From Aptenodytes patagonicus (Eukaryota > Chordata > Aves > Sphenisciformes > Spheniscidae): DNA of 64,000 bases. The notes beneath the pieces are model-generated. The model had not been told where the DNA came from, did not search any database, and saw nothing but the letters and a program-made list of their open reading frames with translations. The DNA is taken from the NCBI RefSeq assembly GCF_965638725.1, contig NC_134974.1, positions 1,944,143-2,008,142 of the forward strand. The letters are read 5' to 3'. The stretch's first letter is position 1. Each line of letters opens with the position of its first letter. The position numbers were made by a program, and so were the translations under genes. Of the stretch, positions 1 through 64,000 are shown piece after piece.

Positions 1-444
1 AAACATGATGATTAGCCAGAAAAAAAAAAAAATAAAAATAAAAATAGAAGCGGCCCCCGCCTGCCCCCCCCCACCCCGGGGGTCTCTACCTATGGGGTTA
101 TGTACAGCCGCCCCCGGGGGGGACGGGAGCCCCCTCTCCGCCGGGTTTGGGGGTGCCGTGGGGGCCGGAAAGCGCCTGGCTCGCGTCCCCCGCTGCCCAC
201 CCCCCACCCCCCCCCACCGCCGCCCCGGCTTCCTACCGGCTCCGGCGTCCCCGGCCCCGTTCTCCGGGGAGGGAGCCGGCGGTGACCCCACCGTTTTACC
301 GGGGAAAAGGAAAAAACAACACCCCCCCTCAAAAAAAAGTGAAAGAAGGGGGGGGGGGAATCGGAGAGGGGTCCGGAGGTTGGGGGGGGGGGGGGGGGAA
401 GGCGGGGGTCCGCGGGCGGGGGTGCTGGCGGAGCCCCCGGCCCC
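1..444 (-). other. CRTC2: CRTC2 3' UTR (incomplete)
   Basis: This is the transcribed flank after the CRTC2 stop codon. It is very GC-rich, with poly-C/poly-G runs and an A-rich stretch at 18-47 (T-rich in the transcript). I see neither AATAAA nor ATTAAA on the minus strand here, so the polyadenylation site is probably beyond the left edge of the window. Confidence 0.55.
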
Positions 445-1112
445 TCACTGGAGGCGGTCGGTGCGGAAGGAGTCCTCCACGGCCGGGTCGGTGAGGAGGG
501 CGTAGGGGTCGCTCAGCATGTTCAGTCCGTCCAGGGTGAGGGGTTCGATTTTCAGATCCTCCTCCAGACCCAAGGTCGCCGCGTCCACCTCGAAGCCGGG
601 GACGCCGGCCAGCGCCGTCGCGATCTCCTTGGAGATGCCGGGGGGAGAATCCCCTACGGGGGGGGGGGGGGGGGGGGCAGGGGGCGGAACGGGGTGGGGG
701 GACCGGGGGGGGTGTGTGTTCAGGGTTCAGCACCCCCCTCCCGTGAGGTCCCGCTCCCCGGAGGGGGGGTTGCCGGTGCCCCCCTGCCCACCCACCTGTG
801 AGGATGATGTTGGGGATGGGGCCGTGGCGGCTGCAGTTGCTCAGGTTTTGCCGGTTGAGGACGTGGGGGTCGTAGGTGCCCTCGGTTGGGGGGTAGCTCA
901 GGCTCCCCAGCTCCTCGGCGAAGCCACCGCTGTTACCGGTGGGGCTTTCCCCCATCCCGAACTGCTCGAACTGCGGGGAGAGGCGGGTTACGGGGGGCAA
1001 ATATCCCTGCTGTCCCCCCTCACTGTCCCGTATTCCCCCCCCCCCCCCAAAAGCGTCCCCATCCCGGGAGCACTCACGCTGCCCAAGCCGAAGTCGCTCA
1101 GGGGCTGTCCCA

Positions 1113-1147
<35 letters not shown>

Positions 1148-4100
1148 AGGGAGGCGTTAGGCTGGTACTGGGGGGCGTACGGGCGCTGCGCGGCCCCGCT
1201 CGGCGGCGGGGGCCGCGTCGGCGGGGCGGGGGGCAGTGCCGGCTGCGGGGGGGACTGCACGGGCTGGTGCAGGGCTTTCTGGCTCGGCTGGGACTGCAGG
1301 AGCAGGCCGGGCTGGCTGTAGGAGTACGGCGGGAGCCGCTGGTCGGCCGGCAGCTTGCTGGTGTCCAGGGGCACCCCCTGCGGAGAGAGCGGAGAAAAGG
1401 GGGGGGGGGAGGGGGGGTGTCAGCCTGCACCCACCCCAGCGCCCGCCAGGATCCGGCCCCTCTGCTCAGTGCCCCGGTGGCCCCCCCCGTCTCCGCCAGC
1501 CTCCGGTGCATCCCTCGGCACCGGCAGCGGGTCGAGGAGACCCCCGGCGATCCGGGAGACCCCGAATTTCAGCCCCGTCGGCAGCACCTGGCGCCGAAAC
1601 CCTGCACCCAGCACCCGCCGCGGGCTGGGCTCCCCCCCCTCCGGAGCGGGAACCCGGGGGGGGGGGGGGTGGGGGGGGTGGGGGAGCCCCGTCTGGGACA
1701 CGCCGCGGCGTGGCGTCGTCCCCCCCACCCCACCCCCCCCACCCCATCCCCAACCGCACAGAGCTCCCTCCCGGCGGGGAGGGGTCCGCGGGCTGGGACG
1801 GGGAAGGGGTGGGGGGGGGGGGATGGGGGGGGGGCGAGGGGCTTCCCTGGCGTGTGGCTGAGATGAGGATGGAAAAACGAGACAAGAGAGAAGTTGTGGG
1901 AGGAGAGACGGGAGGCGAGCGCGCGGCGCGGGGCCGGCGCGGGCGATGGGACCATGCATACCTGGGTGATGGAGGACAATGTGGGTGACATTGTTGGTGA
2001 GAACTGTTTGGGGTGCTGCCTTCTGGAGTCGCCACCCATTGGGAGGGTGAGGGGGCTGAGCGGGACCCGTCGGCGGGGCGAGGTGTTTATGGACGCCTGC
2101 ACCATGGGGGCGTAGGAAGAGCCGCTCAAGCCGGAGGGCAGGCTGGGGTTGCTGGGGGAGGACTGCATGGGCTGGCTGCGGGGGGACGTGGGGAGGGAGG
2201 GGTTGCTGAGCGAGGAGGAGAGGGAGGAGGGCAGGGACTGGTTGGAGAGCGAGGAAGGGATGGAGGAGCTGCTTTGGGAGGATTGGAGCGAGGGGTTGCT
2301 GAGGGAGGACTGGAGCGAGGGGCTTCGCAGGGAGGCCTGGAGGTTGGGATTGCTAAGCGAGGACTGCAGGGACGGGTTACTCAGGGAGCTCTGCATAGGT
2401 GAGGTAAGTCCTGTGGGGACAAAAAAGAAGAGACACCACCGTTACCCACGGAATCGCCCCACGCCCCAGGTTCTCCTCCCCGGGCCGGGCCAGGGCTCCC
2501 CGTCTGCCCCCGGGTGGGATGGAAGGTGACGGAGGCGACCAAAACGATGGAGACAAGAGACAGAAACACACACACACACGCACACACCCCCCAGGAACGG
2601 GAACGGCGGCGGCGCAGGATGCTCCGGCTCGGCAAGCGGAGGGTGCCGGGGCAGGAGCGGGGCCGGGCGGCGGGCTCCCCGCCGGGGCCACCATCCCACA
2701 CCCCCATGGAACCCCCTGATGCCGTCGGACCCCGCAGCTCTCCCCACCCTGCTCCCAGGCTGCGGCATCCCCGTCCCAGGCCGGGATCGCCCTGGGATGC
2801 CGGCCAGGGTGGTGGTGGGGGGGGTTGTTTCCCATCTCCCCCGGCCCCACCGAGCACTCGCCGCAGGCGGCTCCCCACCACGGGGGATCCTCTTTCGGCT
2901 CCCCACCACGGGGGAACCTCTTTCGGCTCCCCGCACCGGCCTCGCGAGTCTCGGTGGCTGATCCAGCCAGCCCGGGGCCGTCGGCTTCAGCATCTCCCTG
3001 CCCGCCGGCGGCGGCAGGACGGGGCCAGCCCTCACCTGGCGAGTCGTAGCCCGTCCCCAGTCCCATGCTGCCGCTGATGCCCAGGTGCGTCATGGTGTTG
3101 GCCAGGTTGCCGGTGCTGCTGCCCCCGCTCAGGCTGGGGTAGGCGGTCTCGTCCGGATCAAGGGGGGTGGGCAGCGGGGAGGGGAAGTGCAGGTTGGTGA
3201 GGTCGGGAAGGGAGCCGCCCGTGTTGAGGGCCGAGGGGATGAGGGGGACGTTGGCAGGCTGATCCGGGGATGGAAATATGCTGGGGGAAGTGGGGGAAGA
3301 GACACGCTCAGCATGGGAACGCCGCTGCCTCCTCCAGCATCTCCCTCCCCAGCAGGCCCGGCCCTCCCCCCCCCCCCCATCCCCACCCCGGCTCCAGCCC
3401 CTTTTCCGCAGCCGCCCGTGGGCTCGGGCTGCCCAGCCCGGGACTTACTGGATCCCGGGGACTTCGCAGGAACGCGGACGGGCCGAGGACGAGGAGAGCT
3501 GCGAAATCAAAGAGGAGGAATGAAGCGAGGCCGGGATGCCGAACCCGCGCTTCCCCCAACCCCTGGGCCAGCCGCGGTTTGAGGGCGGGAAGGAGGCAGA
3601 GCCACCCTCGTGCCGCAACACCCGGCCTGGGCAGGGGGACGCAGGGGTGACTTCCTCGCTCTCCTGCCTCTGCACCCACCTTTTTGGTGTCCCAGGGCTT
3701 CAGCGAATGCTTGTTGTCGTCGAAGGTCTCTTCGATGGGAGGCACTTGGAAAAGAAACACTGGCGAGGGATTGGGGGGGGGAGAGCAGAGGGTCAGCGCG
3801 GGGAGAGCGGCACGGCCCACCCGCATCCACCCTGGGGGCACCGACCGGTCACAAGTGGGGCGTTACAGACCCACCCCACCACAGAGAGGGGTCCCCGGCC
3901 ACCGGCCCCCCGCGTCCCACCCGCTGCCCCGACTCTTTGCAGACTGCAAGGTGGAGGGGGGGGGTGGGGGGGGGACGGGGGACAGACGCGGGTCCGTGCC
4001 GGGCTCGGTGCCACGCTGCCGGGCGCGGGCAGGCGCTCACCTTTACTGTCCGCGTCCCCGTCCAGAAAACCTGCAAGAGAGGAGGCGACCGTTAGCGGCG

Positions 4101-7100
4101 GGACACGGGGGACATCGGCCAGCACCGCGGAGCGAAGGCGGGAAGGGCAGGGGGGGCTGCTGCATGACCCCGCTGCGGAAGGACGGGGCTCCACGTGGTG
4201 TGTCATCCGTCCGTCCGTCCCCAAGAGCTCTCGAGGGGCGGAAGGGGCCCCGGGGGGTCCCAAGGCAGCCGGGTGGAGGTGGGAAGCGGCAGGGTCCCGC
4301 TGGGGAAAGCGGGGTGCAGAGGGAGGGGACACTCACCGCTCCGGCGGCCGGGCGGCGGGGCGCCCTGCGAGGGACCCAGGTACGCGTCCTGGGGGTTGGG
4401 GTTCATCACGCTCGTGTGAAGCGCCGAGTCGGAATTTGTTCTAATTGGGAAAGGAAAGGTGATCGTCAGACGGGCCCCGGGCTCGGCCCTCGCCCCCCAC
4501 CCCGTTTAGAGCCTGCTGCTGTGACAGCCCCCCACGATCAGCCCCGGCCTCAGGGCGGCGGGCAAGAGCATGGCCAGGGCAGCAGACAAAAAAGGGGAAG
4601 AGGAGGGGGAGGAAGGGAAGGAGAACAGGCAGGGTTTCGCTGGAGGAACAACCGTCTCCTTCAAAGCCCTCCGTGTCCAACGCTCGCCGTGCCCAGGGCG
4701 AGCCCTGGAAGCAGATGCCAAGGGGCTCTGTGGGGACCCCGTCCCCTTCCGCCAGCCCTGCCCTCCCCTCCCCACGCGACGCTCTAGTGGGGTCCCTCGC
4801 CCTGCGCTTCCAGACACGCTGGGGCTTGCTCCGGCCCCGTCTCCTCCGAGAGACGGCTCCGCCACCACAGCGAAGACCCCGGAGCCCTCGCCACCCCTGG
4901 CACGGGGGAAGACGGGCTCCCCCGGGGGCCCTGGGGGTGCTGGGGGCAGAGGACTCGGGGATATTACACCCATTGTGTTCCCAATTAGTTTGGTCTGAAG
5001 CAGATGAGCGCGGGGAGGGGCTGGGAAAAGGCTGCTCAAGCTAACGATGCATCCCTGGGACCGCACAAGGGGGATATTGTTCAGCTGCGGCGCAGCTGGG
5101 AGGCAGGAAGCTTCCCCCCCCCCCCGCCGCCCATGGGACGCAGCCCCCTCCCGCGCGGGGCCCAGCCGGGGAGCGCTGGGCACCCGCCCGCGGCACTGCC
5201 AGGGCCCCGCCGCCGGCACTGAGCTCCGGGAGGTGCCGGCACCGCTCTCCGCACGGCCCAAGGGAGGCGGAGCGGGGACTGCCGCCAGCAGCATCAGCGA
5301 CGTGCCGGCCCCGAGCCCCGGCTCACCCTGCCGAGACCCTGCTGTGCCCCAGCCCGGGGAAGGGGACGACCCCAAAGCCACCCCGGCCCCTGCGGGGCAA
5401 AGCCATGGCTCTCCGGGGCCGACAGGGGCAGCTCCTCCCTGTGCCCAAGCCCGACCGCGGGCTCAAACCCCACGGGGAACCCGCTGCTCTGTCACCTCGC
5501 TGGGCTCCCGAGAGGTGGCCCGATCCCCCGGGGCTGCGCTGGCTCCCGCTCCTTGTGCCGTGCCGGGGTGAAACCGAGCGGCCGTGGCAGCGGGCAGAGC
5601 CAGGTCCTCGCCCCGGGAGCCAGCACCGAGCCAGGGCAGCCCTGGGGGACACCCTGCCCTTCATCCAGGAGCCCCGTGCCCCCAAAAGCAGCTCCTCGGG
5701 GAGCTCAAGAGCGGCTGCGGGATCACGCAGCCCGCGGAGGCACGAGGGCTGCACCAAGCCCAGGCCGCGCAGGGCCACCTCCTCCCCGGGGTCCCCCCCG
5801 TTCAGCGGCCGGGGCAGCCTGGAGACCCCTTCCCTTCTCCCGGGGGACTGGAGTTGCTACAGCCAGGGCCGTGCCCACCCTGGGGGTCCTGGGGAAGGGC
5901 TGGAGCCTGGCTTAGAGACAGGGAGAGAGAGAAAACGGAATCAAAAAAATCATTCACCTGTTGAGAGCCGACGGCAGCCTAAACAAATGTCCTTTCTCCA
6001 TAGGAAAGTTACCCCAGGGCATGGTCCTTTGTGAGGAGAAACAGCAGGGTTACTTGGGGGGGGCGAGGGAGGGGGCGCAGGGCAGCACTGCCCCACGAGA
6101 GGGAGGATTAGCGGTGGGGAGGCCAAGGGCAGCAGGAGGAGGCAGACAGCTCGCTGCCTTGCACGGCCGAGCCGGGGTATCTCCACCGGCTCCGGGGGGA
6201 CACCCCTCGACACCGGCTCGGGGCTGATCCGTCACATCCTCACCCTATTCCCTGCCTTAGCCCTCTGCCCGCAGCCCAGACACCGCGGAGATGGGCGGCT
6301 CGGCCTCGGAGACCCAAAAACACGGCCACTAGCCCGGCCCGCGCGGCCCGCAGCCAAGATTGTTTCAATCTTGAGGTTCCTGTGAAAGCACCCGTTTGGA
6401 TGACGGATGGAAGTGCCCCCCGGAGCCTGGGACGAGGAATTTGCAGCGGGATTCGCAGCGAGATGCTCCTGGGGACGGCTCCCCAGAGCCCAAAATCCTG
6501 CGGGGAGGGCGGCTATGCTCGCTGCGGGGAGGTTTTGACACAACCTCTTCTTTCGGGGAACAAAACCAAGGCTTTGCCCTGGGTGGTCAGGGGGGACGGC
6601 AGAGAGGGCACCCAACGGCCAGGCTTGGACAGGACGGGATGGGGGAAGATGTGCCGGGGGACGGGGCCGCGGCCCTCACGCTCTGGACTGACCGGCGCCG
6701 AGGCTCATCGCGGGGGACAAAGTGCAAGACACAACATGAACCTCCAGCAGAGCCCCGGCGTCGTGCGGCACAACCCAGGGCTGCCACCCGGCACCTGCCG
6801 CCGCTGGCGTCCCCACCGGGTTGGGGAGAAGGGGCACACACGGCCCCTCAGGCTCCCAGCGCACCGAGACGGCAGCCGAGCTGCGCCAGACACCCGCGGC
6901 ACGGACACCCGCGGCACGGACACGGCAGGAACATCGGCAACGAGTCTCCCTGGGAGAACGGTCCTCGGGCCGGGGAAGGAGAGCTGTGCTGAGCACAGCA
7001 CTTCAAAGGAAGGGCAGCCTTGAAAATAAAGCCCAGGAGCCCCGAGCAACCTCTGAAAGGGCTGAGCCGCGCCGAGCTCAGCCCGAACGGCTCCTGCACA

Positions 7101-10100
7101 AGAGCCACAGCTCACCGGGACCTCCACGGGATGGAGCCGACGCTCGGGGCGCACTCAGGCTTGGCCAGCCAGCCCCGTCCTCACCGGGGGCCCCCGGGCT
7201 CAAGAGCCGGAGCACGCAGGGGCTCGGCCGCCCGGTGATTCACCTCGGGCAGGATCCCTCTTTCCCACTGCCACAGCAGGCAGATGCCGCCCCGCGTGCC
7301 GGAGCTGGCTTTTTTGGGCACGATGAAATCGTTCCTCCTTAAAAATCCCCCCCCCCCGTGGGACGGTTGCAGGCAGCACCCGAAATCAGAGAGGTGGGAA
7401 GACCTCCCAGCCCCACTCCCAGCATCTCAGCGTTCCCCTCTGCCCCCCCCCGACCCCCAGGTCCGGTTTGTCCCCCGCAGACTGGTAAGGGAAGCCGTGT
7501 AAATCCTCCCGGGAGGGCTGCCGGGTGCGAGGGACTCTCCCGCCCTGGGCTCCGGCCAGCCTGCCCGTTTCCAAACCTCCGGGTGCTCTTTAACACAGAG
7601 CAAGCCCCGGGGCTCCAGCGACCCCGCAGACACGGGGAGGCAGCGGGCTGGAAACCAGCACCTGGGAAACAAGTGCCGGGAGCCAAGAAAACGGGGGGCG
7701 GGGGGGGGGGGTGTCTTTACCTCCTCCAGCTGGGCTCGGGCGGAGGCGACAGGTAGGTCGGTCCGTAGGGAGAGCTGTCGATGTGAGAGGCATGTTAAGG
7801 GCCAAACGGAGAGCGAGGGGCTGAGCGGCCGGCGTGCAGGCACCTAACGCAACCCCGCAGACAGGCCAGGGCAGCACGCGGTGCTAATGCTCGCTAATCC
7901 CAAAGAGACGAGCACCGGGGGCACTGGGATCAGGGCAGGAGCCCCAGCGGCAGGAGAAAAGGCTGCCCGCCCCCGCCGGTGGGGCAGGAGGGAACGGGAA
8001 TAAAGGATATCTGTCGGACGTATCGGCGAAGGGGGGACATCATCCGGCGCGGGTCGCGCTGCACACGCTCCACCAGGCCGTGGTGCCGGGTGCTGCGCGT
8101 GGAGTCCAGCGGCGAGTGCAAAGGGCCCTGCGGGGAGGAGACACACCGGGGTGAGCCCACCGCCCGTCTGCGAGGGAAGGGGTCTCGGGATCAGCCCTCC
8201 TCAACTGCCCCCACGGCTGGCAGCACTGCCGGGGGGGACGGAGCTGGGGCCAGGCAAGGCGATTAGAGGAGAACATCCCCTTGTCCCCATCTGTCCCCAA
8301 CAGCAGCCCGCGCCGCGGCTCTTCGTCGTCCTCCTCCCCGACGCCCACCCTGAGTCCTGACCCCCCTCCCCAAGGCACTGAGGGCGGCAGCCGCTGTGCC
8401 ACGGGGGGGGGACAGCCCCCCCAGAACCACCCCCCCTGCCCCCCAAGGCAGTCCCCGGCCGGCGGAGCGGGCGCTGCTCACCTGAAAGTCGGAGACGCCG
8501 CTGCCGATCTGGTTGACGTTGGGCAGGGAGCCGCTGTAGTAGGGTCCCCGGCTGTGCGCCAGCCTCAGCTTCTGTGCCTGCAGCTGGGAAGGGGTGGGGA
8601 GGGGGGGGGGAGGCAGGTCAGGGGGGGGGCCAGCAGGCACCCCGGGGGTGCTTGGGGCTCCTCCGAACTGCCTCGTTACACCCGAGACATCTCCGTCCCC
8701 GTGCCGGCGGGTCATCCCCATGCCCTCCCCTCCTGCAGCCGAGCCCCAAGCTTGTCCCACACCACGGTATCGAGCCCCCGGGTTGTCCCACGGGAGGAGG
8801 TGGCTCCCGAGCGAGGCATGTCCGAGCCGGTCGGCCTCAGGAACCGCGCAGGAACGGGCCAGGAAGGCTCGAGGTGCCCGGTACCTCTCCGCTTCAAAGC
8901 CACTGAGCACAGAGGAGGCCCCGCAAGGGACTTTCCTCCCTCCGTGGGTGCTGCGGTGCAGGAAGGATGCTGAGCCCCCGCTGGGTTTAGCGGCCGGGAA
9001 CGGGGAAAGCCACGTCTCTCCCACAGGCTGCGACACCCCCGTCCCCGGAGCAAAGGCTGAGCCCAGCCCTGCTCCCCCCTGAACAGCCGAAGCCCCCGTG
9101 CCCACCCGAGAGGGCTCTGGGCCCCCCGGGCACCGGCAGTCAGCGCACCAGCCCGTCCCCTTCGATCCGGAGGTGCTGGGTTTTCCAGCAAGCGCCTCGT
9201 CCACACCGAAGACAGTCCCGTGGCCGTCGGCAACGTCAGTGCCGCAGCCCAAAAACCGGGGAAGATCCTAGCCTGGAGTCGGGACTCCAGCAGGGCGAGC
9301 AGGAAGGGCTGCCTGCTCAGCACGGCATGGCAGCCCGCCGGCTCCCGGTGCCGCTCAAGGCCGAGGGAAGGAGTCACGGCAAACCGCAGACGGGAGATAA
9401 CCGGGTCTGGGCACCCGCCCCCCCCCCCCCCGGCGGAGGAAAACCCCACAGCAGAGGAGAGACGGGGTCCCGGGGCAGCACCAGCACTTGAGCCGGCCCC
9501 GAAAGCCCGCTCCTGCCCCGGTCCCGCAGGCAGGAGCCTGCCCGCAGCCGACCCGGGCAGGGGTTCGACCCGCCATGAGCAACGCAGGCTTCTTCATCCC
9601 GACGGCAGCGGGAAGGCGCTTTGCTGCCCGCATCCCGGGAAAGGGCACGGCCCCCCATCATCCCCTCCGGCACAAAGGGACGTCCCATTCCCCGGCTCCG
9701 GCATCCCACCGGGGAAGGAGAGTTTCCCCGATCTAAATCCACCGACCCAAGGCCAAGCGCACACGAATCCACTTTCCCTTCTGACTCGGCGGGCTCCCCG
9801 AGCAGCCCCACGCATCGGCCAGCGCCAGCGCTCGTCGGTCCTGGACAAACCCCGGGGAAAGAGGAGATGAAGCACAAAAAGCAGCTCGGAAACAGGCTGC
9901 AGCCGGGAAACCTGCGACAGCAAATTCCCAAGCTTAAGACCAGCGAAATCCAGATCCAGGGAAAAAAGAGAAAAACAACCAAAAAAACGGGAGATTTAGT
10001 CAACAGCTGGCTGCGCTGGCACTGCAGGATTAGTGCGAGGAGTTGCGCCGGGGCTTAAGGTCTTGGGATCCTGCTCTGTTCTCCGAGCCAGGGTCCCTGC

Positions 10101-12683
10101 GGGAGCCGGCAGAGCCAGACGAGGCCGAAATCAGGCAGCAGCTCACAAGCGGCCAGAAAAAACTCCAGGAAACACGAAGCAAAGCTCGAGGGGCCGCTAG
10201 ATCCCCGGGGAGGGAGCGGGGCACCCCAGAGCTGGGCAGCAGCCCCCCCCCGAGCCGTGCTGACGGGGGGCGGAAGCCTCTCCCCCAGGCGAGGAGCCAC
10301 GAAACGGAGGCGCCCGTGAGGGGCACCAAGCTGCCGGCGCGACGGCCGCTGCCAGCTCCTCGCCCGTGGGCAACGATGGAGGGGACCCACGGGGCCGGGA
10401 CCCCCCCCCTCGGGACCAGCTCCTGTCCCAGGTCACGCAGCTCTGCGCCTTTCCAGGGCTGCCGGTCCCACGTGTGGGGAACAAACTCCCGGAGGGAGCG
10501 TCCCGGGGCAGGGATTAGCGGGGAGGACAGTCCTGCTGCCTCTCCCCCCCAAGCTTTGCTGCACATTAACCAGCTGTTTACTGTGCAAACACGGTGCAGG
10601 AGGCTCCAGCCCACTCCCAAACTCACCGGCGATGCGCAGGTCGCGGCTCCTGCCTGCCATCCCAGCGAAAGAGGGGACAAAACCTCCAGAGAGATGTCCC
10701 CACTCGGGAGCCCGGCCCACCTGCTGGGGACGGGAGCCGCACGTCACTCCCTCGGGGTCAGGGGGGATCCTGTCCCCGTCACCTTCCCGGCGACAGCCTC
10801 GGCTCCGTGGATGTCGGGTCACCGCTGCCTCGCCAGACCCGGGGTGCCAGCGGGGCTCTCCGACCCAAACACCCCCTTTTTTTAAAGGTCTGATGGATTT
10901 TGCTCCCCTCTTCTCCCAGTCCCGCCGACCCCACGTGCAGGGTGACATACGAGCCTCCCCGTCAGCGGTCCCCGTCACCTGGAAGAGCCTCTCCTCTCCC
11001 CTCGCTCATCCATCCCCTATCTCCGACAGGAAGGACGACGCTGGCTGCCGGACCCCGCGGCTGCCGGCACAGCGATCCGCGGCACTGCAGAGCCCCATCG
11101 CCGGGGTTGGCACAACCCGCCTCTCCGGGAGCTGAAATCTGGCCAAACCCTGGTCTTGGCATACGGCCGCGCTATCCCTGCCGACTCCGCCGGGCCGGCG
11201 CAGAGCGAAACGCGAACCGGAGCCGACCGTCTCCTCTCGACGGCTTCCCCCGCCCGGGGAAACCAGGCTCCTGGAGACGCGCCGTGGCGTTCTCGGCCTC
11301 CCCGCTCCGCCGCCAGCCCCCGGCACCCCAGAGCAGCCCTCCTGCCACCGAGGGTCCCTCTGAGAAGCCCTCGGCCTGTGGGGGACGACGACTCGCCCAG
11401 AAGCCGCCGAGCGGGGCAGTTTTGCCGGCTCGGATCCGGCACGCTCACCCGCGCTCCCAACGCTGCGTTTTCTCAGGCTCCGGCCAAGCTAAATTTAAGC
11501 GTCTCCAGGGATGAAGCATCCGCCGCATCAGCTGGAAGGACCAACCCCACCCCCCTGAGGGTCCCTGGTGCTCAGGGACAGACACCCCCCCCCCTGCTCC
11601 GAGCCCCGGGGCCGGTGGAGGATGGCCCGGCAGAGGCGACGGCAGGGCCGCGACGCGGTGGGAGCCCGTCCCAGAGCCGTGGGCACGGGGATCGGCTCCT
11701 CGCCCCCCCGGCGAGAACCCCGGCGAGAACCCCAGCAAACTCTCAGGTGCCGCAGGTGGCGAGTCGCTTTTTCCACCCGGTCGCCGGGACACACACACGC
11801 GCGCACGCTCGGAAGCGGAGGAGGCGCACGGCGCGCGCCGGGACCCACGCACGGCGGCCACGGGCCGGAGCGAGCCACGTGCGAACCCTCGCCGGAAAAC
11901 CCGCAGCCGGAAAAAAAAAAAAAAAAAAATAAAATTTAAATAAATCAAAATAAACCCGGGGGAAGGAGAAGCAGGGTGCAGGTGGGTGCCCGGAGAAGGG
12001 GCGTTTCTCGGGGGGGGGGGGGCCTTCCCGGCCCCCCCTCACCCCCCAGTACCCCAAATGCCGACCCACCCCCAAGCCTCGGGGTGATGCCCCATCCAGT
12101 CCCACCTCCTCTGCACCCCCAAACCTCAACCCCCCCCCCCCGCCCCGGCCCCTCCGGGCACCCGCTTGAGCCCCCCCCACACACACACACACTCCCTCTG
12201 CGCCTCCTGACCCCCCCCCACCCCACCCTGTCTCCGGCCCCACGAGAACCCCCCCCCTCCTTCCGCACCCCCGAACGCCCCCCCCCCCCGAACCCCGAGC
12301 CCCCCGCACCCCCGCGGCCCCCCCATCCCTCTCACAGCCCCCGGCCCCCTCTAACCGCCCCCCCCCCCCCGAGGCCTCCACTCAGTCTCCGACCCCCTCA
12401 CAGCCCCCAGCCCCCCCAGCCCCCAGCCCCTCACACGGCTCCCGGGCCCGGCCCGGCCCCCCCCGGGCCCGTCGCGCATCCGGCGGGGGGAGGCCGCGGC
12501 GGCGCTGCTCACCCGGGTGGAGCAGATCTCCATCATCACCTCCTCGAAGGCCGCCGTCTCCTCCGCCTGCCGCTGCTTCTGCAGCGCGATCTTCTCGCTG
12601 AACTTCCGCGGGTTGGAAGCACCGGCACCGGCCGAGGAACCCGCACCGGGCCCGGGCCCGGCCCCCGCGCCCGCCGCCGCCAT
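445..12683 (-). CDS. CRTC2: CREB-regulated transcription coactivator 2
   Basis: Coactivator that binds the bZIP of CREB and moves between cytoplasm and nucleus under SIK/AMPK and calcineurin control. The 13 coding exons, in transcript order, are 12513-12683, 8482-8583, 8011-8127, 7721-7782, 4337-4440, 4041-4070, 3680-3744, 3449-3498, 3036-3280, 1962-2410, 1078-1377, 796-970 and 445-653. They total 2079 nt, giving 692 aa plus TGA; human CRTC2 is 693 aa. The N-terminal CREB-binding helix ([20 protein letters not shown]) is in exon 1. The 14-3-3/SIK motif RTNSDSALH crosses the exon 4/5 junction, with the regulatory Ser at about residue 154. A second phospho-site region, [10 protein letters not shown], spans exons 8-9, and the C-terminal activation domain ends [14 protein letters not shown]. 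Exons 3 and 4 are separated by an AT-AC intron. Oddities are an 11-Gln tract and an expanded Ser/Leu/Pro repeat. Start chosen because exon 1 has no other in-frame Met before the family's N-terminus. Confidence 0.95.
1111..1149 (-). repeat. CRTC2: Coding CAG repeat (polyglutamine) in CRTC2 exon 11
   Basis: Eleven uninterrupted CAG codons on the minus strand (CTG on plus, 1114-1146), flanked by CTG leucine codons. They encode 11 Gln between PNASL and LGQPLSDF. The human protein has no such tract at this point, so this is a local expansion in a Gln/Pro-rich linker before the activation domain. Confidence 0.9.
2123..2400 (-). repeat. CRTC2: Coding minisatellite in CRTC2 exon 10
   Basis: On the minus strand, roughly 27-bp units encode variants of the 9-mer SLQSSLSNP. 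At least four clear copies (2270-2400) are followed by degraded Ser/Leu/Pro copies to about 2123. The human protein has about two recognisable copies here, so the block looks expanded. The reading frame stays open throughout. Confidence 0.75.
4441..7720 (-). other. CRTC2: CRTC2 intron 4 (3.3 kb), no other gene seen
   Basis: A GC-rich intron between the exon ending at AGG-AG (7721) and the exon beginning with the rest of the RTNSDSALH motif (4440). I see no conserved coding segment on either strand and no recognisable retroposon. Long open frames exist but are low-complexity products of GC-rich sequence. Confidence 0.6.
7783..8010 (-). other. CRTC2: U12-type AT-AC intron of CRTC2 (intron 3)
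   Basis: A 228-bp intron. The 5' splice site reads ATATCCTTTA (8001-8010), the exact U12 donor consensus with an AT start. The branch-point element CCCTTAAC (7794-7801) lies 11 nt before the 3' end, and the intron ends in AC (7783-7784). Joining at these sites reads [13 protein letters not shown], which matches the family. No GT donor near the end of exon 3 gives the conserved protein. The whole 13-exon CDS is divisible by three only with these boundaries. Confidence 0.93.
8584..12512 (-). other. CRTC2: CRTC2 intron 1 (3.9 kb)
   Basis: First intron, between STR in exon 1 and LQAQKLRLA in exon 2. It holds an A-rich stretch at 11910-11945, short CA runs at 11790-11800 and 12180-12192, and a C-rich block at about 11990-12480. 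I see no conserved coding exon or recognisable transposon. Confidence 0.6.
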
Positions 12684-12740
12684 CTTCCCTGCTCGGGCCG
12701 CTCCGGCCGCCGCCGCCGCCGCCGCCGCTGCCGCGCGGGG
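12684..12740 (-). repeat. CRTC2: CCG trinucleotide run in CRTC2 5' UTR
   Basis: A (GCC)n run at about 12707-12731 immediately upstream of the CRTC2 start codon, read as GGC repeats in the 5' UTR. It lies inside the CpG-rich promoter segment. Confidence 0.7.
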
Positions 12741-12800
12741 CAGGCTGGGGCGGGGAGTCCGCGGGCCGGGCGCCGCCGCTGGGCCGCGGGGCGGCGGGGG

Positions 12801-12929
12801 ACTACAGCTCCCAGCAGACCCCGCGGCGCGCCCGCAGGGGCCGCCGGGAAACGGAGTCCCCGGCCTCTCCCCCCCTCCCCGCGGTGCGCGGGGTGGGGAG
12901 GGCGGGCCCGACTACAACTCCCGGCGTGC
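12801..12929. promoter_or_regulatory. CRTC2: CRTC2 promoter with two ZNF143/SIX5-type sites
   Basis: Two copies of the Staf/ZNF143 ACTACA-box motif: ACTACAGCTCCCAGCA at 12801-12816 and ACTACAACTCCCGGCGTG at 12911-12928. They lie 118 and 228 bp upstream of the CRTC2 ATG in a CpG-rich segment. This motif class is typical of TATA-less housekeeping promoters. The transcription start is inferred to lie between 12700 and 12800. Confidence 0.7.
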
Positions 12930-13320
12930 ACCGCGCGGCCTCCGCCCTCCCCCCGGGGATGGGGCGGGGCTGGGGGCGGGGCGAGGGCGGTAACGGCGGG
13001 GGGGGGGGGGGGCCGGGCTGCGTGGGGCGGGGGGGGCACCACAACGGGGGGGCCCGGGAAGGGGGGGGGGGGGGGGTAACGCTGCATGGGGTTAGAGCTG
13101 GGAGGGGGTACAGCAGGCTCCCCCCCCCCTCCGGCTGGGAACAGAGCAGACCCCACCCACCCCCCAACACTGGGGGGGCCTGGACCCCCCCCAACCCATA
13201 TAGACCCGGCGGCGGGGGGGGGGGCACGACACTGTGGGTCCCCCCTGGGCGCTGTGACACCCCCCCCCAGTGTCACGCCCCCCCCCCCCCCCCCCCCATC
13301 CCAGGCAGAGGCAGCACCAT
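12930..13320. other. Intergenic CRTC2-SLC39A1 segment
   Basis: Roughly 400 bp of C/G homopolymer-rich DNA between the CRTC2 promoter and the SLC39A1 polyadenylation signal. It includes several G or C runs of 10-16 bases. No gene or known element is visible. Confidence 0.6.
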
Positions 13321-13331
13321 CAGGTCAGTCC

Positions 13332-13337
13332 TTTATT
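13332..13337 (-). terminator. SLC39A1: SLC39A1 polyadenylation signal AATAAA
   Basis: A canonical AATAAA on the minus strand, 433 nt after the SLC39A1 stop codon. It is the only canonical hexamer in that interval, so the 3' UTR is about 13310-13769. Confidence 0.75.
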
Positions 13338-13769
13338 CGCTTCATTCGACGCCTCCCCCCGTTCGGGGGGGGCCGGGGCTGCGCACCCCAGGGCGCCCAC
13401 CCACGCTGTAAGGGCACTTGTGGGTGTTGGGGGGGGGGGTGGGAGGGGGCAGACGATGATGACACACTCCCCCCCCCGCCCCCCCCGCTGGGGGTCCCGC
13501 GGGGGGGGGGGGCCAGCACCGTTCCCCCTGTGCAGACAGGGAAACTGAGGCACGGGGAGTGCCCGGGAGGGGGGCCCCCGCCGGCAGACCCCCCCCACCC
13601 TGAGGTGCGGGGGGGGGGGGGGGGGGGGCTGAGACAGCCCCCGGAGCAGCACTTTGGCACTTGCATGGAGGAGGGGGTGCAGAGGGGAACCCCCTTGCCC
13701 GGGGTCCTGCGGCGGGGGGGGGGGCGCAGGGAATCCCCCCCCCCCCCGGGGAAGGGGGAGGGGGGTGCC

Positions 13770-16397
13770 TCAGATCTTGATGAAGAGGATGGCGGTGACG
13801 AGGGCGAAGCCGGCGAGGAGCAGGATGACCTTGGGGACGCGATGCTGGGGGACCCCCAGCTCCTGAGGCAGGATCTCCAGGAAGGTGATGTAGAGGAAGG
13901 TCCCAGTCGCCAACCCCTCCAGCACCCCCCGGCACAGCCGCTGCCTCGGCTTCGCGCCCGCCGCCGCCACCGCCGTCCCCAACCCCACGCCCAAGGGTGA
14001 CATCATGGCGAAGAGCGTCAAGCAGGCGACTACCGCCGGCGGGCGCAGGCGACCCCGCAGCAGCTTCAGCGCCAGGCTGAAGGCCACCGCGCATTTGTGC
14101 AGCAGCAGGGCCAGGCAGACGCGCAGCACGGCCCCCTCCGCCTCCTGCAGCCCCAGCGCCAGCCCCTCCAGCACGGCGTGCAGCGCCAGCGCCAGCACCA
14201 ACAACCCGGCGCGAACGGCGCCCCGGGCGCCGGGAGCTGGGGGCTGCGGCGAAGGGGTTTGGATGGAGCCGGTGGGAAGCAGAGACCGCGTCTCCTCCGG
14301 GACGGACGACGGCTCCCGCTGCGCCAACGCGACCTGCTCCAGCACCAGCACCAGGAAGAAGCCCATGGCCAGGATGAACTCCGGCAGGGGGAACTGCAGC
14401 TGTGAGGGGAGGGGGGGGGGAAAAGGGGGCTCAGGGCCTGCCTGCGCCCGGCCCTGCCTGCGCCCGGCCCTGCCTGCGCCGCCGGCCCTGGGGGAAGGAA
14501 GCCGGAGGCGGTGGCTGCCGGGAAGCCACCGGGAGGGAGGATCTTTCCATGAGTCACGGCGGGACACGAGGGCCTCCCGGCTGGCCCGGCCCCTCCCGGC
14601 TGCTCCGCCGCCACCAGCCCGGCCCTGCCAGCTCCCTCCCCGCTGTCCCCGTCCCCGCTGTCCCCGTCCCCGCTGTCCCCCGTCCCCGCCGTCCCCGTCC
14701 CCGCCGTCCCCCCTCCCCGCTGTCCCATTCCTTCCATCTCCTCCCCCACTGTCCCCATCCCCACCATCCCATCCCCACCATCCCGTTCCTTCCATCCGCT
14801 CCCCCACTGTCCCCTTCCCCACCGTCCCATCCCCACCATCTTGTCCCAACTGTCCCCCTCCCCACTGTCCCCATCCCCACTGTCCCCGTCCCTGCTGCCC
14901 CCCACACACACTGTCCCATCCCCACTGTCCCCATCCCCACCGTCCCCTTCCCCGCTGTCTTGTCCCAACTGTCCCCCTCCCCACTGTCCCGTCCCCACCG
15001 TCTTGTCCCCACTGCCCCCTCCCCACCATCCCATCCTCTCATCCCCCTCCCTTCCATCCCATCTCCGCCGTCCCCCTCCCCGCTGTGCCCCCCTGGCCGT
15101 CCCCTCCCGGCTGTCCCAGCACAGCTGACACCCCCACCCCACACCCAGCCGGAGCTGCTGACCCTGATCCCCATCCCGGGGACAAGGACACCGGGAAACC
15201 CCCAGGGCAGAGCCGGGATCCCCCCAGGCAGGGTCCCCGGCGGGTGGTAGGACCCCAAGGCAGGGGGGGGGGTGCTGGGGGCTCACCGTGACGTGCAGCC
15301 CCTCCAGCGCCGCGCCGATGCTGGCCAGGTAGTCGGGCAGGAGGTCGAGCAGGCAGGTGGCCAGGAAGACGCCGCCGGCGAAGCAGCTCACCAGGCTGAG
15401 CACCGGGCTGCGGGCGTCTGGGGTGGGGGGGGGTGGGGCATGAGACCCCCGCTGAGACCCCCACCACAGCCCTGCACCCTGGGAACCGCCGGACCCTTCA
15501 GGGTCAGCCCTGTCCCAGGTGACAGGCCTGTCCCCAGCCCGTCACGGACCCCCAGGGCCCCCCAGATCCCTGAGACCCCCGGCCCCCCCCCAGACTCCCT
15601 AGGAACCCCCAGACACCCCAAGGCCCCCTGGACCCCCTCAGACTCCCCGAGACCCCACAGACCCCTGAGACCCCCAAACTTCCTGGGACACCCCCAGGCC
15701 TCCCTGGACCCACACAGACTCCCCAGGACCCCCCGAGCCCCCCGGGATCCCCCAGACCCCTCGGACCCTCCCAGGCCCTCCGGGACCCCCCAAACCCCCG
15801 GGACCCCCCAGACCCTCCCAAGCCCTCCAGGACCCCCCGAACCCCTGGGACCCCCCCGAACCCCCTGGGATCCCCCAGACCCCCGAACCCCTCTGGGACT
15901 TCCCGAACCCCCGGGACCCCCCGAGCCCCTTGGGATCCCTCAGACCCCTCAGACCCTCCCAGACCCCTGAGACCCCCAGACTCCCCGGGACCCCCCGGGA
16001 CCCCCCGGGATCCCCCGAGCCCCTCGGGATCCCTCAGACCCCTCGGACCCTCCCAGGCCCTCCAGGACCCCCCGAACCCCCCGGGATCCCCCGAGCCCCT
16101 CGGGATCCCTCAGACGCCTCGGACCCTCCCAGACCCCTGAGACCCCCAGACTCCCCGGGACCCCCCGGACCTCCCGGACCCCCCCGGGCCCGGGCCGCCC
16201 GTACCGGCGGAGCTCGGGGGCTGCCGAAAGCAGCAGAGCGGGGCGAGGCCGCAGGCGAGGGGCAGCAGCAGCAGCAGCACCAGCGAGCCCAGCTTCGCCT
16301 CCAGGCCGGGCGGGGGGCGCGGCGCCGTCCCGGGGCTCCAGGCCAGCTCCTCCGGTCCGGCCCCGGCCCCGGCCCCGGCCCCGGTTCCCGCCGCCAT
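13770..16397 (-). CDS. SLC39A1: Zinc transporter ZIP1
   Basis: Plasma-membrane ZIP-family zinc importer. Coding exons are 16205-16397, 15287-15417 and 13770-14399, totalling 954 nt (317 aa plus TGA); human ZIP1 is 324 aa. After an Ala/Gly-rich N-terminus and a hydrophobic first segment come LSLVSCFAGGVFLATCLLDL (TM2), EFILAMGFFLVLVLEQ (TM3), a cytoplasmic loop, then TM4 with HAVLEGLALGLQ and TM5 with LLLHKCAVAFSLAL. The HxxxEG and HK positions form the family's metal site. The C-terminus is TFLYITFLEILPQE through the last TM, LLLAGFALVTAILFIKI. The TM3-TM4 loop has no histidines. The start is the only in-frame Met before the hydrophobic segment. The gene directly precedes CRTC2 in the same orientation, as in human. 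Confidence 0.95.
14640..15120. repeat. Minisatellite in SLC39A1 intron 2
   Basis: A pyrimidine-rich tandem array on the plus strand built from short CCCCACTGTCCCCATC- and CCCCGCTGTCCCCGTC-like units (about 13-18 bp). It fills about 480 bp of the intron between the second and third coding exons. Units drift gradually along the array. Confidence 0.85.
15540..16180. repeat. Minisatellite in SLC39A1 intron 1
   Basis: About 640 bp of C-rich tandem units on the plus strand of the type GACCCCCCGAACCCCTGG and CAGACCCCTCGGACCCTC. The period is about 14-15 bp, with larger blocks repeated. It lies between the first and second coding exons. Confidence 0.85.
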
Positions 16398-16504
16398 CCC
16401 GTTCGGGCTTCGGTGCGGGAGCTCAACGCCTACAGCGGGGGAAGCTCCGACCCACCGCCGCCTCGACCGCGCTTCGCATCCCCGGGGCGAACCGGAGCTA
16501 CGGC

Positions 16505-16549
16505 GGGACGGGACGGGACGGGACGGGACGGGACGGGACGGGACGGGAC
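16505..16549. repeat. (GGGAC)9 pentanucleotide repeat
   Basis: Nine perfect GGGAC units in the SLC39A1 5' UTR intron, about 75 bp upstream of the inferred acceptor (16430-16431) of the first coding exon. The same pentamer occurs upstream of MRPS21. Confidence 0.95.
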
Positions 16550-16893
16550 CGTCAGAGCCGCCGGTGCCGCCTCCCGGCCCCGGTGACTCACACGCCCCTC
16601 CCGCCGGCACCGATTTCCCCCCCGCCCCGTCCCGGGGCCCTCGGTGGCCGGGACCCACCGCGGAGGCTTGGGAGGGGGATCCCCGGGAGCCGCGGGGAGG
16701 GCGGTGACCCGGGGCAGCGCTCCGGTAACGGCACAGGGAGTTGGCGGACCGGGATCGGGACCGGGACCGGGACCCGGGACCGGGATCGGGGACTGGGATC
16801 GAGGACCCGGTCCCCGTCCCGCTCCAAGGGTCCCGGTCCCGGTCCCGGTCCCGGTGTCCCCCCCCCGTCCCGTTCCCCCCCCCCCGCACTCAC

Positions 16894-17020
16894 CGCTCGC
16901 TACATTGGATCCGCGCGTCCCCGGCGTTCCAAAGGGCGGAGCCGGCACCGCGCGTCGCAGCCAATAGCGACGCGGAAAACCCCGACGGCCGCCGCTGAGT
17001 GACGCGGGTGGCGGCCAATA
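16894..17020 (-). promoter_or_regulatory. SLC39A1: SLC39A1 promoter and inferred non-coding first exon
   Basis: A strong 5' splice site (GTGAGTGC on minus, GT at 16892-16893) follows a GC-rich stretch with no ATG before it, and an acceptor (CTGTAG, 16430-16431) precedes the coding exon. This suggests a non-coding exon from about 16894 to a start site near 16940. Two CCAAT boxes lie upstream on the plus strand at 16961-16965 and 17015-17019, 54 bp apart, as in NF-Y-driven promoters. Confidence 0.6.
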
Positions 17021-17597
17021 GGAAACGAGAGAACCGGGCGCCGTGCCACCGCGCCGGGAACGCGCGGCGGCGCGCACACGTGTCCGGCTCCGCCGCGGCG
17101 GGTCGGTCCCGCCCCGGGGCCCCGTTACCGGGAGGGCACCGACCCGGGCCTGGAGCACACCGACGGCTGCAGCCAACCGGCCCCCCCGGGACCGGTCCCG
17201 GTTCCCCCGCGGAACCGTTCGCTCGCTGCTCCCCGGTGCCTCCGGGACGCGGTTCCGGGGCGGCCTCAGCCCGGCTCTCCCCGGTAACCCGGGGTCCTCC
17301 GTGTCCCGTTCCGTCCCCCCCCCCCGGACCCTCCGCTGCCGCCGGGTACCCCGGTAGAGGCGGGGGCCCAGGCCACACCGGGGGCGGGGAGCCCGGCCCT
17401 TCTACCGGTGCAAGGCTCCGGGGGTGGGACTTGGCTGGGTTGGCCCAGGATACCGGAGATCCTGGTCCGCGGCCCCGGGACCGGGGCAGAGGCGGCCGTG
17501 CAACCGGGGACCAAGGTGGGGGACCGGGGCGGGGGGGGGGAGACGGGACGGGGGGACGGGACCGGGGCCCGTCCCCGCTGCGTTGGGGCGCGGAACC
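17021..17597. other. GC-rich flank left of the assembly gap
   Basis: CpG-rich sequence upstream of SLC39A1. I searched the minus-strand translations for the missing C-terminal part of TARS2 and found nothing recognisable. No other gene or repeat is identified. Confidence 0.6.
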
Positions 17598-17697
17598 NNN
17601 NNNNNNNNNNNNNNNNNNNNNNNNNNNNNNNNNNNNNNNNNNNNNNNNNNNNNNNNNNNNNNNNNNNNNNNNNNNNNNNNNNNNNNNNNNNNNNNNN
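17598..17697. other. Assembly gap (100 N)
   Basis: Exactly 100 ambiguous bases, a conventional placeholder for a gap of unknown length. The last TARS2 exon(s) and its polyadenylation site are absent from the sequence on both sides, so real sequence is missing here. Confidence 0.99.
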
Positions 17698-20600
17698 CGC
17701 CCCCCCCGCCAGCACGGCCTGTACCTGCCCCGTGGCGTCAGCGGAGAGGGGGGGGGGGAGCCCCACATGGAAGGATTGGGGGGGGGGTGTGTACGGGAGG
17801 ATGGGGGGGGGACAACACGGGGATGGGGGACACACACGTGGGGGACGCAGGAGGATGGGGGGACGCAGGGGAACAAGGAGGGATGGGGGGGACGGACACG
17901 GGGATGGGGGGGACACGGGGATGGGGGGGGGGACACACACGGGGACGTGGGGGGGGGACGGCACACTCACCTCCCGGGCGTAGTCCTCGACTTCGGGTGC
18001 CTGGGGGATGACCATCGCCTGCAGCGGGGACAGCCAGAACGGCCTGGCGGGGGAGGGGGTGTGACATCAGGGGGAGTGTCAAGGGTGGGGGGTGACCTGG
18101 GGGATTGGGGGGGGGGGGGGGGGGGAAGTCCCCAGGATGGGGGTGCCCCAAGGATGGGGGTACCCGGGGGATTGGGGGGGTGTCCCCAGGGACTAGGGGG
18201 GGGGGTGTCCCCCGGGGACTGGGGGGGGGGGGGGGTGTCATGGGACAGGGACATCCCTGGGGGTTACGGGGGTGCCCAGGGGATCGGGGGGGGTGTCCCA
18301 GGGATCGGGGGGTGCCCCTTTTACAGCCCCAAGGGGAGAGATTTTTTTTTGGGGGGGGAATCCCCGAAGGGTCCCGGTTTGCCCCTGGAGGGGGCAAACC
18401 GGGACCCTTCGGGGATCCCCCCCCCCCCCCATCTTCCTCACCATCGCCCGCCGCAGCTCTCGGCCAGCACGGCCACCATGCGCTCGACGGAGCCCAGCAC
18501 TGCCCGGTGGATCAGCCACCGGCCGCGTCGGTCCCCCCTGTCGCGCTGGGAGGGGGGGGGGGAAGCAACCAGGGCTCAGACGGGGGGTGCGGGGGGGACC
18601 CCCCCCCACACCCCCCCTTTTCCCCCCCCTCCGCCCATACCTGGCGTATTCCAGCCCGAATCTCTCCGGCATCTGGAAATCCAGCTGGACGGTGCCGCAT
18701 TGATGCTGTCGCCCCAGCGCGTCCCGGATCTGGATATCGATCTGTTGGGAATAACGGGGAGGAGGGGGCGGGGGTGCGTCCCCAAGGAGGCAAACCGGGA
18801 TCCTTCGGGGGGACACCCCCCCCCGCCCGATCCCCGAAATCTCTCACCTTGGGGCCGTAAAAGGCGCCGTCGCCCGGACTCAGCTCCCAGGGCTGCCCGA
18901 AGGTGCGGAGGCTCCGCTCCAGCTGCTGCGGGGCGGGGGGGGGGGGGGGGGGGGGGCAGAATTGGGGTGGGGTGTCGACGCAGGGGCCGGGACGCGGTGG
19001 AGAGGTGCGATGGAGGGGACGTGACGCAGGGGATGCGACGCAGCAGGGGACGCGACGCGGGGAACGCGACGCGGGGGCACGACGCAGGGGACGTGACACA
19101 GGGGTGCAACGCAGCGGCGCGATGCAGGGGCCGCGACGCAGGGGTGCAACGCAGGGGACATGACACGGGTGCAACGCAGGGGACGCGACGCAGGGGCAGG
19201 ACGTCTAGGCACGACGCGGGGGACGCGACGCAGGGGATGCGACACAGGGGACGCGACGCAGGGGTAGGATGTCTAGGCACGACGTGGGGGGACAACGCGG
19301 GGGACGTGACACAGGGGCGCGACGCAGGGACGCGACCCAGGGGTGTGACGCAGGGGCAGGATGTCCAGGCATGATGCAGGGGACAACGCGGGGGATGCGA
19401 CGCAGGGGTATGATGTCTAGGCACGACGCAGGGGACAACGTGGGGGACGCGACACAGGGGCGCGATGCAGGGGACACGACGCAGGGCCAGGACGTCTAGG
19501 CACGACGCAAGGGACAATGCAGGGGACGTGACGCGGGGACACGACGCAGGGGACGCGACGCAGGCAGGACGTACAGGTGTGATACAGGGACACGGTGCAC
19601 GGATACGGCACACGGACGTGACAGCACAGCCGGGAGGCGACACATGGGACAAGCCACATGGGACGCAGCGCAAGGGACGCAACGGCACAGCTGGGAGGTG
19701 ACACGCAGGGGACATGGCGGGGGACGCCACAGCAGAGCTGGGAGGCGATGCACGGGGCGTGGGAGCAAAGCAGGGACACGCTGGAGAGGACCCGGCGCAG
19801 GGGACACGCTGCACGGGACGCCGGGGCACAGCCAGGACGCGACGCCCAGGACTCGGGGACGCAGCGGGGAGGGGACCCGGCGTGGGGGACGCGGCAGCGA
19901 AGTCGGGACGTGACGCGACGCCCAGGGCACGTTGCAGGGACATCGCGGCCAGGCCGGGACACGGCGCAGGGGACACAGGGACAAAGCTGCGACACGGCGC
20001 GGGGGACACGAGGAGGGGGGACACCGCGGGGGACAGGCCGGCAAAGCAGGAGGTGCCGCGTGGGGCACGCCGCAGGGGACACGGGCGGCAAAGCCGGGAC
20101 GCCGATGCCGGGGGCAGCGTCCGCGGCGGGGTCACGTTCCGTCCCCGTCCCACCTGCTCGGCGCGGTCCCAGGTCTGGGGGTCCCCCAGGAATCCGGGGG
20201 GGCGGGGTGGCCAGGGCCAGGCGGAAGGAGAAGCCCAGCACGGCGTAAACCGTCCGCACGAAGTCCAGGCAGGCGTCGATCTCGCCCTCCAGCTGGGGAC
20301 AGGAGGCGTCAGCGGGGTGGGGGGGACGGACACACACGCGCCGGGGGGACGGAGGGACAGACGGATGGACAGACGGGACGCTCACCTGCTCAAGGGTGCA
20401 GAAGATGTGAGCGTCATCCTGCTGGAAACGCCGTACCCGGGTCAGCCCCGTCAAGGTACCGGGGGCTCGTTGCGGTGCAGGACCCCGAAATCGGCCAGGC
20501 GCAAGGGCAGCTCCCGCCACGACCGCGGCCGGTGGGCGAACATCAGGCTGCGGACGGACAGACGGGACGGTCGGCCGCATCATCAGCGTGTTTCCCCCTG

Positions 20601-22592
20601 CCCCCCCCCAGCCCCGCGTCTTCCCCCCCACTCACCAGTGGGCCGGGCAGTTCATGGGTTTGAGGGAGAGGGTCTCGGTGCCGGCGGCGAAGGAGAACAT
20701 GTGGGTGCTGTAGTGCTGCCAGTGCCCCGAGAGCTCCCAGAGCCGGGGGCTGAACAAGTTGGGGGTCACCACCTCGCAAAAGCCCCTCGCCCGGTACTCG
20801 CTCTGCGGGGATGGGGGGACGGGGACGTCAACCCAGCCCCACGGCACCCGTCTCGGGGCTGGGGGGGTGGGGGGGAGGGCGCTGTGGGTGCTCCAGGGCC
20901 GGGGAGCCGCAAGGACGGAGGCACGGCAGGGCCTTGGGGCGCGACGGGGACGGGGTCCGGGTGCAGCCCCCCCCCCCCCAATTTCTCCCCCAGGCGGAGG
21001 TGACGGTGACGCCCCCGGGGACGGGAGGTGTCTGGGTGGGGGCGGGGGGGGCCGTACCCTGATAAAATCGACGAGGGCGTTGTAGACGTGGGCGCCGCGG
21101 GGCAAGAAGAAGCAGCTGCCGGGGCTGAGCTTGTGGAAGAAGAAAAGCTCCTGCTCCTGTGGTGGCGGGGGGGGGGGGGGGCGTTACTGGGGGGGGTCGC
21201 CGGCGGCCGCCGGCGAACCCCCCAGTAATGCCCCCCCACCCCCCCCCGCCCCCCCAAAAAGCGTGGGGCTTACCCGACCGACGCGGCGGTGATCCCTCAG
21301 AGCGGCCTCATCCTGCGCCTGCTGCCAGTCGGCTAAATCCTGGGCGCTGGGGAAGGCGACGGCGGCGAGACGCTGCAGCGACTGGCGGCCCCCGGCCCCT
21401 CGCCAAAAAGCGGCCGAGCTCTGGGGTTGGGGGGGGGGGGGGGTGGGGTGTGGGGGGAAATCAGCGGGGCCCGGACGTCGGGGTCCCTCGTCCGTCCCCG
21501 TCCCACACGGCAACCTACCGTCAGACGCGGAGGGCTGCGATCAGCCCCGTGTGCCGGAGGAGGGGGCCGCGGCAGAGCTGGAGCAGGGGGCCGCACCTGA
21601 GGGGAGGGAAGGACGTGGGGACCCCGGAGGGACGTGGGGACCCCGCAGCCCCGTCTCTGCGCTCAGCTGTGCCCCCTCCCCGCTGCCGTCATGTGGCCCC
21701 CCCCCCCCCCCCGTGCTCACCTATAGACGGTGGCCGTAGGGGACGTCACCTCCTCCTCGAGCTGCTGCAGCTGGAAGCTGTTGTGCTGCGGGAGGGGGGA
21801 GGAGGACCCGAGGTGGGTGACAGTGGCACGGGTGACACCGAGGAGGGGGACACCGAGGGGGGGGTGACACCGTGCTGGGGGGGGGAGGACCAAGCAGGTG
21901 ACAGTGGCATGCGTGACACCAGCATGCGTGACACTGAGGAGGGGGACACCGAGGGGGGGGGGTGTGACACCACGCTAGGGGGCGTGACACCATGCTGGGA
22001 GGGGAAGGACCGAGGCGGGTGACAGTGGCACGGGTGACACCGAGAGGGGGTGACACCGAGGGGGAGTGACACTGGTCCCCGTTAGCATCACCCTGGTCCA
22101 TGACCCCAACCAGGAGGGTCCCGATGTCCCCAGGCCGGGCTCCCTTGCCCCACCCTGGGATGGGGAGGGGACACGCCGGGGAGGGGACACGCCGGGGGTG
22201 GGGGAGTCTCACCTCGAAGAGCTCGGCCAGCTGCTGGCGGGTGGCCTCGAGGCGCTCGAAGCGGTGCCCGGCGCGGGCGAAAGCAGCGCAAGCTTCCTCC
22301 AGCGCCGGCAGCTCGTCGCGCTGCACCGTCCTGCGGGCGCGGGGAGGGGCTGGGGACACCGCGCCCCATGGGGGACCCCCGTGTCGTCCCCGTCCCCGTC
22401 CCCCCCTGCCCCCCCTTACCTGTCCCCCATGTGGGACATCGCAGAAGAAGCCGTCCTCGGTGGCCTGGGCGCTGCAGAGCGTGGCCCCGTAGAACTGCTC
22501 CGCCACCGCCCCCAGGACGCAGGCGCCGGACCGCCAGAAAGCCTGGGGGGGGGGGACACACACATGAATGACACGGAGAGGGGGACACGGAG

Positions 22593-22629
<37 letters not shown>

Positions 22630-23782
22630 CGGGGACAGGCTGTGAGGGGAGCGGGGCGCGGGTCCGGCCCCCGGTTCCGGCGGGACTCACCTCCCGTCCC
22701 TCCGGCGTCGAGAAGTCGAGGAGCTCCAGGTCGGCGTCGCTCTCCAGGGGGCCGGTCGAGGTCCTGGAGGGTCCCGTTCACCCGGGCCACCAGCGCCGCC
22801 TCCGCCAGGCCCCCCCTGCGGGGACACCCCGGGGGGACACACACACCGTGGGGACACTGTGGGAACCCCGTGGGACCCCGTGGGGACCATAGGGCAAGTG
22901 TGGGGACGCCATGGGGACCCTATGGGGACACCGTGGGGACCCTGGGGACGCCACGGGGACCATAGGGCCAGTGTGGGGACACCGTGGGGACACTGCGGGG
23001 ACCCTGGGGGGACAGCAGGGACTATAGGGTCAGTGTGGGGATCCCGGGGACCTCGCAGGGACCATAGGGCCAGTGTGGGGATGCCATGGGGACCCTATGG
23101 GGACGCTGTGGGGACCCTGGGGGGGACAGCGGGGACTATAGGGTGTGGGGACCCTGCGGGGACACCGTGGGGACGCCATGGGGACCCTATGGGGACGCTG
23201 TGGGGACCCTGGGGACCCCGTGGGGACCCTGGGGGGACAGCAGGGACACCGTGGGGACCCCGCGGGGACCACAGGCCAGCGTGGGGATGCCATGGGGGAC
23301 CCTGGGGGACCCCGCGGGGACCTCGGCCGGGGAGGGGGCCCGCACGTACCCCAGCTGCGCGGCCACCTGGAAGGGGGTGGTCTGCTGGGCCCGGCCGGGC
23401 AGGAGGCCGCCCCCGGGCAGGGCGATGCGGATGGGGGTCCCCGGGGGGGGCGGCCGGTGCCGGCCCCGGTCCCGGTTCCATCCCGCCGCTCCCGCAGCTG
23501 CTGGAAGAGCCGGAGGCGCTCGGAGAGGCGGGGGTCCGGGCCGGAGACCTGGGGACGGGGCAGGGGTCACCGCGGGGTCACCGCGGGGTCACCGCGGGGT
23601 CGGGACGCCCGGGTCCCCTTGGGAGCGCGAGGGTGCCGGCGGGTAGAGGCGGGCAGGGGGGAGGGGGGGGACCCGGGGGGGGGTGCGGGGGGGTGGGGGT
23701 GGGGGTTGGGCGGTCCCGAGCGCACCCGGTGTCGGCGCGGGGCCCCCGCGAAGAGCAGCCGCCCCCGGCGCGCGGACGGCAT
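17698..23782 (-). CDS. TARS2: Mitochondrial threonyl-tRNA synthetase (3' end lost in gap)
   Basis: Charges mitochondrial tRNA-Thr. Exons are 23726-23782, 23350-23548, 22691-22815, 22420-22542, 22213-22330, 21721-21785, 21519-21596, 21274-21420, 21058-21156, 20636-20802, 20386-20547, 20154-20292, 18848-18925, 18641-18741, 18442-18537, 17971-18043, and a partial exon 17698-17724. About 618 codons are present; roughly 85 C-terminal residues of the anticodon-binding domain are missing. An N-terminal TGS-like domain (IRIALPGG) is followed by the editing domain, then the class II core: [50 protein letters not shown] and [12 protein letters not shown]. The catalytic zinc ligands Cys, His, His are present. 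The editing HxxxH reads RSGAC. Phase fails in exons 2, 3, 4, 7, 11 and 12, mostly at C/G homopolymers, which suggests sequence errors over decay. The start is the first Met of exon 1. Confidence 0.85.
17735..17965. repeat. G-rich tandem repeat in TARS2 intron 16
   Basis: Plus-strand units of the form GGGGATGGGGGGGACACG, repeated irregularly in the intron between the exons at 17971 and 17724. It is prone to G-quadruplex formation and adjoins the gap. Confidence 0.7.
18309..18416. repeat. Fold-back inverted copy of TARS2 exon 13-intron 13 junction
   Basis: A perfect hairpin, left arm 18360-18385 and right arm 18391-18416 (26 bp each), with a 5-nt loop TGGAG. The arms match intron 13 sequence at 18788-18812. 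The stretch just left of the hairpin (18315-18344, plus strand) matches the minus-strand end of exon 13 and its donor, with CCTTTTACAGCCCCAAGG against CCTTTTACGGCCCCAAGG. The block is therefore an inverted partial duplication of a junction 0.5 kb away, sitting in intron 15. Confidence 0.85.
18955..20130. repeat. 1.2-kb minisatellite in TARS2 intron 12
   Basis: Tandem units close to GGGGACGCGACGCAG (about 15 bp) on the plus strand. A variant containing GGACGTCTAGGCACGACG recurs at about 19194, 19260, 19352, 19404 and 19485, giving an irregular 50-90 bp higher-order pattern. Units become more diverged towards 20130. The array fills nearly the whole intron between exons 13 and 12. Confidence 0.9.
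21184..21228. repeat. 45-bp near-perfect palindrome in TARS2 intron 8
   Basis: The arms TTACTGGGGGG...CGCCGGCGG and its reverse complement meet without a spacer at 21206/21207; they differ by one extra G and one base. It lies between exons 9 and 8. Confidence 0.85.
21800..22075. repeat. Tandem repeat in TARS2 intron 5
   Basis: Irregular plus-strand units of the form GGTGACAGTGGCACGGGTGACACCGAGG with GGGGACACC blocks, between exons 6 and 5. Two larger copies of about 100 bp (around 21815-21910 and 22010-22070) share the same order of motifs. Confidence 0.7.
22596..22627. repeat. (AC)16 microsatellite in TARS2 intron 3
   Basis: Sixteen perfect AC units between TARS2 exons 4 and 3. Confidence 0.95.
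22825..23335. repeat. Minisatellite in TARS2 intron 2
   Basis: About 500 bp of plus-strand units such as TGGGGACACCGTGGGGACC and CATGGGGACCCTATGGGG. There is a 12-bp basic period and longer blocks of about 48-100 bp that recur (compare 22900-22975 with 23075-23150). It fills the intron between exons 3 and 2. Confidence 0.85.
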
Positions 23783-24420
23783 GGCGGCAGGCCCCGCCCC
23801 TTCCGCCGCCGGCCGGAAGCCGGCGTCCGTCCGTCCCCTCCCCGCGGGGGCGGGGGCCAAGGGGCGGAGTCCCCGCCCAGAGGCGGGGCCGGGCGCGGGC
23901 TCGTCCCTCCCAGGGGCGGGACCGGGATCCCCGCCCAGGGGCGGGGCCGGGCGCCTGGGTCCCGCCCCCTCCGCCTCCGTCCGGCGGGAGCGGCGCGTGC
24001 GGCCTCAGCCTCGTCCTCGCCCGTGTCCCCCCCGTTCCCCCCCCCCTCCCCCCCGGGGAGGTCGCGTTGGACTCGCCCACCCGTGGGGAAACCCCGCGGT
24101 CCCGGCGCGGGTAGGACGGGAACCACGGGCGGGGGGGGGGGGACACGGGACGGACCGGGACCCCCTCACGGCGCGCCTCGGGGCCCCCGGCGTTCCCGCA
24201 GCCCCCGGTGTCCGCAGAGGAACGGGGGTGTGTGTTGTGTGTGGGGGGGGTGTGTGTTCAGCCAGCGCCGAGCCCCCGCCTCGGTGCGAGGCCCGACCGG
24301 CCCCGCGGGGTCGGGAGAGGGGAAGGAGAAGCCGCCCCCCCCCCCCCCGGCCGGGGATCCCCTCGGGGCTGAGGTGACCGAGACCCACCCGGGCGCACGC
24401 GGGAAAGAAAGGACCCGCCA
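23783..24420. promoter_or_regulatory. TARS2: TARS2 promoter and RPRD2-TARS2 intergenic segment
   Basis: CpG-rich DNA directly upstream of the TARS2 ATG, with a GCCGGAAGCCGG ETS-like element at about 23811-23822 and repeated GGGGCGGGGCC Sp1-like boxes at 23870-23960. Exact start site not determinable. A G/C-rich stretch with GT runs at 24225-24260 follows, up to the A/T-rich RPRD2 3' end. Confidence 0.5.
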
Positions 24421-24429
24421 CCTTCTCGT

Positions 24430-25722
24430 TTTTGTAATTTTTATGTAGATATTTAACCCTACACCTTTATCAAACATATATGATGGGTTTCTAGCAACTA
24501 AAAACAAAAACCAAAACAACAACAACAACAACAAAAAAAAACCAAAACAAAAAAAAAAAAACCCCAAAACCCAAAACCCCAAACGGGAAAAAAAAAAAAA
24601 AAAAAAAAAATCAAGTAAAATCCCAACTTCATATAAAAGCCGCCGGGGCGGCTGCGGGGCGGCCCTGGGCGGGGGGGGGGGGGGGGGGGGGCAGCGCCCC
24701 GAGCCCCCCGCGGGCTCCGTCTGCGCGTTTTGAACGATCCGAGAGATGGAATTAAAAAGTGATTATTATATACACACACGTAGAAAGTCAACAGTGTTCC
24801 CGGGGGGTGGGAGCGGGGGGAAACACACCCCTCCCCCCAAAAAAAAGAAAAAACCAAACAAACAAAAAAAAAACCCAAAAAACCCCAAAATAAACCAAAA
24901 ACCAACCAACGGACGACAGGTTTTTCCCGAGGCGGGGGGGTGGGGTGGGGGGGGACAGGCTGGGGGACCCCTCCGGGGCGCCGGGAGCCAAACAGTCCGG
25001 CCGGCGGGCGCAGAGCTCGTCGTAGGGTGGGTGGGTGGGTGATGTTTTTTTTTTTTTTTTTGCCTTTTTTTTCTTTTTTGGTGGTTTTCGCCAGCTGGAG
25101 GGGGAGCGGCGAGGGTGGCTGCAGAGGAAGGCACCGGGGGGGGGGGGGGGGGGATAATGGGGGGGGTGCGGGGGGGTGTCTCTGCCACCGCTTGGACCCT
25201 TCGCTCCTCCCTGCGGTGGCGATTTGGTAACGGGCTAAAAACACACCATCCCAACAGCACGCTTCATCTTGCCCTTTTGGGTTTTTTTTTTTTAGGGTTT
25301 GGTTTTTTTTTTTCCTCCTTTTTTTGTTTGTTTTTTTTTTTTTTTTGTTTGTTTGTTTGTTTGTTTCCTTCAACTCTTTAAACTACTCCTGGAAGTTTTT
25401 ATTTCAACAGCAACGCTGCTTTCTTTCCGTTAAAACTTTTTTTTTTCCTCTCCTTTTTTTTCTTTTTTTTTTTTTTTTCCTCTCCTAGTCTCGCACCAAC
25501 TGTGTGGGCTTGGGAAATAACCCCCCCTCCCCCCCAAAAAAAATTAAAAAAAAAAAAAATATATGCAGAACATTTAATTTAGGAGAAGGTTATGGGGCTC
25601 TCGAGGGAAAGAAAAGGACCAAAAGAAAAAAAAAAAAAAAGTATGGAAAAACCAAGTGAAAGCGCTACTCCGCTGCTCTCTACAGCGTCCGGATGCCTTC
25701 GCTCGGGAGCTGGGCGTCTGCT
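24430..25722 (-). other. RPRD2: RPRD2 3' UTR (probable extent)
   Basis: Between the RPRD2 stop and the next CpG-rich promoter the sequence turns abruptly A/T-rich, as expected for a long 3' UTR. A canonical AATAAA (25398-25403, minus) could end a short form about 325 nt after the stop. A variant GATAAA at 24466-24471 near the end of the A/T-rich block could end a long form. Poly-T/GTTT tracts (25040-25510, plus) and A/C-rich tracts (24500-24620 and 24835-24915) are present. Confidence 0.55.
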
Positions 25723-28700
25723 TCAGTACCTGGGGGGGAAGAAGGGGCGTTTCGGGGCGAAGAAGGGGGACCCCCTCCCGAAGGGCGGCCGGGGCCTTTT
25801 CAGGCTATGGAAGGGGTCTCTGCTTACGAAGGGCTCTCGCGGCCTGAATTCGGCCCGGGGGGTCCTGACCAGCACCCCGCCGCGGCTCCCGCCGTCCCTG
25901 TGAGCGGGGGGGCCCAGGCCGCGGGCCGCCCCCAGCTGCTCCCTGGAGAGGGGGGTCAGACCCACGGCCTCGCGGGTGCGGGACAGGGGGGCTGCGGCGT
26001 GGTCCCGCTGTTGGGGCTGGGCCACCGGCTCCCGGGGTCCGGCGTGCACGGCGAAATGCTCCTTCATCGTCCCTTGGTGGATGGTACCGTGCTCCTTGGG
26101 GAAGGCGCCGGCGCCGTGCTCCACCGCCATGGGGGGTGGCGCGGGGAAGGGGACGCCGCCGTGTTCCCCGGCCGGCGGCGGTTGGGCGGGGAAGGGGACG
26201 CCGGCGTGCTCCCCGGGGACGGGGGGCGGCGGGGGCGTGGGGAAGGGGACCCCGGCGTGCTCCACGGAGGGAGGCGGGGGGACGCCGTGGGGCAGCGAGA
26301 GCGGAGCGGAGGTTTCCTTCGAGAAGGGGTTGGCGTGATCCACCGACGGCATGCGGGGAGGGACCGAGTGATCCCTCGGGAACAGGCTGCCGTGGTCCTT
26401 GGGGGGGCGGCGGGGGGCCCGGCGGGCGGACCCACCGGGTCCCGCTGGAAGGGAGTCCCGTGCTCGATGGGAGGCGGCGCGAGGGGCGGCGGCGGCGGCA
26501 TGTGGTGCTCGAAAGCGGGGCTGAAGTTATTTGTTCGGAAGTTGTTGACGCTCTCCTGGAAGGGCGGCACGTGCTCCTTGTACGGCGCCGGGAAGCCGCC
26601 CATGCCGGGCAGCTCCGACGTGCCCGAGGGCCCGTTGTCGAAGGCGTTCCCGCCGCTGCTCATCTCGAACCACCCCGCCGCTCGGCTCGCCTCTCGCCCG
26701 TGTCCTCTGTTCCCCTTCCCCAGAACCCGGATGGACTCCACGGTCTGGATGGGCTCTCCCGACATCCCCCTGCTCGAGGCGTTGTGGTAACCCAGCGTTT
26801 CGATGGGGGCCCCTTTCTCCTCGGTGCTGTCGGGCAAGTCCAAGCAGGAGGAGGAGACCCTGGTCTCTATGCGGTAGTGCTCCTCCTGCGGCTGCGGCTC
26901 TCCCTTGGGAGCTCCGGCTGGGCCGTGGCCGGACAAGCTCACCCCCTCGCCGGAGCCACTTTTGGAAATCTGGCCAAAATGCTTCTCCTCGGAGGGCTTA
27001 CGGGAGGCGTTTTTGAGCATGTTCTTGAACTCGATGGTCGACGTGGCGGAAATGGAAGAACCCAACGATTTCTCCACGCTTGCCGCGGGCGCTCTGCCCG
27101 CCGGGCTGGAGAGGGCGTTTTGAGAAGAGAAAAGCGAGCGGTGGGGAATCGAGTGGGGCGAGTCCGGGTATTGCTTCTGCGAGAGGCCAGAGTGCACCAC
27201 CGATTTCGGTAAGTTGTTGTGATTGGAGTCCGGCGTGAAAAACACGTCGTTCTTGCCGGGCGAAGGGGAGCCGTCCGAGGTGGAGTCGTTTCCCCTGAGG
27301 CCGTAGCTCCCGTACATCCCTGGAGACGACGCCAGCGGGTCGCAGCTCTCGCTCTGATCGAGAATAGACCTCATCGACTGAGGGAAGGACGACTTCACGC
27401 CAAACTCCTGCGATCTTTGACCGTAGCTGGACAGGACCGGCTGGTACTCTGCAGCTTCAGAGAGTTTACTCGATTTCAAGATAGACTTGGCGGGCTTCTT
27501 CTCCAGGTTTAGCATGGCCGACGGCGGCGGCCCGGAGTAATCGAAGTCGCGGTAATCTTCGTCTTCTTGAAAAGAGGTGTCCGGGTAAAACTTCTCCTGG
27601 GAGGAGTCCATTAACGAGGAGGGTATCTCCATGCTGTCTGCAGACTGCTTGTACAGGCCGGCCGGAGACTCTCTGCCGAGGCCGAAGGGCCGGTAGGCGT
27701 GCACGGAATTGGAAAGTTCTTGGGGATATCCGTCGTCCCGGCTCTGAAGAGGTGACCTCGTGCTGCTGGGAGTAGAAGAACCGGGGCTCATGATTTTCGA
27801 CAGAAGGGAGATAGTGTCGACGTTGCTCGATGTCGGCTTATCCATCATCTCGTCCTGGGTGGGCGTCCCACTTCGCTCATCGCGCACCGGTGTTCCGTCC
27901 ACATTGTCCATGGAAGTGCTGGTAGGACCACGCTGGAAGTCAGACGCGTGACTTTCCGTTGCGATGCTGGACCCTAAGCTGCTGAGAATTGGAATATTCA
28001 AGTTCAGACCGCTGAAGCCGGGATTTCCCTTCAAGAAATTGTGTATCTTCATCTCCAGGCTCGGAGAAGGGGGCTCCGATTCCAGCTTCGCTTTTGAAAT
28101 TTCGGAGGATTGACCCAGTGAGGTTTCTGTTGGCAAAAGGGAAGAAGGACTGGTAGGGTGAGAACTGGAAAATCCCAGGGAATTGGCTGGCGGCTTAAAA
28201 CTGGAGCTTGACAGCCCTGGGGTATGTCCAACGGGAGCCTTATTAACTGAAGTTGAGGAAACCTCAGCAGTAGACGAGTTCGGAGAATAACCAAAGCTTT
28301 TGGATATAAAGGACTGAGTATTGGAAGGAACGTTCCTCCCCTTCACGCAAGGAACAGTGGTGTTGGCTGGCGAGGCCGAAGTGCTCTGCGACGCAGTTTC
28401 GCTTGACTGAACGGTATTTCCAGCAACACTCTGAAGTAAGGATGACAAACCTGGAAAAAAAGAACGCTGCGCTCAGATATTCAGGTAAGAGGCAAGTCAA
28501 CTCGAGCCGCTGCCAAGGGAAAGGTTTCGGCAGACGTCGTTCCTTAAAACGACTTCAGGTTTTAGCCAGGAAAATGACTGGATTTTGCTGCATTACTATT
28601 GTCGTTAGCACCCACCGAGGTGCAAGCTTTTGCCAGAGGCTCAGATCGATCCGTACATATAAATTACAACATACATCTGAATAAGCTGGGTAATAACTCA

Positions 28701-31700
28701 CCCTGGCTTTGTAGCCAGGCGTAAAAAAAAAAGCCAACCAAACCACTGCACTGCTGACCAGGGTTACACATGCAAGGTGCAGAAGCAGGAGCAGCACCTC
28801 TGGGAAGCTTTCTGCTCTGAAAAAAGCGCTCTCAGAAGCACGGGGGAAACCACAAAGACCTCTCGGTCTCCCGTCCCGTTCAGTGCCCTTCCACGAAGTG
28901 TTCTGGATAAGTGCGCTTCGGTCACGGCAAAAGTACGAAGATGGACAGAAAAGTAATAAAACTCACGGGTCCGTAACACGTCTGCTACCTGAGGAAAAGT
29001 CACCTGGCGTTCGCCAAAGACTTAATACAGTCCCAAAGGAGTTTTTCTCCCTTCATTTTCGCTTTAGGCTAAGCCCAGCAGCACGTTTCAGCGCGGCCAC
29101 CGCCATCAACTACACAGTTAGCCACTCCCTCAAGACCCACTCCGGTACCTTGCAATGCTGGTGCAGTCTGAGTCTGGGTTTTGGAGAGAGCAGACAAAAT
29201 ACTTTCAGGAGTTATTTCAACTTTGGAGAGAATATTTGCTAACGGATTTGAAGGAGCAGACGGAGTCCCCATGACAGGAGTCTTCAGGCCACTAGCAAGA
29301 GCTGTTGGGCTCGTCGGGGTTCCCGGAGAAGGTCTCGAGGCAGGACTGACACCTAGGACGGAAGCACACACCACTCACTCACGTTGCTTCGTGAACGGAA
29401 GCTTTTTTTTTTTTTTTTGGCTCAAGTTTTCCACAGATGCAACTGCAGCAGAGCCCCACTGAGCGTGAGCAAGGAGAGGCTCACGAAGCCGACAGCCGTG
29501 TGTCAGAGACTGAGCCAGATCTCTTAAGTAGTAACTCATTCGTGTTTATTTTGAGACAATTAAAGCTTCAAAAGATTACAAAACAAAACTCCATTGTTAG
29601 CTCCATTAACCAAACACCTGGGCTAGCACCGCTTCAGCACTCACCTGTATTTTTCATTACGGAAGTTAAACTGCTAAGAATGGAGCTGATCTTTGCCAGG
29701 TCCACGTTGGCCAGGTTGGGCAACGCAAGCGCTGGCGACGGAGGGACAGGCGGCGCGCTCGCCGCCTTCGGAGCCGGAGGAGTCGGAGGAGTCTGAGCAG
29801 GTGTCGTCACCGTCGCCGAAGTTGTGCCTGCTGCAGCAGTAGACGGCACCGCTTTGGGGACGCTTTCAGGCTTCGCGGGTGCCGAAGCTGGAGCAGCCTG
29901 CTTCTCCTTCCTCTCTTCCACTTGAGGGAGAACAAGACCAGAACCGTCACTCTGAGCAACCTGACCTAGTGGAAGATGTCCCTGCCCACGGCAGGGGGGC
30001 CGGGACCAGACGCCCTTCAAAAGGTCCCTTCCAACCCAAACCCTTCTGTCATTCTCTATCCCCGAAGGCGTTTCAACGGGATCCTCATCTGACCCCGGTT
30101 AAGGGCACGTTAGGTCCGATTCCCGCAGGCTACGTAAAAACGTTATTTCGATGAGTGGTTTGGGAGGTGGCAACAATCACGGCTGGATCGGGACTTCCCT
30201 GCTTGTGTCAGGGGACTGGGGCAGGAGATCGAAACCCAACAGCGCCGATCCGCAGCCCAACAAGGGCTTTGCGCATCCGCTACATCCCAAACGGGGCTTG
30301 AAAGGGCCGTTTTGTCTCGATCCAATTTCTACACAATTACTCTGCTGCTCCCGCAGAACGTACCGATAATTTTAGACGTATCATCCTCCACATCAGAGAG
30401 CTCCATGTCTTCCACATCCCGATTATCCGTCACGGGCTCCGGAGATAGTGTCTTGCGGCTTCCAACCACCGGAGACCGGGAGTTATCCTCCTCCCCCATC
30501 CCCTGAAAAGGGGACTCGGAGCCCGTCGGAGATGGGGCGTCCATACTTGGAGAAGGGACGGGAGACTCCTCCGGATCAGGAAGCGTCGCTTTCAACTGGT
30601 CTAGCTTTTTCTTTAGATTGCTCACTCGATTAGCAAATGTTTTATAAGCCTAAGAAAGAAAGGACGTCGGACTGAGCACCTTTTATAGGAAGAGAGCATG
30701 CCTCTATCGCTTCCCTAACCGAAGTAACGCACAGCCTTAGAAAACCACTTCGAATTACCTGTCCCCTGCAGCGAGAAGTCTGCAGTAAGAACTCAGCTTT
30801 TCAGTGCGACTTGCAGAGCAAGGGCCACAAAAAAAGGGGAAGAGAAAACCTTTTTCCGATGACTTGAAACAATTTTCATGGAAAAAAAAAAAAAATTAAC
30901 AAATACGCTGCCAGTTTGGGGTTTTTTTTTGGTAGGGTTGGGGGGGTTTGGTTGTTTTTACAATGCTTTACCGAATTCTTTCTTCGTTTGTTCATCTAGT
31001 TTGCACGCTGATCACAATTTGTGCAGTTTCTAGAATTTAGAATTTGTTAAGACTAACCGTAATTTTGGCCCCCGTTTAAAAATGCAGAAGGGCTACAAAA
31101 TTCCAGCAACACACAAGAACTGAGCTCCCGACCCATGGATTTTTGTAGCGTCTCCTTTTCTTACCCGGCACCTCAACTCTGCTCTCTTTTGAGAGAGAGT
31201 CTGTACAACAATCGCGCCAAACCTCTCCATTTGTGAATAGCGAGATGATGCGTTTTCTAGCCTCTGGGATGCTTAGCAAACGCAGGCGGACATCGGTCCG
31301 CCCGAGGAGGATCGAGGAAAAGTATACTTACATTTGCTACCACCTTGACTTCTTTATACTGCGCTTCATAAAATATACCGGCGTTCTCCAGGGCTTCAGT
31401 GAGAGAGGGGCCATTTTTCACTTGCTTGTCTAAGCCATTTACAAACTCTTCCAGCTTTGAACTTGCTTCTTCAAACTCCTTGGAGAACTTCTTTCCTCCT
31501 GTTTTGTCTGCAAGGAGATAAGGACCGCGGAAATAAGCTGCCATCGGCCAAACGGGAAATCAGCTCTCGGAAGCGCGTCCTCAACAGCAGCAACCGGGAC
31601 GTTCAGACAACAGACACGTTGTCTGTTCACGCCGTACACTCCCCAGACCGCCCCGTCCACCCGTCGGTATCCATCGAAAAAAAGAGGCCAAGTTGCTAGC

Positions 31701-34700
31701 AACAAGTTTTTCAACTCGTTATTAGTGATAAATAAGTTCAAGACACAGAAGCGTAAAACTTTACTCTTTCGACTACCCAGAGAGCGTACTCTCACTTTGG
31801 AAGAGGCAAAAATCTCGAGTGCTCTCTTCCCTTCGTTACCACATTCCAAGGGTTCCTAACATCATCGGGGTTCACAACACCGACGAGTTACCACGACCGT
31901 GAACCTTCTCAAAGACTGCAGTCACGGATTACCAAGCACAGCTAGGGCTACCTGCAGTTTTACAACTAAATTGCCTGTTAATACGGCTCAGCGTAACTCA
32001 GTTCATTTACCCCTAACACGCGCTGCTTGCTGTTGCACTCACAGTTGGCATTCTCAAACTGAAGCTATTGATGGATGCCTTAATTAACTTAAATCCGAAA
32101 TTATTTAAGGAGTTCTGAGCACATTAAGAACAATGCACGTTCCAATGATATACGAGGGCGTGTTTGAATAGTACAAAATACATCTTCATCACTTCTGCTT
32201 TGCTTGAGCTCTGTATCCGCGGGTTTCTACGAACAGGTTCAAATTAACAGAGGTTTTGGGCTCCTGCTTGGTGGTTCTTAACTGCGCTTTGAAATTTTGG
32301 CGTTTTACAGACACAGTCTGGTTTCTGGTCTAAGGCTCAACAGAACCGAGGAGCTCCTACAACTGTTAGGGTACCTCATTTGCACCTCCTTCAATTACGT
32401 CGGGTTTCGTACGTTATACGCTGTCTTTACCTTTTAAGCATTTAAGTGTTTCAGTGCTGCACACATCCACTCTCATAGTGGAAAGCTGCTTCTCTTTCAG
32501 TTCTATCTGGTCTTCCGAGCGCTTGTATAACAGCAATTCATCAATGAGAGACTGTGGCTGGGGGGAAAAAAAAAAAAAAAAAATCAAACAAGAAAAGCAT
32601 CCTCATCACATTCCGCGGGAGAGAAGCCCTGCTGCACAGAGCTGACAGCACAGGCCTGCTTCAGCCACAAACAACGCCCCGGTTCAAGACCGTTTCCGAA
32701 GGCAGAAACGGCCCGTGCGGATCTCTGGATTTTCAACCTCAAGTCAAACAGATCAGCGGACTCGGGCTCAGGCAGCGGCTGGAATCCTACAAGTCTCCTG
32801 GCTACGATGGTTAAGAGCAGGGACAGGCCTTTTTTATTTTCTTTTTTAACTCCACCAGTGCCCATGCATTTCGTTAACACACCGCACTCCTTTGGGGGAC
32901 CTAATTTAGATAAATTTCTTGCCACCAACTCCTCAGCCACCCGAAACTCCTCCTTCAGCGCCATCCGTAACAGCCAGCCCCTCTTTAAGCGTAGGACCCG
33001 TGGATTTCACGCGGCTCCGGAGAAGGCAAACTGCTCTCTTGTACGAGGTTACCCCAAATGAAAACCAGTGTTTCCGTGGGGAGCCTCCGCGCCGCTCCGA
33101 CTGCTTTCCAGCTGCCTCGTTGTGCGTAACAGCGCACGGAAGGGGCGGCAGCCCTAACAAAACCCACAACTGAAACGTCTAGGAGGCATTACATGCCAAG
33201 GAACAAAAAGACACCGAGCACTAGAGCTTCCCACCAAGCTTACGCTGCCGGTGGACGTAAGCAACACTAAAGCCACAGCCCAAGGACGGAGGTTAGCGCA
33301 ACGGAATATTTCCACTTGCAGACTTACTCTGAATTCGGCAACGATCTTGGACTTCAAAGCAGCTTTCGGGTTTGTGGATGCTGTTGGAATAAAGAAAAAG
33401 TATGAAGAAACCAAGGAACTACACCCCGACTAAAAGTAAGTCACAAAAGGCAGTTCTAATAAAAAGATATTTTAACATAATTCAACAGAAGGCTCGCAGG
33501 CTGTTGTTACTCATTACGTTTTCCCCTCCACACAGATGTCCCTCAATGCTCTGGGCTTTCCATTAGCTAAACAGGACACGGTCACGTGCAGCCAGATTGT
33601 GACTGAGGTCAACAAATTATACTATGGCTTTTTATGGGTTTTTTTTGAACGCGCTATAAAAAAAGTTTACTGTGCCTACCTTTTCCAGCTCTACCGTTGG
33701 GACGACAAGTCCCTGCAAGGGTCGATCTAACAGCCTTACCCAGTGAGTTTATACCTCTCTACAAGGTGGTCAATGTTATTTCCTAAGTGCCAGACTCAGA
33801 GCTGACAGACGCAGCCCAGCGTTTCCTTCGGACGGGGTCTCCCTTCGGTACTTACTAGGCCTAACCACGCTCTCAACTTAAAAACTCTTACACCTCTATT
33901 CTGACATCTTATTAACAGAGCGGGAGGAACGAATCCCGCTGTCAAGAGACACTAAATCCATTGGTTTCTGGACAAAACAGGAGAAACATCTGGTAAGAAG
34001 CAAAATGCTAAACCCTTCATCCGTGCTGAATATAGCACCTTTTTGTTTGGGAAAGCAGCTTGTGATGTTAAGCCAAGTAATAAACGCTTCCAAACTCTTT
34101 TGTTAACCTTTTGATCTCAGCACTTGTACAGGCGGGCGCACGCCACATCTTACACCTAACGTTCCACCATCTCGCTTTACGGACCATTCAAGGCTTTAGC
34201 GTGTAATGAGATTAGTAAGATCGGTATATTATAAATGCATTTCCTGCTAGACTGCACTCCCGGTACTGTCGGACGCCAGAGTTCATTATCTGCACTGCCA
34301 GCTTCCAGTTTTCTTTTATCCTAGCACCTAGTTTGCTGTTGAAGATGTGTTCCTGAGCACGAAGGTACTGTCCACCTCCTGCTGCCAAAGCACAGGGTTC
34401 TGTCTGTCTTCTCTCCATCTCTGAATAGTCTAACGCCAGTTTCCAAGAGGTTCCACCAGCTCTTTCCTCTACTGTTCATAACCTCTGCTCTCATAAAGAT
34501 ATATGTGGGTTTTTTTTTTTTCCATACTTCATTCCTTTAAAAAGTGGTTCTCTAGCAACAACTCCTTGGTGCTTTACATATTAGTCTGTAAGGAGCTTTA
34601 CAAGCCTGGAAGACGCATGCTGGCTCATGTTTTAGTCCAGGTACTTTGCTCGGTTTGGGCTAGCCTTTCTTCTGTTCCTCAAGAAGGCAATTTCTATATT

Positions 34701-37700
34701 AGTTCAGAGAGTTCACATTGTTTCCTTACTTTGCGATTTCTTCCACGGCTTATTCGGTTGTTTGTTCAGAGTTTCTTTCAGCTGCTTCTGAGTTTTGAAA
34801 GTGGTACCTGGAAAACATTTCATTTTTTGCAGTCTGGCATTATGGGATTCCTTTAAGAACCTGGTTTTGGTGCCATACGGTTGCACGGTAAAAGAGTGAA
34901 CAGAAATTTGTTTTAAAATACCTAGACCAACTTCCTTAGCTGAGCTGCTGGATGCCCAAGAGAACCTAAGTTTACTCAGGAATACAGCAACCTGTGGGAT
35001 GGTCTTCCATTTTTAAATCAAGTTTCTGTTTGCCCTTGCACTAAGACAGTTCAAAAAATCACAGTAATGAGCAGAGTAAAAAGGAAAAACACAAGGCATC
35101 TAAAAATAAAACTACACCGCTCGGCTCTTTAGGTAGGCTTTTACGAAATCAGCATTCAACAGGCAAGTAAATGCAAGTCGGGAAAATAGCCACCATACCT
35201 AATTTACAAGTCGCCTGAAATATTTTTGTTTTCGAGTTAGAAAAATTAAGAGATTTCAGAACGTACGCGTAAACTTCACTTCTCAACATGCAACGCCCAA
35301 CTAAAGCCTTTTCACATGCCAAAGCCCGAACCCGAGACACCGTGTTTCTCCTGCCACGACGACGACCGGCTCTCAAAACCACACGTGAGGATTTCCTGAA
35401 GCACCTTTAGCTCTTTATGATGTAACCAAGTGAAGCAGAAACGTGGGCTAATTTCCTTCAAGTATTTGAGTATCGGCTAATTTCTGGTTTTAACTGACTA
35501 CAACGTGTTCCCAGTTACCATTAGCCGTTTCGGCTTTTAAGCAGAGTTCTTTCGTAACCGCTCGAGGACACTTCACCCTCCAGCTTTGCTTCCAGCCTCT
35601 TTCCTATACCACAAATATTATTAGTAAAAACAACTTATTGCTAAAACAGACTAGAAAGGAAGGAAGCCGCCTCTGTTCCTCGCCCCACTGCGGCAGCTGA
35701 GAGTCGGCTCACGCTCAAAGGAAGAGCCAGGGACACAAGCCCTCTAGCAGGGCACCATGTTCAGGACTTGTAGGACCACTTTACCTTCCCGTTCTGTTTA
35801 ACCTCAGCTGGAACAACTCCAGCTTACGTGAAAGGATTCGGAGCTGTCTTTAGAAAGGTACAAAAAACCGTGAAGCAGCCGAATTCAGCGCTGCTCACGC
35901 ACGGCGCCTCGCTGCTTTAAAGTCTGTGCTAGGTGCAGATGCGGAAAGAACAGATACGCACGATAAACTCATTTTACTCAGCGATTCCAGCCATTTTCTT
36001 TAACCTCATCAAGCTCATGCGTTAGTTTGTAAGGTAAGAAATGCAAAGGGTAGGTAACTTACTCAGAGCTTCTTTTAGTGCCAAAATGGTTTCCTCAGGG
36101 TACACATTTCTGTCCTCCCAGATTTTGAAGATTCTTTCGATAGATTTGGAAACGGATGGATCCCTGAAAAAGAAGAGCATACTGGGTTTTCTTTACCCCC
36201 ACACTGTGATTTCTCCTGATTCTAGAACGGATAATAATGTAAATAATTATGTGTTTAAATCAAAACTTTAAAAGACCCTTCAGACCGGGAAGTTCTCTGT
36301 CCAGGTGATGACTTTAGTTCTACTGCAAGGGGTCCCAAGGCAGCAAGTCCACACGCTTGGAGTTAAGCGCACACACACTTCCATATCGTAACGGATCGGG
36401 GCCACGGGCATGCCTTTTCGGGGTAAAATTAGAAGGTTTCAGAGTGGTAGGAACACCAGTAGGATTTCTCTGAAGCCTTTCTTCATGGGGAAAAAAAAAA
36501 AAAAAAAAAAGAATTGTTACTCTTCCAAAGCAGCTTTCTATACGGATGCTCTGGGAAAAAAGTGATTATTCCAGGGCAGGGGGGGGAATAAAACACGACT
36601 CTCTTCACAGAGGAGAGTAACTACTTCAGAGAGAAGTGACTGTATAGCAGGCGATCGGTGGTGTTGAACTTCATCAAAAAGACGAGCTCTCCCGCTCGTC
36701 TCTGATCACACCTCCCCTCTGTGCCTAGCAGCATCAGCCTTGGGAGTTAAGCAATGTCATCTGTAAGAACCTCCAAAGAAAGAAAGAAAAGGAGACGGCC
36801 TGGTGTCAAATAGCGTATTTCATCCGGATGCTTCTGTTTCAAGGAAAAAAAAATGGACAAATAAGACGTCTGTAAGCAACCGCTCTCAGAGTGCGTTCTC
36901 CCAGGCCCAAGGGACAGCTCTTGGGATAAGAGAGGAAAAACGCCTGACCAGACCAGTCATCACCCTCCTAATCACCCAAACGAAGAACACTTCCTGCAAA
37001 GCAACCCGAATTAAAGTTCACGCGCCCCGAATTTAGCACTCCGAGGGCAGCGCGTGAGCCCGAACCCTGCCAGCAACCAGAAGCGACCGCCCCAGAGGAC
37101 TCGAGCTCGGAATAATAAACTCTAATTGGAAAGCGGAGCTGCCACCACCGCTCCCCTGTGGGACCCGGGCGGCAGCTGGCACCGCAGCAGGGCTCCAAAC
37201 CCAGAGCAAAGGAGCTGCTCCGCACCCTTGGGCGGTGGGTGCTCTCCCAGGCAGAGCTATGGAAGGAAGGGTGCTTCACAGAACCGTTCGGGTGGGGAGA
37301 GACCTTTTTAAAGACCACCCGAGCAGCCGTCTGACTCGCCTTCGAGCCCTGCTGCGTTCGCGTTCCAGCTCAGCGCCCCAAAAAAGAGCGACGCATTTTC
37401 TGGCCACTTTTACTGCTTTTTTTTTTTTTTTTAAACCGACTGGAAGAAGGTTGGTCACCGAGATTCTGCCGCGGAGTGACGCTGCCGTCCCCGGCCATGC
37501 AAAGCTTTGCAGAGGGACAGACAGAACGACACCACCTGTCAGGGCCAGCGAGGTACACAGGGAAGAGACAAAAATCTTCCATCGGGGTCCCTGAAAGGCA
37601 GCCAAGTCACGCCCCCGTGGCACACAAACACTGAAAGACGGAAGCAGCAAGTTCACAGAACTTTTATCCATTTCATCATTTCTACACCAACATCTGGAAT

Positions 37701-40700
37701 AGGACCGGGCGCGGTAAAGCCTGTCGGGGCTATCAAAGGATCGGTAACTTGCAATTCTTGCTGTCGCTTTCCTTCCTCTCTTTTGCTTTGGTAGCTGATA
37801 CTCCCAGAATTTTTTCTCCCTCCTCCTCATTGTCGGCATCTATTAACGGCATTTTCAACTTTCTCTTCTGGCAACTTACGTTTAAATATAAGCTAACGAG
37901 CAGTCCAACTTCAACCTTTTCCCTGCCTCATGCTACGTTCAACCACCTGCCGCTTCAAACTCTGCTCCAAAGAGACACAAACCAGCAACATCACTTCACT
38001 GCTAAGGAGGCTGCTTCGTATTTTTACCACGTCCCGCCCCTTGAAGGCCGTCTGGTTTGAGGACGATTCGGCAACCAAAACGGAGGGCAGCAAGGCAACC
38101 TGCCTCGCAGGGGGGGTAATGACGGGAGGGGGGGGCTCGCCCCACCTGGACACGTGCCAGCGCGAGATCTTTTCGTCCAACCTTACTCTAATAAATTAAA
38201 GTCTCCAATTTCCAGCGGAGCACAAAACCACCCTGGGGAACGCGTCATCTTGACATAACGTTTTAGCAGATGGGTACGGCAGCACAGGAGCCAGAGAGAA
38301 GCTCGCAGAAGCCACGGTGTTCTCACGGCGGTCGACCGCAGGCAGATCCCAGGACCTCAAAGACCTCCTCCTCTTCCTCCCTGACTTGTCGCACCCCTCC
38401 TCGCTGCGAGCACTCCCCCGAGTCTGCCACCATCCCCCCCCCAGCAGCCGCACAAGCCACCGCCGCCCGCGCACAAGCATGAGGAGGCAGGGGAGGGCAC
38501 AGCTACAGGGCACACACAGGTATTGGTGCAAGACTTGCCCCTCGCACCGCTTCACGTGATAATTTTACTCAAATGAGACCCCCACGCAAATTAAAATCCA
38601 GCTCTACGCCCGTTCTAGCACACTCCTTGTAGAGAAGCTCAAACCCACACAGCTGTTCGAACAAAATCCTTGAAACATTGATGATGTTTCTAGAGAGTTT
38701 GAGATGTCAGAAGAAAAATTCACATTTTTTGAGACATTCAACCTTCCAACACATCGTTACTTACTTCACTAACGAAGCAGCTTCAGGAAGCACTTCTGCA
38801 AACGTATCACGAAAGACAATCGCATTTTTTCTCTTGCAGTTCTGTATGACGTCATTGGCCAAGTAAAAAAGGTTCAGTCGATGAGGAAAGGCAGCTAAAG
38901 ACAAAAAGAAAATTCAGATTCATCATCAAGTAGAAGCAGTCACGTCAGCCGCATTCTGATAACAACATTTAAGTGCCTGCTTTTGGGTTTTTTCCCAGCA
39001 TTTCCGTCAACGGCGCGTCCAAGGGCAAGTCCAACGGTCAAAAGTGGGGACTCGAGAGGAAGACTTCAATTTACAAATCACTTCCAGATCTTCCCAAAGA
39101 CTAAACGTTTGGTAACATCAAGCCTTGACTCTGACTCGGGCTTAGAAAGGACACAAAAAGCCGTTGACCCTGTGCTATTTCTACGATACCCGCGCTGCAA
39201 AAGGAACCGTTCAGCCAGAAAGATCAGCACTGCCCGTGCAAGAGGCCAAACACAAAACAGCACGAACTTCTGCGGGGGGGGGGGGGGGATATCCAACCGC
39301 TCCAGAGCGCGTGTCTGGTCCGGTCTCCGAAGCTCCAGCATCACCCCGCTTGGCTACTGACTCAGTGCAACCTACCGTTTAATAGTTTAGAGGCCATTTA
39401 TTCATATTTTCTAAGAATCCTCATGTAAAATCTCCCTTTTTTTAAGCTGTAATGGCTTAAAATGGTCTCTAAGGTTGGCAGCTTTATCGGGGAGGTTTTA
39501 CCAGGCACGTACCTATGTCCACAGCTGTCCAGAGGGCACTTAACTACAGAGAGGGAGAGACCTTCTCCACATCCCTTTAAATGCCTCCTATTAATAAACC
39601 AATGTTTATTAATATATTTAAGAAGCGCTGCCGGTTCCTCGGACGCGGCTGCCTGGACGTCCCTTTCCGACGTGCGATTTAACGCCAGCCAGGCGCCAGC
39701 TTTTGTGCTGCACACAAAGGACCCCGGATCCCCGTCCCTTCTCCTCCAGAGATCGCTATCTCCAAAAACAGCCCCCCTGTCCCTGCTGAGCCGGCACTGA
39801 CCTTCGCGCCCAGACCTCCCACCCGCAGCCGTACTCCAAACAACGCGCCTCTGATCTCCCTTATATTCAGCTCCAAATTTAATGATTTCATCAAACCTCT
39901 TCTTCAGTCAGCCAGTAACAGCGCTTGTAGCGCAGTAAGCTCATCCACATGCTAATTAGCTTCTTCACTTAATTTAACGACACAACGCGAGGATTTAAAT
40001 ATAGGAACGGTGACAATGGACGGTTTTCTTTCACGTGCCCGCGAGCTCTATCAGGTTCCCACCTTCCCCGCGTTACACACCCCCTCCGGCAGTACCCCAG
40101 CCGCATTAGTAATCAGAGTTTTTCTCTACAAATCCCTTAATTCTCTATCCCGCTTCATTTTCCAGCTGTCCCTACCTCAGCAGAGCCTCTTCCCGCGGCA
40201 CGGCTGCACCTCGTGGCTATCCTGGTCTCCGGGTTTCCCGTCGGGAAGCTCTTAGCACCATCCCTGGTCCAGAGCCCTTGGTGGGAGCTTACCCTTACCG
40301 ACACCGCTCCCACATTCACGGCCCGTCGCAGAAAAACCCCAAACCACCCACCGCGGCGACTCAATCTCCGGCAGCTCCGCGCTCTCCGCCCGCTCAAAGC
40401 CAACCAGAAATAAAGCCAGGATTTTCCCAAAACTCATTCACGCCTTAGACCGCGCCTAAGGGAAAGCCACTACATATTTTCCAGCCAACAAGAAGCTCAC
40501 ACGCTTTTATTGGAAATTTAATTGTTAAAGATCGCCTCCCTCTTGTCTAACGTTCCTCTCTGAGGCAGAGAAGAGGGTCAGCGGCCACCGACGGACTTCT
40601 GGCAAGAGGCCCCTCAAAGCAGGATCGTAGCCACAGAAATACGGGGTTAGGACATTTTTAGCGTACTGAATGCAATTATTCAAAAGCCTTATTATAAGGC

Positions 40701-43700
40701 AAGAGAATCCCTGCTCACGAATGACACGGTGTGCTCGCGTATGGGAGACGCTGGTGCTTTCCAGGACTCCTCTCTGTACACAACTCTCGCCCGTGCTCTC
40801 GCACGCCTTTCCTGCGGAAGGGCTCGATCCCGGACGAGGAATCGGCACCAAGCAAGCAGACCTGGGTCCAGCACCCACCTAGCACAGGAGTCCCGGCACG
40901 CAGCGAGCTTACTTTAAAAGCTCACGCCGGGAACATTTTGACCGTGTGAGCTCTGCGCTGACCTACTGATATTAAGGGATAATTTAGCAAGTTGTTTGTT
41001 CAAAATGAAGACCTTTCACAGAAGGCAGCCTCTTCGGGAAAGCAAAGCAGAGGATACATGCAAAGGCTTAGTTTGGTTTGATCGTCAAATCCTCAACAGG
41101 TTGATGCCGTGAAGGGAAGAACCTCCAAGAGCCCCTACGAGTGGCACCGATTCTTCTTGCTTGTTGCTGGCACCCACCAAGTGTCACTACAGACCGGTGG
41201 GTGAGCAAGAAGCATCGTCCGACCCCAAACCTGGGGGCAGGAACCGCGCGGTGGGTCAAGGGGACAGCCAGCCCCCGGGACGTCCCTGCTCTCCACGGCC
41301 CCGGCCCCTCCGCTGCCCCTGCCCGCAGCGGCCGCCGGAACACAGGGCCAAAGGTGCGAGACCCGAGCCAGGCATCGCACAGCCGCTGCCTCCACCAGCA
41401 CCGCAGCCGGCTTCTCACCTGTAACTTCGCTCCTCACGTGTTTTTCCAGCTATTTTTTCGCTGAAGATTATTTTTCATCCTTCCCACCAGGCTACTCCAA
41501 CACAGCTCCGGCAGCTGCCATGTCAAGGAGCCTCCCTTGTCCCAGAATAAGCTTTTATAGTAACAAACACAACAAGCCCAAGGATTCCTTACCAGAAAGT
41601 GTTATTTACAACCTTCACCCTAAACGTGCTTACATGGCAGGTCGGGGTTGGTTTGTTTGAGCGAGGAGCGGAGCGAGGAGCGCTCTGCTCTGCCTGGAGG
41701 GCTGGAAATCCAACCGGAGCGGTGCTGCGCTCGCCTGGCTTCCTGAAACGATTGGGAGCCAGCTTTCCCCAAAACGCCAGCCTCAATAATCTATCAGATC
41801 ATCATCCCAGCAAAATGAGTTTTCTGCAATTTAATTAAAACCCAGCACTCCACTGCTAATTCACCCGCTGGTCACTGGATGCTCTTTCGATCTCAGCGAC
41901 GTCGTTCACCAGCAGAGAGAGCGCCGATTTCAGACCTTATGCCGTAACGCAAAATAGATCTTGAAGATATATAAACCTCCGATTTAAACGACTCGACGTA
42001 TACACAGCCTTCAAATGCAGCAGAAAAACCCAGAGCCAACTTCAAGACAAACGCCATACGGAAGGAGCACAGCTTGCACCATCACCTCCGCCACCGTTTC
42101 CACAAGGCTGAACGCGGACCTCAGCCAAGGCAGAATTAATTTAGCTCCTAGATTTAGAGCTAGTATTTCTAAAACAAGAGTCACCCAAATTGTACAGTAG
42201 GAAAAATCCATGCTAGACCAATACCTAGGCTACGGACAAGCCGCACGAAGAAAACCAAGCGCCTTTGGGTCCAAAACGCACTTTGTACGAGGGGTTTCGA
42301 GCACATTATGCAACTGGCCGTATCCGACGGGTGAACGGCTTCTTAATTACTCTTAGACTGTCTCGGCTTAAATCGGAGAGGAAATACAGAAAAGAAACAG
42401 GAAATTTTATAACTGAGCCCACCCCAGCTTTTTGCTCAGCTCCAGGACGTCCACCAGCTCCACCGACCGACACCTCCAGGCGGCCAGCATGTGATGTGTC
42501 CAATTTAACTCGCATTTAAGAGCTGTTCACGTGAACGCAGTGACGAGACGACCCTCCTGCAAGAAAGCTCTTGATTCACCAACAGAAACTTCCCAGAGGT
42601 AAAGTTATCGCAGCGTCACCTCGCAGAAACATTTACGTCGCGAAGCTCTTGGCCAACGGCCGCAGCTGTGACTGGCTCGTGCTCAGGACAAGCCTTGACC
42701 CGGGAAGGGAGATGCCCATGCCAACAGCAACGTATTTAAATACCAGCAACTCTTTTTTTTTTTCCTGAAAGGACACAATCCTTTGTCCAAATAGCTGCAT
42801 CTTCGGTTAAACTGGACATTGCACATCAGCTGAAACAAGTATCTAACAGCGAAGCGCAGAAAAATCCGTTGAGATACGGCAAAACGCAGATGCTAGGGAA
42901 TACCCACAGCAAAATGCAGCCGTTCCCTCTCAAGAGTGTGCAGGGGGAGAGGGACCGACCACCCCCCGGGGCAGGAGCACCCACGAGACCACCAACGCTC
43001 GGGCAAAATCCCTTCACAGCCCGAGGCAGGAGCACCAACTGCCCCGCAGGCCAGCCCAACGCCTACTTACTCTGATTTATAGACGACAGAGAATAAAAAG
43101 GCCCATTCCCCCCCCCCCCTCCACTTGACATTTTCTGCAAGCCTCCTGCAAGAAACCTCCCTCAGCCCAACGCTGGCATCGCTGGAGAGACACTGGGCAA
43201 GAACCGCCCTACTCAAGGGTTTCACACTTAACGGAGACGCGCATCCAAGAGATACGAAGGCGCTTCACCCCCCGATTAAATGCAGGCGCCTTCATCTTCA
43301 CCCAGGCAGAGCGCCAAGATATAGCCCCCAATCCCACCACATCCATCCTTCGCAAGGAGCTCCCTGGAAAAAGCAGCTTTCACGCGTTCTTAGAAGCTTT
43401 AGAGTTAAAATATTTAAAAGCTGGAAAAGGAACCCAAAAGCAAGCTGTACTGGCCGTTGTTATTACCACTGAACTCTTCTGATCGGGACCGCGCCTTCCC
43501 GCCACGTGAGAGCACAGAGGGGCTGCAAGGTCCTTGGGGCAGAGAATGAAGTGTACCATGAAGGGAAAAGCAGGAAAAAAAAAGCCCCGCATAAGCGGGA
43601 AGTAACCAAATAATCAGGGGTCAGGGTACGGCAGCATCACGGCCGCGCCAAGGGTTGTTTGAGCTGGTACCTCGGATAAGATGCTTAAGGAGGAACTTGG

Positions 43701-45659
43701 ACAAACACGAGGGGTGTTGAGGGGAGATCCTCGTGAGGGCTGCGCAAGGAAAGCCTTGAAAGCGCTCATATCAAACTAAAACAAAAAGTCCAGGCTGGTA
43801 CCAAGGGCTCAGGGGCAGGAGCCAACAGCCCAGCAGCGGACGTGGGCCAGCAGGGCAGGAACAAAGCGTCAAGGGCCCTGCAAGTGGGAACAATTAAATT
43901 ACTTTTGATGAGCTTGGGAAGGAGGGAAGGAGTAACGGAGGAGTGCAAGGGAGAAGGAAGGGGCAGCGCCAAAGCAGCGTCCCTGGAAGCTCGGCCGCCT
44001 TGGCCAGGAGCTGAAAGACAAATGTCAGCCACGGAGAAGCGGCAGGAGTCCAGGGAAGAGTCTCCGCTCCACGAGCCAGCGGGACGGGAGCTGTAGGACG
44101 ATAAACATGGGGGAGTTGCGCTGGCACGAAGGCTCCGCGCTCCCGGCGAGTGGCTGGGCAAAGCGAGGACCTGCCCCGAGGCAGAGAACGAGGAGCCGCG
44201 TCGTGTTGAGCCTGACATACAGCGAGACGTTCACCGAGATCCTAGAGAGGAGCCAAACGGCAGCTGTGACAAGAGACGCCAAGTCCAGAGGCGTCTGCAC
44301 ATCCCGAGGAGAGGCAGGAGCTGGATTTTGTTCGGAGGGGGCGTGCTCCGGAGCAAGGGGGCGAAGAGGACCGAGGACGGTCCCACAGGACCCCCCTGGT
44401 GACGAGGGCTGTCAGAGGGAAGAGGATTTCCAGGAGAGATGGGCAACGACAGCGAGGCAGGATGGACCAGGGACAGCTTCTCCTCACCAGCAGGTCGGTA
44501 CGGACCAGAAAACAGCCCTCGGGCTCTTACCTTACTCTCTTTAATCACACGGTGTGTGGACAAGAAAAAAACGTAAATCAAAAGCTGGGGGAAGAGGGCC
44601 CTCCGCACTTTGCAGAAGGGCCTCGACAGAGAAAACAAACTATCCCAAACTTTACAAAAGGTTGATCACAAACCGGAGCAACGCTTTGGAATGGGAACGT
44701 TATCTTCGCGTTACTGCAAAGCTTACTTTAACTCCTGCGACAACAGGCAAAACCTTCACATGGCAGCGAGACAGCGGAGATAACGCCGCCTTGTTTAGAC
44801 TCATGAAAACATTAACTTTCCCACTCTCGGGTCACCGTTGCGTCGCCTGCGGGTGCTCGCCAAATCTGCGCGTTGGCACCCAATGCTTATTTGTGCCCAC
44901 AACAGGCTGCTTTGCCCGTGGAAAGGGACGGCGACGGTCCCTCGCCCCCACGATGCCGAAAGGCACCTTTCCCCCCCAGCTCTGAAAATAACGTTTTAGA
45001 AGATCCCGGGCAAGCACACGCAGAATTCAGGAGGCTGAAGGTGCCACCGTTCAGGTGCAGCCGCGCAATTTCTGTTTTTCTCAGCGTGACAAGGTGATAC
45101 TAAGCAGAAACCCTGCCCGGGGGCCGCGCAACGCCGACAGGTTTCCGAGCGATCAGAGGACCTCGGATTTTCAGACGTCGGGTCCGAAACCTCCGGCACA
45201 GCCGCGTAAGCTGCACCCCGTCTCCTTTCCCCCCCCCCGCCAATCCCCAACCGCAGCCAGCGGCAGCCGACAGCCTCCTAGCCCCGCGTACGGTCCTTGC
45301 CCCGACAGCCACCGGGCGAAGCGGGACGAGGCGACGGGGAGGTGGACGAGCACCTGCCCGAGCGCAAGGGACGGTCCCCCCCCGGTCCCGCTCGCGGTCC
45401 CGGCCGCCCGCCGCCCCCCCCCTCCCCCCGCCGCCCCGCACTCACAGCGGCGCAGCCACTTCATCCAGTGGTAGACGATGGTGCTGTGGTGCCGCTTGTT
45501 CTCCAGGCACCAGGAGGAGAGACCCTGGATGGACTCCATCGTGTTGGTCACCGCCTGCAGCTTCCTGTCGAGCGAGGCCTCCAGCGCGCCGGCCGAAGAG
45601 GAGGAGGCGGCGGCCGAGGAGGAGGAGGCCCGGCCGCCGCCTCCGCCGCCCGCCGCCAT
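25723..45659 (-). CDS. RPRD2: Regulation of nuclear pre-mRNA domain-containing protein 2
   Basis: Nuclear protein that binds the phosphorylated RNA polymerase II C-terminal domain. Exons are 45446-45659, 38765-38894, 36063-36163, 33328-33380, 32431-32557, 31332-31507, 30364-30649, 29645-29920, 29149-29352 and 25723-28450. After a Gly/Ser-rich N-terminus, the CID begins at [20 protein letters not shown] and includes [20 protein letters not shown] and [21 protein letters not shown] coiled-coil segment ([40 protein letters not shown]) precedes a long Ser/Pro-rich tail ending KRPFFPPRY. Exon lengths total 4295 nt; one C missing from the run at 26401-26407 restores 1432 codons (1431 aa; human 1461). 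Phase carries across all nine introns. The start is the Met of MAAGGGGGG, as in the human protein. Confidence 0.94.
29955..30060 (+). mobile_element. CR1 LINE remnant (3' end)
   Basis: Matches the 3' tail of avian CR1: AACCTGACCTAGTGGAAGAT, CCCTGCCCACGGCAGG and GGTCCCTTCCAACCCAAACC in order, ending in a degraded ATTCTATG-type tail. About 105 bp remains, diverged and 5'-truncated. Orientation is opposite to RPRD2. It begins only about 34 bp from the acceptor of the RPRD2 exon at 29645-29920. Confidence 0.85.
30650..38764 (-). other. RPRD2: RPRD2 introns 2-6, no additional gene seen
   Basis: Intronic DNA, less GC-rich than the flanks, interrupted by the small CID exons. It contains poly-A/poly-T runs (30880, 32565, 36488, 37416). 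I could not identify a conserved non-coding RNA, retroposon or nested gene. Confidence 0.55.
38895..45445 (-). other. RPRD2: RPRD2 intron 1 (6.6 kb)
   Basis: The largest intron in the window. The segment at about 43640-44540 is more purine- and G-rich than its surroundings and reads like degraded repeat or regulatory sequence, but I cannot assign it to a family. Nothing else recognisable. Confidence 0.5.
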
Positions 45660-46200
45660 CTTCCCGCCCTGCTCGCCCAGCCGGGCCGCGCGGACGGCGG
45701 CGGCGCGGCGCTCCCCGCTCCGCTCTCGGCCCGGCGGGGCCCGGGCGGCGGCGCCTCAGGAGGCGGCGGGGCCCGCCGCGGCGGGGCGGGGAACGCGGAC
45801 GGCCCGCTGCGCCGGGCCGAGGAAAGGCGGCGGGCGGCGGCGGCGCCGCCCCGAGGGCGATCGTTCGGCCGCGGCCCGTCGGGCCCGTCCCGCTGCCCCG
45901 GGCGGCGGCTGGGAGCGGCGGCGGCGGCGCGGTCACCGGCCGGCCCCCCCCGCGCGCAGCGCCCGCCCCCCCGCCGCCATTTTGTGCCGGGCTCCCTCAC
46001 ACGGGCCGCCGCGGCGCCCCCCCCCCGCCCCTCCGCGCCTGCGCCGCCGGCTCGCCGCGCCTGCGCCGGCCCGCCCGGCCCCGCCGCGCCTGCGCCATGC
46101 GCCCCGCCCCTTTGCGCGCGCCCCAGGGCCCCTGCGCGCCTGCGCCCGCCTCCGCCGTGCAAGATGGCGGCCGCCCCCGGCCGTGATGGGGGCGTCGGGT
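45660..46200. promoter_or_regulatory. RPRD2: RPRD2 CpG-island promoter with NRF1 and YY1 sites
   Basis: Four exact copies of the NRF1-type element GCGCCTGCGC lie at 46035-46044, 46057-46066, 46086-46095 and 46136-46145, upstream of the RPRD2 start. YY1-type elements flank them: GCCGCCATTTTG (45973-45984, minus-strand CAAAATGGCGGC) and CAAGATGGCGGC at 46160-46171. No TATA box is apparent. Confidence 0.75.
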
Positions 46201-46499
46201 CTGGTCGCAACCCCGGGGCTGGAAAAGAGCTTCGGCTTTTTAAAAACAAACAAACAAAAAACCCAACAGTTTCCGGTGTAAATAAAGGAGGGGGAGGCGG
46301 CTGCTACCCCCGCCAGACCCCCAAGGGCAGCCTGCGCCCCCCCCCCCCCCCGGTTCCCTCAAAGACACCCTTAACAGCCCTTCTTTCCACAGACAGCGCA
46401 GGCAAAACCCCAGGGGCAGGCAGCTTCCACCGTCACCCTCCCGCCCCCCCCTTTGTCCCGAAAACAAGCGTAACGGTGATTTGTTTTAAAAAATATGTC

Positions 46500-46505
46500 T
46501 TTAAT
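46500..46505 (-). terminator. PRPF3: PRPF3 polyadenylation signal ATTAAA
   Basis: The common variant hexamer ATTAAA on the minus strand, 108 nt after the PRPF3 stop codon, followed by T/G-rich sequence. The 3' UTR would be only about 130 nt. Confidence 0.6.
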
Positions 46506-46612
46506 CGGTGTGCTGAGGAGGAGCAAGGGGAGGAGGGGGCCGTCCGAGATCCGGCGGGGAGGCAAAGGGGGGGCTGCGGTGTGAGGAGGGGGGCGGCGGC
46601 AGCCCCCTCACC

Positions 46613-60672
<14,060 letters not shown>

Positions 60673-60765
60673 ACCGGAGCGGGCGGGGCGCGGGCGCGGC
60701 CCCGGCCCGGTCGGCGGCGGCCCTGACGGCGACGGCACGTCGGGGCGGAAGCGGAAACGGCCGCG
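60673..60765 (-). promoter_or_regulatory. PRPF3: PRPF3 inferred non-coding first exon and promoter
   Basis: A good donor (CCG|GTGAGG, minus strand, near 60671) ends a GC-rich stretch with no ATG. Upstream lies GCGGAAGCGGAAACGG (plus, about 60746-60761), an ETS/GGAA-type element. The start site is inferred at about 60740-60765. Confidence 0.5.
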
Positions 60766-61012
60766 CGGCGCCTGCGCGCCCGCTCGCGCGGGGGGTGCCG
60801 GGAAGGAGGAGGGCGGGCCCCGGCAGCACCGCCCACCCCCACGTGGCTGGAGAACGCCCCGCCCCCTCCCCCCCCCGCCCCTCAGTTTTCCCGCGCGCGG
60901 CCAGCGCGGGAACCGCCGCCACGTGTCCGCGGGCAGCGACGGGGTTCGACCCCCGCCTCATCAGCCGCCATTAATTAAAACCAAATTAATAACGCGACTA
61001 AGGGGAGGGGCC

Positions 61013-61018
61013 TTTATT
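61013..61018 (-). terminator. MRPS21: MRPS21 polyadenylation signal AATAAA
   Basis: A canonical AATAAA on the minus strand, only 36 nt after the MRPS21 stop codon, giving a very short 3' UTR. The PRPF3 promoter begins about 250 bp further on. Confidence 0.85.
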
Positions 61019-61053
61019 GAGGCGGGGTGGCTCCCCCCCCCCACACCCCCCCC

Positions 61054-62069
61054 CTAGCAGCCCGGCCAGGGGTCCTGCCGGCTGCCCCGCGCCAGGAAGC
61101 CGATCTTCCGCCCCATCTCGGCGTTGTAGACCCGCCGGCAGGCCTCGTAGGCCAGGCGCTGCCGCCGCCGGCACGGCTTCTCGTAGTAGCGCCGCCGCCG
61201 CACCACCTCCACCAGGCCGTCGTGCGAGAGGATCCTGGGGAGGGGAGGGGGAGAGGGAAGGAGAGAGGTGAGACGTGCCCCCACCCCACCCCCCGATGAA
61301 TTTTCGGGGGGGGGGTTTATCCCAAAATAAGGCACAAAAGGTGCTGGGGCGCGGGAGGTCGGAGGGAACGACCCCCCACCACCACCTCAGCAAACGCCGG
61401 GTGCAACTCGGCACGCGCCAAGCTCAGCCGCAGCCGTGCCGTGGGGACACCGTGTCGTGGGGACACCGTGCCACGGGGGTGCCACGCTCCCCCCCCCCCC
61501 CCCCCCGCCACCCTGGGGGGCTCGTTTTCCCCGTCCCCCGCGGCAGGCCGAGGGGAGGAACGAGCTCGGCCCCGGAGCTTCGTTAAGGCGTGACGAACGA
61601 AGGCGGGCGTGGCAGGGGCGTGGCAGGGGCGCGGCGGGACGACGGCGTCTCTTCCTCCTCTTCCCTCCAGGAGCCGTCGCCGGCCGCTCAGCCCCTCAGA
61701 ACGGACGTTCCGAGCCCGGATCGCGGGGTGAAACGGGACGGGAAGCCCCCGCGGATGCACCACCGGGGGGTTTTAAGGGCGGGGGGGGACGGGACAGGAC
61801 AGACACACCCCGGCCGGTAACTAATTACACCCGGTTTAATTAACGCCAGCGTTACCTCCCCAAGCGCCGACGTTTAACGGGACCCTCCCGAGCCCCAGAG
61901 CCGCCCCACCGCGGTCGGGCCCTTGCCCGGCCCCCGGGGTCCCCCCCCCCCGCCGGCCCCCGGGGTTCCCCCCGCCGCCCCCTCACCTGTTGAGAGCGCT
62001 GTAGGCCGCCTCCACGTTACCGTTCTGGACCATGACGGTGCGGCCCAGGAACCGGAGGTGGTTCGCCAT
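61054..62069 (-). CDS. MRPS21: Mitochondrial small-subunit ribosomal protein bS21m
   Basis: Component of the mitochondrial 28S ribosomal subunit, the homologue of bacterial S21. Two coding exons, 61987-62069 and 61054-61234, total 264 nt (87 aa plus TAG), the same length as human. Exon 1 encodes [20 protein letters not shown] and exon 2 the very basic [20 protein letters not shown] segment, ending SRQDPWPGC. The junction is GT-AG with phase 2 preserved. An acceptor 17 nt upstream of the ATG (AG at 62086-62087) shows that the start codon lies at the beginning of exon 2. Confidence 0.97.
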
Positions 62070-62103
62070 GGCGGCGGCCGCCGCTCTGCGACGGGTGGGA
62101 TGT

Positions 62104-62138
62104 GACGGGACGGGACGGGACGGGACGGGACGGGACGG
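62104..62138. repeat. (GACGG)7 pentanucleotide repeat
   Basis: Seven perfect GACGG units (the same pentamer as at 16505-16549), 18-52 bp upstream of the acceptor of the MRPS21 coding exon. In the transcript it reads as CCGTC repeats where a polypyrimidine tract and branch point would sit. Confidence 0.95.
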
Positions 62139-62446
62139 CCCCCCCCCCCCCGAGTCCCGCACCCCCGGTGGGGCCGGCTCTTCCCACCCGCCCGAACACG
62201 GCAGGGCCGCCCCCCGCCCCACGGGGGGACCCCCAGGGCCCTTCCCCCCCTCACCGGCCCGGTAAAGCCCCCCCCCCCTTCACAGCCGGGCCCGGTAAAG
62301 CCCCCCCCCCCCCTTCACGGAAGGGCCCGGCCCCGCCCCCGGAGGCCCCAGCAGAGCCCCCGGTCCCGGTGTCGCACACGTCGCGGTCGCGGCGGGGACA
62401 CTCCCCCCCCCCCCCCCCCCGAAGGAGCCGCGGTCGCTCCGCTCAC

Positions 62447-62490
62447 CGCCCCAGCGCCCCGGAACCGGAAGTCGCTGCCGGCACGGCGGG
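62447..62490 (-). promoter_or_regulatory. MRPS21: MRPS21 promoter and inferred non-coding first exon
   Basis: A donor (GTGAGCGGAGC, GT at 62445-62446) follows a short exon that carries CCGGAAGT (62465-62472, plus strand), an exact ETS/GABP site typical of mitochondrial ribosomal protein genes. A second GGAA lies next to it. The transcription start is probably within about 40 bp. Confidence 0.65.
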
Positions 62491-62870
62491 GAGGGGGCGG
62501 GACTTGGGGCGGGAGGGAGGGGTCAGGGCTGCGGGGGCGGGGCTTAGAGACGCCGGGATCAAGGGGGCGGGGTCTGGGGGGCGGGGCCTGGGATGCAGGG
62601 CAGAGGTCAAGGCTCGGGGTGCGGGTCACGGGGTCAGAGGGCGGGGCCGGGGGGAGGTGTGGGGCCTCTTGGGGGGCACCAGCCCCCCAGGGAGACATGT
62701 GGGGCCAGGCTGGGGGGCACCGGGCCCGGCCCGGCCCCCCCCCCCGGGCCCAGCCCCACAGCAGGGGGGACAGGGGTGGCACCAGGCACAGGGTGGGGCG
62801 GCTCCGACCCCCCCCCCCCCCCCCGACCCCCCCAGGGGACAGAGGACACCGGCACCGGGTGGCCCCGGCC
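62491..62870. other. Intergenic MRPS21-CIART
   Basis: G-rich sequence with repeated GGGGCGGGG Sp1-like boxes at 62492-62660, then C-rich runs. No gene seen. Confidence 0.55.
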
Positions 62871-62882
62871 GCTCCCGCGGCA

Positions 62883-62888
62883 TTTATT
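62883..62888 (-). terminator. CIART: CIART polyadenylation signal AATAAA
   Basis: A canonical AATAAA on the minus strand, about 475 nt after the CIART stop codon and the only canonical hexamer in the interval. Confidence 0.75.
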
Positions 62889-63360
62889 GCTTCCAGCAGG
62901 GCCGAGCCGTGGGGCGGCCCCACTTTGGGGGGGGGGGCCCACACACCACGACGACGATGACGACGCGCCGCCCCAGCCCCCCAAAAACGCCACGCGGGGG
63001 GGGGGGGGGGGGAAGGCACCAGCCCGGCGGGGGGGGGCCCAGCCCCCCGCCCCGTGTCTGGTGTCCCCCCGTCCCCGCGGTGCACCAAGGCACGACCTTC
63101 CCCCCCCCCCCCCCCCGGGGAGGGGGCTCTGCTCTGGCGAAGGCACACGCCCCCATCCCGGGGTTTTGGGGATCCCTTGGGGGGGGCAGGGGGGTGTCTC
63201 AGGGGGCCGCCCCCCCCCCCCCAGGACGGCCCCACCCGCAGGTCTCACTGTCCACAATTATTTTTTTATAAAACCCCAAAAACCATCAAAAAAGGCAAAA
63301 CCCCAAGAAAACCAGGAGAGGCCGCCCCCCCCCCCCCCCCCCCCAGCTGGGGGGGGTGTG

Positions 63361-64000
63361 TCACGCATCCGGCGCCGGGGGGGACGCGGGGGTCCCGGTC
63401 TGGGCAGGGCGGTGGCACCTGGGGCGCCCCCCCCGACGCGATGTCCCCAACGTCCCGGCGGGGCCGGAGGAGGGGGTGTCCCCAGGCAGGTGGCGGCGGC
63501 GGGGGGCCCTGGGGGGGCCGGCGGGGGGGCGGCGGCGGAGGAGGAGGGCGGAGGTGGAGGCTGGATCCTGCGCGGGTTTGGGGGCGACGTGGGGGAACCA
63601 GACCCTCAGCATCCCCTCGACCTGCAGCAGCGTCCCCAGGTACCGGGCGCTGGGGGGGGGGGGGGGGACAGAGAGCACCCGTCACCCTGCTGCCAGGGGA
63701 CGGGGGCACCCCGTGGCGGGGGGGTCCCTTTGCTCTCTCCCCCCCCCCCTCACCCCAGTGACTTTTGGGGGGACGCTCACCCCATTTCGGGCTTCTGCAG
63801 GACCCCGATGATCCGCTGGATGCGGTCCATGGCCACGCTCTGCTGGAAGCTGCTCAGCCCTGGGGGGAACCCCAAAACCTGTGAATCCTCCTTGGGGGGG
63901 GGGGGGGGGTGCGGGGGAGGGGGCAGGGGAGGGGAAAGGGGGTGCGGGGGGGTGGGGGAGAGGCGGCGGGCACCCACCTCTGTCGTATCGCCCCCGCTTC
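63361..64000 (-). CDS. CIART: Circadian-associated transcriptional repressor (3' part)
   Basis: CIART (CHRONO) represses BMAL1-CLOCK transcription in the negative arm of the clock. The window holds its last three exons: 63978-64000 (continuing past the right edge, encoding RGRYDR), 63781-63859 (LSSFQQSVAMDRIQRIIGVL) and 63361-63649 (ARYLGTLLQVEGMLRVWFPH onward). Junctions are GT-AG and in phase, and the order matches human CIART. After WFPH the bird protein continues only about 75 residues in an Arg/Pro-rich tail and stops at 63361, whereas human continues for about 200 residues. Either the avian C-terminus is shorter, or a frame error lies in this G/C-run-rich exon. Confidence 0.88.

Follow-up and report, generated by a model that had tools for sequence, protein, structure and literature searches.

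Does the mitochondrial threonyl-tRNA synthetase (mtThrRS) of a bird still possess the site with which Ser-tRNA-Thr is cleared, or has that site been given up while the site of synthesis was kept? The question is raised by a stretch of 64,000 nucleotides from Aptenodytes patagonicus (here called the window, G000:C26:1944143-2008142, on a contig of 3.2 Mb in an assembly of 1.35 Gb), in which an initial annotation made from the letters alone had read a TARS2 gene with most of its editing residues replaced. As read in this one assembly, with a local consensus that is flawed, the loss of the editing pocket in a vertebrate mtThrRS is real and selective. What the loss means for the enzyme, and whether the gene is alive, are matters of graded probability that are taken up below.

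TARS2 lies on the minus strand between the last exon of RPRD2, which presumably adjoins TARS2 in human as well, and SLC39A1. Seventeen exons are seen, extending from an ATG at 23782 down to 17698, where a gap of 100 N interrupts the gene (Table 1). The order of domains is that of an Arg-rich leader, a TGS domain, an N2 editing domain and a class II core, and judging by its composition the leader, 19 residues long with no acidic residue, is likely a mitochondrial presequence. At the exon ends as chosen in the analysis, all 16 donors are GT and all 16 acceptors AG. The joined reading finds its best match in a PDB sequence search in the cytoplasmic ThrRS chain 4hwt (542 bits), which we take to be the human enzyme; the 41 residues of exon 4 used alone as a query gave no ThrRS match in the PDB, while longer queries did match ThrRS. 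In Pfam searches of the unspliced frames the class II core (PF00587) scored 38.4 bits, above the cut-off, and tRNA_SAD scored 14 bits (E = 0.05), below it. The remainder of the anticodon-binding domain probably falls within the gap, since a piece of TARS1 used as a probe for it matched only contigs C34, C33 and C10. Among the candidates scored in the assembly (at least 47 matches), this is the only locus of the TARS2 type and no second copy was found; it is separate from two other full ThrRS genes on C34 and C10.

Two features of the surroundings may be recorded here. Intron 12 contains a GC-rich minisatellite (19014-19564) with a period of 13, about 41 copies and 64% matches. On the far side of the gap, positions 7722-16397 hold SLC39A1 and then CRTC2, adjoining TARS2; in human these two genes are, we assume, located away from TARS2, so synteny seems to have been rearranged.

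Table 1. Features of the TARS2 locus in window positions, with pocket residues in E. coli numbering
Feature	Position	Strand	Content
Exon 1	23726..23782	-	ATG and Arg-rich 19-residue leader, no acidic residue
Exon 2	23350..23548	-	Putative TGS (N1) domain; one frame change, run of 8 C
Exon 3	22691..22815	-	N1 ends, N2 editing domain begins; frame change, run of 5 C
Exon 4	22420..22542	-	RSGAC for HxxxH; G95A/P96Q, Y104C; one frame change near end
H73R	22533-22531	-	Codon CGG
H77C	22521-22519	-	Codon TGC
G95-P96 to A-Q	22470-22465	-	
Y104C	22443-22441	-	
Exon 5	22213..22330	-	Editing domain, open
Exon 6	21721..21785	-	Editing domain; K156Q
K156Q	21773-21771	-	
Exon 7	21519..21596	-	QLCRGPL for DLCRGPH; frame change near end, outside base runs
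D180Q	21580-21578	-	
C182 kept	21574-21572	-	Codon TGC
H186L	21562-21560	-	Codon CTC
Exon 8	21274..21420	-	Linker to catalytic domain
Exon 9	21058..21156	-	Catalytic domain
Exon 10	20636..20802	-	Catalytic domain, MNCPAH with zinc ligand C334
Exon 11	20386..20547	-	Motif 2, DDAHIF with zinc ligand H385; frame change, run of 5 C
Exon 12	20154..20292	-	Catalytic domain; one frame change, C-rich stretch
Exon 13	18848..18925	-	Catalytic domain
Exon 14	18641..18741	-	Catalytic domain
Exon 15	18442..18545	-	LIHRAV with zinc ligand H511; 1-2 frame changes before LIH
Exon 16	17971..18043	-	End of core, start of anticodon-binding domain
Exon 17	17698..17724	-	Cut by assembly gap
Assembly gap	17598..17697		100 N; rest of anticodon-binding domain missing

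Within the editing domain, the place of the HxxxH motif is taken by RSGAC (22533-22519) and the second motif reads QLCRGPL; the DNA strings behind RSGAC and LCRGPL are each unique in the window. The initial annotation had put RSGAC at the same position, which belongs to the minus strand, and had named LCRGPL correctly while giving it too short a span: 21560-21574 covers CRGPL only, and the full motif runs from 21577 to 21560. Its reading that three of the four classical editing residues are replaced agrees with the codons, which give H73R, H77C and H186L with C182 kept. The published form of the second motif is DxCRGPH (PMC4787780, in excerpt), so that in TARS2 the Asp has gone along with the His and the Cys is still present. 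Replacements not previously annotated are found at G95, P96, Y104, K156 and D180, as are the frame changes and the gap at the locus, and the changes at columns 77 and 104 introduce new cysteines. Scanning all six frames of the window for the pattern revealed no other exon bearing HxxxH in the tested form. The synthetic site retains all of its zinc ligands (C334 in MNCPAH, H385 in DDAHIF and H511 in LIHRAV), as had been claimed.

How selective the loss has been can be judged from the conservation of the two domains. TARS2 shares with the TARS1 of the same genome 61 of 142 editing-domain residues and 203 of 283 catalytic-domain residues, while TARS1 and TARS3 are 82% alike in the first of these domains and 83% in the second. 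At sites where E. coli ThrRS, TARS1 and TARS3 agree, TARS2 is changed at 17 of 39 in the editing domain (E. coli columns 52-199) and 17 of 131 in the catalytic domain (columns 242-560; Fisher p = 1.3e-4), one of the catalytic changes, R423P, depending on where the break in exon 12 is placed, with an earlier break giving Arg. The linker between the domains, with 8 of 16 conserved sites changed, counts against a loss confined to editing.

A wider comparison was made with 83 ThrRS, namely 80 prokaryotic loci together with E. coli ThrRS and the bird's own TARS1 and TARS3, a set biased in that many of the 80, the best of 515 relatives, are close to E. coli. All 60 catalytic sites that are invariant in this set are kept in TARS2, and 3 of the 6 invariant editing sites are changed. 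At sites conserved in at least 98% of the set, 11 of 17 are changed in the editing domain versus 2 of 72 in the catalytic domain (Fisher p = 2.3e-8), with one of those two, P507R, being an artefact of a masked stretch in exon 15; at 95% or above, the counts are 12 of 20 versus 6 of 87 (p = 5.7e-7). None of the 83 has a replacement at H73, H77, D180, C182 or H186: columns 73 and 77 are His in all 82 rows with data (a partial row, L076, does not include them), and K156, D180, C182 and H186 are identical in 83 of 83. The 515 relatives were found with two peptide patterns taken from an alignment that included TARS2, and since one pattern spans columns 99-106, the conservation seen at 103 and 104 is due in part to how the sample was chosen; neither pattern includes H73, H77, K156, D180 or H186. 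Over columns 52-199 the editing domain of TARS2 aligns with TARS1 and TARS3 without a gap. Selective loss of the editing pocket beside an intact synthetic site is thus strongly supported, both by this contrast between domains and by the control that the same genome provides, and the suggestion from which the analysis began is upheld on this point.

That control consists of other editing enzymes read from the same assembly, their names being assigned tentatively and by exclusion. The genes on C34 and C10, which we take to be TARS1 and TARS3, each carry YWHSSAH and CGPLIDLCRGPH, that is, both HSSAH and DLCRGPH are kept. A gene on C3, presumably AARS2 (the mitochondrial AlaRS), keeps HTATH and, read up to the exon end, ELCCGT, so at least one other mitochondrial editing enzyme has not decayed at these motifs; a gene on C11 is assumed to be AARS1. 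Among the editing enzymes examined in the assembly, loss is seen in TARS2 only. A match of PF07973 on C20 was rejected as a ThrRS; it looks like, and is presumed to be, AARSD1.

Several partial copies of ThrRS genes also came to light. A W-like contig carries a decayed copy of TARS1 (C33:27393168-27401714, loci L038 and L039, with L141 upstream). The Z-W alignment, of 88-92% identity, begins at the catalytic half; DDAHIF has become DDTHIF in this copy and HRN has become HCN, and about 17 kb of upstream sequence yielded nothing that matches the editing half. On C2 there is an intronless, partial TARS1-like copy (L040, 118618607-118619191) of about 194 residues, free of internal stops and 61% identical to TARS2, which from its structure is likely a retrocopy. 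Viral contigs were also searched for stray avian copies; the three relatives that came up are distant (38-47% identity), and none is bird-like.

With 7-8 single-base frame changes in 1887 bp of coding sequence (exons 2, 3, 4, 7, 11, 12 and 15), TARS2 could be suspected of being a pseudogene, the frame changes being real and the mitochondria being served by TARS1 or TARS3. The coding sequence read from its neighbours has a single frame change in 4,151 bp, a count in which exon bounds are approximate: none in 978 bp of SLC39A1 (read by eye, exon-join phases unchecked), none in 433 bp of CRTC2 (four exons), and one in the 2740 bp of the last RPRD2 exon (25721-28460), in a C-rich stretch near 26400. 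The breaks lie at or near a run of C or G in six of the seven affected exons; the exception, in exon 7, is outside any base run and would suit a pseudogene, as would a 3' end that was not found with the TARS1 probe. Runs of at least five C or G number 23 in TARS2 versus 29 in the parts of SLC39A1, CRTC2 and RPRD2 combined, so that run content accounts for part of the excess of frame changes, not for all of it. A poor consensus is plausible at a gene that adjoins a gap and has GC-rich tandem repeats in its introns. The retention of 60 out of 60 invariant catalytic sites and of GT and AG at every chosen exon end speaks against a pseudogene, as does the fact that every break can be read as a single-base change: the stops all sit at or follow a frame change, none of them requires a substitution, and no broken splice site was seen. 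In a simulation of neutral decay, with 60 sites placed at random and substitution numbers assumed, the probability of keeping 60/60 sites with no stop was 0.17, 0.037, 0.005 and 0.001 at 20, 40, 60 and 80 substitutions, making such retention improbable at 40 or more, while the value at 20 would fit a very young pseudogene. Even then, the multi-base codon changes at the editing sites would make the loss of editing older than any pseudogenization. An old pseudogene was rejected on the contrast between the editing and catalytic domains together with the decay simulation, and a dead gene of any age is in our judgment improbable.

Error in sequencing or assembly deserves less credence still as the source of the replaced residues. 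Many single-base length errors or indels do occur near the gap, but these are length changes, whereas the residues at the pocket columns were replaced through codon changes that keep the frame, and the 60 invariant catalytic sites came through intact. Codons 73, 77 and 180 stand at least two bases from any His or Asp codon, so that base-call error is no fair explanation of them; with the invariant catalytic sites kept and the editing sites changed, neither base-call error nor uniform decay fits, and base-call error was rejected on that contrast between domains. A different proposal is that the pocket has been remodelled, with C77, C104 and C182 together with R73 forming an altered editing site, a metal site or a redox-sensitive pair of cysteines. 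C182 is kept, it lies by H73, H77 and H186 in the E. coli enzyme (PMC4041444, in excerpt), and two cysteines are new; on the other side, K156, D180, H73 and H186 have all been replaced, though uniform in the comparison sequences with data, and the ribosome subunit mL39 (see below) carries the same R and L states. Remodelling of this kind strikes us as very unlikely, and outright error as next to negligible. The account that we favor, and hold to be quite probable as a whole, is that the gene is the nuclear TARS2, that the catalytic and substrate-binding pocket of N2 was lost, and that the synthetic site meanwhile stayed under selection.

What such an enzyme would do can be gauged from published mutants. 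In E. coli ThrRS, where C182 is located beside H73, H77 and H186, editing kcat is lowered 7000-fold by H73A, 70-fold by H186A and more than 500-fold by C182A/S (PMC4041444, in excerpt). A laboratory mutant of human mtThrRS, H133A/H137A, is defective in editing (PMC7337905, in excerpt), and H151A/H155A in the cytoplasmic domain of the yeast enzyme abolishes deacylation of Ser-tRNA-Thr, leaving tRNA-dependent pre-transfer editing (PMC4267643, in excerpt). With both His of HxxxH, H186 and further pocket residues replaced in TARS2, no useful hydrolysis of Ser-tRNA-Thr would be expected, and clearing of this product after transfer has probably been lost; the retention of C182, which has been proposed as the activator of the 2'-OH, counts against this.

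Contact with the acceptor stem is a further role of the ThrRS editing domain, and charging loses efficiency when the domain is removed (PMC4267643, in excerpt), which is a likely reason for the domain having been retained in TARS2; by analogy it may still grip tRNA. Under the favored account, the enzyme would charge mt-tRNA-Thr normally, the editing domain would survive as a scaffold holding the acceptor stem, and serine errors would either be tolerated or be prevented in the synthetic site through hydrolysis of Ser-AMP before transfer, in the manner of yeast Mst1. The single-base frame changes would then be errors of the consensus, made where GC-rich sequence adjoins the assembly gap. More speculative, and on balance doubtful, is the extension to a bird lineage without post-transfer proofreading by ThrRS, in which Ser would appear at Thr positions or a new discrimination would have arisen in the synthetic site, and in which the retained domain, with Cys at 77, 104 and 182, would perhaps be a tRNA-gripping and possibly redox-sensitive module. 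Mitochondria here may make proteins without a check that has been thought important. If so, a vertebrate would offer a natural test of the mistranslation load that mitochondria can bear and would show how the synthetic site or the tRNA pool adapts once proofreading is dropped, and the tRNA-binding role of the editing domain would be separable from its hydrolytic role.

Among the matches listed from the open-access literature, none described a vertebrate mtThrRS that lacks the editing site, and none dealt with avian TARS2. A study of the evolution of mitochondrial aminoacyl-tRNA synthetases in birds deals with 14 mitochondrial genes, and mentions of ThrRS, threonine or editing are absent from its main text (PMC4693975).

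The nearest point of comparison is human mtThrRS, which misactivates Ser and edits Ser-tRNA-Thr (PMC6451123, in excerpt); H133, H137 and C240 are among its editing residues, and its active sites are described as well conserved across bacterial, cytoplasmic and mitochondrial ThrRS (PMC7337905, in excerpt). The gene described here is the same gene by domain order, but of these three residues only the Cys is still present, both His of the human HxxxH having been replaced. Similar losses of editing are known from human mtLeuRS and mtPheRS, human mtThrRS being without such a loss (PMC6451123, in excerpt); here it is ThrRS that is affected, and the N2 domain is retained while its pocket is gone. The mitochondrial ThrRS of yeast, Mst1, has no post-transfer editing and uses pre-transfer editing, but it lacks the whole editing domain (PMC4267643, in excerpt), whereas TARS2 here retains it. 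Degenerate N2 editing is described for Mycoplasma ThrRS (PMC7373986, in excerpt). In Anabaena T2, N2 editing is impaired through an insertion, with HxxxH and DxCRGPH kept and with T1 helping in trans (PMC4787780, in excerpt); in TARS2, by contrast, the motifs themselves are replaced, and there is no such insertion relative to TARS1 and TARS3.

A last parallel is found outside the synthetases, in mL39 (MRPL39), a ribosome subunit similar to the N1 and N2 domains of ThrRS and matched over the N-terminal domains only. It has no known editing role, and no paper treating it together with threonyl-tRNA synthetase was found in the open-access literature. Four PDB alignments place an R at its H73 column and an L at its H186 column, the same states as in TARS2, but unlike TARS2 it has Ser at the C182 column, Asp at D180 and Met at H77. 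The shared R and L possibly reflect a parallel decay of ThrRS-type editing domains toward favored states. TARS2 itself, alignable throughout its editing domain and yet changed at 11 of 17 highly conserved sites, presents such a domain in a degenerate but retained form.
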